The notes under the pieces were generated by a model. That model worked only from the letters and a program-made list of their open reading frames with translations. It made no database searches and was not told where the DNA came from. Source: Desulfurococcales archaeon (GTDB lineage: Archaea; Thermoproteota; Thermoprotei_A; Sulfolobales; NBVN01). Taken from it: a stretch of 51,428 nucleotides of DNA. The stretch lies in assembly GCA_015521325.1 (NCBI GenBank), contig WAOK01000007.1:1-51428 (forward strand). Reading direction: 5' to 3'. Positions within the stretch are counted from its first letter, which is position 1. Each line of letters starts with the position of its first letter. A program made the position numbers and the translations under genes. Below, in pieces: positions 1 through 51,428 of this stretch.

Positions 1-2030
<2,030 letters not shown>

Positions 2031-2076
2031 TTACTCACAGCCAGAGAAGGCGTGCTTCAGGCCTAATTATGTTAAT

Positions 2077-2370
2077 TTAAAACGCACTTACCCTCGTAAC
2101 CATCTCGATGTCCACGGACGACACGCCCGGGACGCTCTTCACTACCTCCTCAAGCTTCTCTGTGCCTCCCTCGTATCTCTCGGGCATCAGCACGTACACC
2201 CTGAGGGCATAGAGGCCGAATGCCACATACACCTTATCATACCTAACGACCTCCATCTCCGGAGGTAGCCTCGACTTGAGTTCCTCCACTACTTTCTCAA
2301 GGTCTGTGTCTATGTCCTCCGGGTTGATCTTCAGGGTCACAAGAACTTTGGGTTCACTCTTCTCTCCCAT
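2077..2370 (-). CDS. Translation elongation factor 1-beta (aEF1B)
   Basis: 97 aa; MGEKSEPKVLVTLKINPEDIDTDLEKV...YALRVYVLMPE...EGGTEKLEEVVKSVPGVSSVDIEMVTRV is typical of archaeal EF-1 beta. Confidence 0.9.
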   Translation of the reverse strand: MGEKSEPKVLVTLKINPEDIDTDLEKVVEELKSRLPPEMEVVRYDKVYVAFGLYALRVYVLMPERYEGGTEKLEEVVKSVPGVSSVDIEMVTRVSAF

Positions 2371-2391
2371 AACACATCACCTAAACAACAC

Positions 2392-2613
2392 TTAGGGGCC
2401 CTCGAAGCCGCAGTTCGGGCATCTGTACGGTTTGGCAAGGACCCTGCACTTCCTGCAGCGCCAGATTATCACAGCACCGCAGTTCGGGCACAGGAACTTA
2501 ACGCCCCTCTCATGTGGGGGTATGACCCTACCGCAACTGTTGCATATCGGTGGGGTCGCGGACTCTATCACCACGGGCCCGCTCCTCGCCTCTGTCACGT
2601 GCGCCATACTCAC
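2392..2613 (-). CDS. Small Zn-ribbon protein (archaeal zinc-finger RNA-binding type)
   Basis: 73 aa with four CxxC motifs (CNSC, CPNC, CRKC, CPNC); encoded next to aEF1B. Confidence 0.75.
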
Positions 2614-2709
2614 TCACCTACCTCTACAAGGATTAGTGCAGGGATTATAAATGGGATGGGCTGGCGCGGAATTAAACCCTCGAGCAGTAGTAGAGTATAG
2701 GGAGCCCTA

Positions 2710-3765
2710 ATGGGTGTTAATCTCAAGGACATAATACCCCAGGATGCACTGAAGGTAGTTAATGACCTCCGCGAACTCTCGGGTAAGGCAATAGCCATAG
2801 ACGCCTATAACGCTCTCTACCAGTTCCTGGCCGCCATAAGACAGCCTGATGGAACACCTCTCATGGACAGGAGGGGTAGGATAACGTCCCACCTTAGCGG
2901 CCTATTCTACAGAACAATAAACATAGTCGAGGCCGGGATAAGGCCCGTGTACGTCTTCGACGGGAAACCACCGGAACTCAAGGCTAGGGAGATAGCGGAG
3001 AGAACGAAGATCAAGGAAGAAGCTAGGAAGAAGTACGAAGAAGCCATCCGGAGGGGCGATGTTGAGGCGGCAAGGAAGTACGCCCAAATGACTTCGAGAC
3101 TCACGAGCGAAATGGTTGACGCATCCAAGGAACTCCTCTCAGCGATGGGCATACCCTGGGTACAGGCACCCTCTGAGGGCGAGGCACAGGCAGCGTACAT
3201 GGCTAAGAAAGGCGATGTGTGGGCAGCGGCTTCTCAGGACTACGATTCCCTCCTCTTTGGTGCCCCAAGGCTCGTGCGGAACCTAACAATCTCCGGTAGG
3301 AGGAAGCTGCCCAACAAGAACGTCTACGTCGAGATAAAACCTGAGATCATCAACCTAGACAAGGTTCTAAAGAGCCTTGGCATAACCCGTGAGCAGTTGA
3401 TAGATATAGCGATACTTGTAGGGACAGACTACAACCCAGAGGGGGTTAAGGGCATAGGCCCTAAGCAGGCGCTCCGCCTGATAAAGACGTATGGTTCGCT
3501 GGAGAAGGCGCTGAAGGCTATTCCGCCTGCTTCATTCCCTGTAGAGCCCACTAAAATAAGGGAACTCTTCCTAAACCCAGAAGTAACAGATGACTATCAG
3601 CTGAAGTGGAGGAAACCTGACCCAGAGAAAATAGTAGCGATCCTTGTGAAGGAGTACGATTTCTCCGAAGAGAGAGTGCGTAACGCCGTCGAGAGACTCA
3701 TGAAGGCGTACAGGAGCAAGATAGCGACCCGCGCCCGCGGGCTAGACGCCTGGTTCAGGAAGTGA
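2710..3765 (+). CDS. fen: Flap endonuclease 1 (FEN1/XPG family)
   Basis: 351 aa; [10 protein letters not shown]...[16 protein letters not shown]...[13 protein letters not shown]...[34 protein letters not shown]...[21 protein letters not shown]. Confidence 0.97.
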
Positions 3766-3771
3766 GGAACA

Positions 3772-4464
3772 CTAGCAGAGCCCGGCATCCTCTATGACGT
3801 AGTAACCACTCCATGCATGTGCACTCCACAGGATCCTGGCCTTACGCACGCACACAGCTCTCTTCATGAGCGGTGACGACAGAACGAACGTCTCGAACTC
3901 ACCCCCCTCACCTACAGGGCTTATACCATACTTCGAAAAGGTCTGAAGCAGCCTGTGCGGCCCCAAGTACCTAATAGGCATCCCCAGCACTGACTCGCTC
4001 AGACCATATGCCTGCACGGCAACGAACATGAAGTCAATTAATTCAGATTCGGCGAGAAATACCTCCCGCTGGTCTCTTAGCCAGAGGGGCGCCACGTGCT
4101 TCACGCCGAGGTCCTTAGCTAACCTATCGACCCTTTCCTTCTGGTACCTGGAGGCCACGGCCCCCGTAACTATGGCTTCGCACCCGTACCTAGAAATTAT
4201 TTTCTCAAGGCTATCTCGTAGCTCATCAATCTCCACCTCCTTCTCACCACTTACCTCCACAACTTCGTACGGGACATCCATGGCATCAGCATGGAGCGTC
4301 GCCCATATTGCGTTTACGGAATGAAACATCCAGGAATCACTTCTGCGGGGTCTCACAATCACGAGGACAGCTGGTTCGATGTCGTGATTGAGCCATGCAT
4401 CAATCAGTGCATAGTGTGAGTCCTTGCCGCCAGTATACAGGATAGCTCCTTTCACGACCCGCAC
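3772..4464 (-). CDS. Diphthine--ammonia ligase-type ATP-pyrophosphatase (Dph6 family)
   Basis: 230 aa; N-terminal YTGGKDSHYALIDA PP-loop and EAIVTGAVASRYQKERVDRLAKDLGV...PLW typical of Dph6/MJ0570. Confidence 0.8.
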   Translation of the reverse strand: MRVVKGAILYTGGKDSHYALIDAWLNHDIEPAVLVIVRPRRSDSWMFHSVNAIWATLHADAMDVPYEVVEVSGEKEVEIDELRDSLEKIISRYGCEAIVTGAVASRYQKERVDRLAKDLGVKHVAPLWLRDQREVFLAESELIDFMFVAVQAYGLSESVLGMPIRYLGPHRLLQTFSKYGISPVGEGGEFETFVLSSPLMKRAVCVRKARILWSAHAWSGYYVIEDAGLC

Positions 4465-5108
4465 CTTTCGGTGAGCATCTGGAAAACGGCATTAAACGCT
4501 ATCCTCACGCAGGAATGAGTGGTTGCGCTATCGCATATCGATATGATTGCTATGTCCCCTGCTTTCATCAGGTCTCTTAGCGCTTGCTCCAGCTTGTGAG
4601 GTACCTCACCCCGTCGTTCTCCGGGAAGAGGTAGGTATAAATGGTCACTTTCTAAGGCTATAACGAGGGCCCCCTTTGCCCCCTCTCTCACTACTGTATC
4701 CCGTATAGCGAGCACGGGCTTGTCTTTGAAACTCGAACTTAGGGGCTCTCGAAGCACTACACCGGAGAGAGTACAATCAATACATATTTCATCTGAAGGC
4801 AAGTGCTCAATAATGAGTACATATTTACTAATTAATTCCGCTAAATGCTTACCGCGTTCTGTGATCATGAATCCGTAACCCTTAGAGACGATCAGTCCGG
4901 TCTCTAAAAGCCTCCTCAGGAGTGTCCTCGTGCTTGCCTCACCTAGGCCAAGCATTCTCATGAGTGTAGGTCTCCCCAGCCCTCTCACAGAGTTATGTAT
5001 CAGTGTGATTGCCCTAAGCACCTCATACGGCGTGAAGGCTGGCCTTATCCCTCTCCTAGGCTCGATCACGGACTTCACGATACATAGCTCCCTATACGCG
5101 ATCAACAT
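4452..5108 (-). CDS. Winged-HTH transcriptional regulator-like protein (DUF4443-type)
   Basis: 218 aa; N-terminal HTH GLGRPTLMRMLGLGEASTRTLLRRLLETGLI followed by an uncharacterised domain; overlaps the Dph6-like gene by 13 nt. Confidence 0.6.
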   Translation of the reverse strand: MLIAYRELCIVKSVIEPRRGIRPAFTPYEVLRAITLIHNSVRGLGRPTLMRMLGLGEASTRTLLRRLLETGLIVSKGYGFMITERGKHLAELISKYVLIIEHLPSDEICIDCTLSGVVLREPLSSSFKDKPVLAIRDTVVREGAKGALVIALESDHLYLPLPGERRGEVPHKLEQALRDLMKAGDIAIISICDSATTHSCVRIAFNAVFQMLTERCGS

Positions 5109-5183
5109 TTCTCACTAACAGTGTGTTAAGGCTCCTAAAGATTAATTGTTTAGCATCACATCATTTCAGCTGGTGGGAAAAGA

Positions 5184-6119
5184 ATGCTCACTATGAGAGG
5201 GAGGCACTTTCTCTCCATAAGTGATTACACGTCAGAGGAAATCAGGTTCATACTGGGCGTAGCAAAACAGATGAAAGAGAGATACTATTCTGGCGAGAGG
5301 GTCATTCCAGTATTGAAGGGGAAACACCTCCTGCTGATATTCGAGAAACCGAGCACTAGGACGAGGATCTCGTTCGAGGTAGCGATGAAAGAGCTTGGCG
5401 GGGATGTCATAGCGCTTACCTCAAGGGAGATGCAGATAAGTAGGGGAGAAACGCTCGCCGATACAGCAAGGGTGATAAGCAGGTACGTAGACGGCGTCGC
5501 GGCTAGGGTATACTCGCATAAGTCGCTTGAGGAACTCGCCAAGTACTCGAGCATACCGGTGATAAACGCCTTGAGCGATCTAGAGCACCCCATGCAGGCA
5601 CTCGGCGATATGCTGACAATACTGGAGAAGAAGGGCAGGGTAGCGGGACTCAAGATAGCGTTCCTTGGCGACGGCGCCGATAACGTGCTCCACTCACTGA
5701 TGCTGGCCGCGGCCAAGCTAGGTGCGAGCGTGTGGGTGGGCACAGCCAAAGGATACGAGCCCAACCCAGAAATCCTCAAGGCAGCTGTGGAGGAGGCCCA
5801 GCTCCGAGGTGCGGAGATAGTTGTGACCCATGACCCGATTGAGGCAATAAAGGATGCCGACGTAGTCTACACTGATGTATGGGTTAGCATGGGCCAGGAG
5901 GCCGAGAAGGAGAGGAGGCTGCGGGAACTATCCCCGTACCAGGTGAATAAAGAGTTGATGATGCATGCCAAGAGGGACGCAATATTCATGCATTGCCTCC
6001 CAGCCCACAGAGGGTACGAGGTAACTGATGACGTTATTGACGGTCCTTGGTCAGTTGTGTGGGATCAGGCGGAGAACAGGCTCCACGCGCAGAAGGCAGT
6101 GCTCTCACTTCTTCTTTGA
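5184..6119 (+). CDS. argF: Ornithine carbamoyltransferase
   Basis: 311 aa; [79 protein letters not shown]. Confidence 0.95.
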
Positions 6120-6818
6120 TTTCCTCTTCTTTTTCTTTCTCTTTGATTTTTTCTTCTTACCCTTAGCCGTTGACTCGGTAGCTGCCTCGCTCAATTTCTC
6201 ACTGCTTTCATTTAGGGAGCTCGTGGTGCCTTTCTGTTGCGGACTTTCTTTTACATTAGTGCGCCTTATAATGGCATATGGTTTGGGAATCTGTTCTTTT
6301 AGTTCTGTTTTCATTATATACCTAATGCCGTTGCTTGTCTCTAGGCCTATCCCGACTACGCTGTCCTCTCCCTCAAGGAACCTTATATCACCAACGAAGA
6401 CAAGTCCCTCACTATCAACTGGGTAGTACTCGCGGATGAGGTTACGGGCGAACATCACATTCTCCTCTCGCTCACCCTCTTCCTGCCTCCGCAGAATGAT
6501 CACGCCCTTCAAGGGCGAAGGCCTAGTGAAGATGAGGACATTCCCGGGCGGCTTCTTCTTATACACCAGCACTTCGCGGAAACCCTTTCCCCGCTCTGTC
6601 CGTAGCAGGGCGATCTCGCACCCTTCAAGGAATTTCTCGAACTTCTTGTATGCTATGACAGGGTGCTCATCGATCTTTACCTGCGTCCTCGACACGAATT
6701 CGAGTTCCTTTTTTATCCTGTAGGCTGTGAGAACTACCTTCGGCTTATTCCCTGGCACGCTGACCTCCATGGGTTCTAGGCATTTCGCCAGGTAGGTCGG
6801 CATGACTGCTATCTTCAC
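6105..6818 (-). CDS. Uncharacterised protein with extremely Lys-rich C-terminal tail
   Basis: 237 aa; ends [21 protein letters not shown]; 3' end overlaps the argF 3' end by 15 nt. Confidence 0.7.
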
Positions 6819-7309
6819 CTCTTATACCCTATCTTACGGAGGAACTCGTATCTCTCCTTCCTATCCTCCTCGGACTCCACACCAAGCGGTGTGAACCCGT
6901 CCACTACCCCTAGGACGCCCCTACCCTGATCCGTCTCTGCCACGATTATTTGGAGCGGGTTGGCTGTTGCGGCGTAGAGCGTGATCACTTCTTGCACCTG
7001 CTTCAGCCTATTGAGGACGTTTATGGGCCAGGCGTTCCTCAGGTAGATAACGAACGTGTGTCCCGCGCCGATGCGCTTAGCTGCCTCTATCGCCAGCTTT
7101 ACCAGCTCGTCATCGTTTCCGTCGTACCTAATCAGTCTCTTGCCGCTTGCCTCGAGGAATGCTAGCCCAAACTTTATGCATGTCGACGAGGTGATCAGTG
7201 CCTCATATATGTCCTCGACAGACTTAATGAAGTGTGTAGCACCAACGATGATGTTGGTGCCCTCGGGCACAGGGATGTCCACAACTTCTATCCTCTTTAG
7301 TTCTCCCAT
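6815..7309 (-). CDS. Adenosine-specific kinase family protein (PF04008-like)
   Basis: 164 aa; [20 protein letters not shown]...[21 protein letters not shown]...[23 protein letters not shown]. Confidence 0.85.
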
Positions 7310-7342
7310 ACCCTACCCCTCCATAAAGAATTGGGTCAACCC

Positions 7343-7819
7343 TTATTTCCTTGTACTGATTCTTCTCTCCCTAATGGTGTAGAACCTATCCTCACCCGTT
7401 TTCGTAACCCCAACACACACGAGCTCCTTGCTCACCGGCTCGACATGAACCGTCACTGTGCTGCCCCTCCTGCGCATCGCCTCCAGTACCTTAATGAGGT
7501 TGCTCGGTATCCCTCCCTTCCTACCTATCCTAACATTGACCACAGATCCCGCCTCGCGGACAAGCCTGTCTACACACCTTGTAAGCTCCTCCACCCTACA
7601 GCACTCCCTAACGGGCACTATTCTTTCCACGTTCACGGGCGGGAAAACAGATAGTACACGTATTAGCTTATCGTAACCCAGCGCAGTATCGAGGAGAAGG
7701 ACGCCGCCAAACTCTGTTCGCGTGATCTTGACTCCCGGATCGTGTGGGAAGATCGCGTCACCAAGCTCTAGTTCCGCCGCTCTCTCCTTCCCATACTTAA
7801 CAGTTACAACGTATAACAT
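7343..7819 (-). CDS. THUMP-domain protein
   Basis: 158 aa; THUMP-like VVNVRIGRKGGIPSNLIKVLEAM...VSKELVCVGVTKTGEDRFYTIRERR. Confidence 0.6.
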   Translation of the reverse strand: MLYVVTVKYGKERAAELELGDAIFPHDPGVKITRTEFGGVLLLDTALGYDKLIRVLSVFPPVNVERIVPVRECCRVEELTRCVDRLVREAGSVVNVRIGRKGGIPSNLIKVLEAMRRRGSTVTVHVEPVSKELVCVGVTKTGEDRFYTIRERRISTRK

Positions 7820-7823
7820 CCCG

Positions 7824-8060
7824 TTACTCGCCGCATATCCTCCGTTTCGTGTACTCGAAGAAGGAGGACGGTGTCCACGCTATCCACGCGGGGAGCCTCT
7901 TCACGAGGTCATAGGCCTCCTCCCAGTTGTCAAGGCCGAGGTCCCTCGCTAGGGCCTCGAGGGAGTACTCCGACCTTATGTACTTGTAAATAATGGCCAG
8001 TGTGTCCTGGTCGAGCGGCACCTCCTTACCGTTGCTCAGCTTCACGACGAGCTCGCACAT
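7824..8060 (-). CDS. Small uncharacterised protein directly downstream of MCM
   Basis: 78 aa ORF in the same minus-strand gene string, 45 nt after the mcm stop; GLDNWEEAYDLVKRLPAWIAWTPSSFFEYTKRR. Confidence 0.6.
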   Translation of the reverse strand: MCELVVKLSNGKEVPLDQDTLAIIYKYIRSEYSLEALARDLGLDNWEEAYDLVKRLPAWIAWTPSSFFEYTKRRICGE

Positions 8061-8105
8061 TGTTCCCTGCCCCTAGTGGGTTTGGGTAAGGTCTATAAAA
8101 GCTGT

Positions 8106-10274
8106 TCACTCAACCGGTGCGTAGCACATGTACCTAGGTACATACACGTCGCCAGAGCGCTTGAGGTTCTTTATTATCTGCTTGAGCGCGTCATCCGTTA
8201 TCCCGTGCTCTCTCAGCTCCTCAAGCAGCTCCTTATGGGGCACGCACCTACCGTACTCCGAGTATCTCTCCTTAATCAGCTTGAGAACAAGTATCTCCTT
8301 CTCTCTCATGCTCTTCGGCTTGCCCGTCATGATCAGGTCGATATCGATCATGTTCGACTCCACGTCCAGGCCAACGCTCTCAAGCATGGAGTTCATCAGC
8401 CTGATAGCCTCCGCGGCGTCCTCAGCGTCCACAGTGTCCTTCAGGGCCATCTTGGCGTAGGCCTCGGCCAGCCTTATCAGGCCCTCTCCCTGCCTCGGAG
8501 TTAGGGGGAGCGGTACCTCGGGGTTCTGTGCACTAAGCTTCCTGAGGCTCACGAAGTATTCCGTGATCAGGTTGATCGCCTCCTGAGTCAGTTTGGGCCT
8601 CACGTACTTCCTTGCGTACGCTATATACTTCCTAAGAAGGTCGGGCGGGATCTCGGGCTGCACCTCAGTGGGTTTCTCGTGCGCTGTGAGTATGTGCTCG
8701 ATCATCGCCCTGTCTCTCTCGACGTCGGCAACGTCCCTCACTATGAAGATGAGGTCGAACCTCGAGAGTATGCTGTCCGGCAGGTTTATGTTCCCTTTAG
8801 GTCCCAGCTCAGGTATGTACCTCCCGTGTTTCGGGTTGCCGGCGGCGAGGATCGCTGCCCTAGCGTTGAGCTGGGCTACGATACCTGCCTTGGCTATGCT
8901 TAGGAAGCCCTGCTCCATAGCGGTGTGGATGGCTGACCTGTCCTCCTCCCTCATCTTGTCTATCTCGTCGATGCAGACGATCCCCCCGTCCGCCAGCACC
9001 ATGGCGCCTGCTTCGAGGAAGTACTCCCCTGTATCCTTATCCCTGAGCACAGCCGCCGTCAGGCCAGCAGCCGATGATCCCTTACCGGTCGTGTAGACAG
9101 CTCTCGGAGCTATCTTGGCGGCGAACTGCAGCATCTCGCTCTTCGCCGTTCCTGGGTCGCCGAGGAGTAGCACATGTATCTCTCCCCTCTTCCTTGTGTT
9201 GCCCACTTCCTTTGTCACTCCTCCGAAGAGGAGCAACGCTACCGCCTCCTTGATGTCCCAGTGGCCATAGATTGTGGGGGCTATGGACGCTATGATCTTC
9301 CTCCTTATAAGTGGGTCCCTGCTCATTCTCAGTATCTTCTCCTCGTCCTCAGGGCTCAGCTTGACCTCCTCAAGATACCTCTGGGAGACGATGATGTTGT
9401 TTGCCTCTAGGTAGATAGAAAAGAGATTTCTTACTTTCCTTCTCTTCGAGGAGCCCATCGATAAGAGCTTGGGCACACCTATTACGGAGACCCTGTCCCC
9501 CGGTCTCACAGTATCCACGAGATCTTCAGTGAGGATCACGTCAACAGATCTAGGTATGGTGCCGGCAGGCACGTCCTCGGGCTTCTCTTGCACTGTTATT
9601 TTTTGCCAATCTATGAAGACAGACTTTTCAGGCACAAGTTTAAAGACCCCTCTACCTCTACCTCTTCCATCAGCCTCGGTGATGTTCTCGGCACAGATCG
9701 GACAGTAGGTAGGTCTCTCGGACTCGTCTTTTAGTTCCTCTTCCCCCGGCGGCCATTCGAACTCGTGAGATTCGCCCGTGGGTAGAACATGTAAGTAGAC
9801 TGCCTTAATCATTCTTTCCTTCTTTGTCGTCATCTTAACTACTATACCATCAACCATCACCAATTTTCCTACATGCTGGCTTCCAAGCTCCCTAATCGAT
9901 AGTCTCGTCTTCCAGCCAGTTAGCCTTGGGTAGAATCTTCTCACTGTTGTGGCATAATCTGGGTCAAGTGATTCTATTAGTTTCTTGATAGCCTTTGAAA
10001 AGGCGTGAAGGGCTTCTTCCGGGCTGTTTTCCAGAATGGTCACAAGCTTAGGATCGAAGCGTAACAAATCTTCGTAGTCTATCTGAAGTGATATTCTCCC
10101 TTCACGGATGAGTTCCTGGGCTCTCTCTATATACTTAAATTTGTTTTCCTCTCGGAATGTTCTGAGAAAATCGTAGAACATAAGCATATAATCAGTAACT
10201 AGTTCCTCACCCCCTCCGTACTCCTCAATTAACTCAGTGCCTGCCAAGAGCAACACCCCTCTCCCAAGCCTCAA
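8106..10274 (-). CDS. mcm: MCM replicative DNA helicase
   Basis: 722 aa; LLLGDPGTAKSEMLQFAAKIAPRAVYTTGKGSSAAGLTA, CIDEIDKM, AILAAGNPKHGRYIPELGPKGNINLPDSILSRFDLIF. Confidence 0.98.
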   Translation of the reverse strand: MRLGRGVLLLAGTELIEEYGGGEELVTDYMLMFYDFLRTFREENKFKYIERAQELIREGRISLQIDYEDLLRFDPKLVTILENSPEEALHAFSKAIKKLIESLDPDYATTVRRFYPRLTGWKTRLSIRELGSQHVGKLVMVDGIVVKMTTKKERMIKAVYLHVLPTGESHEFEWPPGEEELKDESERPTYCPICAENITEADGRGRGRGVFKLVPEKSVFIDWQKITVQEKPEDVPAGTIPRSVDVILTEDLVDTVRPGDRVSVIGVPKLLSMGSSKRRKVRNLFSIYLEANNIIVSQRYLEEVKLSPEDEEKILRMSRDPLIRRKIIASIAPTIYGHWDIKEAVALLLFGGVTKEVGNTRKRGEIHVLLLGDPGTAKSEMLQFAAKIAPRAVYTTGKGSSAAGLTAAVLRDKDTGEYFLEAGAMVLADGGIVCIDEIDKMREEDRSAIHTAMEQGFLSIAKAGIVAQLNARAAILAAGNPKHGRYIPELGPKGNINLPDSILSRFDLIFIVRDVADVERDRAMIEHILTAHEKPTEVQPEIPPDLLRKYIAYARKYVRPKLTQEAINLITEYFVSLRKLSAQNPEVPLPLTPRQGEGLIRLAEAYAKMALKDTVDAEDAAEAIRLMNSMLESVGLDVESNMIDIDLIMTGKPKSMREKEILVLKLIKERYSEYGRCVPHKELLEELREHGITDDALKQIIKNLKRSGDVYVPRYMCYAPVE

Positions 10275-10728
10275 TACTGTCCTTTAGCTCAAGAAAGAGA
10301 GCGATCTCCTCAGGTGTTAACTTATTAGCTATATCATCGACTTCAGCCCCTAGGAACGCTAGCCTCATTATTTTGTTAAGTCTCCGCTTCATCAACGCGA
10401 TCAGGTCAGCCTCAATCCTATCGGCCTTGGCTAAGTCCTTAGGGTCTCCTGTATCCCTTAGCTTAGTGATAAGCCTGGCAGCTTCATAGTAAAAGGTTCG
10501 CTTAAGAGGTACGAGGTCGCTAGGACGACTGCTTTCTTCCGAAATCGAGTAATTAGCTATGTCGTGATCCTTTATTGTGGGCTCACGCATCTCTAGGCTT
10601 TCAGGTAGGGCTTCAACTAGCCACAGGGGTAAGACTGCCTCCTCGCCCCTTGAGAACGATTCCTGTCTGCCATCATAATATATTCTGCCGATGTCCTTCA
10701 GCACCGCAACGCTCACAGGCGTCAGCAT
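10234..10728 (-). CDS. GINS-complex subunit (Gins23-like)
   Basis: 164 aa; size and motifs PLWLVEAL, YYEAARLITKL, KIMRLAF, LTPEEIALFLELKDSIEAW plus the gins23-mcm order known in crenarchaea; overlaps mcm start by 41 nt. Confidence 0.75.
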   Translation of the reverse strand: MLTPVSVAVLKDIGRIYYDGRQESFSRGEEAVLPLWLVEALPESLEMREPTIKDHDIANYSISEESSRPSDLVPLKRTFYYEAARLITKLRDTGDPKDLAKADRIEADLIALMKRRLNKIMRLAFLGAEVDDIANKLTPEEIALFLELKDSIEAWERGVALGRH

Positions 10729-10856
10729 ATGCGCTGCCTTTACAAGGGCCAGCTTGTGCTTCAGAGTCCTCCCTCAACTAACCAGGTCTCAAACCGAATT
10801 ACTAATAAGTTATGCGACTCATTAGGCCGTAAGGGTAAGGTGGGTAACACTCACCT

Positions 10857-10916
10857 AGGGGATGAGGACAGACGCCACACGGATAATCGGTGAAGAAGGC
10901 TCGTGTTACTGACCCT
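10857..10916 (+). ncRNA. Candidate C/D-box sRNA
   Basis: C GGGATGA (10859-10865, 1 mismatch), 14-nt guide, D' CGGA (10880-10883), C' GTGAAGA (10890-10896), exactly 12-nt guide AGGCTCGTGTTA, D CTGA (10909-10912); flanking AGGG/CCCT can pair. Confidence 0.45.
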
Positions 10917-11158
10917 CAAACTATTCTCTTCTTCCTCATTTCCTCCTTTGCTCTTAGCTCCTCAGCGAACTCCCGCGTCACCCTCTCAGCTGCTGAGGAG
11001 GCTGCGTCACCTATTTCCTCTAGAAGTCTCCGCACGAACTTCAGTGCACACGTTTTGCTGTGGAAGCTGTATTCCCTACCTCCTATCATCAGTATGACAC
11101 CTTGGCCACGTGGGAATTTTCGCCCGCATACAATGCAGACAAGTCTCTCCTTAGGCAT
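10916..11158 (-). CDS. Small TRASH/Zn-ribbon-like protein
   Basis: 80 aa; CIVCGRKFPRGQGVILMIGGREYSFHSKTCALKFVRRLLEE. Confidence 0.6.
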   Translation of the reverse strand: MPKERLVCIVCGRKFPRGQGVILMIGGREYSFHSKTCALKFVRRLLEEIGDAASSAAERVTREFAEELRAKEEMRKKRIV

Positions 11159-11170
11159 CTCGCTTAACCA

Positions 11171-13948
11171 ATGATGATAGGAGACGGAAATTATTGCCTT
11201 TCGGTTAATAGGGCTGAATGTATTACTCTGGGAGCAGGGGCAGTAACAGCAATGACGGACACAGTTGCTGTCATTCGTAGTGTGCTGAGGAGTCTGGGGA
11301 TAACACCGTTTGAGTACCAGCTAAGATCGTTTGACGCCATATTGGAGGGGGCCAATGTAATAATAACAGCGCCGACTGGATGGGGCAAGACAGAGGCCTC
11401 CATAGTGCCTGTGATCGCAGAGATCCGTGTCAAGAGATCTGAACCCATAGCGGCTCTCTACATTACTCCTCTGCGTGCACTCATCAACGACATAACGGCC
11501 AGAATAAGGCGTCTTGGCAGAACTCACGGCATCAAAGTTGCGAGAAAACATGGTGACGTCACTCAAGCTGAGAGGAGAAGACGGCTGAAGGAACGTCCCC
11601 ACATCCTTGTGACGACGCCGGAGAGTCTGGAGTCCGACATTGACCTCTCGCCCGGGATGCGTGATATGCTCGGGAATGTGAGGTGGGTCATTGTTGATGA
11701 GGTCCACGAGATCTTAGCTACGAAGAGAGGCACGCATCTCGCCGTATTGCTTGAGAGGCTCAGGAGACTGGCGGGTGATTATCAACTTATAATGCTTTCG
11801 GCGACGGTGAGCGACCCGATAGGCGTTCTTAACGCATTCTCTGGTTCGAGTAGAAGGAGGCTGGTACATGTAGGCTCAAAGGAATTAAAAAGTATAAGGG
11901 TAGAGGTCATCCCACCCACTAGTGATATATCCAAAGCGATAAAGGAGATCACGAGGAATCATCGTAAGCTCCTCATATTCATCGACTCAAGGAGGTTGGC
12001 TGAGAGACTTCATTCAGATTTAGAGAAAATGGGGCTTAGCGGCTTCGCCGTGCATCACTCCTCAGTGTCAAGGAGTGTCAGGGAGAGCGTTGAGAAAATG
12101 CTCAAGGAGGGGAATCTGAGGGCTGTCATCGCCACAAAGACCTTGGAACTCGGGATCGATGTGGGTGACGTGGACGCAGTCATAAACGTGGGGCCGCCGC
12201 CTTCTGTGACGGCTCTCCTTCAGAGAATAGGGAGATCGGGGCATAGGAGCGGAGGTGTCGGAATTGGCTATATCATCCCAAGAAACGATTACGAATACCT
12301 ACTTTCCCTCGCCTCTGTATCGGCCGTAATGAAGGGGCTCCTAGAGAAGAGGATCCCCGTAATATGCTTCGGCGATGTTGTGGCAAGGGCAATAGCTGGC
12401 ATGCTACTTGAGCGCTCGCCAAGGGGGGAGGACGAAGTACTCGCCATAGTCACTAGGTCACTTCCCTGCAGTACAGAAAGAGTGAGATCAATAGTTGAGG
12501 TGCTTGAGGAGTCGGGCATGGTGCGCCGACACGATGGTGCACTCAGGCTCACGAATAAGTTCTATAGGATATGGAGTCAGCAGGGTCCAGGGAGGGATTT
12601 TCGGAGATTCTTCTCGTTAGTGCCTTCGTTGGACGATAGGATTATCGTAATGTTCAAAGGGAGGGAGATAGGGTTCTTGGATTACGCATATGTGGTTAAG
12701 TATCTTCGACCTGGTGATAGGGTACGACTTGCTGGCAAGAACTGGGACATCGTCGGAATCGACTTGAGGCTAGGGCACCTAGAAGTAGTGCCAAGCGCTG
12801 GCGGAGGTGAACCTCCCGAGTGGCACGGATCCCCTGTAACGGTATCCGAACTAATCACTAAGGAACTCTTTAGAATAATAAATGAGTGTGTGAACGGTCC
12901 CTGTCTCAATAAATTCATTGAGAATATAGCCAGCTGGTTTAGGAGGTATCCCGGTAGGGCTCCATATCCTGGAGAGCTATTTCTCGAACGGTATGGGGAC
13001 ACACTAATTCTCTATGGTCCATACTCCCAGAGGGAGTTCGAGCTACTCTCATTGCTAGTGCACTTCCTGCTACACACGAAGCGTGGTAGGATAAGGGAGG
13101 TTACTGTGAGGTCTTCAGCGCTGGGAGTGGCTATTGAAGGCGGTGGTGATCTGATAAAGGAATTATATGGTTCTGGGTATTCAGAGGATCTCGTGAAGGG
13201 AGCGCTGAGCATGTCTCCCGAGTATATAATGCTGGAGAGGGAGGTTCTCCCAAGCTTCGGCATAGTAAAGAACGACGTTGTCCATGCTGAGATCCTGAGG
13301 CAGTTACGAATGTTGTACAGAGCCGAGAGTAAGGGAAACCTAGTTAAAGAGTTCATGAACGCCGAAGTTACTCTTCGATCCGTTAGTGGTGCCGGCATCT
13401 CACCCATAGCAAAGGAGATCTTGAGATCGCCCCGTACAAGGCCCTGGTACAAGGGTGTCTATAGGTTACTGGCCGAGAGTGTGTCCGGCTATGCCTTCAC
13501 AGTAGAGGAGCTAGCGGTGCTCACAGGTCTTGATGAGAGCTACGTTGAGAGGAGACTTAAAGGGATGAGGAAATTCAGTGGGCGGTATAGGGTCGTAGAG
13601 TTCTATGATATCAGCACGGGAGAGAGGAGGTGGGCGCTCGCAAAGGATCTGAGGGTATTGGCTAGAGGCGAATTCAGAGAATGCTTTGAACCACCTTCGA
13701 AGAGTAGCGTTTATCAGGTGATGATTTACTATGAGAGAGGAGAGCAACCATCGTCGTTTCTGTTATCTGCTGAGAGTGTTGAGAGGGGAATATTAAATAG
13801 TCTAGTTGCTGACACTGATAACGTCTACAAACTCACAGTTAAGGGGGGATGTGGATCTGTGACATACTACCACGTCCCTCCGGAATTGCTTGACCTGACT
13901 ATCCTCAATGCTATGGCGTATCTGCAGGTGGTGAAGGGATGCGGGTGA
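11171..13948 (+). CDS. Lhr-like DEAD/DEAH superfamily 2 helicase
   Basis: 925 aa; APTGWGKTEASIVPVI, TTPESLESD, VDEVHEI, LSATVSDP, ATKTLELGIDVGDVDAVINVGPPPSVTALLQRIGRSGHRSGG. True start may be 11252 (MTDTVAVIRSVL). Confidence 0.9.
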   Translation: MMIGDGNYCLSVNRAECITLGAGAVTAMTDTVAVIRSVLRSLGITPFEYQLRSFDAILEGANVIITAPTGWGKTEASIVPVIAEIRVKRSEPIAALYITPLRALINDITARIRRLGRTHGIKVARKHGDVTQAERRRRLKERPHILVTTPESLESDIDLSPGMRDMLGNVRWVIVDEVHEILATKRGTHLAVLLERLRRLAGDYQLIMLSATVSDPIGVLNAFSGSSRRRLVHVGSKELKSIRVEVIPPTSDISKAIKEITRNHRKLLIFIDSRRLAERLHSDLEKMGLSGFAVHHSSVSRSVRESVEKMLKEGNLRAVIATKTLELGIDVGDVDAVINVGPPPSVTALLQRIGRSGHRSGGVGIGYIIPRNDYEYLLSLASVSAVMKGLLEKRIPVICFGDVVARAIAGMLLERSPRGEDEVLAIVTRSLPCSTERVRSIVEVLEESGMVRRHDGALRLTNKFYRIWSQQGPGRDFRRFFSLVPSLDDRIIVMFKGREIGFLDYAYVVKYLRPGDRVRLAGKNWDIVGIDLRLGHLEVVPSAGGGEPPEWHGSPVTVSELITKELFRIINECVNGPCLNKFIENIASWFRRYPGRAPYPGELFLERYGDTLILYGPYSQREFELLSLLVHFLLHTKRGRIREVTVRSSALGVAIEGGGDLIKELYGSGYSEDLVKGALSMSPEYIMLEREVLPSFGIVKNDVVHAEILRQLRMLYRAESKGNLVKEFMNAEVTLRSVSGAGISPIAKEILRSPRTRPWYKGVYRLLAESVSGYAFTVEELAVLTGLDESYVERRLKGMRKFSGRYRVVEFYDISTGERRWALAKDLRVLARGEFRECFEPPSKSSVYQVMIYYERGEQPSSFLLSAESVERGILNSLVADTDNVYKLTVKGGCGSVTYYHVPPELLDLTILNAMAYLQVVKGCG

Positions 13949-14436
13949 GAGCAAGGGCAGAGATAGCAGGTGTGATAGACCAGCGTAGGGTCGCGCGCTT
14001 GGAGAGACTGCTTAACTCAATTAAGGCCAGGCTAGTTTTCCTCGACTATAACCATGGATCAGTTCTAGTAAGAGCTGATCCTTGTCTCCTCCTTGAAGTT
14101 GCGGACGAGCTGAGAAGGCTTATTCGCAGATGCATCTTCAGGCTAACGCTTTTTGTAAGGCCTGCGTCAAGCGTGAGAGAGTTGTGTGGCGATATCGCCA
14201 AGGTCTCGAGAGATCGTGAGAGATGCGTAGCTGGCAAAACTGATAAGATCGCCTTGATCGCCGATATATCTCTTGCTAGGGACTATGCCAGGGTCATCGT
14301 TGTCAGGCACACTGGTCTAGGCGTTTTTGATCTCTCAAGCCCATTACTCCTTAGCCCTGCTGAGTTCCCGTGCGTTGAGATACCAAACATAGTTAACGAA
14401 ATATCTCGTGTGCTGCCTGTATGTAGGGTGGAGTAA
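13939..14436 (+). CDS. Uncharacterised protein coupled to the Lhr-like helicase
   Basis: 165 aa; overlaps the helicase 3' end by 10 nt and abuts the next gene directly (TAA followed immediately by GTG). Confidence 0.6.
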   Translation: MRVRARAEIAGVIDQRRVARLERLLNSIKARLVFLDYNHGSVLVRADPCLLLEVADELRRLIRRCIFRLTLFVRPASSVRELCGDIAKVSRDRERCVAGKTDKIALIADISLARDYARVIVVRHTGLGVFDLSSPLLLSPAEFPCVEIPNIVNEISRVLPVCRVE

Positions 14437-14712
14437 GTGCCCGGTAGCGAGCTGGGGCTTAAGTCTGTCGCCGGTGCGATCGCCGGTGCATTGCTGGGTA
14501 TCATGTCAGCCCTGCTGGGTTCTCCATCAGAGCCCTTGTCGTATATTTTGGTAGGACTGTACCTAGCGACGTATCCCATATCTGTTATGATTATACGGAT
14601 CTTTGGACTGGATGTGGGTCTCAAGAAAGGTGTCTCTGTATTCTATTCTCTCGAATTTATCTTCTGGGCGGGGGTCTATGAGGCACTGAGTTACGCAACG
14701 GTAATGAGGTGA
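14437..14712 (+). CDS. Small membrane protein, possibly EMC6/Rab5-interacting-like
   Basis: 91 aa, GTG start; hydrophobic segments AGAIAGALLGIMSALLG, LSYILVGLYLATYPISVMII and SLEFIFWAGVYEALSY resemble archaeal EMC6-like proteins. Confidence 0.5.
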   Translation: MPGSELGLKSVAGAIAGALLGIMSALLGSPSEPLSYILVGLYLATYPISVMIIRIFGLDVGLKKGVSVFYSLEFIFWAGVYEALSYATVMR

Positions 14713-14716
14713 AGAG

Positions 14717-15250
14717 ATGAGGAAAACACGTGATTCTTTCGAGGTAATGGAGTACTATGACACCATAGCCCCTTCCTATAACGAGCTCTATGGCGATGAG
14801 CAGCTCAGTAAATACAGAGGAATAGAGGATATATGTAAGGGCGCGAAGATACTAGATATCGGATGCGGTACCGGACTGCTTCTCAAGTACTTAAGGGTTG
14901 TGGGCGCTGATCCGAGGCTATATGTTTGCCTAGATATTAGTAGGGAGATGCTTGAAAGGTGTGATGAGTGTAAGGAGAGTGGAGCAGTGGTTGAGAGAGT
15001 TGCAAGTGATATGGAGCTTGCAAGTAGCCTGTTCATTGAGAAGTTCGAGTGCATAACGCTTTTCACAGTGCTCCTTGCTACGTACGACATCCGAAACCTG
15101 CTTGAGGAATTAATTCGTATCCTCTCGCCGGGAGGAAGGATAGTTTATACAATACTGGGTAGTGCGGCGTCCTGCCCTTTAGGGCACGAGGTGAGGAGAC
15201 TAGGTAGGATGGAGGTGCTCTGTATTGTCGACAACGTACCGCAGACCTAA
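14717..15250 (+). CDS. Class I SAM-dependent methyltransferase
   Basis: 177 aa; YYDTIAPSYNELYGDEQ...AKILDIGCGTGLLLKYL...YVCLDISREMLERC. Confidence 0.85.
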   Translation: MRKTRDSFEVMEYYDTIAPSYNELYGDEQLSKYRGIEDICKGAKILDIGCGTGLLLKYLRVVGADPRLYVCLDISREMLERCDECKESGAVVERVASDMELASSLFIEKFECITLFTVLLATYDIRNLLEELIRILSPGGRIVYTILGSAASCPLGHEVRRLGRMEVLCIVDNVPQT

Positions 15251-17180
15251 GTCTTCCTTCACATCCCTTGACACGGCAGTGATCGCAAGAGAACTCAACA
15301 AGGCTCTCGTAGGTGGAAGAATTGATAATATATACAGGTCCTCATCGACCATGCTTCTCAAGGTTAAGGGTGGCGCGCTTGGGTCAGGCTACGTACTTAT
15401 CGATCCTGCCCGAAGGGCGCACTTGACGTGGAAGATAGGCGAAAAAGACGCGAGGGGCTGGGTGCCCACATTTAGGGCGTTTATGAGAGGTGCCGTAATC
15501 GAGAATGTGGAGCAGGTGAGGTTCGAGAGAATTCTCGTGATAGGGATGAGGAACAAGGGATCAGAACTGTCCCTATACATCGAGCTGATTCCAAGAGGAA
15601 TAGTTGCCCTAGCGAATACTGAAGGCAAGGCACTCGCTGTCACGTCATCGATAAGGGCTAAGGACAGAACCGTCGTACCCGGAGGGAGATATACAATGCC
15701 ACCCCCTCTTCCTGACGTACTAAGAGAGGATGAGAATGTCCTTGCTGACATTGTCTTAAGGAAAGGCAAAAATCTTGGCTCGGCCTTAGTCAGAGAGTTA
15801 GGCGTTCCTCCAGAGGTTGTGAACGAAGTAATCCAACCGGAGGTAAGGACCAGTAAGCCTAAGGAATTAGGTGAAGACACAATTATTGAAGTAATAAAAA
15901 AAGTGAGGACATTTATGCTAACCGTTATTGAGTCACCAAAACCTGTCGTCGTGAAGGTCTCTGGAAGACCGCTCGCTTTCCACCCATTTATACCGGAGAA
16001 TCTCTATAGAGAGGCCGGAGTTGAGTACGTAGAATACGACTCCTTCTCTAAGGCAGTTGATGATTACTTCTCACATATGTTAAGCGAGGGAGTGGTTAGT
16101 GAGAGTGAGGTAGCCAGGCATGAGGCCCTTCTTCATGAGGCTCTTAGAAGGCTGGATGAAATTGAGGAGACGATAAAACGCCTTAATATGGAGGCGAGGG
16201 CTTTTTCCGAGAACTATTACGTCATAGAGCAACTCTGGAGATGTGTTAGGGACACGGTTAAGGAAGTTGGGTGGGAGAAGGTACGTGAGTTCTGCAGGGT
16301 GAATAATATAGATCCTTCTAGGGGTGTGTTTAAGGTCGTTATAGGCGGCACTGAGCTCTCGTTGAACATAATTGATCCCCTCTACAGGCAATACGCTCTC
16401 TTGATGAAGAGATTAGAGAAGGAAAGGGAGAGGTTGGAGAGAGGGAAGAAAGCGGTAGAGGAGCTCAAGAGGAGATTGGCTGCGGTGAGAGCTAAGGCTG
16501 GCGTGAGAAGGCTGCGGAGGATTATTGAGTGGTATGATTCATATCACTGGCTCATCACGAGTCACGGATTCCTCGCGATTGGGGGTAGAGACGCTCAGCA
16601 GAATGAGAAAGTAGTGCGGAAGTATCTGGGACCTCGGGATATCTTCGTCCATGCTGACGTTCATGGTGCATCCGCTTTTGTTATATTAACGGAAGGGAGG
16701 GAGGTTCCGGATAGTGATATAAGAGAAGTTGCTGTTATGGCCGCCTCATACAGTAAGGCTTGGTCCTCGGGTTTCGCCGCCGTTGACGTGTTCTGGGTGC
16801 GTGGTGAGCAGGTCAGTAAGTCGCCGCCTTCAGGTCAGTACCTGCCGAAGGGCTCATTCATGATCTACGGGAAGAAGAATTATATAAAGGGCGTAAGGCT
16901 ACGCCTGGCAATAGGTGTAGAATTAGTTAGCACGGATGGGTACAGGCTGGTCGCTGGGCCAGAGGAAGTTATTAAGGAGCGTGCGGAGGCGTACATAGTC
17001 ATAGAGCCCGGCAATCTTAAGAGAGGTAAGGTGGCAGAGAAGATCGTTGAGAGACTTAAGGAGGTAATCCCGGGTTTGATAGATCTTAAGGCCGAACACG
17101 TAGTCAATAGAATTCCAGGTTCATCTAGAATCGTTAGATACGGCGGTAGGGCCGTTGGAAAGGATAAATCACCTGAATGA
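15225..17180 (+). CDS. rqcH: NFACT/RqcH (NEMF/Rqc2-type) ribosome quality control protein
   Basis: 651 aa; FTSLDTAVIARELNKALVGGRIDNIYRSSSTMLLKVKG N-terminus, coiled coil, WYDSYHWLITSHGFLAIGGRDAQQNEKVVRKYLGPRDIFVHADVHGASAFVI. TTG start. Confidence 0.93.
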   Translation: MSTTYRRPKSSFTSLDTAVIARELNKALVGGRIDNIYRSSSTMLLKVKGGALGSGYVLIDPARRAHLTWKIGEKDARGWVPTFRAFMRGAVIENVEQVRFERILVIGMRNKGSELSLYIELIPRGIVALANTEGKALAVTSSIRAKDRTVVPGGRYTMPPPLPDVLREDENVLADIVLRKGKNLGSALVRELGVPPEVVNEVIQPEVRTSKPKELGEDTIIEVIKKVRTFMLTVIESPKPVVVKVSGRPLAFHPFIPENLYREAGVEYVEYDSFSKAVDDYFSHMLSEGVVSESEVARHEALLHEALRRLDEIEETIKRLNMEARAFSENYYVIEQLWRCVRDTVKEVGWEKVREFCRVNNIDPSRGVFKVVIGGTELSLNIIDPLYRQYALLMKRLEKERERLERGKKAVEELKRRLAAVRAKAGVRRLRRIIEWYDSYHWLITSHGFLAIGGRDAQQNEKVVRKYLGPRDIFVHADVHGASAFVILTEGREVPDSDIREVAVMAASYSKAWSSGFAAVDVFWVRGEQVSKSPPSGQYLPKGSFMIYGKKNYIKGVRLRLAIGVELVSTDGYRLVAGPEEVIKERAEAYIVIEPGNLKRGKVAEKIVERLKEVIPGLIDLKAEHVVNRIPGSSRIVRYGGRAVGKDKSPE

Positions 17181-17201
17181 CACTATAATAATGGTGACTC
17201 C

Positions 17202-17990
17202 TTGAAGGTTAGGCTCCTTATCGATTCTCATTACCCAACCGTATCACCCGACGATCCCCTCACTAAGGCTCGTGCCTTAATGAGGGACATAGGGCTAAGG
17301 ATGCTACCCATAGTTGAGGAAGGCTCTCTTTACGGCATTATAAGAAGAGAGAACGTCCTTCTACTCACATCAACTCGCTCAACAGCAGCCGTACGTGACG
17401 CGGCTGACAGGCCCCGGCTTGTGTTCCGCCCTGATGATGATATGTTCAAGTCTGTGAAAGCCATGGTCGAGCTCGATGAGTGGTACTCGCCTGTGGTAGA
17501 TGAAAGAAATGGAAAATATATGGGAGTCGTGAGCCTTACCTCATTCCTCAGATTCATGCTAAGGAAGGGCAATCTAGGGGCCCACATGAAGGTTGGGGAG
17601 TTAATGACTACTTCCCCTCTAGAGTATGTGCTCCCCGACGAGCCTATATCTAGGGTATGGAGGAAAATGGTTAATCTCCAAATAAGCGGTTTTCCTGTCG
17701 TCCGGAATCCGAAGACCCTTGAAGTAATTGGAATGATAACACAGCACGACCTCCTCAAGAGGGGATACACAAGGATAGAGCTGGAATCTCCTAGCGGACC
17801 TAGGAGAGGACCAAGGGTTAAGGACGCCATGACGACGCCAGCTGTCTCGGTATCCCCGAACGATGATATTGTGAAGGTCATCAGGATACTGTTGGACAGA
17901 GACATCGGCAGGGTCCCTGTAACTGACGAGAGAGGCTTTCTAATTGGGATCGTTGACCGGAGTGACGCTGTAAAAGCTTTTCTGGGGTGA
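17202..17990 (+). CDS. Multi-CBS-domain protein 1
   Basis: 262 aa; repeated CBS modules (LPIVEEGSLYGIIRRENVL; FPVVRNPKTLEVIGMITQHDLL; VPVTDERGFLIGIVDRSDAV). TTG start. Confidence 0.88.
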   Translation: MKVRLLIDSHYPTVSPDDPLTKARALMRDIGLRMLPIVEEGSLYGIIRRENVLLLTSTRSTAAVRDAADRPRLVFRPDDDMFKSVKAMVELDEWYSPVVDERNGKYMGVVSLTSFLRFMLRKGNLGAHMKVGELMTTSPLEYVLPDEPISRVWRKMVNLQISGFPVVRNPKTLEVIGMITQHDLLKRGYTRIELESPSGPRRGPRVKDAMTTPAVSVSPNDDIVKVIRILLDRDIGRVPVTDERGFLIGIVDRSDAVKAFLG

Positions 17991-18925
17991 GTTATATGGC
18001 GAAAAGGTCCGTATACAGGAGAATAATCGAAAAGAATAGATGGCTAAGAAGCGACGGTAAGCCCAACTTCCGCGATAACATTCACGAGGTTATACCGAAG
18101 CTCCAGCCACTCCTCGATAAGGAAGTGCCCACATTAAGTGAGGTGTCCACGGTGCTCAATGCTGCAGAGGCAATGACGTCATCGGGTAAGAGGGTGCTCC
18201 CGGTAGTGGATCCGGGCAGTAACCTCGGCGGTGTGGTAGCCGGTATGGATATAATCGAGTACCTTGGTGGGGGACAGAAATATAAAATAGTTACTCAGAG
18301 ATTCGGCGACCGTATCTATGACGCATTGTACGCACATGTGAGGGACATTATGACGACAAATGTGATTTCGGTAGATATAGATACTGACCCTATGAAGGTC
18401 ATCGAAGTAATGGTGCTTAATGGGCTAGGTGCTGTGCCTGTCGTCGGGAGTGGCGGTAAGTTTGTTGGGATGGTTACAGAGGAGGTGTTGACGCGGTATG
18501 TGCACGCCCTAGTTAGGGGGATCACAGTATCCGAGGTGATGAGTAAGTCAGTCATAAGCATAGCGAGGGAGGCTAGCATAGGTGCTGCCCTAAAACTCAT
18601 GGTGTCCACAGGCGTCAGGCGCCTTCCTATTGTAGACGGAGCAGTGTTAAGGGGTGTGGTGACATGGAAGGAAATAATAGGGTTTGTGGGATCTCACGAG
18701 ATTTTCAATCACCTTAAAGAGTACACAGTAACAGAATTCAACGACCTACCTCTCGCCTTAGTAATGACGACGGACTTTGAAAAAGCATCCCCGGATGAAG
18801 ACCTAGCAGATGTAGTGCTCAGGATGAAGGAAAGAGAAAAGGATTACGCCTTGGTCATGAGGGGCGACGAGGTAGTGGGTATTATTACCGAGAGAGACGT
18901 ACTATACGCTGCTCTCACAGGGTGA
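17987..18925 (+). CDS. Multi-CBS-domain protein 2
   Basis: 312 aa; CBS repeats (VPVVGSGGKFVGMVTEEVL; LPIVDGAVLRGVVTWKEII; YALVMRGDEVVGIITERDVL); 4-nt overlap with previous gene. Confidence 0.88.
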   Translation: MSYMAKRSVYRRIIEKNRWLRSDGKPNFRDNIHEVIPKLQPLLDKEVPTLSEVSTVLNAAEAMTSSGKRVLPVVDPGSNLGGVVAGMDIIEYLGGGQKYKIVTQRFGDRIYDALYAHVRDIMTTNVISVDIDTDPMKVIEVMVLNGLGAVPVVGSGGKFVGMVTEEVLTRYVHALVRGITVSEVMSKSVISIAREASIGAALKLMVSTGVRRLPIVDGAVLRGVVTWKEIIGFVGSHEIFNHLKEYTVTEFNDLPLALVMTTDFEKASPDEDLADVVLRMKEREKDYALVMRGDEVVGIITERDVLYAALTG

Positions 18926-19791
18926 GAGCGATGCCTCCTAGAGTGAGTAAGTACATGACATCAGAGGTGGTTACGGCGGACGAGAACGATAACCTCGCTA
19001 GAATAAGGAACCTAATGATAAGGTACGGCATCGGACGCGTAGTGATCGTGAGTTCAAAGAGCGGTGGCAGGGTCGTAGGTATCATAAGTAGGAGCGACTT
19101 CGTTAGAATAATGTACAACAGGAAGAGGATGTACAGGCCGTTAACAGACATACTCGCCAAGGAAATAATGTCCACACCTGTCTATTCAATAAGGCCCACG
19201 AGAGCGATCAAGAGAGCGGCCCACATAATGCTGACTAGGAGGATAGGGTCCTTGGTGGTCATAGATATCGTGAACGGTGTTGAGGAGCTTAAGGGGATAA
19301 TAACGAAAACTGATATTGTGAGGGCATATGCGGAGAACTATAAGGGTATACATAGGGTAGAGGACGTGATGATAACCGAAGATCTCCCTATTGTCCATCC
19401 ACAGCACTCCTTCTTCTACGTGGCGGAAGTGGTTGGTGAGTACGGCAGGGCCCTCGTAGTCGATAACGAAAAAGTGATCGGAGTAATCACTAAGGCGGAC
19501 ATAATGTACAGCAATATATTCCCGCTGGCAAGAACGGGCGCGAAATTCGTTAAGAGAGCTGGGATAACAGGGAGGGGACTGCCAGGCGTTGTACGTGTCT
19601 ATACGATTCCCGTCGCCTACGACATTATGACGCCGAATCCGATAGTGATCTCGCCGTCAGAGGACCTAGCCGAAGCAGCCAAGATAATGATAACTAACGG
19701 GATAAGCACCCTCCCAGTAGTGAATGGCTCCGGTAAGCTCGCCGGATTAGTCACAAAGAAGGAGATCCTCAAAGCAGTGAGGAAGGGGTAG
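18922..19791 (+). CDS. Multi-CBS-domain protein 3
   Basis: 289 aa; CBS repeats (VVIVSSKSGGRVVGIISRSDFV; LVVIDIVNGVEELKGIITKTDIV; LPVVNGSGKLAGLVTKKEIL); 4-nt overlap with previous gene. Confidence 0.88.
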   Translation: MRAMPPRVSKYMTSEVVTADENDNLARIRNLMIRYGIGRVVIVSSKSGGRVVGIISRSDFVRIMYNRKRMYRPLTDILAKEIMSTPVYSIRPTRAIKRAAHIMLTRRIGSLVVIDIVNGVEELKGIITKTDIVRAYAENYKGIHRVEDVMITEDLPIVHPQHSFFYVAEVVGEYGRALVVDNEKVIGVITKADIMYSNIFPLARTGAKFVKRAGITGRGLPGVVRVYTIPVAYDIMTPNPIVISPSEDLAEAAKIMITNGISTLPVVNGSGKLAGLVTKKEILKAVRKG

Positions 19792-19796
19792 GGGCA

Positions 19797-20603
19797 ATGG
19801 AGCCCACCCTTATCGAGATCGGCAAGAAGGACTTCATAAGAATAAACAAAAACGATACACTCTACAATCTTATAAGGGAACTCTTCCGCAGAGGGGAAGA
19901 CAGGGCGATCGTCTACCATGACGACAAGCCAGTCGGGATAGTAACGCTAACAGACATAGCCCTTAAGATTGCCACGACAAAATCTAAGAGAGTACCGACT
20001 ACGGCCCTTCATGTCTCAGCGGTCATGAGCTCTCCGCTAATAGCGCTCTCCCAGAATACCTCGGTAATTAAGGCGGCTAGAGTAATGATTGAGAAAGGAA
20101 TAAGTAGTGTACCAGCACTTGACGAAAAAGGAGATGTTTCGGCATTAGTCACCAAGTGGGAAATCGTTGAGTTGCTAAGGGAAGAAGACTCACTGGTGGT
20201 GAATGCTCCCACAAGCGTTGTTAGGGAAGTAAAAGAGACCGACTCAGTCCTCATGGTTCGGAGAATGATCATGGATGAGGGCATACAGCAGGTTCTTGTG
20301 CGAAATCTTGAAGGAAAACCAGCAGGAATAGTAACAAGCTATGAGATCGCTAAACTACTAGCCGAGCTTATAGACTACGCATCTGAGTACGGTCCTAAGG
20401 ATTATCTGAAAGAAGTGAAAGTAGGTGAGATAATGAGGCCTTATGTACCAACCAAACCTTTAAACTCCAAGATTTCGGATATCGCTGAGCTAGTGACAGA
20501 GAAAAAGGTGAAAGCTGTTTACCTTGTCGAGGAAGGCGAGATCAAAGCATCAACAACACTAAACGACCTTGTGAGGTACTTCGTGAGCAAGGCAGTGTTC
20601 TAG
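19797..20603 (+). CDS. Multi-CBS-domain protein 4
   Basis: 268 aa; CBS repeats (AIVYHDDKPVGIVTLTDIA; VPALDEKGDVSALVTKWEIV; VLVRNLEGKPAGIVTSYEIA; VYLVEEGEIKASTTLNDLV). Confidence 0.88.
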   Translation: MEPTLIEIGKKDFIRINKNDTLYNLIRELFRRGEDRAIVYHDDKPVGIVTLTDIALKIATTKSKRVPTTALHVSAVMSSPLIALSQNTSVIKAARVMIEKGISSVPALDEKGDVSALVTKWEIVELLREEDSLVVNAPTSVVREVKETDSVLMVRRMIMDEGIQQVLVRNLEGKPAGIVTSYEIAKLLAELIDYASEYGPKDYLKEVKVGEIMRPYVPTKPLNSKISDIAELVTEKKVKAVYLVEEGEIKASTTLNDLVRYFVSKAVF

Positions 20604-20726
20604 AACTGTCGTGGCTTGGGTATGCTATCACTACATTTCTACAAAAATAAAATGATTCTCAACAAGATAGTCAGCAACAGCTCTTGACTACTCCATGAAA
20701 TCGTTGCTACGTAGGGCACTCACCAA

Positions 20727-20778
20727 TCAGCTGAGACAGGTTTCGTCATACGATCCCGTCATTTGCTGGGTTCATCAT
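20727..20778 (-). ncRNA. Candidate C/D-box sRNA
   Basis: Minus strand: C ATGATGA (20778-20772), 22 nt containing a degenerate D', C' ATGACGA (20749-20743), exactly 12-nt guide AACCTGTCTCAG, D CTGA (20730-20727); lies in a 342-nt intergenic gap. Confidence 0.45.
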
Positions 20779-20833
20779 CCGTTTTGTTGGAGGTGACGAA
20801 CCCTATATTAATTTAGTTGTGGAGTTTCGTTGT

Positions 20834-20885
20834 GTGATGATACGACGGTCTCCTGAGGGCTAATGATGAGTCTTCTCTTCACTGA
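20834..20885 (+). ncRNA. C/D-box sRNA
   Basis: C GTGATGA (20834-20840), 12-nt guide TACGACGGTCTC, D' CTGA (20853-20856), 6-nt spacer, C' ATGATGA (20863-20869), 12-nt guide GTCTTCTCTTCA, D CTGA (20882-20885); all four boxes match consensus; TATA-like TATATTAAT about 25 nt upstream. Confidence 0.8.
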
Positions 20886-20945
20886 GTTCGGGAAGAGCAT
20901 AAATTTCTAATACTCTAGAATCCGCCTACTCAACGGCGGTAGCGA

Positions 20946-23900
20946 TTGGATGTTGACGCTGTCTCCTCGGTAGATGTTGAGGCCGAGAGATTCGTTAGTG
21001 AGGTTGCACGTGCTAGGTTCGTTGTTTATCTTAAGACATGCCCGGTGTGCGGTGGGACCATAAGCGATGAGAGGTTGAGGGCAGGTCTCCCGTGCTCGAA
21101 GTGCGTCCCCGATGATGTGCTAAGCAGGCTCAGAAAGGGGGGTGATCTCAGGAGAAACATATGCGACTATCTTGAGGAGCGTGGGCTACTCAAGAATACC
21201 TCCTACGGAGTCTACTGCAGAATGATAAAGGAGTCAGCAAAGATCGAGAGCTTCTTCACACAGGTCATGGGCAGCAGGCCCTGGGCCGTTCAGAGGTTAT
21301 GGATAAGGAGGGCGGCGAAGGGCCTCTCATTCGCTATGATAGCCCCCACAGGGGTTGGTAAAACGACATTCGGTGTGGTGCTCGCCCTCTACCTGGCTAA
21401 GGAGAAGGGCCTCAAGTCATATTTCATGGCACCAACTACAACGCTCGTAATGCAGATCAAGGAAAGGGTCGAGGAGCTAGCCCGGAGCATCTCAGGATGG
21501 GAGCCGAGGGTCATAGCCGTCCACTCAAAGCTCAAGGCATCAGCCAGAAAGGAGGCGCTGGAGGCTGTGAAGAAGGGTGATTTCGACATTCTCATCACGA
21601 CTTCAAACTTTCTGCTCAGGCTCGGAAAGAAGCATGAAGAGAGCGGCGACGAGGTGTTTGAGGGCCTCGTGCGTCTTGGAAGAAAAAAGAAGTGGGGGAT
21701 GATATTCGTCGACGACGTCGACGCTGTCATGAGATCCTCGAGGGTGATCGAGTTTATTCTAATTCTTGCTGGGTTCGCTAAGGAGGACATACAGGACGGC
21801 ATGGAAATAATAACGCTCAAGAGAAGGCTCGCGTTCAACCCGCGCCTACAGAAAGAGAGGAGGCTCCTGGAAAGACTAAGTAAGAAGCTACAGAAGAGGA
21901 GGGAGCAGATAAGCACGCTCGTCCTCCTCGCATCAGCCACTGGTAACCCTCGCGGGCCGAGGGTAAAGCTCTTCAGAGAATTACTGGGCTTCGAGATAGG
22001 GGCTAGGCCCGAGTTCATACGTAATGTGGACGACTACATCATCAGGGTGGGGGCCCCGTACCTTAGTAAGGAGAACCTCGAAGTATTAGTTAAGACTGTC
22101 ATGTTCCTGGGTGAGAGAGGCGGTCTAGTATATGTATCACAAGACCTTGGAATAGAGGCTGCGGAAGCGATAGCGTCATACCTTAAAGAGGCCGGGATCA
22201 AGGCCGAGGCCGTCCATAGCAAGAAAGATGCCGTCTCCATTATAGAGGCGTTCAGGAAGGGAGAAATTAACGTACTCGTCGGCGTGGCAACATACTACGG
22301 CGTGCTCGTGAGGGGGCTAGACATACCGGAGATCATTAGGTACGCTATTTTCGTTGGCGTGCCCAGACACAAAGTAAGGCTCGAGATAGGAGAGGAGACT
22401 GGCTCCAGGGACATCCTCCAGCTAATACCTCTCGTCAGGGACGCCATAAGGGACGAGGCGAAGAAGAGGGCACTCAACGCTGCGCTCAACATTGTGAGAA
22501 GAGAGATCAGGCGCAGAGGCGCTTACATACTCAACAGGCTCGATGAACTCCTGTCACAGATCAGGGGGCTGAGTGACGAGGAGATCCGCGAGCGCGCCTC
22601 CGCGATGAGCAGGCTTGAGAGGGTCTTCGCCGAGGCCTTCGTGATCGTGAGGGCATCCCTCCGGGACAAGTCCGTTATTGAGGCGATCGAGAGGAACCCG
22701 GAGGTCTCGGTTAGGGTCGAGGCTGGCGCACTCTACGTGCTAATCCCGGACGTTAGGACATATATTCAGGCGAGCGGAAGGACATCGAGGCTCTTCCTAG
22801 GCGGTATAAGCAAGGGTGTGGCGGTAATACTCGAGCATGACGAGCGCCTTGTGTATGGGCTAGAGCACAGGATAAGATGGCTAATAGATGAGTTCGTTCT
22901 CCGCGAATGGGATCCGGAGAAGGTCAGGGAGACCCTAAGGGAGGTTGACAGGCACAGGGAGCTCATAAGGAGGTTGAAGAGCGGGGAAAGGGTGAGCGCT
23001 GCAGAACTGCCGAGGGTGACAGACATAAAGACAGTGCTCTTTGTTGTCGAATCACCTAATAAGGCCAGAACCATAGCGAGGTTCTTCGGCCGTCCAAGCT
23101 CGAGAACATATGGGAAACTAAGGGTCTACGAGGTGTCGATAGGTTCTCTCACTCTCCTAATAACGGCCAGCGGCGGCCACATATACGACTTGATAGTCGA
23201 TTTCCAGAAGATGGCTAGGCACGAGAAGGTAGCGCCTCACATAAGGCACTACTATGGGATCGCGGGGAGGGAGAAGCTTGTTGCTGGAAGTAACAAACCG
23301 CCGTTTGTACCTGTCTACTCACCTAGGAGGAGAATCATAAGGGGCGACGAGAGCAGGTCGGCCACAATATTCATAGCGGAGCCGGAGTACAGTGACGCGT
23401 GGGAGAGGTACGCTACAGAGGGCGAGATAGAGTCTGCAACAGAGGTCATAGAGGCCCTCCGGGATGTCGCAATGGAGGTTGACGAGGTACTCATAGGGAC
23501 AGACCCCGACACCGAGGGCGAGAAGATAGCGTTCGATGTGTGGAACATCGTCAGGCCGATGCTACCAAGCGACAGCGCCCTCAAGCGCGTCGAGTTCCAT
23601 GAGGTGACGAGGAAGGCTGTGCTGAGAGCCATCGAGAACCCGAGGAACATCGACGAAAACCTCGTCATGGCCCAGCTAATTAGGAGGATAGAGGACAGGT
23701 GGATAGGGTTCCCGCTCTCGAAGGACCTGCAGGAGAACTTCTGGCCAGTGTTCTGCGAAAACGTATACAACTACATGAAAGGGAACAAGATGAGGCCTGA
23801 TGACCTCCGCACCAGGTATGATGTGGGCAAGTACGTCCTACTAGATGTGAAGAAACTGAGGAGGCTCCTTGGGGCAGACCGCGATAAAAGAATAATCGTG

Positions 23901-25391
23901 AAGCTCAGGCAGCCGCTACCGTCCGTGGTCCTGAGGGAGTGTATTATCAAGAGGGTCAAGGGGGAGAAGATAGGGCCCTACAGAAACCTGAGCGCTGGCA
24001 GGGTGCAGACCCCTGTCCTCGGCTGGATAATTGATGGGCTGAGGATGCACCTATCCGAGTGGGGCCCGAGGATGAGGCTCACACTCAGGCCAGACCTAAT
24101 AGTTGGTGTCGGGGAGGGCAGGGTGCTGGCGCCTTCCTTAAGGATTGAGCGCGAGTTCACTGAGGAAGATGCGGAACTCCTTAAGAGAATAGGTGTGAAG
24201 CCGCTCGGCATAGACGAAAAGATAACGAGGAGGGTTTACGTCCCGATGTCGGCCCTGTATGGTTCGCCACAGTGGTGGATGCTCACACCAAGGAGCAAGA
24301 GCGGCATAGAGCACGCGGAGCTAACGATCTCAGCTGAGTTACTCGGTGAGCTAGTCGACATAAACCCGCCGCCACCGTATACGACCGATACAGCGATCAG
24401 TGACATATCACAGAAGCTGAGGATGAGTTCAGAGGAGATAATGAGGATACTCCAGGACCTGTTCGAGCTGGGCTTCATAACCTACCACAGAACCGATTCG
24501 ACGAGGGTCTCAGATGCCGGAATAGCAGTGGCCAGGGAGTACATCACTGAGAAGCTAGGTGACAAGTACTTCAGGCCTAGGAGGTGGGGTGAGGGAGGCG
24601 CCCATGAGTGTATAAGGCCGACTAGGCCAATAGATGAGCAGACACTGAGAGACCTTATCAATGAGGGAGTTATCGAACCTGTTAGGAGGTTAGAGTCGAG
24701 GCACTTCGCTGTCTATGATATGATATTCAGGAGATTTATGGCGAGCCAGGCAGCCCCTGCTAAGGTAGCTAAGGCAAGGCTTAGGGCAGACATCAAGCTC
24801 GTAGGCTATGTGGGGGGCGTGCGCCGTGAGGTCAGCATAAGCGTCGCAGATGCTGGTGAGGCTTATGTGCTCGGTGTTGGGGATACCTTCGATGGTTATC
24901 TCAGGTTCTATGTTAATGTGCCACTGGTTGATGTCAGTGTTCTCGAGAAACTCAAGGGTGTTGTCTGTAGGCCACCACCGCCAAGGGAGAGGGGGAAGAA
25001 GAGGGTTGTTCTGCCCTGTGAGATCAGGTTCGTATGGATAGGGAGGGAAGGCACCCTACTTAGCGAGGCAGACGCCGTTAGGATGATGAAGGAGCGCAGG
25101 ATAGGTAGGCCGAGCACCTATGCCAAGATAATGGACACTATAAAGAAGAGGAGGTACGTTGAGCACAACAGGGTGCTTGTGCCGACCATACTCGGCATGG
25201 AGGTCTACAGGCACCTTCTCAAGAAGTACAGAGAGTTCGTTACGGAAGAGAAGACCCGGGAACTTGAGGAGCGCATGAGGACTGTGGAGGAGGTTGGCGA
25301 GGACGGGTTTACACTCTACGTCAAGTTACTTAAGGATATCTTTGGTGAGATGAGGGAGATCGAAAAAAGGATGGCAACCGCAAAGAGCTAA
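20946..25391 (+). CDS. rgy: Reverse gyrase
   Basis: 1481 aa; N-terminal Zn finger CPVCGG...CSKC, helicase APTGVGKTTFGVV, topoisomerase VESPNKARTIARFFGRPS, GTDPDTEGEKIAFD, NLSAGRVQTPVLGWII, GFITYHRTDSTRVS. TTG start likely. Confidence 0.97.
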   Translation: MDVDAVSSVDVEAERFVSEVARARFVVYLKTCPVCGGTISDERLRAGLPCSKCVPDDVLSRLRKGGDLRRNICDYLEERGLLKNTSYGVYCRMIKESAKIESFFTQVMGSRPWAVQRLWIRRAAKGLSFAMIAPTGVGKTTFGVVLALYLAKEKGLKSYFMAPTTTLVMQIKERVEELARSISGWEPRVIAVHSKLKASARKEALEAVKKGDFDILITTSNFLLRLGKKHEESGDEVFEGLVRLGRKKKWGMIFVDDVDAVMRSSRVIEFILILAGFAKEDIQDGMEIITLKRRLAFNPRLQKERRLLERLSKKLQKRREQISTLVLLASATGNPRGPRVKLFRELLGFEIGARPEFIRNVDDYIIRVGAPYLSKENLEVLVKTVMFLGERGGLVYVSQDLGIEAAEAIASYLKEAGIKAEAVHSKKDAVSIIEAFRKGEINVLVGVATYYGVLVRGLDIPEIIRYAIFVGVPRHKVRLEIGEETGSRDILQLIPLVRDAIRDEAKKRALNAALNIVRREIRRRGAYILNRLDELLSQIRGLSDEEIRERASAMSRLERVFAEAFVIVRASLRDKSVIEAIERNPEVSVRVEAGALYVLIPDVRTYIQASGRTSRLFLGGISKGVAVILEHDERLVYGLEHRIRWLIDEFVLREWDPEKVRETLREVDRHRELIRRLKSGERVSAAELPRVTDIKTVLFVVESPNKARTIARFFGRPSSRTYGKLRVYEVSIGSLTLLITASGGHIYDLIVDFQKMARHEKVAPHIRHYYGIAGREKLVAGSNKPPFVPVYSPRRRIIRGDESRSATIFIAEPEYSDAWERYATEGEIESATEVIEALRDVAMEVDEVLIGTDPDTEGEKIAFDVWNIVRPMLPSDSALKRVEFHEVTRKAVLRAIENPRNIDENLVMAQLIRRIEDRWIGFPLSKDLQENFWPVFCENVYNYMKGNKMRPDDLRTRYDVGKYVLLDVKKLRRLLGADRDKRIIVKLRQPLPSVVLRECIIKRVKGEKIGPYRNLSAGRVQTPVLGWIIDGLRMHLSEWGPRMRLTLRPDLIVGVGEGRVLAPSLRIEREFTEEDAELLKRIGVKPLGIDEKITRRVYVPMSALYGSPQWWMLTPRSKSGIEHAELTISAELLGELVDINPPPPYTTDTAISDISQKLRMSSEEIMRILQDLFELGFITYHRTDSTRVSDAGIAVAREYITEKLGDKYFRPRRWGEGGAHECIRPTRPIDEQTLRDLINEGVIEPVRRLESRHFAVYDMIFRRFMASQAAPAKVAKARLRADIKLVGYVGGVRREVSISVADAGEAYVLGVGDTFDGYLRFYVNVPLVDVSVLEKLKGVVCRPPPPRERGKKRVVLPCEIRFVWIGREGTLLSEADAVRMMKERRIGRPSTYAKIMDTIKKRRYVEHNRVLVPTILGMEVYRHLLKKYREFVTEEKTRELEERMRTVEEVGEDGFTLYVKLLKDIFGEMREIEKRMATAKS

Positions 25392-25421
25392 CCGTTTTAT
25401 CCCATTACTCATTAAACTCTC

Positions 25422-26240
25422 TTGGTGCACTTATTGAGTCAAGGATCGCTGCTCGTGCTTCGCCAAGAACTGAGGCAGAAAGCAAGGGACTTTGCCATTG
25501 ACCTCATGACGACGCTGAGGGAGGCACCGACTAATAAAACAGTCGTTACACTGGCACCTCCTCATCCAGTGTATCAGTACATTAAAGGGAAAAGAAAAGC
25601 GTTCAGCGCAAGAGCAGCGTATAGCTTACTAATTGCTAAGCTGGGGTCATTTGTTGACGAATTCGGGATACCGATCATTATTGGACCAGTTATGGTAAGA
25701 AGCGGCAACAAGAACTATTTGGACGTCGTCGGTATATTACCGCATGCCGCACCAATAACGCTCGCGCGGAAGGTTATTGAAATAGAGGACAAAATAAGCG
25801 GGTCCTTTAGTATTGGTAAGTTCAAGGTTGATGGTGCAGAGATATGCGCTGCGGTAGGGGATGACATGAGTTACCCTGAAATAAGTAGGGCCTGTGCACT
25901 TCTCGGCGCCGATGTCATAATGTTTTTTGTCCCGCCTCTCATAACTCCGTACTCGCCCAAAGAGACCGAGAGGCTTGCTTCAGTCAGGTCTCACGAGAAC
26001 GGCGTGCCTGTGATTGTCATAGGCGGTTACGCTGATGAGTTCATAGCTCAGCCAACCATAATCACGAGTAGTGAGGGTGAGGTTCTAGAGAGCAGGATGG
26101 ACACTTCGAGGTTCATGCTCGAGGTAACGATTAAGAGATTGGGTAGAAGCGGTAACGAACGTTTAGCTAGGAGATACATTAGCATGCTGAAGAAATCCAA
26201 GGAGTTGATAAGGATTAAAAAGAAGAAGATCGGTCCATAA
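25422..26240 (+). CDS. Nitrilase/carbon-nitrogen hydrolase-fold protein, apparently lacking the catalytic Cys
   Basis: 272 aa; FSIGKFKVDGAEICAAVGDDMSYPEISRACALLGADVIMFFVPP aligns with nitrilase GVxICyDxxFPExxRxLaxxGAdvi, with G at the Cys position. Confidence 0.65.
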   Translation: MVHLLSQGSLLVLRQELRQKARDFAIDLMTTLREAPTNKTVVTLAPPHPVYQYIKGKRKAFSARAAYSLLIAKLGSFVDEFGIPIIIGPVMVRSGNKNYLDVVGILPHAAPITLARKVIEIEDKISGSFSIGKFKVDGAEICAAVGDDMSYPEISRACALLGADVIMFFVPPLITPYSPKETERLASVRSHENGVPVIVIGGYADEFIAQPTIITSSEGEVLESRMDTSRFMLEVTIKRLGRSGNERLARRYISMLKKSKELIRIKKKKIGP

Positions 26241-26242
26241 TC

Positions 26243-27196
26243 TCACTCAACAACCGGCCCAATGACTGTCTTACCAACGAGCTTGTTGATCCGCTCCACT
26301 TCCTCGTCAACCATACGCTGTATCTCAGCAATCTCCTCCTCAGTGAGATGGCGGAATCTCCCTTGAAGCCTCAGGTACTCCTTAACGGGCTTCCTCTTTG
26401 GAACTGGCGTAGTCACCCTGAACTCACCGTTCTCCACTTCATAGTTGATCCACACACCGGTCTGCACAGCCAGCCTCGATACGGTCACTGTGAGAGCAGG
26501 GTCTATTCTCCAGCCGGGAGTGCATGGTGAGAATGCGTGTATAAAGGTCGGTCCCTCGATCTCGACGGCTTTTCTCACCTTCATGTAGAGATCCGTTATG
26601 TATGCCGGGTTGACGGTGGCCGCGTAGGGCACTCTGTGCGCCAGCACAATACCCATTATGTCTTTCTTTGGTCTCCACTCACCGCGCCACACCTTGCCGA
26701 CTGGGGTCGTGGTGGTCCATGCCTTATATGGTGTGGCGCCGCTGCGCTGTATTCCTGTGTTCATGTATGCCTCATTATCGTACACTATGTAGAGCACGTT
26801 ATGCCTTCTTTCCAGCATACCAGAGAGGGCCTGCAGGCCTATGTCGAAGGTCCCGCCATCACCACCTATCGCGACGACCTTAACCTTCTTGTCCTTCGGT
26901 ATGACCCCCTTCCTCTTCATGGCTTTTATTGCCGCCTCAACACCCGACGCGCCTGCGGCAGCGTTCTCGAACGCTATATGTAGCCATGGGTGCTTCCAAG
27001 CTGTTTGTGGGTAGACAGTCGTGGTGACCTCGACACAGCCAGTGGCCTCAACTATTATGGCGTCCTTCCCCAGGGCCTTCGTTATGTGCCTCATCAGTAT
27101 GGCGGCCCCGCATCCCTGGCACATCCTGTGGCCGGGAGCGAAGAGTTCCTCTCTCGGTATGTCCCAAATAGTTGGGATCTTGGGCTTCGTGCTCAT
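26243..27196 (-). CDS. porB: Pyruvate:ferredoxin oxidoreductase beta subunit
   Basis: 317 aa; APGHRMCQGCGAAILMRHI...EATGCVEVTTTVYPQTAWKHPWLHIAFENAAA...GGDGGTFDIGLQALSG...NEAYMNTGIQRSGATP. Confidence 0.95.
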   Translation of the reverse strand: MSTKPKIPTIWDIPREELFAPGHRMCQGCGAAILMRHITKALGKDAIIVEATGCVEVTTTVYPQTAWKHPWLHIAFENAAAGASGVEAAIKAMKRKGVIPKDKKVKVVAIGGDGGTFDIGLQALSGMLERRHNVLYIVYDNEAYMNTGIQRSGATPYKAWTTTTPVGKVWRGEWRPKKDIMGIVLAHRVPYAATVNPAYITDLYMKVRKAVEIEGPTFIHAFSPCTPGWRIDPALTVTVSRLAVQTGVWINYEVENGEFRVTTPVPKRKPVKEYLRLQGRFRHLTEEEIAEIQRMVDEEVERINKLVGKTVIGPVVE

Positions 27197-28395
27197 TCTC
27201 TCACCCCTATGAAGTAAGGCTCCTTAGGAACATCCTTCCTGGTCTTCCCGTCCAGAGCCAGGGTGGCGTCAACCATTGCTTTGATGTCACGGAACGTCAC
27301 TGGCCGACCTCCTAGCCCAGCGACGAAGTTCACTATCGGTGTATCAACTCCTCTGGTGTACGCCGCTGATAGTATGTCCCCGTAGAGCGGCCCGCCGTAT
27401 GACGAACCGAAAGCTAGTGCCCTATCTATCACGCCAACAGCCTTTAGATTGCTTATGACTTCCATTATTTCCTCAGCAGGGAACGGCCTGAATAGCTTGA
27501 CCCTTATTAGACCCAGCTTTATGCCCCTCTTTCTCGCCTCCTTCACTATGTACGCCTTCACGTTGCCCGCGACGCTGCCCATCGCGACGAGGGCGTACTC
27601 GGCGTCGTCCATCATGAAGTACTCAACGGGCTCGTAGCGCCTCCCGAAAACCTTCTCGAACTCCTTGGTCGCTTCGTCAAAGACCTCCCTTGCCTTCTTC
27701 ATCGCCTCATGCTGCTGCCTCTTGAACTCGTAGTACCACTCAGGCGTGCCAAGCGGGCCCATGGTCACCGGGTTGTCGGGGTCGAGCACACTCCACGTCA
27801 CCTTCTTGGGTATGAACTTCAGCGCCTCCTCTCTCTCAATAGGCTCGACAGGCTCGATTGTATGGCTCATGAAGTACCCGTCTATGGCCGTGATTACTGG
27901 TAGGAGGACATCCGGGTGCTCGGCGATCTTGTAAGCCAATATGATGTCGTCATGGGCCTCCTGGTTGGTGTGAGCCATCATCATGACCCACCCGGTGTCG
28001 GATGCCGCCATGAAGTCGCTGTGGTCGTTCCAGATGTTAATGGGTGCAGATAGGGCCCTCGTCGCCATAGCCATGACTATCGGGAGCCTCATCGAGGATG
28101 CGATGAACATTATCTCATACATGAGGGCGATACCCTGCGAAGAGGAAGCCGTGAACACCCTTGCACCAGCCGCAGAAGCGCCAACAGCGGCCGAGAGCGC
28201 CGAGTGCTCGGACTCGACGTGAATTACCTCGGCATCCAGCTCGCCGTTAGCAACGAACTCGGTGAGCTTCTCGACGATCGTGGTCTGCGGGGTTATTGGG
28301 TACGCAGAGATCACGTCAACATCAGCGGCCTTAACAGCGTACGCTATGGCGGTGTTGCCTGAAAGGGGTAGCTTCTTCTTACCCGCCACCCTCAC
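27193..28395 (-). CDS. porA: Pyruvate:ferredoxin oxidoreductase alpha subunit
   Basis: 400 aa; SGNTAIAYAVKAADVDVISAYPITPQTTIVEKL...VESEHSALSAAVGASAAGARVFTASSSQGIALM. Confidence 0.95.
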   Translation of the reverse strand: MRVAGKKKLPLSGNTAIAYAVKAADVDVISAYPITPQTTIVEKLTEFVANGELDAEVIHVESEHSALSAAVGASAAGARVFTASSSQGIALMYEIMFIASSMRLPIVMAMATRALSAPINIWNDHSDFMAASDTGWVMMMAHTNQEAHDDIILAYKIAEHPDVLLPVITAIDGYFMSHTIEPVEPIEREEALKFIPKKVTWSVLDPDNPVTMGPLGTPEWYYEFKRQQHEAMKKAREVFDEATKEFEKVFGRRYEPVEYFMMDDAEYALVAMGSVAGNVKAYIVKEARKRGIKLGLIRVKLFRPFPAEEIMEVISNLKAVGVIDRALAFGSSYGGPLYGDILSAAYTRGVDTPIVNFVAGLGGRPVTFRDIKAMVDATLALDGKTRKDVPKEPYFIGVRE

Positions 28396-28712
28396 CTCAC
28401 CTCCTCAACCATCTTTATTGCCTTAGCGGGGCACTCTTGGGCGCAGATCCCGCATCCCTTGCAGTAATCGTAGTTTATTTCGTAGGTTCTTGTGTACTTC
28501 CTGCCCGTCTTGGTGGTGTACGGCTTGTCGAGCTCGATTATGGTGCCCTCCGGGCAGTATAGCCAGCAGAGCCTACACCTAATGCACCTCTCCTGATCGA
28601 TGACTGGCCGCAGGGTTCTCCAGTCATGCGTCTTATACTCAACAGTTGACCCCGGCCTCGTTATGACGGCGCCGGGGGGCAGGGATTTCCAACCAGGTAA
28701 TTGAGCGGTCAT
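28392..28712 (-). CDS. porD: Pyruvate:ferredoxin oxidoreductase delta subunit (2x 4Fe-4S)
   Basis: 106 aa; CIRCRLCWLYCPEG and CKGCGICAQECPAKA. Confidence 0.93.
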   Translation of the reverse strand: MTAQLPGWKSLPPGAVITRPGSTVEYKTHDWRTLRPVIDQERCIRCRLCWLYCPEGTIIELDKPYTTKTGRKYTRTYEINYDYCKGCGICAQECPAKAIKMVEEVR

Positions 28713-29273
28713 TCACACCACCTTCCTCACGGACTCATATGCTTGCCTGAGGAGTTTAATGTTGGGATCCACGTAGCGCTCGGGGAACCTATCTCTTACA
28801 GCCTCCTCGACCTTCTCCAAAGGAACTATGCCTGTCGCCGCAACGAGAGCACCGATCATTGCAGTGTTGACTATGGGTGCCTTGAATACCTCCATCGCGA
28901 GCTTAGTGGCGTTGACTGTCGCCACCTTCACGTCATCCCTCCCAATGATCTTCCGAACCTCCTCCGGATCCCTAGCAGTGTTGGCTATGTACCACCCACC
29001 GCTCTTGAGACCGTGGAGAACAGCCTCCTGCCCAACCATGGAGGAATCGAGTACCACTACAGCGTCAGGCTCCTCGATAGGCGTCTTCTCGTATATGGGC
29101 TCGTCATCAATCCTCGTATATGCCTTAACAGGAGCACCTCTTCTCTCCGCACCGAACTCCGGGAAAGCGACGGCGTAGTAACCCGTCTTTACAGCAGCCA
29201 TGGCAGTCAATTCGGCAGCGGTGACGGCGCCCATGCCGCCCCTGCCGTGCCACCTTATCTCAAAACGCCCCAA
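28713..29273 (-). CDS. porG: Pyruvate:ferredoxin oxidoreductase gamma subunit
   Basis: 186 aa; IRWHGRGGMGAVTAAELTAMAA...FPEFGAERRGAPVKAYTRI. Confidence 0.93.
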   Translation of the reverse strand: MGRFEIRWHGRGGMGAVTAAELTAMAAVKTGYYAVAFPEFGAERRGAPVKAYTRIDDEPIYEKTPIEEPDAVVVLDSSMVGQEAVLHGLKSGGWYIANTARDPEEVRKIIGRDDVKVATVNATKLAMEVFKAPIVNTAMIGALVAATGIVPLEKVEEAVRDRFPERYVDPNIKLLRQAYESVRKVV

Positions 29274-29352
29274 GCTTGTTCCCTCGGAGTGATCTCGGGA
29301 TTATCCTAAAATAGATGAAACCAGTAGTTCTACCATAGCAGGGTGTCCCGCC

Positions 29353-29721
29353 ATGGAGGACGTGAAAATAAGCAAGGCATACGGGGTGAGGGTAGCCAGC
29401 ATGAACGACCTCGCCAGGCTTGCTGCGTCAAGCGTCGCTATGGGGCAGATAACCTATGTTGTAAGGATATTCAAGGATGAGGAGGTGATCTACGCTGTCC
29501 TTGCAGTGTTCCGCGACTACTACAGGCTCTACGGGATCCCGATAATCTACTACTACGTCGACACGGAGAGGAAGTACCCGGTCGACGGGAACTATCTCCT
29601 TGTGAAGGCGGACTCAGAGGGCGAGATCGTCGAGATAGGAAAGGGCGGTAAGCCCGGCTACGTAGTCGTGCCGATAATAAACCTAGCCGAAATACCGGAC
29701 TTCCTGCCCTTCAGTAAGTAA
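29353..29721 (+). CDS. Uncharacterised small protein
   Basis: 122 aa ORF divergent from porG; MEDVKISKAYGVRVASMNDLARLAASSVAMGQITYVVRIFKDEE... Confidence 0.65.
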   Translation: MEDVKISKAYGVRVASMNDLARLAASSVAMGQITYVVRIFKDEEVIYAVLAVFRDYYRLYGIPIIYYYVDTERKYPVDGNYLLVKADSEGEIVEIGKGGKPGYVVVPIINLAEIPDFLPFSK

Positions 29722-29784
29722 ACGATTCCTTGTTGGCCGAACGCCGCTTAAGAAAAAAGGGACATAGTGAATGTTTATGACGAA

Positions 29785-29838
29785 GTGATGATGCCGACGT
29801 AGCCTGAGCAACGCTATGAGGAGGGGTCGATTTACTGA
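29785..29838 (+). ncRNA. C/D-box sRNA immediately upstream of tRNA-Lys
   Basis: C GTGATGA (29785-29791), 12-nt guide TGCCGACGTAGC, D' CTGA (29804-29807), 8-nt spacer, C' ATGAGGA (29816-29822), 12-nt guide GGGGTCGATTTA, D CTGA (29835-29838); A/T-rich CTTAAGAAAAAAG element ~30 nt upstream. Confidence 0.78.
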
Positions 29839-29844
29839 CTAACG

Positions 29845-29852
29845 CTTTTAAG
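29845..29852 (+). promoter_or_regulatory. TATA-box candidate for tRNA-Lys
   Basis: cttttaag, centred about 30 nt upstream of the mature tRNA 5' end. Confidence 0.45.
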
Positions 29853-29877
29853 CCCCGCACTTGTTTAAGGGCTTGGA

Positions 29878-29977
<100 letters not shown>

Positions 29978-30032
29978 CAAAACACAATGGGCTCCGCGAC
30001 CGCTTTATAAGCATGGCTCATTATGGGGCGCA

Positions 30033-30674
30033 TTGACGGCCATAACGTGTAGTATGCTCGACCGCTTCATAGCCCCGTTACCCGAGATATGGGCAATTGA
30101 GTTCTACGGGGCGGACAGCGTAGTCACTACCCTAATGCATAGGGTGGCGGCATGCAGGGCGAGAAGAGGGGACGTGGCGATAGCGCTTGTCCAGAACTTC
30201 GGCGGCCTGAACCCCTATATGCTCCGCTACTTTACCAAAGTCCTCGGCAGCGGCCTCGACAGAATAAAGGTCTCTAGGGCCTTCCGCGCAGAGGATGTGC
30301 CGACACTGCTTAGGAGCGTGCCCCAGTGGGTCGACACAGTCGTGGTGAGAACTCCATTTCTCTTCTCCCCACAAACCCCTGAGGAGTACAGCAGGGTCAC
30401 ACCCATCGTCGCGGCGATTAAGAAACTCATTGACTCCGGGGTTAGGGTGGCGGTCTTCAATACGGTGAGCAAGTTCGGTAGGTTCCTGCCGGAGGGTGGG
30501 AACTATCATCATCACGTAATGCACGCAGTGGTCAGGCTATGGGAGATCGACAGGAAGAGGTTCGGGGCAGAAATCGTTAAGCATGCTTGGAGGGGGCCCG
30601 GAGCAACCATTCTCCCTAAGGCAGAGGTGATGAGGGAGTGGGGCGGACTATCCCCGCACCTAGGCCTGTTATAG
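30033..30674 (+). CDS. RadA/RecA-like paralog with degenerate Walker A
   Basis: 213 aa; IWAIEFYGADSVVTTLMHRVAA at the P-loop position lacks GKT; downstream resembles a RadA core (VSRAFRAEDVPTLLRSV...VDTVVVRTPFLF...VAVFNTVSKFG). TTG start; TATA gctttataag upstream. Confidence 0.6.
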   Translation: MTAITCSMLDRFIAPLPEIWAIEFYGADSVVTTLMHRVAACRARRGDVAIALVQNFGGLNPYMLRYFTKVLGSGLDRIKVSRAFRAEDVPTLLRSVPQWVDTVVVRTPFLFSPQTPEEYSRVTPIVAAIKKLIDSGVRVAVFNTVSKFGRFLPEGGNYHHHVMHAVVRLWEIDRKRFGAEIVKHAWRGPGATILPKAEVMREWGGLSPHLGLL

Positions 30675-30877
30675 AGGCGGAGATCCGCCGCCTCATGAAG
30701 GTGGCGAGCGCTCTCAAAGACCCAGAGGACAGGGAGGTCGCTAAGAAACTGCTCCGGTGTGCTTACCGCGCCGTCGACGCCTACCGCTTCGTACCACTCT
30801 CAGACCCTCTGGAGGCGGTGCTCATCGGCGTCATGATATGCTTGGCGAGGGAGCGCCCATGGAGGGGTACCTCATAG
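30638..30877 (+). CDS. Small helical protein between RadA-like paralog and PolB2-like polymerase
   Basis: 79 aa, GTG start; overlaps upstream gene by 37 nt and the polymerase start by 19 nt. Confidence 0.55.
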   Translation: MGRTIPAPRPVIEAEIRRLMKVASALKDPEDREVAKKLLRCAYRAVDAYRFVPLSDPLEAVLIGVMICLARERPWRGTS

Positions 30878-32814
30878 ACGCATCGCCCACGACGGAAGGC
30901 ACGGAACTGGTTCTCGCCACGGACCACGGCCTGGCGAGGGTCAGGGCCCGTATCAGGTACTCAGCCCACGTGCTGACGAGGCCGGATCCGCGGATACTGG
31001 CGGAGCAGATCATGTCCAGCGAGGACTCAATAGAGGCGTCGGTGGAGGAGATGCTCGCGTCGCCCGACTACAGGGTTAGGGTACGGGTGCTGATGTTAGC
31101 GAGCGACGACCTGGAGACGTTGACGAGGGTCGTGCACAGGCTCGAGGCCAGCGGGGTTGGCAGGGAGGTCAACAGAGTGCACAGGCTCGCCGTCGCCCTC
31201 AAGATGAATAACGCACCACCCGGCTCACTGGTGAGAGTAGAATCCGGGAGGATATCCCCCCTCGAAGACGTCGATGACCCGCTCTACGAAACCCCTAGCA
31301 TACGCTACGTTAAGGTCACAGCGCTCGCCTGGCATGGGCCTGCCATGCTCAGTGACAGGGTCGTGGGAGCAATGATCAGGTGTGATAAAGAGGAGTTCGT
31401 TGTGAGGCCGGACGAGGTTGTTGAGGGAGTGAGGTACTGCAGGCCCCACGTAGTCATCGCCAGGTTCGAGGACAGGGTCCTGATTCCCGGGCTAGACAGT
31501 GACGAATGGGTCGTTATGGAGCATCCGCTCGCTGGCTCGATGGAGGGCGTGATAGAGTGGTCAAGGATCTCTGGCCTACCACTCCCAGAGGCGGCTGTGG
31601 CCCCAATCGGTAAGGTACTTACAACAGCGGAGGCTGCAGAGGCGATGAGGAGGGGCTATATACTCGACCCCTCAATACCCAGGATCGAGGGCTGGAGGAC
31701 CGTCGGGGAACTGGCGGCAGCCGATCTCGCTGGCGGCGGGAGGGTGCCGGAGCCGGGTACCTACTGGGGCTTGGCGCAGTTGGACTTCAACAGCCTCTAC
31801 CCGAGCATAATAGTGAAGCATAATCTCTCAGCCGAGACCGTGGGCGTGGCCTGCTGGGGAGGGACAGTACCGGAGGGTGGGATACACCCGGTCTGCACGG
31901 ATAAAGAGGGCGTGGTTCCGTCCGTGCTGAGGAAGCTCATCTGGAGGAGAGCAATGCAGAAGGATGCAGGGCTTGTTAGGAGAGCGGACGCCGTTAAGTG
32001 GTTGCTGGTTGCCGCGTTCGGCTACCTAGGCTACAGGAACTCGCTCTTCGGCTCTATACAGGCGTACGAGAACGTGACCTCGATCGCTAGACACACGCTC
32101 CTGAAGGCTGAGGCAGTCGCTGAGAAGATGGGGTACAGGGTCATACACTCGATAGTTGACTCAATATTCATACAGCCAGCGAGCCCTAGTGCCCCGCAGC
32201 CCGAGGAGGTGGCGGCAGAGATCGAGAGGGTCACCGGTCTATCAATAAGGGTTGAGTCAAGGTATGTGTGGCTAACGATACCAGCCATCAAGGACGGGCT
32301 GCGTGGTGCGGCAAACAAGTACTTCGGCCTCACAGCGGAGGGACAGGTCAAGGTCAAGGGACTTGCGATGATTAGGAGGGACACGCCCAAATTTGTTAAG
32401 GACGCACAGAGTGAAGCTCTAGCGATCCTTGCATCGGCTCGGAATCCAGGAGAGTATAAGGAAGCCCTCGCGTCAGTGTCGGCGGTCTTCGCTAAAAAAG
32501 CATCACTGCTCCTCAATAACAAGGTACCTCTCACCGATCTAGTGATAACAAAGAGGTCGTCCCTTACCCCTAGAAGGGTCCTCCAGGCATTCGCTGCCGC
32601 ACGCGCGGGGCTTGTAGGAGGGGTTGTGAAGTACGTCATGACCCCAGCGGGCCCCCTGCCCGTCACACACGTAAAGGAGGGGGTAAGGATCGATAAGGTG
32701 TACTACCTCAGCCTCCTGCATAGCGCAGCTAGAGAGGTCGGCGTGGACTCGTTTACCCCACCGAGGAAAGGCTTGGTAGCGGAATACAACGCTCTAACTA
32801 ATTACCTAGGATAG
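30859..32814 (+). CDS. B-family DNA polymerase, PolB2/Dpo2-like, divergent catalytic motifs
   Basis: MEGYLIDASPTTEG... (preferred ATG at 30859 over the track start 30757); motif A LDFNSLYPSIIVKHNLSAETVG, motif B region KWLLVAAFGYLGYRNSLFGSIQAYENVTSIAR, motif C region VIHSIVDSIFIQP. Confidence 0.88.
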   Translation: MEGYLIDASPTTEGTELVLATDHGLARVRARIRYSAHVLTRPDPRILAEQIMSSEDSIEASVEEMLASPDYRVRVRVLMLASDDLETLTRVVHRLEASGVGREVNRVHRLAVALKMNNAPPGSLVRVESGRISPLEDVDDPLYETPSIRYVKVTALAWHGPAMLSDRVVGAMIRCDKEEFVVRPDEVVEGVRYCRPHVVIARFEDRVLIPGLDSDEWVVMEHPLAGSMEGVIEWSRISGLPLPEAAVAPIGKVLTTAEAAEAMRRGYILDPSIPRIEGWRTVGELAAADLAGGGRVPEPGTYWGLAQLDFNSLYPSIIVKHNLSAETVGVACWGGTVPEGGIHPVCTDKEGVVPSVLRKLIWRRAMQKDAGLVRRADAVKWLLVAAFGYLGYRNSLFGSIQAYENVTSIARHTLLKAEAVAEKMGYRVIHSIVDSIFIQPASPSAPQPEEVAAEIERVTGLSIRVESRYVWLTIPAIKDGLRGAANKYFGLTAEGQVKVKGLAMIRRDTPKFVKDAQSEALAILASARNPGEYKEALASVSAVFAKKASLLLNNKVPLTDLVITKRSSLTPRRVLQAFAAARAGLVGGVVKYVMTPAGPLPVTHVKEGVRIDKVYYLSLLHSAAREVGVDSFTPPRKGLVAEYNALTNYLG

Positions 32815-32831
32815 AAGTAACCTTAGTGAGC

Positions 32832-32895
32832 AGCCGGGATGATGTGTGTGGCGGTCACCGACCTCAGTGATGACTTAGGAGCCCCCTGACCGGCT
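32832..32895 (+). ncRNA. C/D-box sRNA with 6-bp terminal stem
   Basis: Stem AGCCGG (32832-32837) / CCGGCT (32890-32895); C ATGATGT (32839-32845), 12-nt guide GTGTGGCGGTCA, D' CCGA (32858-32861), 5-nt spacer, C' GTGATGA (32867-32873), 12-nt guide CTTAGGAGCCCC, D CTGA (32886-32889). Confidence 0.82.
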
Positions 32896-32923
32896 TAATT
32901 AGCCCTGCAGAGGATAGGTAACG

Positions 32924-33265
32924 GTGCTCAGAGTGCCATTACCAAGGTTCGAGACGAAGGAGTCTGAGGGCTACAAGACCGTTCACGCCACAGGCGCCAT
33001 AGGCACGCTTAACCCGGGCGAGGGATCAATAATATTCTTTGTCGACAGAATAGTGCCATCCACGAACCCCGACGGCACAATGAGCGTGGAGAAGATAGTG
33101 AGAGAGCTCCTCATAGAGATAAAGCTCTCCCCCCTCCAGTTCAAGGCACTGGCTAACATGATGATCGCTAAGGTTAGGGAATACGAGCAGAGGTTCGGAG
33201 AAATAAAGATGCCAGCAATGCCCGGGCAGTCAAGGAAGGACGTAGAGAAGTTTTTCCACACGTGA
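32924..33265 (+). CDS. Uncharacterised small protein (possibly DUF3467-like)
   Basis: 113 aa; YKTVHATGAIGTLNPGEGSIIFFVDRIVP...SPLQFKALANMM. Confidence 0.6.
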   Translation: MLRVPLPRFETKESEGYKTVHATGAIGTLNPGEGSIIFFVDRIVPSTNPDGTMSVEKIVRELLIEIKLSPLQFKALANMMIAKVREYEQRFGEIKMPAMPGQSRKDVEKFFHT

Positions 33266-33273
33266 AGAACGCA

Positions 33274-33804
33274 CTACGTGATACCCTTAAGGATCGGGGG
33301 CGTGACCCCCCTCTGACCTTGGTACTTCCCCTTATACGGCTTAGTAACGGGCGTCGTCAACTTAGCGAACACTAGGTGAAGGAACCTCGCCATCACCGGA
33401 AGCTTAAGGTGGAACGGCGGGGCAAGGATCTCGATGGTTATCTGGCCCTCGAACCCCCCATCAATTATAGTCGGCGGCATCATGAGCCCCAGGCGTGCGA
33501 AAGTAGACCTCAGCTCCACGAAAGCCATCAGCTCAGGGGGTAGGGCAACGGTCTCTAGCGTGTGGAGGAGGTACCTCCCACCGGGTTCTAGCTCGATGAA
33601 GTCATCGGATAGCCCGCACTCGTATGCGTGACTCACGTCCTTGCCCTCCTCAACAACGACCACCTCCCCTGGCTTCAGCTTGCAGTACCCGCGCCCGAGC
33701 CTGAGATCCAGTCCGTTCTCCCTTATGGTGTCGTTGAAGAAAGGCTCTATCTTGAGTCTGCCGGACTCTATGTACGCCTTGAGGTCGAAATCCGAGAGAA
33801 TCAT
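33274..33804 (-). CDS. dcd: dCTP deaminase
   Basis: 176 aa; MILSDFDLKAYIESGRLKIEPF...LDLRLG...VALPPELMAFVELRSTFARLGLMMPPTIIDGGFEGQITIEI. Confidence 0.95.
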   Translation of the reverse strand: MILSDFDLKAYIESGRLKIEPFFNDTIRENGLDLRLGRGYCKLKPGEVVVVEEGKDVSHAYECGLSDDFIELEPGGRYLLHTLETVALPPELMAFVELRSTFARLGLMMPPTIIDGGFEGQITIEILAPPFHLKLPVMARFLHLVFAKLTTPVTKPYKGKYQGQRGVTPPILKGIT

Positions 33805-34493
33805 ATGTCCCCACCCCTGCAGTATACCTTAACCGCCTCCTCTATCTCCGGAACCACCCTTCCGGCTTCCTCCACCATCCTGCTGACCACGTACCTGATC
33901 TCCCACTGAGCCTCCCTCGCAGTCCTCAGGCACGCTATGTGAAGCAGCTCCCTCAAATTAACGGTCATTACGAGCCTAGATGTAATGCCCTGCGGCAGGG
34001 CATACCTCGCGTCCTCATACGGTACCCCGCTCTCCAGCGCCTTCAGGTACAGGCGATTAGCCGCCTCGAGCAGACCCAAGTAATCCTCGCCCAGACCTGC
34101 CCGCTCAATGGATTCCGGGAGAACGAATGAGGGCTCGATAGCTGAGTACCTCTGTGATTCCTGCGTGTACGACGCTATCCTGTGCCTCACGAGTTGGTGT
34201 GTGCACACCCTCGAGCAACCCTCTATGAGGAAGGTCATCACCACATGCTCGAGCACAGATGGAAAGCCCCTAGCAGCGGCTATGACCCACAAACCGAGTT
34301 TATCATCGGGGTAATGCTTGAGGTAGTACTCAGCCCCCTTCTCCTTGACCTTGCCTGCGGAGGTCTTGACGGCGAGGACGATGAGCCTGCGGGGATCGCC
34401 GCCCTCAATGGGTTGGGAGACAGCGATTAACCTAACCCTTATCCCTCTCACTCCCCCAGTCGCCCTGACGTTCTCGGCACTAGTGACTGCCAA
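33801..34493 (-). CDS. thyX: FAD-dependent thymidylate synthase
   Basis: 230 aa; ThyX signature RHRIASYTQESQRYS; TVNLRELLHIACLRTAREAQWEIR. Confidence 0.95.
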   Translation of the reverse strand: MAVTSAENVRATGGVRGIRVRLIAVSQPIEGGDPRRLIVLAVKTSAGKVKEKGAEYYLKHYPDDKLGLWVIAAARGFPSVLEHVVMTFLIEGCSRVCTHQLVRHRIASYTQESQRYSAIEPSFVLPESIERAGLGEDYLGLLEAANRLYLKALESGVPYEDARYALPQGITSRLVMTVNLRELLHIACLRTAREAQWEIRYVVSRMVEEAGRVVPEIEEAVKVYCRGGDI

Positions 34494-34549
34494 ACGTTTC
34501 CCTTTCTTTAAGGAAGCGAAGGAACTAATCCTATAAGACCGCTACCCCT

Positions 34550-35221
34550 TTAGTTTCCCATAACTTCCGGTGGGCACCTGCCCTCGTACTCGTCCCTCAG
34601 ATCTCTCTCTACAACATCCCCTCCTGGCTGGGTCTCCCTGAACGTCCTAGCACTGAACCTGTATATCTCGGTATCCTCATCAAGCCAGCAGTCGGGGTGG
34701 AGACCAGCCTTCATGCAGGTCTCGCTGAGGAATGTCTCCTTATCCCAGCAGTATTCCACCGGGACCTCGGGCAGCAGGAGCCCCGTGTAGAGCCCCCTCC
34801 TAACGACGAGTCCGTCCCTCCCGATCATGAAGCCTTCCATGAGGTTCTCCCTCGCCACCGGTATGAGTGGCGAAAGAACGGATACCTCAACAATTATCGT
34901 GCTAAGCTCCTCAGGCCTCACCGGAGGGAATCTGGGGTCCTGCGTAGCGGCGGCGATCGCTGCCGATATGACGTTTTCTACGAGGGGCTGGAACGCTGCT
35001 GTATATCCAATACACCCCCTGAGCTCTGTCCTATCCCCCACAAGTTTAAGGAGGGTGACGAATGATGCCCCTAGCTTCCACAGCTCCTTTGGCGTATTGC
35101 TTGGTGGCGCGATTTTTCTTCTATTCCTTACGTACTCCTCAACCGCTTTCCTGGCGAGCCTCACCAGAAACTCTCCGTGGTTCCTGCGTAGCTCTTCCGG
35201 CATAATTGCTCCTCCCAGCAA
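34550..35221 (-). CDS. AMMECR1-domain protein
   Basis: FLVRLARKAVEEYVRNR...FVTLLKLVGDRTELRGCIGYTAAFQPLVENVISAAIAAATQDPRFPPV. Start may be internal (MPEELRRNHGEF). Confidence 0.88.
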   Translation of the reverse strand: MLGGAIMPEELRRNHGEFLVRLARKAVEEYVRNRRKIAPPSNTPKELWKLGASFVTLLKLVGDRTELRGCIGYTAAFQPLVENVISAAIAAATQDPRFPPVRPEELSTIIVEVSVLSPLIPVARENLMEGFMIGRDGLVVRRGLYTGLLLPEVPVEYCWDKETFLSETCMKAGLHPDCWLDEDTEIYRFSARTFRETQPGGDVVERDLRDEYEGRCPPEVMGN

Positions 35222-35708
35222 CAGTCGACACCCTCACTAACTCCTTAGCTTTCTCTAGTTTATCGGTTATGGTCTCCCAGTGCCTCCCCCTCCAGTAGAC
35301 CTTCCCGCACTTCGGGCAGCGCCAGAACTCGTCATACTTGCGCCAGATATCCTCAGGTACATACGATAATGCCTCAGCCTTGCTTATCCTCACGAGCCTG
35401 GTGTTGCACACCGGGCACCTCGTCCGCGAGGGATCGAAATCCAGCGATATCCCTGTACTCAGTGCCACTGCCGCCAGCGTATCCACGAGGTCCACGCCAT
35501 CCCCGTAGGGGGTGAGAACTGCCTGAATACCCTTCTTCACAGCCTTCCTATACAGCCCCTTATCTCTCGTGATGATGACGCGTCCGTCCTTCTCGGCCTG
35601 CTTCAGTATCTCCCAGTCACTGTACTTATTGGAGTAGAGTGTGTCGTAACCCAGTATCCTCAGCCACTTAGCCAGTTTACCGAGCATGGTGTCCACGATG
35701 AACTTCAT
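35139..35708 (-). CDS. Mut7-C RNase-domain protein
   Basis: 189 aa; MKFIVDTMLGKLAKWLRILGYDTLYSNKYSDWEILKQAEKDGRVIITRDKGLY, Zn ribbon CPVC...CPKC. Confidence 0.9.
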   Translation of the reverse strand: MKFIVDTMLGKLAKWLRILGYDTLYSNKYSDWEILKQAEKDGRVIITRDKGLYRKAVKKGIQAVLTPYGDGVDLVDTLAAVALSTGISLDFDPSRTRCPVCNTRLVRISKAEALSYVPEDIWRKYDEFWRCPKCGKVYWRGRHWETITDKLEKAKELVRVSTVAGRSNYAGRATQEPRRVSGEARQESG

Positions 35709-35744
35709 CGCCGCGTCCTCACAGCCTGATCAGTGTTGGGCACT

Positions 35745-35776
35745 AATATACAGATAATCTAATATACAGATAATCG
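35745..35776. repeat. Perfect 16-bp tandem duplication TAATATACAGATAATC x2
   Basis: 35745-35760 and 35761-35776 are identical; located just upstream of a TATA-like ttataag before the L35Ae gene. Confidence 0.9.
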
Positions 35777-35806
35777 TTATAAGCCCGTCGAACCCAGAAA
35801 CCTGAG

Positions 35807-36115
35807 GTGACGCCGATGTCTGCAACACCTGATGTCATTGTGCTCGGCCGCGGTGTAGTGGTGGGGTATAGAAGGGGCACAAACACGCAGTACACTAACC
35901 AGGTGCTCGTAAGGGTTGTTGATACTGTAATGAAGAGGGTTGACAGCCTCATCGGTGCAAAGGTTCTGGTTAGGGATCAGTGGGGCAATTCCTACATCGG
36001 GAAGGTAGTGAGGGTTCACGCCCGCGGGAGAAACAACGTCGTCATCGTGAGGTTCAATAGGAACCTCCCTGGGCAGGTCATCGGTGAGCCTGTACAAATA
36101 TATATATCAAGGTAG
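35807..36115 (+). CDS. rpl35ae: Ribosomal protein L35Ae
   Basis: VVVGYRRGTNTQYTNQVLVRV...GAKVLVRDQWGNSYIGKVVRVHARGRNNVVIVRFNRNLPGQVIGEPVQI. Start could be GTG 35807 or ATG 35816. Confidence 0.92.
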   Translation: MTPMSATPDVIVLGRGVVVGYRRGTNTQYTNQVLVRVVDTVMKRVDSLIGAKVLVRDQWGNSYIGKVVRVHARGRNNVVIVRFNRNLPGQVIGEPVQIYISR

Positions 36116-36133
36116 GGAAAGTTATCCAAAAAA

Positions 36134-37915
36134 TTATTCAGAGATCTTCTTAAGCTGAGACTTATACATTTCTAGAAGTTCCTTTGTGGTCGTTGCATCG
36201 GTCGGTCCCTTATCATCTCTCCACCTGATGAACCTCGGGAACCTGATCGATATACCTGCCCCCTTCCGCACCTCATCCCTGCAGCAGGTGTGCATTGGAG
36301 AGAGCGTGAGTTCCGCACCTATTATCTCAGCGACCAGCGCGGGCTCGACCCATACGTCGGGCTTCATGAGTGAGTCGACGTTCCTGGGCTTTGACTGCCT
36401 TATATAGGGCTTGAGTATCTCCGGCAACTCAGCTAGGTCTTTGTCAGTGAAGCCGCTCCCGACCTTACATACGCTGCGGAATAGGTCGGCGTCGGGGTCG
36501 TAGGCTGCCATGAGTAGGGCTCCGTATGTTCCGGCTCTCCTTCCTCTTCCAGCGAACGCGCCAATTACGACTAGGTCTACGGTGTCTATCATCTCGCTCT
36601 TGTAGTCTCTCTTATACTTGATCCATAGCCAGCCCCTAGCGCCTGCTCTATAGATGGAGTCCTTGTGTATCGCCTTGACCATCACTCCCTCAGCACCGTT
36701 CTCTATCGCCTCTAGGAAGAACTTCTCCAGTTCTTCGGGATCGTCGGTTACTATATACTGAGATAACTGGATGGTCTCGTCCGGTTCAACGATCATCTCT
36801 AGCGTTTTTCTTCTCTCAGGTAAAGGCTTGGTTGTGAGATCTTCTCCCTCGTTATAGAGGGCGTCAAAGAGAAAGACGGTGACGGGGTACTCCTTTATCG
36901 CTTCATGTATGTCGTGCTTCCTCTTGCGATGCATCAGTTCTTGAAAGGGTTTCATCTCCCTTGTCTCCGGATCCACAGCGACTATCTCGCCTTCTATAAT
37001 CGCCTCTTTACTTTTTATTCTGTTCCGAACAGCTTCGACGACATCTGGATATTGATGTGTTATATTTTCGAGTCTGCGTGAGTAGATAATGACCTCGTCC
37101 CCTTTCTTATGGATTTGTGCTCTCTCGCCATCGTATTTGTACTCAACCATACCCTTCCCGCCAACCTTTGCCAGGATCTCTCTGGGGTCGTTGAGTCTCT
37201 CGGCGAGCATAGGTCTTATAGGGACACCTACCTCCGGCGTAAGCTTCTCTAGGGCCCTGAGCCCCTCCTTCACAAGAATGCGGGCAACCTCACCTAGGTC
37301 GGCTCGTATGTTGTACGCTCTCTCTATAACGGGCCTTGCGGCGGTGCCGCCCCCGTAAGCTATAGCTAGGGCGTCCATTATGGTCGCGTCACCTACCCCT
37401 ATCCTTCCACGTCCCTCAACGAATCTGACTATGTACCTTGCCTCAATAGGCTCAGCGTCCACTAGTAAGCCGCTTATTAATGAGATTTTGAGGTCCCTAC
37501 TGCCCTCACCTACTGCCAGTGCGACCCTCTTCAGTGTTTCGTAGACCCTGTTGACAGTGAGGGCGTTAGTGGCGCCTGAGAGGAATCTTGCTAGTCCACC
37601 TCCTCCAGCTCTTCTGCTTTTTAGGGCTTCAGCGACCTTACCGAGGTCGCCCAATTTCTTATACAGGGACTCAACCTCAGTTTCCCTTACGCCTGTCGCC
37701 TTCGCTATTGCCTTTATCAGTAGCTTTTCTCCGACCCCAAGTTCGGGAAGCCCCCTCCAATCAGGCCATAACTTGCCTTGGATCAAGTAGACAACTTTGT
37801 CGATTACCTCCGGGTCGGTCTTCCGAAACAGATTAGCGAGGAGCTCAGTTATGGCGGTTCTTGAGGTTATAGCTTCTATCTTGCTTAGCGTTTCGGCAAC
37901 TACGCGGAACAGCAA
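36134..37915 (-). CDS. lig: ATP-dependent DNA ligase
   Basis: 593 aa; VEYKYDGERAQIHKKGDEVIIYSRRLENIT, EGEIVAVDPETREMKPFQELMHRKRKHDI, GAEGVMVKAIHKDSIYRAGARGWLWIKYKRDY. Confidence 0.97.
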   Translation of the reverse strand: MLFRVVAETLSKIEAITSRTAITELLANLFRKTDPEVIDKVVYLIQGKLWPDWRGLPELGVGEKLLIKAIAKATGVRETEVESLYKKLGDLGKVAEALKSRRAGGGGLARFLSGATNALTVNRVYETLKRVALAVGEGSRDLKISLISGLLVDAEPIEARYIVRFVEGRGRIGVGDATIMDALAIAYGGGTAARPVIERAYNIRADLGEVARILVKEGLRALEKLTPEVGVPIRPMLAERLNDPREILAKVGGKGMVEYKYDGERAQIHKKGDEVIIYSRRLENITHQYPDVVEAVRNRIKSKEAIIEGEIVAVDPETREMKPFQELMHRKRKHDIHEAIKEYPVTVFLFDALYNEGEDLTTKPLPERRKTLEMIVEPDETIQLSQYIVTDDPEELEKFFLEAIENGAEGVMVKAIHKDSIYRAGARGWLWIKYKRDYKSEMIDTVDLVVIGAFAGRGRRAGTYGALLMAAYDPDADLFRSVCKVGSGFTDKDLAELPEILKPYIRQSKPRNVDSLMKPDVWVEPALVAEIIGAELTLSPMHTCCRDEVRKGAGISIRFPRFIRWRDDKGPTDATTTKELLEMYKSQLKKISE

Positions 37916-38013
37916 CTCTACCTACCAAAATGAGAGGCTTTAACCAGGGTAAAATAGGAGATAGTGGCCCTGTGATGAGAACCCGGCAAGAAGGTAGTGG
38001 TGCCTGGTCAGTG

Positions 38014-38478
38014 TTACTCTGAGGGTCGCCTCTGCCTCGTCTTCACCCACACGTACTGGAGGGCCGAAATGACCTGCTTGATGGCGTACTCACTCCGGAC
38101 ACCGAGCACGTCTATCTCCGCTAGCTGTCCGTTCTCTCTCTCACGGATACCGTAAGACTTTATGAGTCCAGCCTTTTGCAGGTCGTTTAGCTGCGGTAGG
38201 AGAAATGATTGCACCTCCGGAGAATCGGTCGGTATGCTGCTAGTGATTATGAATCTGTAGTCATTCCCTGACTTAGCGAGACTCGCTATTACCTCATCGC
38301 CCTGCGATATGAGGGAGATTTTCTCGTATTCTTTGCTCACTGCCTCGTCCCTGCCCTCAAGGAGGGCCAGCATGGTTCTGTATATCTGGAGCCTCCTTTC
38401 GAGCCATCTGATCTTCTTCTTAAGGTACTCAATGGCTTCCTCGTGGGATGAGCCCTTACTTTCTCTCAAGGGAGCCAC
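38014..38478 (-). CDS. Uncharacterised coiled-coil/winged-helix-like protein
   Basis: 154 aa; overlaps the UDG gene 3' end by 23 nt; predicted coiled coil EEAIEYLKKKIRWLERRLQIYRTMLALLEG. Confidence 0.6.
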   Translation of the reverse strand: MAPLRESKGSSHEEAIEYLKKKIRWLERRLQIYRTMLALLEGRDEAVSKEYEKISLISQGDEVIASLAKSGNDYRFIITSSIPTDSPEVQSFLLPQLNDLQKAGLIKSYGIRERENGQLAEIDVLGVRSEYAIKQVISALQYVWVKTRQRRPSE

Positions 38479-39118
38479 CCCTCAACCACTTAAGAAGACC
38501 TTGCTCTCCTCTAGATCCTTTCTCCTTTTCCAATACTGACTTAACAATCTTAAAGTCGTTCTCGATGGTTGGCAGTAGCTTAGGGTTGTAGAGAGCAGCT
38601 GCGGGATGATATGTCGGGACAACGATCACATCAATGCCTTTCACCCTAACCTTTCTTATTCGTCCGTGTTCGGCGGTGATTCCCCTCCACCTCCCCCCGC
38701 CGTATCCTTCGATGAGGAACTTACCAGCGTGGTTGCCCAGGGTAACAATGATTCTCGGGGAGACGAGCCTTATTATTGCTTCGGTAAACGGTCTACACGC
38801 CTCAATCTCGTCCTCCTTAGGATCCCTATTATTGGGGGGCCTGCACTTCACCACATTAGTTATGAATACGTCCTCCCTCCTCAACCCAATCCCCTCAAGG
38901 AGCCTGTTAAGCAGCCGCCCTGCGGCCCCTACGAAGGGCCGGCCCTCAAGATCCTCCATCCTTCCGGGGGCCTCGCCTAGGAAAAGGACGGCGGCGTCCA
39001 AGTTGCCCTCACCCGGGACAGCGTTTCTCCTGTTCTCCGCGAGCCTGCATTTACGGCAGGATTTTATGGCGTTAACAATTCTCTCCCACTCCTCAAACTT
39101 ATTGCCAGTGCCTGGCAT
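38456..39118 (-). CDS. Uracil-DNA glycosylase family 4 (Fe-S)
   Basis: 220 aa; CRKCRLAENRRNAVPGEGNLDAAVLFLGEAPGRMEDLEGRPFVGAAGRLLNRLLEGIGL...NVVKCRPPNNRDPKEDEIEAC...VPTYHPAAAL. Confidence 0.95.
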   Translation of the reverse strand: MPGTGNKFEEWERIVNAIKSCRKCRLAENRRNAVPGEGNLDAAVLFLGEAPGRMEDLEGRPFVGAAGRLLNRLLEGIGLRREDVFITNVVKCRPPNNRDPKEDEIEACRPFTEAIIRLVSPRIIVTLGNHAGKFLIEGYGGGRWRGITAEHGRIRKVRVKGIDVIVVPTYHPAAALYNPKLLPTIENDFKIVKSVLEKEKGSRGEQGLLKWLRGGSLERK

Positions 39119-39196
39119 TCGCCAGTACCTTTGATGTATTCTTTAGGCGAACCTAAAACGCTTATATGTTCCACGACCTAGAGCCTTCGGTGAGCA

Positions 39197-39418
39197 GTGA
39201 TGGGTCTCAAGCATGGTAAGTACGTCTACATACAGCTCAATAAAGGCAAATACGTTAAGGCTAGGGTCCTTAAAGGCGTCAAGGACACAGACCCAGAGAA
39301 ATACATAGTTATCGGCCCAATCACGAACAGACCTCCGTATACAGCAAAGATTGTTAAAGTGGAGGAACTCCCATCAACGGTTAGGGAGAAAGTGCTTGAG
39401 GACGTATATAAGTTATAA
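39197..39418 (+). CDS. Small uncharacterised basic protein
   Basis: 73 aa; MMGLKHGKYVYIQLNKGKYVKARVLKGVKDTDPEKYIVIGPITNRPPYTAKIVKVEEL. Confidence 0.6.
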   Translation: MMGLKHGKYVYIQLNKGKYVKARVLKGVKDTDPEKYIVIGPITNRPPYTAKIVKVEELPSTVREKVLEDVYKL

Positions 39419-39448
39419 CAAAACGGCGCGTTAGATTATTTGTTACCT

Positions 39449-39736
39449 TCACTTCTTCTCCGCTGGGGTCGCTATTATCAATTTACTGCTCTTGAGCACG
39501 ACCTTAAGAACCCCCTGCCTTATTAGCTCCCTCATAACGGCCTTAGCCAACGAAACTCTGATCCCCAGCTCCTGGGCCAGGGAATTCTGGGTGACCACAT
39601 CCATTCTCTTCACTGCGCCGGCAGCCCTACGGATGAGTGACTCATCAACCCTCTGATACGTTACTATGGGGCCCCTACCACCCTCGCCTCCTCCCTTCTT
39701 TTTCTTCGCCATACCACGCGCACCGAATACACTCAC
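39449..39736 (-). CDS. rps25e: Ribosomal protein S25e
   Basis: Lys-rich N-terminus then DESLIRRAAGAVKRMDVVTQNSLAQELGIRVSLAKAVMRELIRQGVLKVVLKSSKLIIATP. Confidence 0.88.
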   Translation of the reverse strand: MSVFGARGMAKKKKGGGEGGRGPIVTYQRVDESLIRRAAGAVKRMDVVTQNSLAQELGIRVSLAKAVMRELIRQGVLKVVLKSSKLIIATPAEKK

Positions 39737-39818
39737 ACCACAGGAGCCTTATATGTGACGCGAGGGAGTCCGGTCTTTTAGCATCTCTAGTCCACATCAG
39801 ATAAAGCGGTGCAGGCAC

Positions 39819-40031
39819 GTGAAGCTAGTCACAGTCAAGATGCCCGAAATATATGTTGAGGGCATAGACGAGCTCGTGAGGAACGGGAGGTACTCCAGCA
39901 GGTCGGAGGTCATAAGGACAGCCATAAGGGATCTCCTCATGAGGGAGCTCTGGGACATCAAGGTATTCCCGCAATCGAAAATAGTGGAAAGAAACGAGCA
40001 CCTAGTGGTGAAGAAGGTGGAGATTGCGTGA
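39819..40031 (+). CDS. Ribbon-helix-helix (CopG-type) DNA-binding protein
   Basis: 70 aa; [43 protein letters not shown]. Confidence 0.85.
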
Positions 40032-40102
40032 GGCACTCCCTTATTAACTTAAACCTCTTTAACCCTCTCGGATACGGCTGTGAGGAGGGCTGGTATTTCT
40101 GA

Positions 40103-40894
40103 ATGAGTGATGAAAGACGCCAGAACCGAGCCGTAGTGAAGGAAGACGAGCGGGTGCTCGTGTACATCGACAGGCGCAGGTCCAAGGTAGTGAGGGCGGG
40201 GAAGGGAGAATACGGAACGGATAAGGGGTACATCAGGCTGGAGGACATCGTCGGACTCGAGTATGGTAGCGCTGTAAGAACATCCACGGGGAAAGAGGCT
40301 AGGGTTATGCGCCCTCTACTCATTGACTACTTAATGAGGGGTTTCAGGAGAGCCACCCAAGTGATTTACCCGAAGGATCTTGGCTTCATCGTACTGCTTT
40401 CAGGAATAGGTCCGGGCTCGAGGGTGTTGGAAGCAGGCGTCGGCACGGGGTTCTTAACCGCTACCCTAGCACATTTCGTCGGTGATGAGGGCCATGTATA
40501 CGGCTATGAGGTGCGTGAGGAATTCGCGAAGGTAGCGAGGAAGAACCTGGAACTGGCTGGTCTCTCTCACAGAGTTACGATAAAAGTGAGGGATGTAAGG
40601 GAGGGCGTGGATGAGAGGGGGCTTGACGCGGCGTTCCTCGACCTCCCCGATCCGTGGGGCGTTCTGTCAGTTCTTAGGGAAGCGCTGACCCCAACATCCC
40701 CCGTAGTAGTGTTCCTGCCGACGACCAATCAAGTGAGTAAGCTCCTGCAGGCTGTGAGAGCGGGGAAGTACGGAGTCGATATTCACGTATACGAGATACT
40801 GATGAGGGAGTTCCAGCCGAAGCCCGATGCCTTAAGGCCCGAAAGCTTCATGGTGGGGCACACGGGCTACATAGTCTTCTTCCGCATGATCTGA
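40103..40894 (+). CDS. trmI: tRNA (adenine-N1)-methyltransferase (TrmI)
   Basis: 263 aa; YPKDLGFIVLLSGIGPGSRVLEAGVGTGFLTATLAHFVGDEGHVYGYEVREEFAKVARKNLE...DAAFLDLPDPWGVL. Confidence 0.9.
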   Translation: MSDERRQNRAVVKEDERVLVYIDRRRSKVVRAGKGEYGTDKGYIRLEDIVGLEYGSAVRTSTGKEARVMRPLLIDYLMRGFRRATQVIYPKDLGFIVLLSGIGPGSRVLEAGVGTGFLTATLAHFVGDEGHVYGYEVREEFAKVARKNLELAGLSHRVTIKVRDVREGVDERGLDAAFLDLPDPWGVLSVLREALTPTSPVVVFLPTTNQVSKLLQAVRAGKYGVDIHVYEILMREFQPKPDALRPESFMVGHTGYIVFFRMI

Positions 40895-40953
40895 GGGCTC
40901 AGGACTCCGCCGTCCTCTCACCTGTCGATCCTAGCGAATATCATCACGGCCTC
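40893..40953 (-). ncRNA. Candidate C/D-box sRNA spanning a convergent gene junction
   Basis: Minus strand: GAGGCC + C GTGATGA (40947-40941), 12-nt guide TATTCGCTAGGA, D' TCGA, 3-nt spacer, C' GTGAGAG, 12-nt guide GACGGCGGAGTC, D CTGA (40902-40899) + GCCCTC; flanks pair with one C-C mismatch. Confidence 0.5.
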
Positions 40954-41912
40954 TTAGCTACCCTAGAGAACCACTCCCTAACAATAGGGCCGCCATACCT
41001 CCCAATAAGTTTCTTAGTTAGTCTACAGAAGGAGCAGATACCCCCATCAGATATGAGCCCGCAGACAGGGCACCTCGAGACGGGCGCTCCACCACCTCCC
41101 CGGTAAGCCCCGCTGGCCAAGTTCTTGTAGAAGCGGCGGACCAGCTGAACCTTTATCGATGGGTGCTCCCTCTCGAGGGAACTCATGAATGCCTTCACCT
41201 CCCTCTCTATCGACCCCGGCGCTGCGTTAGGGCACTCGGCGTGGTTGAAGCTCAGCCCCTTCATGAGGGCGTAAGCAAGTGCCTCCCTTTCGCTGGTGTC
41301 GTAGAGTGGCCTGATCCTGCCAACAGCCCCTTTCAAGCTCTCTGTCCTTGGGCCCAGCTTGTGGATGTTGCTTATATCCTGGGTTATGAAGGCCTTCATG
41401 ATGTAGGCGATCATGTCATCCATGTTGTGGCCCAGGGCGACAGCATCGACGCCTAGCTCCACAGCTGCCGCATTGATGACGTACCTCTTCACTAGCCCAC
41501 ACACGGAGCAGGGCGGTCTCCTGCTCTTGAACGCCATCTCAGGTATGCTCAGCCCGAGAACCTCTTTCACGTCGAAGACGAGGAGCTTCGTCCCTAGCTG
41601 GGCGGCAAGCCTCTCCACAGCCTCTCTATTCTTTCTGGAGTACTCACCTATGCCCAGATCTATGTGGAGTGCTACTATCTCGAAACCCAGCTCTTCTCCA
41701 GCTCTCATCATTGCTGAGAGAAGGGCGGCAGAGTCCTTACCCCCCGAGACAGCAACGAGTATTCTGTCTCCTTTTCTTGCTAGACCGTACCTCCTAATTG
41801 CTTTGAGAACCCGTGTCTCGAAGTACTCCATGAAGTGTTCCTTGCATAGCCACATCCTCGCATACGGTATCCTGATGACGGCCTGCCTGCCGCACTTAGC
41901 ACACTTAGCCAC
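40944..41912 (-). CDS. TtuA/NcsA-like tRNA 2-thiolation ATPase
   Basis: 322 aa; CAKCGRQAVIRIPYARMWLCKEHF, ILVAVSGGKDSAALLSAMM, RRPPCSVCGLVKRYVINAAAVELGVDAVALGHNMDDMI, C-terminal Zn ribbon CPVCGLISDGGICSFC. Confidence 0.92.
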   Translation of the reverse strand: MAKCAKCGRQAVIRIPYARMWLCKEHFMEYFETRVLKAIRRYGLARKGDRILVAVSGGKDSAALLSAMMRAGEELGFEIVALHIDLGIGEYSRKNREAVERLAAQLGTKLLVFDVKEVLGLSIPEMAFKSRRPPCSVCGLVKRYVINAAAVELGVDAVALGHNMDDMIAYIMKAFITQDISNIHKLGPRTESLKGAVGRIRPLYDTSEREALAYALMKGLSFNHAECPNAAPGSIEREVKAFMSSLEREHPSIKVQLVRRFYKNLASGAYRGGGGAPVSRCPVCGLISDGGICSFCRLTKKLIGRYGGPIVREWFSRVAKRP

Positions 41913-42126
41913 CTGAGACCACCCTATAAATAACTATGTCATCCGCTTCACTCAGTACGTAGTCCTCCGCGACAACCTCACCATTAACGGTCACAACGAC
42001 AGAATCCGGGCTAATTCCGATGGTTCTGAGCAGATCATTAACTCTCGGTGAGGACTTCAACTTAACCACACCCTCACGCATATCGGGAAGGATCCTATAC
42101 TTTATCTCGATCAGCTCACGGGTCAT
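41905..42126 (-). CDS. Ubiquitin-like sulfur carrier (MoaD/ThiS/TtuB-like), C-terminal GG
   Basis: From ATG at 42126: MTRELIEIKYRI...VNDLLRTIGISPDSVVVTVNGEVVAEDYVLSEADDIVIYRVVSGG*; overlaps TtuA-like gene by 8 nt. Confidence 0.85.
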   Translation of the reverse strand: MTRELIEIKYRILPDMREGVVKLKSSPRVNDLLRTIGISPDSVVVTVNGEVVAEDYVLSEADDIVIYRVVSGG

Positions 42127-42838
42127 TATCACCCACACCTCCCGACTCAGCGATCTTGGATAGGTACCTGCCCAGCTCGGAGGACATGAGAACCTCATTC
42201 GTATACCTCAGCCTCTCCTTGACACCTCCTAGAAGCGGTCTCACAGCCCTCATCACAGCGTGATGAACTGCATCTGGAGGTTTCTCAGCGTCAATCCTTA
42301 CCCAAGATATGTCGAATATATTATCATTCATCTGTCTTTCGTAGAAACCCTTAACGGATAGTAAGAAATACTTATCTTCCTCAAACTTGTCTAAGTTATT
42401 TCCCCTCTTGCTGGTTCTGTCCAGCGATGTTTCCACAGAAATATCGAGGTAGACCACAGCGTCAGGCACTATGAGTGACGCAGCAGCAACAACTGAGGTC
42501 ACGAAGCCGTAGCCCGCTCCTCCAGCTGACTGATACGCTATGATAGAGGGGAAGTACCTGTCCAAGAGTACTATTCTTCCTTCACTGGCTAGGGCGCGTA
42601 TTTTGTCAACGTCCTTAAGCATGTCAACTGCGTATAGCATTGCCTGCTCCTTAGCCCCCACATCAAGCCTCTTCATCAGGAATGATTTAATCAGCGACCC
42701 ATACGGGGAGTCATAATCGGGGTAAGAGAATATTATCGCCTTGTGGCCTATTTCCTCAATTTTCTTTGCGAGTAGCGCTGCCTGCGTGTACTTACCCGCA
42801 CCATCTATGCCCTCAAACGCTATTACTGCACCCCTCAC
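42116..42838 (-). CDS. tmk: Thymidylate kinase
   Basis: 240 aa; VIAFEGIDGAGKYTQAALLAKKI...LLDRYFPSIIAYQSAGG...PDAVVYLDISVETSLDRTSKRG. Confidence 0.9.
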   Translation of the reverse strand: MRGAVIAFEGIDGAGKYTQAALLAKKIEEIGHKAIIFSYPDYDSPYGSLIKSFLMKRLDVGAKEQAMLYAVDMLKDVDKIRALASEGRIVLLDRYFPSIIAYQSAGGAGYGFVTSVVAAASLIVPDAVVYLDISVETSLDRTSKRGNNLDKFEEDKYFLLSVKGFYERQMNDNIFDISWVRIDAEKPPDAVHHAVMRAVRPLLGGVKERLRYTNEVLMSSELGRYLSKIAESGGVGDNDP

Positions 42839-42997
42839 CAGAAATAACCCACTCAGTGATTGAGTAGGTGCATTATCTCGTTTTCGTGTCGAATCCCTAT
42901 ATTACGGTTAGATATATTCCTTATTCAATTTCAAAACAGCTTTAATGTCGCTTAGAATATATTAACAATTAAATAGGTAATTTGCGTCGATGATCCG

Positions 42998-43219
42998 GTG
43001 ATCCAAATGAGCATCTCCAGGATCGGTTCCAGAGGGAGGAGAAGGCCCATAGCCAAAGAGATCATACTTGAGTACCTGAAGAAAGTTGGCAAGCCGGCTA
43101 CGGTGAGGGAGATAGTAGCTGCTACAGGTCTGAACTATAACACTGTTAGGGGTAGGCTCCAGCAGCTTAAGAAAGAGGGAAAGGTCAAGCGTAAGGACAA
43201 CGGCTGGATAGCTGTATGA
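42998..43219 (+). CDS. Small winged-HTH DNA-binding protein
   Basis: 73 aa; IAKEIILEYLKKVGKPATVREIVAATGLNYNTVRGRLQQLKKEGKVKRKDNGWIAV. Confidence 0.75.
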   Translation: MIQMSISRIGSRGRRRPIAKEIILEYLKKVGKPATVREIVAATGLNYNTVRGRLQQLKKEGKVKRKDNGWIAV

Positions 43220-43342
43220 TGAGTTATGTAAGAAAATTTTTCTTGAATATCGACTATAATCACAAAAATTTCTGCTACTATAGCCCGTAAATCACCGTAT
43301 TCTTTTATCTGTGACATCGATCTATTTATTGAGGGAAAGAGT

Positions 43343-44227
43343 GTGGTGAGCGAAGTAGACATAATCAACACGTTACTAGGGTTTCTCTTCTGGTTCATAC
43401 TACTCTTTGCCATACTCTCTCCTTATCTCTCGCTTAGATCGGTGAGGGTCGCCAGACTAAGGCTGATGTCGCTGATCGAGAGGAAGTACGGCTACAGGGT
43501 CATTACAATGATTCATAGACAGGAGAAGGTAGGACTTTTTGGAATACCGATACACAGGTACATCGACATCGAGGACTCTGAGGCGGTCATCAGGGCGATA
43601 AGGACGACTCCAAAGAACAAACCAATAATGTTCGTGATCCATACACCAGGAGGACTTGTTCTGGCCGCTTCTCAGATAGCTAGGGCCTTGAAAGACCATC
43701 CAGCCAAGACAGTTGTTGTGGTACCGCACTATGCAATGTCTGGCGGCACCTTGATAGCGCTGGCTGCGGACGAGATAATTATGGACCCGCACGCTACTCT
43801 CGGCCCGCTAGATCCGCAGCTCATGGGCCCTAATGGTATATATATGCCCGCCCCCTCGGTGGTCAAGGCGGTGCAGCTCAAGGGTGTTGATAAGGTGTCT
43901 GACACCACATTAATACTCGCTGACGTCGCTGAGAAGGCCCTTAACCAGATGAAGGCGTTGGTCCGTGAGTTCCTTGAGGGAAAGGTACCTGAAGACAGAG
44001 TTGACGAGATAGTTGAAGAACTAGTCAGCGGCAAGTACACTCACGACTACCCGATAACAGTGGATACACTGAAGAAGTGGGGGATCCCTGTCAAAACAGA
44101 TGTTCCTCCGGAGATCTACGAACTTATGGAGCTCTACCCGCAGGCAAGGTCATCCAGACCAAACATAGAGTATCTCCCATACCCTATCCCGACACCTAGA
44201 GGGGACAGTGAGAGAAGGACTCGGTGA
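43343..44227 (+). CDS. Membrane-anchored ClpP-fold serine protease (SDH_sah/PF01972-like)
   Basis: 294 aa; N-terminal TM LLGFLFWFILLFAILSPYLSL; FVIHTPGGLVLAASQIARALKDH, PHYAMSGGTLIALAADEIIMDPHATLGPLDPQ. Confidence 0.88.
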   Translation: MVSEVDIINTLLGFLFWFILLFAILSPYLSLRSVRVARLRLMSLIERKYGYRVITMIHRQEKVGLFGIPIHRYIDIEDSEAVIRAIRTTPKNKPIMFVIHTPGGLVLAASQIARALKDHPAKTVVVVPHYAMSGGTLIALAADEIIMDPHATLGPLDPQLMGPNGIYMPAPSVVKAVQLKGVDKVSDTTLILADVAEKALNQMKALVREFLEGKVPEDRVDEIVEELVSGKYTHDYPITVDTLKKWGIPVKTDVPPEIYELMELYPQARSSRPNIEYLPYPIPTPRGDSERRTR

Positions 44228-44237
44228 AAACCTCGTT

Positions 44238-45302
44238 TTAAGGCCTGAACTCTTTTTTGAGTAATTCGCTTATACTTTCCTTAAAGGGTGCCCTAGCGAC
44301 CCCAACCTCGGTTATGATGCCGCTAACGAGCTCGGGCGGAGTTATGTCGAACGCAGGGTTCATAACCGGGACGTCGGGCACGGTAATCAGTACCTTGCCG
44401 AGCACCCACCTAACCTCGTCGGGGTTTCTCTCCTCTATCACGACATCCTCAACCCTTGTCTCCGGATCTATAGTCGAGCGCGGGGCAGCGGCATAGAACT
44501 CTGCACCGTGCCTCTTAGCCAGTACGGCTATCGTGTACGTCCCTATCTTGTTTATGACGTGACCGTCCAGAAGCACCCTGTCAGCACCGACAACAACCTT
44601 GTTCACGAGTCCCTTACTCATGACGTACCCAACCATGTTATCAGTTATGAGAGTAACCGGTATACCCTCCTGCACGAGCTCCCACACAGTAAGCCTTGCT
44701 CCCTGGAGAACAGGTCTTGTCTCCGTCGCTATCACCTTGATGTTCTTTCCAGCCTCCCACGCAGCCCTGATCACTGCGAGGGCTGTCCCGTAGCCGGCTG
44801 TTGCGAGAGTGCCTGCATTGCAATGGGTCAGTATCGTGTCACCCTCCTCTATCAGCTCTGCGCCCACGCGGCCAATCGCCTTGTTCACGGCCACGTCCTC
44901 TTCGTGAATGCGGATCGCTTCATTGATAACCGCTTTTCTCAGCTCGTCGACGGACGTATACGGTCTATCGATGACCGCCCCCATCCTCTTTAGGGCCCAG
45001 AAAAGGTTCACTGCGGTCGGCCTTGTCTTCGAGAGCCTCTCAATGGCCTTTAAGAGTTCCTTCCTCAGCTCCTCAACGCTCTCGGCCCGGCTGCTGCACG
45101 CTGCCAGTGCGACGCCGTAGGCGGCAGCGACACCTATTGCTGGCGCCCCACGTATCTCCATAGTCTCTATGGCCCTAGCAACTCTTTCGTATGATGTCGT
45201 CTCTATGTACTCCTCTTCCCACGGTATCTTGAGGGTGTTGAGCCACCTGAACTTACAGCCAAGCCATTCTAGGGACTTAACCTGCTTCAATAGAGGCACC
45301 AA
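44238..45302 (-). CDS. mtnA: S-methyl-5-thioribose-1-phosphate isomerase (aIF2B-like family)
   Basis: 354 aa; METRGAPAIG-type MEIRGAPAIGVAAAYG, TRPTAVNLFWAL, ILTHCNAGTLATAGYGTALAVIRAA, VGADRVLLDGHVINKIGTYTIAVLAK. Confidence 0.93.
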   Translation of the reverse strand: MVPLLKQVKSLEWLGCKFRWLNTLKIPWEEEYIETTSYERVARAIETMEIRGAPAIGVAAAYGVALAACSSRAESVEELRKELLKAIERLSKTRPTAVNLFWALKRMGAVIDRPYTSVDELRKAVINEAIRIHEEDVAVNKAIGRVGAELIEEGDTILTHCNAGTLATAGYGTALAVIRAAWEAGKNIKVIATETRPVLQGARLTVWELVQEGIPVTLITDNMVGYVMSKGLVNKVVVGADRVLLDGHVINKIGTYTIAVLAKRHGAEFYAAAPRSTIDPETRVEDVVIEERNPDEVRWVLGKVLITVPDVPVMNPAFDITPPELVSGIITEVGVARAPFKESISELLKKEFRP

Positions 45303-45329
45303 AACCTACTTTCGGGAACAGGATATTAT

Positions 45330-45842
45330 ATGGGTCACAGGATGAGGGTGCTGAGAGTGCTCGAGGACGGCTCGATAGAGGTCGAGGCCTCGCCGGAGGT
45401 CGAGCGACTGGGCCTAGGTAGGCGGGTCGGGAACACAGTCCTCCTCGATGTTTCGGAGCTGGCGTACGTGGTGTATAGGGGGATAGAGGTCACACACGAG
45501 GGGCGAATGCTAACCCTGCGCGACGTCTTCAGGCACTTCAGCAGAAGCAAGTACGACTGGATAAAGTTCTCCGTACTCGTGGACCTACGGAGCAGGGGCA
45601 GGAGAGCTAGGGCAGCATACGGAGTCAACACACTCGTCTACGAGAAGGGGTCCGAGAAGTTCATGGTATTCGTTACGGAGGAGAACGCACCGATCACCGC
45701 TTCAGAACTCGATGCCTGGGCTGACATAGCTGCGAAAAAGGGCTTTGAGGCAGTGATAGCCGTGGTGGACGCCCACGGCGACGTTACCTACTATAGGGCA
45801 TGGAGAGTACATCTTGAGGACCTGGTCGAGAGAGGTGGTTAA
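45330..45842 (+). CDS. tRNA-splicing endonuclease subunit, non-catalytic (beta-type)
   Basis: 170 aa; YDWIKFSVLVDLRSRGRRARAAYGVNTLVYEKGSEKFMVFVTEENAPITASELDAWADIAAKKGFEAVIAVVDAHGDVTYYRAWRV matches the EndA fold, lacking the expected catalytic His and Lys. Confidence 0.8.
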   Translation: MGHRMRVLRVLEDGSIEVEASPEVERLGLGRRVGNTVLLDVSELAYVVYRGIEVTHEGRMLTLRDVFRHFSRSKYDWIKFSVLVDLRSRGRRARAAYGVNTLVYEKGSEKFMVFVTEENAPITASELDAWADIAAKKGFEAVIAVVDAHGDVTYYRAWRVHLEDLVERGG

Positions 45843-45844
45843 TC

Positions 45845-47143
45845 ATGCCCAGAATAAGGACAGAGCCAGTGAGGGGCATGAGGGACATACTGCCCCCCAT
45901 GTCCGTTCTCTTAAGAGAGCTTAACTCGGCCTTCTCAAGGGTGGCCGAGTCCTACGGGTACACCTACGCCGTGGTGCCGACGATCGAGCTATTCGAACTG
46001 TTCGCCACCAAGTCCGGGCCCGAGATAGAGAGGAGCATGTACGTGTTCAGGGACAAGGCCGGGAGGGTGGTGGCCTTAAGGCCTGAGTTCACCGCTTCAG
46101 TCGCTAGGCTATATCTAAGGCATTTCCTCCCAGAGCCGAAGCCCGTGAAGATATACTACTACGGGCAGGTGTTTAGGTATGAGGAGCCCCAGAAGGGGCG
46201 GTACAGGGAGTTCTGGCAGGCGGGTGTCGAGCTAATAGGCGATCCCTCACTCTACGCTGACCTGGAACTCCTCATGATGATCAGGGATTACTACGGGCTC
46301 ATCGGCTTAAGCGACTACAGAGTCAGGCTGGGTAACGTGGGCACCCTCCGAACACTGATGAGGGAGTGGGGTATTCCGGAGAGCGAACAGGACTACATAA
46401 TCCACCTCATAGATAAGAAGGAGGTGGATGAAGCAGTCAAGAAGCTGAAGGGTTACGAGGCGGCGGACCCAGACATAGTATACGCCCTCGTCTCGATGAG
46501 GACTGATGATCCCGAGAAGGTAGAGGAGATGGCGAGGGATGCGGGCATAAAGGGCGAGGCCATGAAGTACGCCAAGGACCTGGCAACCCTCCTGAGAATG
46601 AGTAGAGAAGCAGGCATAAGCAGCGCGTACGCAGACCTAGGCTTCGTGAGGGGACTCGCATACTACACAGGAACTATTTTCGAGGTCGAGACCCCGCACC
46701 ACAAGTCAAGCATAGCTGGCGGCGGCAGGTACGACGGACTCATTGAACTCTACGGCGGCCCACCAACTCCCGCAACGGGCTACTCCATCGGGGTCGACAG
46801 GACCGCGGAGGCACTCCTAAACGCGGGTGCAGCAGAAGCCCTGATAAGGGGTCTGCCTAAGGTGATGCTCGTTGCGAGCGCCGAGGCCATACCCTTTATT
46901 GACCGCGTGGCCAGGATAGCTAGATCTGCCGGTGCGTCGGTCGATACGCGTTTCGCCTCCAAGAAGAAGATAGGGCAGCTGATAGGGCTGGCGTCAAGGA
47001 AGGGGTACAGGTTCGTGATAATCGTCGGCGAGAAAGAGGTCGGTGAAGGAAAAGTTACTATTAAGGACCTCGTGAAAAGGGAGCAGGTAACGGTTGACCC
47101 GGAGAAAATACCCGAGATCATTTCCTCAGGTGGTCAAGGATGA
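45845..47143 (+). CDS. hisS: Histidyl-tRNA synthetase
   Basis: 432 aa; VRGMRDILPP, ALRPEFTASVARLYL, YYYGQVFRYEEPQKGRYREFWQAGVELIG, LGFVRGLAYYTGTIFEV, GGGRYDGLIELYGG. Confidence 0.97.
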   Translation: MPRIRTEPVRGMRDILPPMSVLLRELNSAFSRVAESYGYTYAVVPTIELFELFATKSGPEIERSMYVFRDKAGRVVALRPEFTASVARLYLRHFLPEPKPVKIYYYGQVFRYEEPQKGRYREFWQAGVELIGDPSLYADLELLMMIRDYYGLIGLSDYRVRLGNVGTLRTLMREWGIPESEQDYIIHLIDKKEVDEAVKKLKGYEAADPDIVYALVSMRTDDPEKVEEMARDAGIKGEAMKYAKDLATLLRMSREAGISSAYADLGFVRGLAYYTGTIFEVETPHHKSSIAGGGRYDGLIELYGGPPTPATGYSIGVDRTAEALLNAGAAEALIRGLPKVMLVASAEAIPFIDRVARIARSAGASVDTRFASKKKIGQLIGLASRKGYRFVIIVGEKEVGEGKVTIKDLVKREQVTVDPEKIPEIISSGGQG

Positions 47144-48066
47144 GCGAGCCTGTGCGGGACGTGCACATAGATCCCGACAAACCTCTGTGGGAGATGGTTG
47201 AGTACCTCGGCGAGATACACGGGTTCATGGCCGGTCACCTGTATCAAGCTGCAAAGATACTTGAAGAAGGGCTTAGGGAGTCTGACCTCCGCTTCCTCTC
47301 CTTCACAGGCAACCTCATAGCTACAGGGCTTAGGGGCATCATAGCCCAACTCATTGATAGGGGGTTCTTCGACGTGATCATCACGACGTGCGGCACTGTT
47401 GATCACGACATAGCCCGCTCGCTCGGCGGTACCTACTATAAAGGGGTGTTCGCGGCTGATGATAAGGAGCTTTACGAGAAAGGGTATCATAGATTGGGCA
47501 ACGTCTTCATACCCTTCCATAGTTACGGGAAGGTGATCGAGTCTTTCACGACGTCGCTGGTCGAGGAGCTCTCCCCGATCAAGGGGGAGTGGGGTGTTAG
47601 GGAGCTCATGTACGAGGTCGGTAAGAGGCTCAGCCACGACAAGAACTCCGTCCTCGGCGCGGCGTACAGGGCAGGTGCGAGGGTGTATGTGCCGGGGATC
47701 GTTGACGGCGCGTTCGGCACGAACCTCTTCATGCAGTCGCAGTTCACGAGCTTCAAGATAAACCTGTTCAAGGACATGAAGGAACTCTCGGATCTGGTAT
47801 TCGCCTCCAAGAAGTCGGCGGCCCTCGTCATAGGCGGGGGGATAAGCAAGCATCACACGATATGGTGGAATCAATTCAAGGGTGGCCTTGACTACTCCGT
47901 CTACGTAACGACTGCGGTTGAGTGGGACGGCTCCCTAAGCGGTGCCATGACGAGGGAGGCGATCAGCTGGGGGAAGATAGGTCTCAGTGCTAAACATGTT
48001 ACGGTGTATGGTGACGCAACAATTATCCTGCCGATTCTGGCGGCTTACCTCCTGAAGAAGGTCTGA
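47140..48066 (+). CDS. dys: Deoxyhypusine synthase
   Basis: 308 aa; FLSFTGNLIATGLRGIIAQLIDRGFFDVIITTCGTVDHDIAR...VYVPGIVDGAFG...ALVIGGGISKHHTIWWNQFKGGLDYSVYVTTA. Confidence 0.96.
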   Translation: MSEPVRDVHIDPDKPLWEMVEYLGEIHGFMAGHLYQAAKILEEGLRESDLRFLSFTGNLIATGLRGIIAQLIDRGFFDVIITTCGTVDHDIARSLGGTYYKGVFAADDKELYEKGYHRLGNVFIPFHSYGKVIESFTTSLVEELSPIKGEWGVRELMYEVGKRLSHDKNSVLGAAYRAGARVYVPGIVDGAFGTNLFMQSQFTSFKINLFKDMKELSDLVFASKKSAALVIGGGISKHHTIWWNQFKGGLDYSVYVTTAVEWDGSLSGAMTREAISWGKIGLSAKHVTVYGDATIILPILAAYLLKKV

Positions 48067-48118
48067 CGCTCCCCAACTTAATAGTTAGGAATCATATACC
48101 TGAGGAGGAGAGGGGGGT

Positions 48119-49720
48119 ATGGCCCTGAGCGCTCAGGGAAGGCCTGTGGCGGAGTTCAAGGGGATATCGCCAGCGCAGTTCTTCTACAAGAACAAGCAGT
48201 TGGCTGGTTTTCAGAACAGGGTAAGGGCCCTCTACCAAACAATAAGGGAGCTGGTCGAGAACGCCCTAGACGCCACAGACACACACATGATCCTCCCCAC
48301 CATCAAGGTCGACATCACCCCCGACGGGGAGGACGGTGTTTTCAGGATAACTGTCGAGGATAACGGAATAGGGATACCGCCTGAGCACATACCCAACGCC
48401 TTCGGTAGGGTGCTCTACAGCTCCAAATACGTCCTCAGGCAGACAAGAGGCACATTTGGCCTTGGTGTGAAGATGGCCGTGCTATATGCACAGAGCGAGA
48501 CCGGGAGCCCTGTCGAGGTGTACTCGACGCCGATAGGTAGGAAGCGGGTGTTCCACTACAAAATAAAGATCGATATCGAGAAGAACGTTCCAATAATACT
48601 GGAGGAGGGCTCGTACCCAAGCGGCGACGCCAGATGGCACGGAACCAGAGTCTCTATCAGGTTAACTGGCGACTGGGGGAGGGCTAAGAACAAGATCTAC
48701 GAGTACTTCAAGCGAACGGCAATAATCGTTCCTTACTCGGAGATAGTCTTTAGTGATCCCGAGGGCAACATTTTCTATTTTGAGCGGGCTACCACGAAGC
48801 TGCCGCGCCCTCCGAGGGTTACTAAGCCGCACCCGCACGGCGCGGACATAGAGCTAATTAACGATATGATAAAGAACACCAAGGCCAGGACGATAAAGGA
48901 CTTCCTCATAAAGGAGTTCCAGAGCATAGGTGAGGTAACCGCTAGGAAGATACTCGAGCTAGCGGGCATAAAGCCCTCGACGCCGCCGAAGTCGCTAAAG
49001 ACACACCAGATCGAGAGGCTTGTCAGGGCTTTCAGGTCGTTCAAGGGGATAAGGCCGCCGAGGGGCGATCACCTCTCCCCGATAGGCGAGGACATAATAA
49101 AGATAGGTCTTAAGGCCATACTCAAGCCCGAGTACGTCGATGCCGTGACGAGGAGGCCGGCCGTTCACGAGGGCCACGCATTCATAGTTGAGGCGGGCAT
49201 AGCCTACGGCGGCGCGATCAAGTCCTCCGACACACCCCTCCTGCTCAGGTACGCCAACAAGATACCCCTGCTCTACGACGAGACGGCTGACGTGTCCTAC
49301 AAGGTTCTGTGGAAGATCAGCACATCGAAGGACAGGCTTGACTGGTCACAGTACGAGGTCTCGTTCCCCGCCCCGATAGCGGTGCTCGTCCACATATGCA
49401 GTACGAAGATACCCTACAAGGGCGTTGGTAAGGAGTCGATAGCGGATGTCCCCGAGATCGAGAGGGAGATAGAGGCAGCCCTCAGGCACCTGCTCAGGGG
49501 GCTGAAGAGGTACCTCCTTAAGAAGAAGAAGGAGATGGAGGAGAGCTCGAGGGCCGTGGCGATAGCTAAGTACATACCCGACATAGCCCAGTCCCTCGCG
49601 TACATCACGAAGAAGGGCGACCCTGACGAGATAGCTAAGAAGCTTCTTGAGATGCTGAATCAGAGGCTGAGGAACGTAAAGATCAGGAGCATAGACGAGG
49701 TCGTTGTTAAGATAGAGTGA
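48119..49720 (+). CDS. top6B: DNA topoisomerase VI subunit B
   Basis: 533 aa; GHKL ATPase RELVENALDATDTHMILPTIKVDI...VEDNGIGIPPEHIPNAFGRVLYSSKY...QTRGTFGLGVKMAVLYAQ. Confidence 0.97.
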   Translation: MALSAQGRPVAEFKGISPAQFFYKNKQLAGFQNRVRALYQTIRELVENALDATDTHMILPTIKVDITPDGEDGVFRITVEDNGIGIPPEHIPNAFGRVLYSSKYVLRQTRGTFGLGVKMAVLYAQSETGSPVEVYSTPIGRKRVFHYKIKIDIEKNVPIILEEGSYPSGDARWHGTRVSIRLTGDWGRAKNKIYEYFKRTAIIVPYSEIVFSDPEGNIFYFERATTKLPRPPRVTKPHPHGADIELINDMIKNTKARTIKDFLIKEFQSIGEVTARKILELAGIKPSTPPKSLKTHQIERLVRAFRSFKGIRPPRGDHLSPIGEDIIKIGLKAILKPEYVDAVTRRPAVHEGHAFIVEAGIAYGGAIKSSDTPLLLRYANKIPLLYDETADVSYKVLWKISTSKDRLDWSQYEVSFPAPIAVLVHICSTKIPYKGVGKESIADVPEIEREIEAALRHLLRGLKRYLLKKKKEMEESSRAVAIAKYIPDIAQSLAYITKKGDPDEIAKKLLEMLNQRLRNVKIRSIDEVVVKIE

Positions 49721-49731
49721 GGTGGTGGGGG

Positions 49732-51428
49732 ATGTCACTGACATCAAAGAAGGATGTGAGGGCTAGGAGGAAGGCGCTTCAGGCGCTTAGGAGGAGGTTC
49801 ATGAAGATACTGCACATGATAGAGAGGGGGAAGCCTCCGGTAATAAGCATCAGGAAGAGGGTGCTCGCGAACGTTTACTACGACCCGGAGAAGGGCATAC
49901 TGAGGTTGGGCGAGAGGAAGCTCGTTAGGGAGTTCCTCGACCAGAAGGAGGCCAAGAAGTTCATGCAGACACTTCTCATGGCCAAGATAATCGCTGAGGC
50001 CCTCGAGAACGACGAGTACCCGACCATAAGGGATCTCTACTACAGGGGCAAGCACTCCATCGTCTACCGCAACCTCGTGACCGGGAGGATCGAGTACGAG
50101 AACACCTGGGACGAGCAGAGCGAGTCGGACTCAGTGATCCGGGACATAGAGGTATTCATCGACATGCTGAGGGAGGAGATGCTCATACTAAGCAAAGAGA
50201 AAGGTAAGGTAGTCGGGGACATGAGGATAAGATCCGGCGACGACGTCATAGACCTCAGCAAGATGGGCCACGGAGCATACGCGATCGAGCCAACCCCGGA
50301 CTTCATAGAGTTCCTCGACGTAGGGGCAGAATTCGTCCTAATAGTCGAGAAAGACGCCGTATTCCAGCAGCTGCACAGAGCAGGGTTCTGGAAAAAGTAC
50401 AAAGCACTCCTCATAACAAGCGCCGGCCAGCCGGACAGGGCCACGAGAAGATTCGTTAGGAGACTTAATCAAGAGCTGAAGCTCCCGGTATACATACTTA
50501 CTGACAGCATCCCCGCCGACGAGGTCGTCGTCGTTAAGGACCTGCGCACTGGTGAGGTAATGATCGGGCCTGTTGAGGAATTAATAGGGAAGTACTTCAA
50601 GAACGGCACACTTAAGGAGAGAGCTATAGCCCCTCTAGCCGTTCCGTCATGGAATCCGGTCAACGGGAGGATAGAGTGGCAACCCATAGGTTACGCGTAT
50701 AGGCACCACATCAGGGAGAAGATACTGAGACTTAGGCTTAGGGGCAGAGGTATTGTAAGGGTAACCAAGGCCCACTCTCTCTTCGTGTTCAGGAATGGGA
50801 GAATAGTTGTAGAGCCTGCACACAAGATCAAGCCAGGTGACTACGTACTCATAGCTGAAAGGCTGCCTCTCCTGTCTGGTGACGGGGGTTACCGCGTAAT
50901 AAATGTGGCAAGGACGCTCCTCAGCAACAAGGAGGTATACAGTCCCCACTTTAGGCTAGAGAGCACTCTCTGGCTCGGTTTCGAAGAAGGTATCGAGATA
51001 AGGCTGAAGGAAGCAAACGAGGAGGATCTCGAGAAAGCAAACTACGTGAGGCTCTCCCGCTCGGGGAACAGGGTACATAACAAGATAGTTGTTGACGAGG
51101 AGATTGCGTGGGTGCTCGGACTCTTCACTGCAGAGGGGAGCGCGTCGAACGGGAGGTACATAACATTCAACCTAGGGCCTCACGGGGCTGAGAAAGCTGA
51201 GAGGCTAAGGAGAATAATAAAGGAGAGATTCGGCGTCGAACCCGTGATCGATAGGAAGAGAGGAATAAGGGTAACCGTGATGTCCCGCATAATCTACATG
51301 CTCTTCAAGTCACTGGGAGTCCTAGGCAATGCAAGAACCAAGAGGGTGCCGCAGGTAATAATGAACTCCCCTAGGACGGTGATGCTCTCATATCTGAGAG
51401 GGCTTTTCGACGGCGACGGAAGCATAGA
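49732..51428 (+). CDS. top6A: DNA topoisomerase VI subunit A precursor containing an intein (3' end beyond window)
   Basis: MSLTSKKDVRARRKALQALRRRF...YPTIRDLYYRGKHSIVYR...GAYAIEPTPDFIEFLDVGAEFVLIVEKDAVFQQL...KLPVYILTD then abruptly intein sequence; open to window end, not in the ORF track. Confidence 0.93.
   Translation, partial: MSLTSKKDVRARRKALQALRRRFMKILHMIERGKPPVISIRKRVLANVYYDPEKGILRLGERKLVREFLDQKEAKKFMQTLLMAKIIAEALENDEYPTIRDLYYRGKHSIVYRNLVTGRIEYENTWDEQSESDSVIRDIEVFIDMLREEMLILSKEKGKVVGDMRIRSGDDVIDLSKMGHGAYAIEPTPDFIEFLDVGAEFVLIVEKDAVFQQLHRAGFWKKYKALLITSAGQPDRATRRFVRRLNQELKLPVYILTDSIPADEVVVVKDLRTGEVMIGPVEELIGKYFKNGTLKERAIAPLAVPSWNPVNGRIEWQPIGYAYRHHIREKILRLRLRGRGIVRVTKAHSLFVFRNGRIVVEPAHKIKPGDYVLIAERLPLLSGDGGYRVINVARTLLSNKEVYSPHFRLESTLWLGFEEGIEIRLKEANEEDLEKANYVRLSRSGNRVHNKIVVDEEIAWVLGLFTAEGSASNGRYITFNLGPHGAEKAERLRRIIKERFGVEPVIDRKRGIRVTVMSRIIYMLFKSLGVLGNARTKRVPQVIMNSPRTVMLSYLRGLFDGDGSI
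50506..51428 (+). mobile_element. Intein with LAGLIDADG homing endonuclease in Topo VI subunit A (partial)
   Basis: Starts S-IPADEVVVVKDLRTGEVMIGPVEEL (block A-like), VRVTKAHSLFVFRNGRIVVEPAHKIKPGDYVLI (block B-like), WVLGLFTAEGSAS and YLRGLFDGDGSI (the two LAGLIDADG motifs). Confidence 0.92.

Follow-up and report, generated by a model that had tools for sequence, protein, structure and literature searches.

A Ser1-type LAGLIDADG intein between the Toprim DxD aspartates of archaeal topoisomerase VI subunit A

The gene for topoisomerase VI (Topo VI) subunit A of a heat-loving Desulfurococcales archaeon carries an insert that we identify, with little room for doubt, as a class 1, Ser1-type intein with a nested two-motif LAGLIDADG homing endonuclease, situated between the two aspartates of the DxD motif of the Toprim domain. 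This is a known kind of intein at an insertion site that is new or at least one that we could not find described: the first-pass annotation, made from the DNA alone, knew of no well-described intein at this position, and our search of the open-licence literature likewise returned no description of a Top6A intein at the DxD site. The one mention found is in a 2022 study, which refers to several Top6A and Top6B sequences with inteins that were removed manually, with no sites given in that passage (PMC9348778). Among the NCBIfam models (June 2026), intein-containing versions exist for GyrA and Tes, and none was returned for Topo VI A.

The stretch of DNA analysed here (the window) comprises 51,428 bases and represents the entire contig C5 of an assembly of 103 contigs that is 99.8% complete. 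Its last gene is the Topo VI A open reading frame (ORF; 49717-51426, forward strand), which stays open up to the contig end and has GTG 49717 or ATG 49732 as candidate start codons; the gene for subunit B lies immediately upstream and overlaps the start of subunit A (table 1). ORF residues 8-269 align with the solved Topo VI A 2zbk_A, and both the winged-helix N domain with the catalytic Tyr region and the Toprim domain were recognized (PF04406, PF21180, 2zbk_A, and 1d3y). Residues 206-267 match positions 1-62 of the 170 in the Pfam model TOP6A-Spo11_Toprim, and the model match ends there: after ILTD, 2zbk_A goes on with ADPYGW, whereas the window protein goes on with SIPADEVVVVKD. That the extein stops at KLPVYILTD, inside the Toprim DxD, had been claimed in the first-pass annotation and is borne out by alignments with Topo VI A structures: in the 1d3y alignment the Asp at position -1 of the intein corresponds to the first Asp of the DxD (the equivalent of D249), and the Asp at +2 is the second. 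The window includes the Toprim Glu and the first Asp, the second Asp being visible only in relatives. M. jannaschii Top6A binds Mg through D249 and E197, the counterparts of D288 and E233 in Spo11; the ligands seen in the Spo11 structure are D288 and D290 (PMC11746154). Given its insertion between the DxD Asps, the whole intein (476 residues in a congener, see below) parts both metal-site Asps in the precursor. This position is striking yet follows a rule, because inteins generally insert near active sites, with a mean distance of 8.3 Å compared with 21.1 Å for other Cys, Ser, or Thr sites (PMC3359363).

Table 1. Features of the Topo VI locus and of the intein in the window.
Feature	Coordinates	Strand	Remarks
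Topo VI subunit B gene	48119..49720	+	Topo-VIb_trans E 8.4e-59, plus HATPase_c
Topo VI subunit A N-extein	49717..50505	+	2zbk_A E 6.8e-115; PF21180, PF04406, PF20768
Glu of EKDAVF	50347..50349	+	Equivalent of metal ligand E197 of M. jannaschii Top6A (1d3y alignment; role: PMC11746154)
Extein end LPVYILTD	50482-50505	+	Last D (50503-50505) is the first Asp of DxD
Intein, N-terminal 307 aa only	50506..51428	+	91% ORF identity to the congener G001; Intein_splicing, LAGLIDADG_3; PI-PkoII match
Ser1, block A nucleophile	50506..50508	+	Ser in 22/22 homologues
Block B TKAHSLF (TxxH)	50764..50784	+	TxxH in 22/22 homologues; TKAH at 50764-50775
First LAGLIDADG motif LGLFTAEG	51115..51138	+	Acidic residue intact (alignment)
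Second LAGLIDADG motif LRGLFDGDG	51394..51420	+	Acidic residue intact (alignment); contig ends 8 bases further

The intein start had been placed at the Ser codon at 50506, a coordinate that proved exact, and LGLFTAEG and LRGLFDGDG had been correctly read as two LAGLIDADG motifs: both were located in the window ORF, with their acids kept. As the window is a whole contig, it stops after the 5' two-thirds of the intein; the remaining intein sequence and the C-extein are missing from it, and neither was found on the other contigs of the assembly. The one weak match there to the missing 3' part stems from the C-terminus of a different intein of this genome (L068, G000:C67:10077-10241), which ends in GIVVHN, followed by TTLLDKIRGTAVV, and whose host frame appears to be that of an IF2-like GTPase (IF2/eIF5B type).

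The missing part is supplied by a genome of the same genus (G001; Desulfurococcales archaeon MAG, contig JALSOP010000035.1), which matches all 570 residues of the window ORF at 91% identity and so rules out chance or a misread frame. Its Topo VI A frame is complete at 949 aa: YVITD is followed by a 476-aa intein, running from SIPADE to GYVYDFAVPATNSFIGGYGVIYHN, and then by the C-extein, giving the C-terminal splice block and the Ser+1 (HN, then SDPYG). The first-pass annotation had asked whether a C-terminal HN and a +1 Ser, Thr, or Cys precede DPxG, and HN followed by SDPYG is indeed found in all 17 complete homologues. An empty-site comparison is available within another genus, where G058, as compared with G049, has a clean in-frame insertion of 1434 nt with flanking DNA that is about 85% identical; the insertion lies between TTGACTGAC and AGCGACCC, and the empty G049 allele reads CTGGCCGAC GCGGACCC. 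Both the G001 precursor and the G058/G049 pair thus present an in-frame insertion that is absent from orthologues and has continuous extein on either side.

Altogether, 22 Topo VI A inteins were found to occupy the identical position; 17 of them are complete, with lengths of 276-483 aa. Ser1 and TxxH occur in all 22, and the terminal His-Asn and Ser+1 in all 17 complete sequences. The intein-free alleles read TDADPYG or TDSDPYG, the +1 residue being Ala in 13 and Ser in 8 of the 21 examined. Intein-free alleles with Ser include L021 (G003), L022-L024, L031, and L025 (G010); the last is nested among intein carriers of its own genus and may reflect precise loss. In a phylum sample of 400 genomes, Topo VI A was found in 385 and the intein in at least eight, including G416 and G431 from outside the host's class; it was present in 11 of about 30 genomes sampled from the nearest family, and most relatives are without it. 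Matches to the pattern HNxDPYG in G101, G266, and G122 were rejected as chance, x being Gln or Arg rather than Ser, Thr, or Cys; G266 and G122 moreover encode an uninterrupted Topo VI A elsewhere. In some Topo VI A proteins, the C-terminal Toprim half contains additional loops (L034:6218-6781 and the C-exteins of L009, L080, and L087), where the PF21180 match is broken around 103-126; such loops are also suggested by the intein-free proteins of 430-460 aa in family f9.

The position of the intein between TD and SDPYG, after the first DxD Asp, would leave the precursor without a contiguous metal site. Splicing is predicted to proceed through an N-O acyl shift at Ser1, transesterification to Ser+1, Asn cyclization, and an O-N shift, and would join ILTD to SDPYG, restoring Topo VI A. 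No second Topo VI A gene was found in ten intein hosts, which have only one each, nor any other match in the assembly of the window; and no gene of the gyrase/Topo IV A family (PF00521) was found in eight intein hosts, that of the window included, by a search that was positive in 12 of 14 reference genomes used as a control. Neither an intein-free copy nor a gyrase was therefore found as a back-up in the hosts tested, and this strengthens the reading that the Topo VI activity of the host would depend on protein splicing. If Topo VI is the hosts' only type II topoisomerase, splicing would be essential for life.

An alternative reading is that the intein doubles as a posttranslational switch, keeping a DNA-cutting sole type II topoisomerase inactive until a splicing condition (temperature, redox, or metal) is met. 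The insertion divides the catalytic metal motif of what is apparently the sole type II topoisomerase, the splicing residues are retained even in mini-inteins of 276-291 aa without an endonuclease, and conditional splicing is documented for other archaeal inteins (PMC5790916). However, inteins in general tend to lie close to active sites (PMC3359363), a host in need of the enzyme would be expected to keep splicing in any case, and the absence of the intein from most relatives means that it is not required for regulation; we consider a switch improbable.

The distribution of the intein fits homing, in which the endonuclease would cleave, at this same site, those Topo VI A alleles that lack the intein and so spread the element. 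As judged by eye from the alignment, the window and eight further alleles (G001, G021, G058, G009, G034, G324, G433, and G431) retain both endonuclease catalytic acids, at least one of the two is lost in G002, G017, G022, G025, G376, G392, G416, G011, and an Acidilobaceae MAG, and the whole endonuclease domain is absent from G006, G013, and S141_106; the splicing residues checked never vary. About half of the alleles have lost the endonuclease or carry a degenerate one, so that many copies can probably no longer move. Between the genome of the window (G000) and G001, dN/dS is 0.025 for the extein, 0.067 for the N-terminal splicing part, and 0.20 for the endonuclease part. Synonymous divergence from the congener (L034) is 0.47-0.62 in the intein (window 50506-51426) as against 0.26 in the N-extein, which may mean that the intein has had a separate history or that codon usage in the extein is biased.

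Mapping intein presence onto the host-protein tree requires at least ten changes, seven of which are forced by well-supported branches. In the intein tree, the window allele clusters with the G021 and G376 alleles, the latter from a host of another family, and the inteins of G058 and G392, whose hosts lie outside the host's family, fall with inteins from within it. G021 and G009 are sister hosts (100/99), but a tree that keeps their inteins together is rejected (AU p 0.0005); it should be noted that this pair was selected post hoc from the tree, and that support is weak for many intein-tree branches. Patchy presence and disagreement between intein and host trees are as expected for a horizontally homing element, and the conflict is most simply read as the usual homing cycle, in which the element is repeatedly acquired by horizontal transfer, decays, and is lost. 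No convincing virus or plasmid carrier was found: the search gave one IMG/VR match at 27% and weak phage and plasmid matches to other inteins or endonucleases.

The assignment to the inteins is consistent across methods. On the complete protein, Pfam returns Intein_splicing with 63 bits (cut-off 35.8) and LAGLIDADG_3 with 44.8 (cut-off 22.5), and the family profile matches PI-PkoII across both halves (E 2.6e-47). The predicted model of the G001 intein (pLDDT 91, pTM 0.91) finds PI-PkoII as its best PDB match (E 1.3e-30, TM 0.74) and also matches TliVMA, so that the HINT splicing fold is indicated both by likeness to solved inteins and by the Intein_splicing score. When the 60 nearest genomes were searched, the closest inteins outside Topo VI, at about 190 bits, were those of type II/IV secretion ATPases; for comparison, the window's and the other Topo VI A alleles that keep the endonuclease score 430-710 bits. 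The same archaeal family is rich in inteins: secretion ATPases with one or two per protein were seen at L048-L053 and L060 (G020, G015, G018, G021, G009, and G049), and further inteins in RFC, a MoxR-like ATPase, and AtpA.

These relationships bear on whether the element could derive from a DNA polymerase B intein that left the DTD motif by ectopic transfer and targeted the similar DxD-coding sequence. The best solved relative, PI-PkoII, is a DNA polymerase intein, but the nearest non-Topo VI inteins in the archaeal family belong to T2SSE secretion ATPases and not to polymerases, and inteins of the PI-PkoII class occupy another polymerase motif, between N and S before YYG rather than at DTD; we hold this origin to be very unlikely. 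Least credible, and largely refuted already, is a gene that was broken or misassembled (a chimeric contig end or a pseudogene), the true Topo VI A lying elsewhere: the frame does stop at the contig end, the assembly yields no C-extein, and several further intein alleles are likewise cut at contig ends, but the congener has the identical junction in a complete precursor at 91% identity, the 99.8% complete assembly contains no other Topo VI A match, and the extein is under strong purifying selection. Contigs end inside the intein in 5 of the 22 cases (L001, L006, L013, L038, and L083), and a C-terminal piece fitting the G021 intein lies on a separate contig, C113; these cuts could stem from mixed populations with and without the intein confusing assembly, or merely from short contigs.

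A genuine intein at this site adds a host gene and a position to the intein catalogue, namely the Mg-binding DxD of the enzyme family ancestral to the meiotic Spo11. The series of alleles at one site in related archaea (empty, with an apparently intact endonuclease, degenerate, and mini-intein) should be useful for tests of the homing cycle, and the Ser1-type mini-inteins of 276-291 aa, probably heat-stable, may serve in protein ligation. For annotation, it is a warning that the Topo VI A of such genomes can be interrupted by an intein or cut within one.

Among known systems, PI-PkoII (2cw7; Thermococcus kodakarensis DNA polymerase) is the best match to the Topo VI A intein by sequence, profile, and fold, being likewise a two-motif LAGLIDADG intein that shares its domain order and HN end; it differs in host gene and site, and shares only about 22% identity in the structural alignment. 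The T2SSE/KlbA-like secretion ATPase inteins of the same archaeal family match over the full length and have the same Ser1 and HN ends, but are about 26-28% identical over that length, have Thr at +1, and reside in another host protein. Inteins are also known in Top6B of Halobacteria (PMC4071816), which concerns the other subunit of the same enzyme and not the Toprim site of subunit A. The Top6A and Top6B inteins mentioned in PMC9348778, for which the passage concerned states neither site, sequence, nor organism, may include the Topo VI A allele described here.
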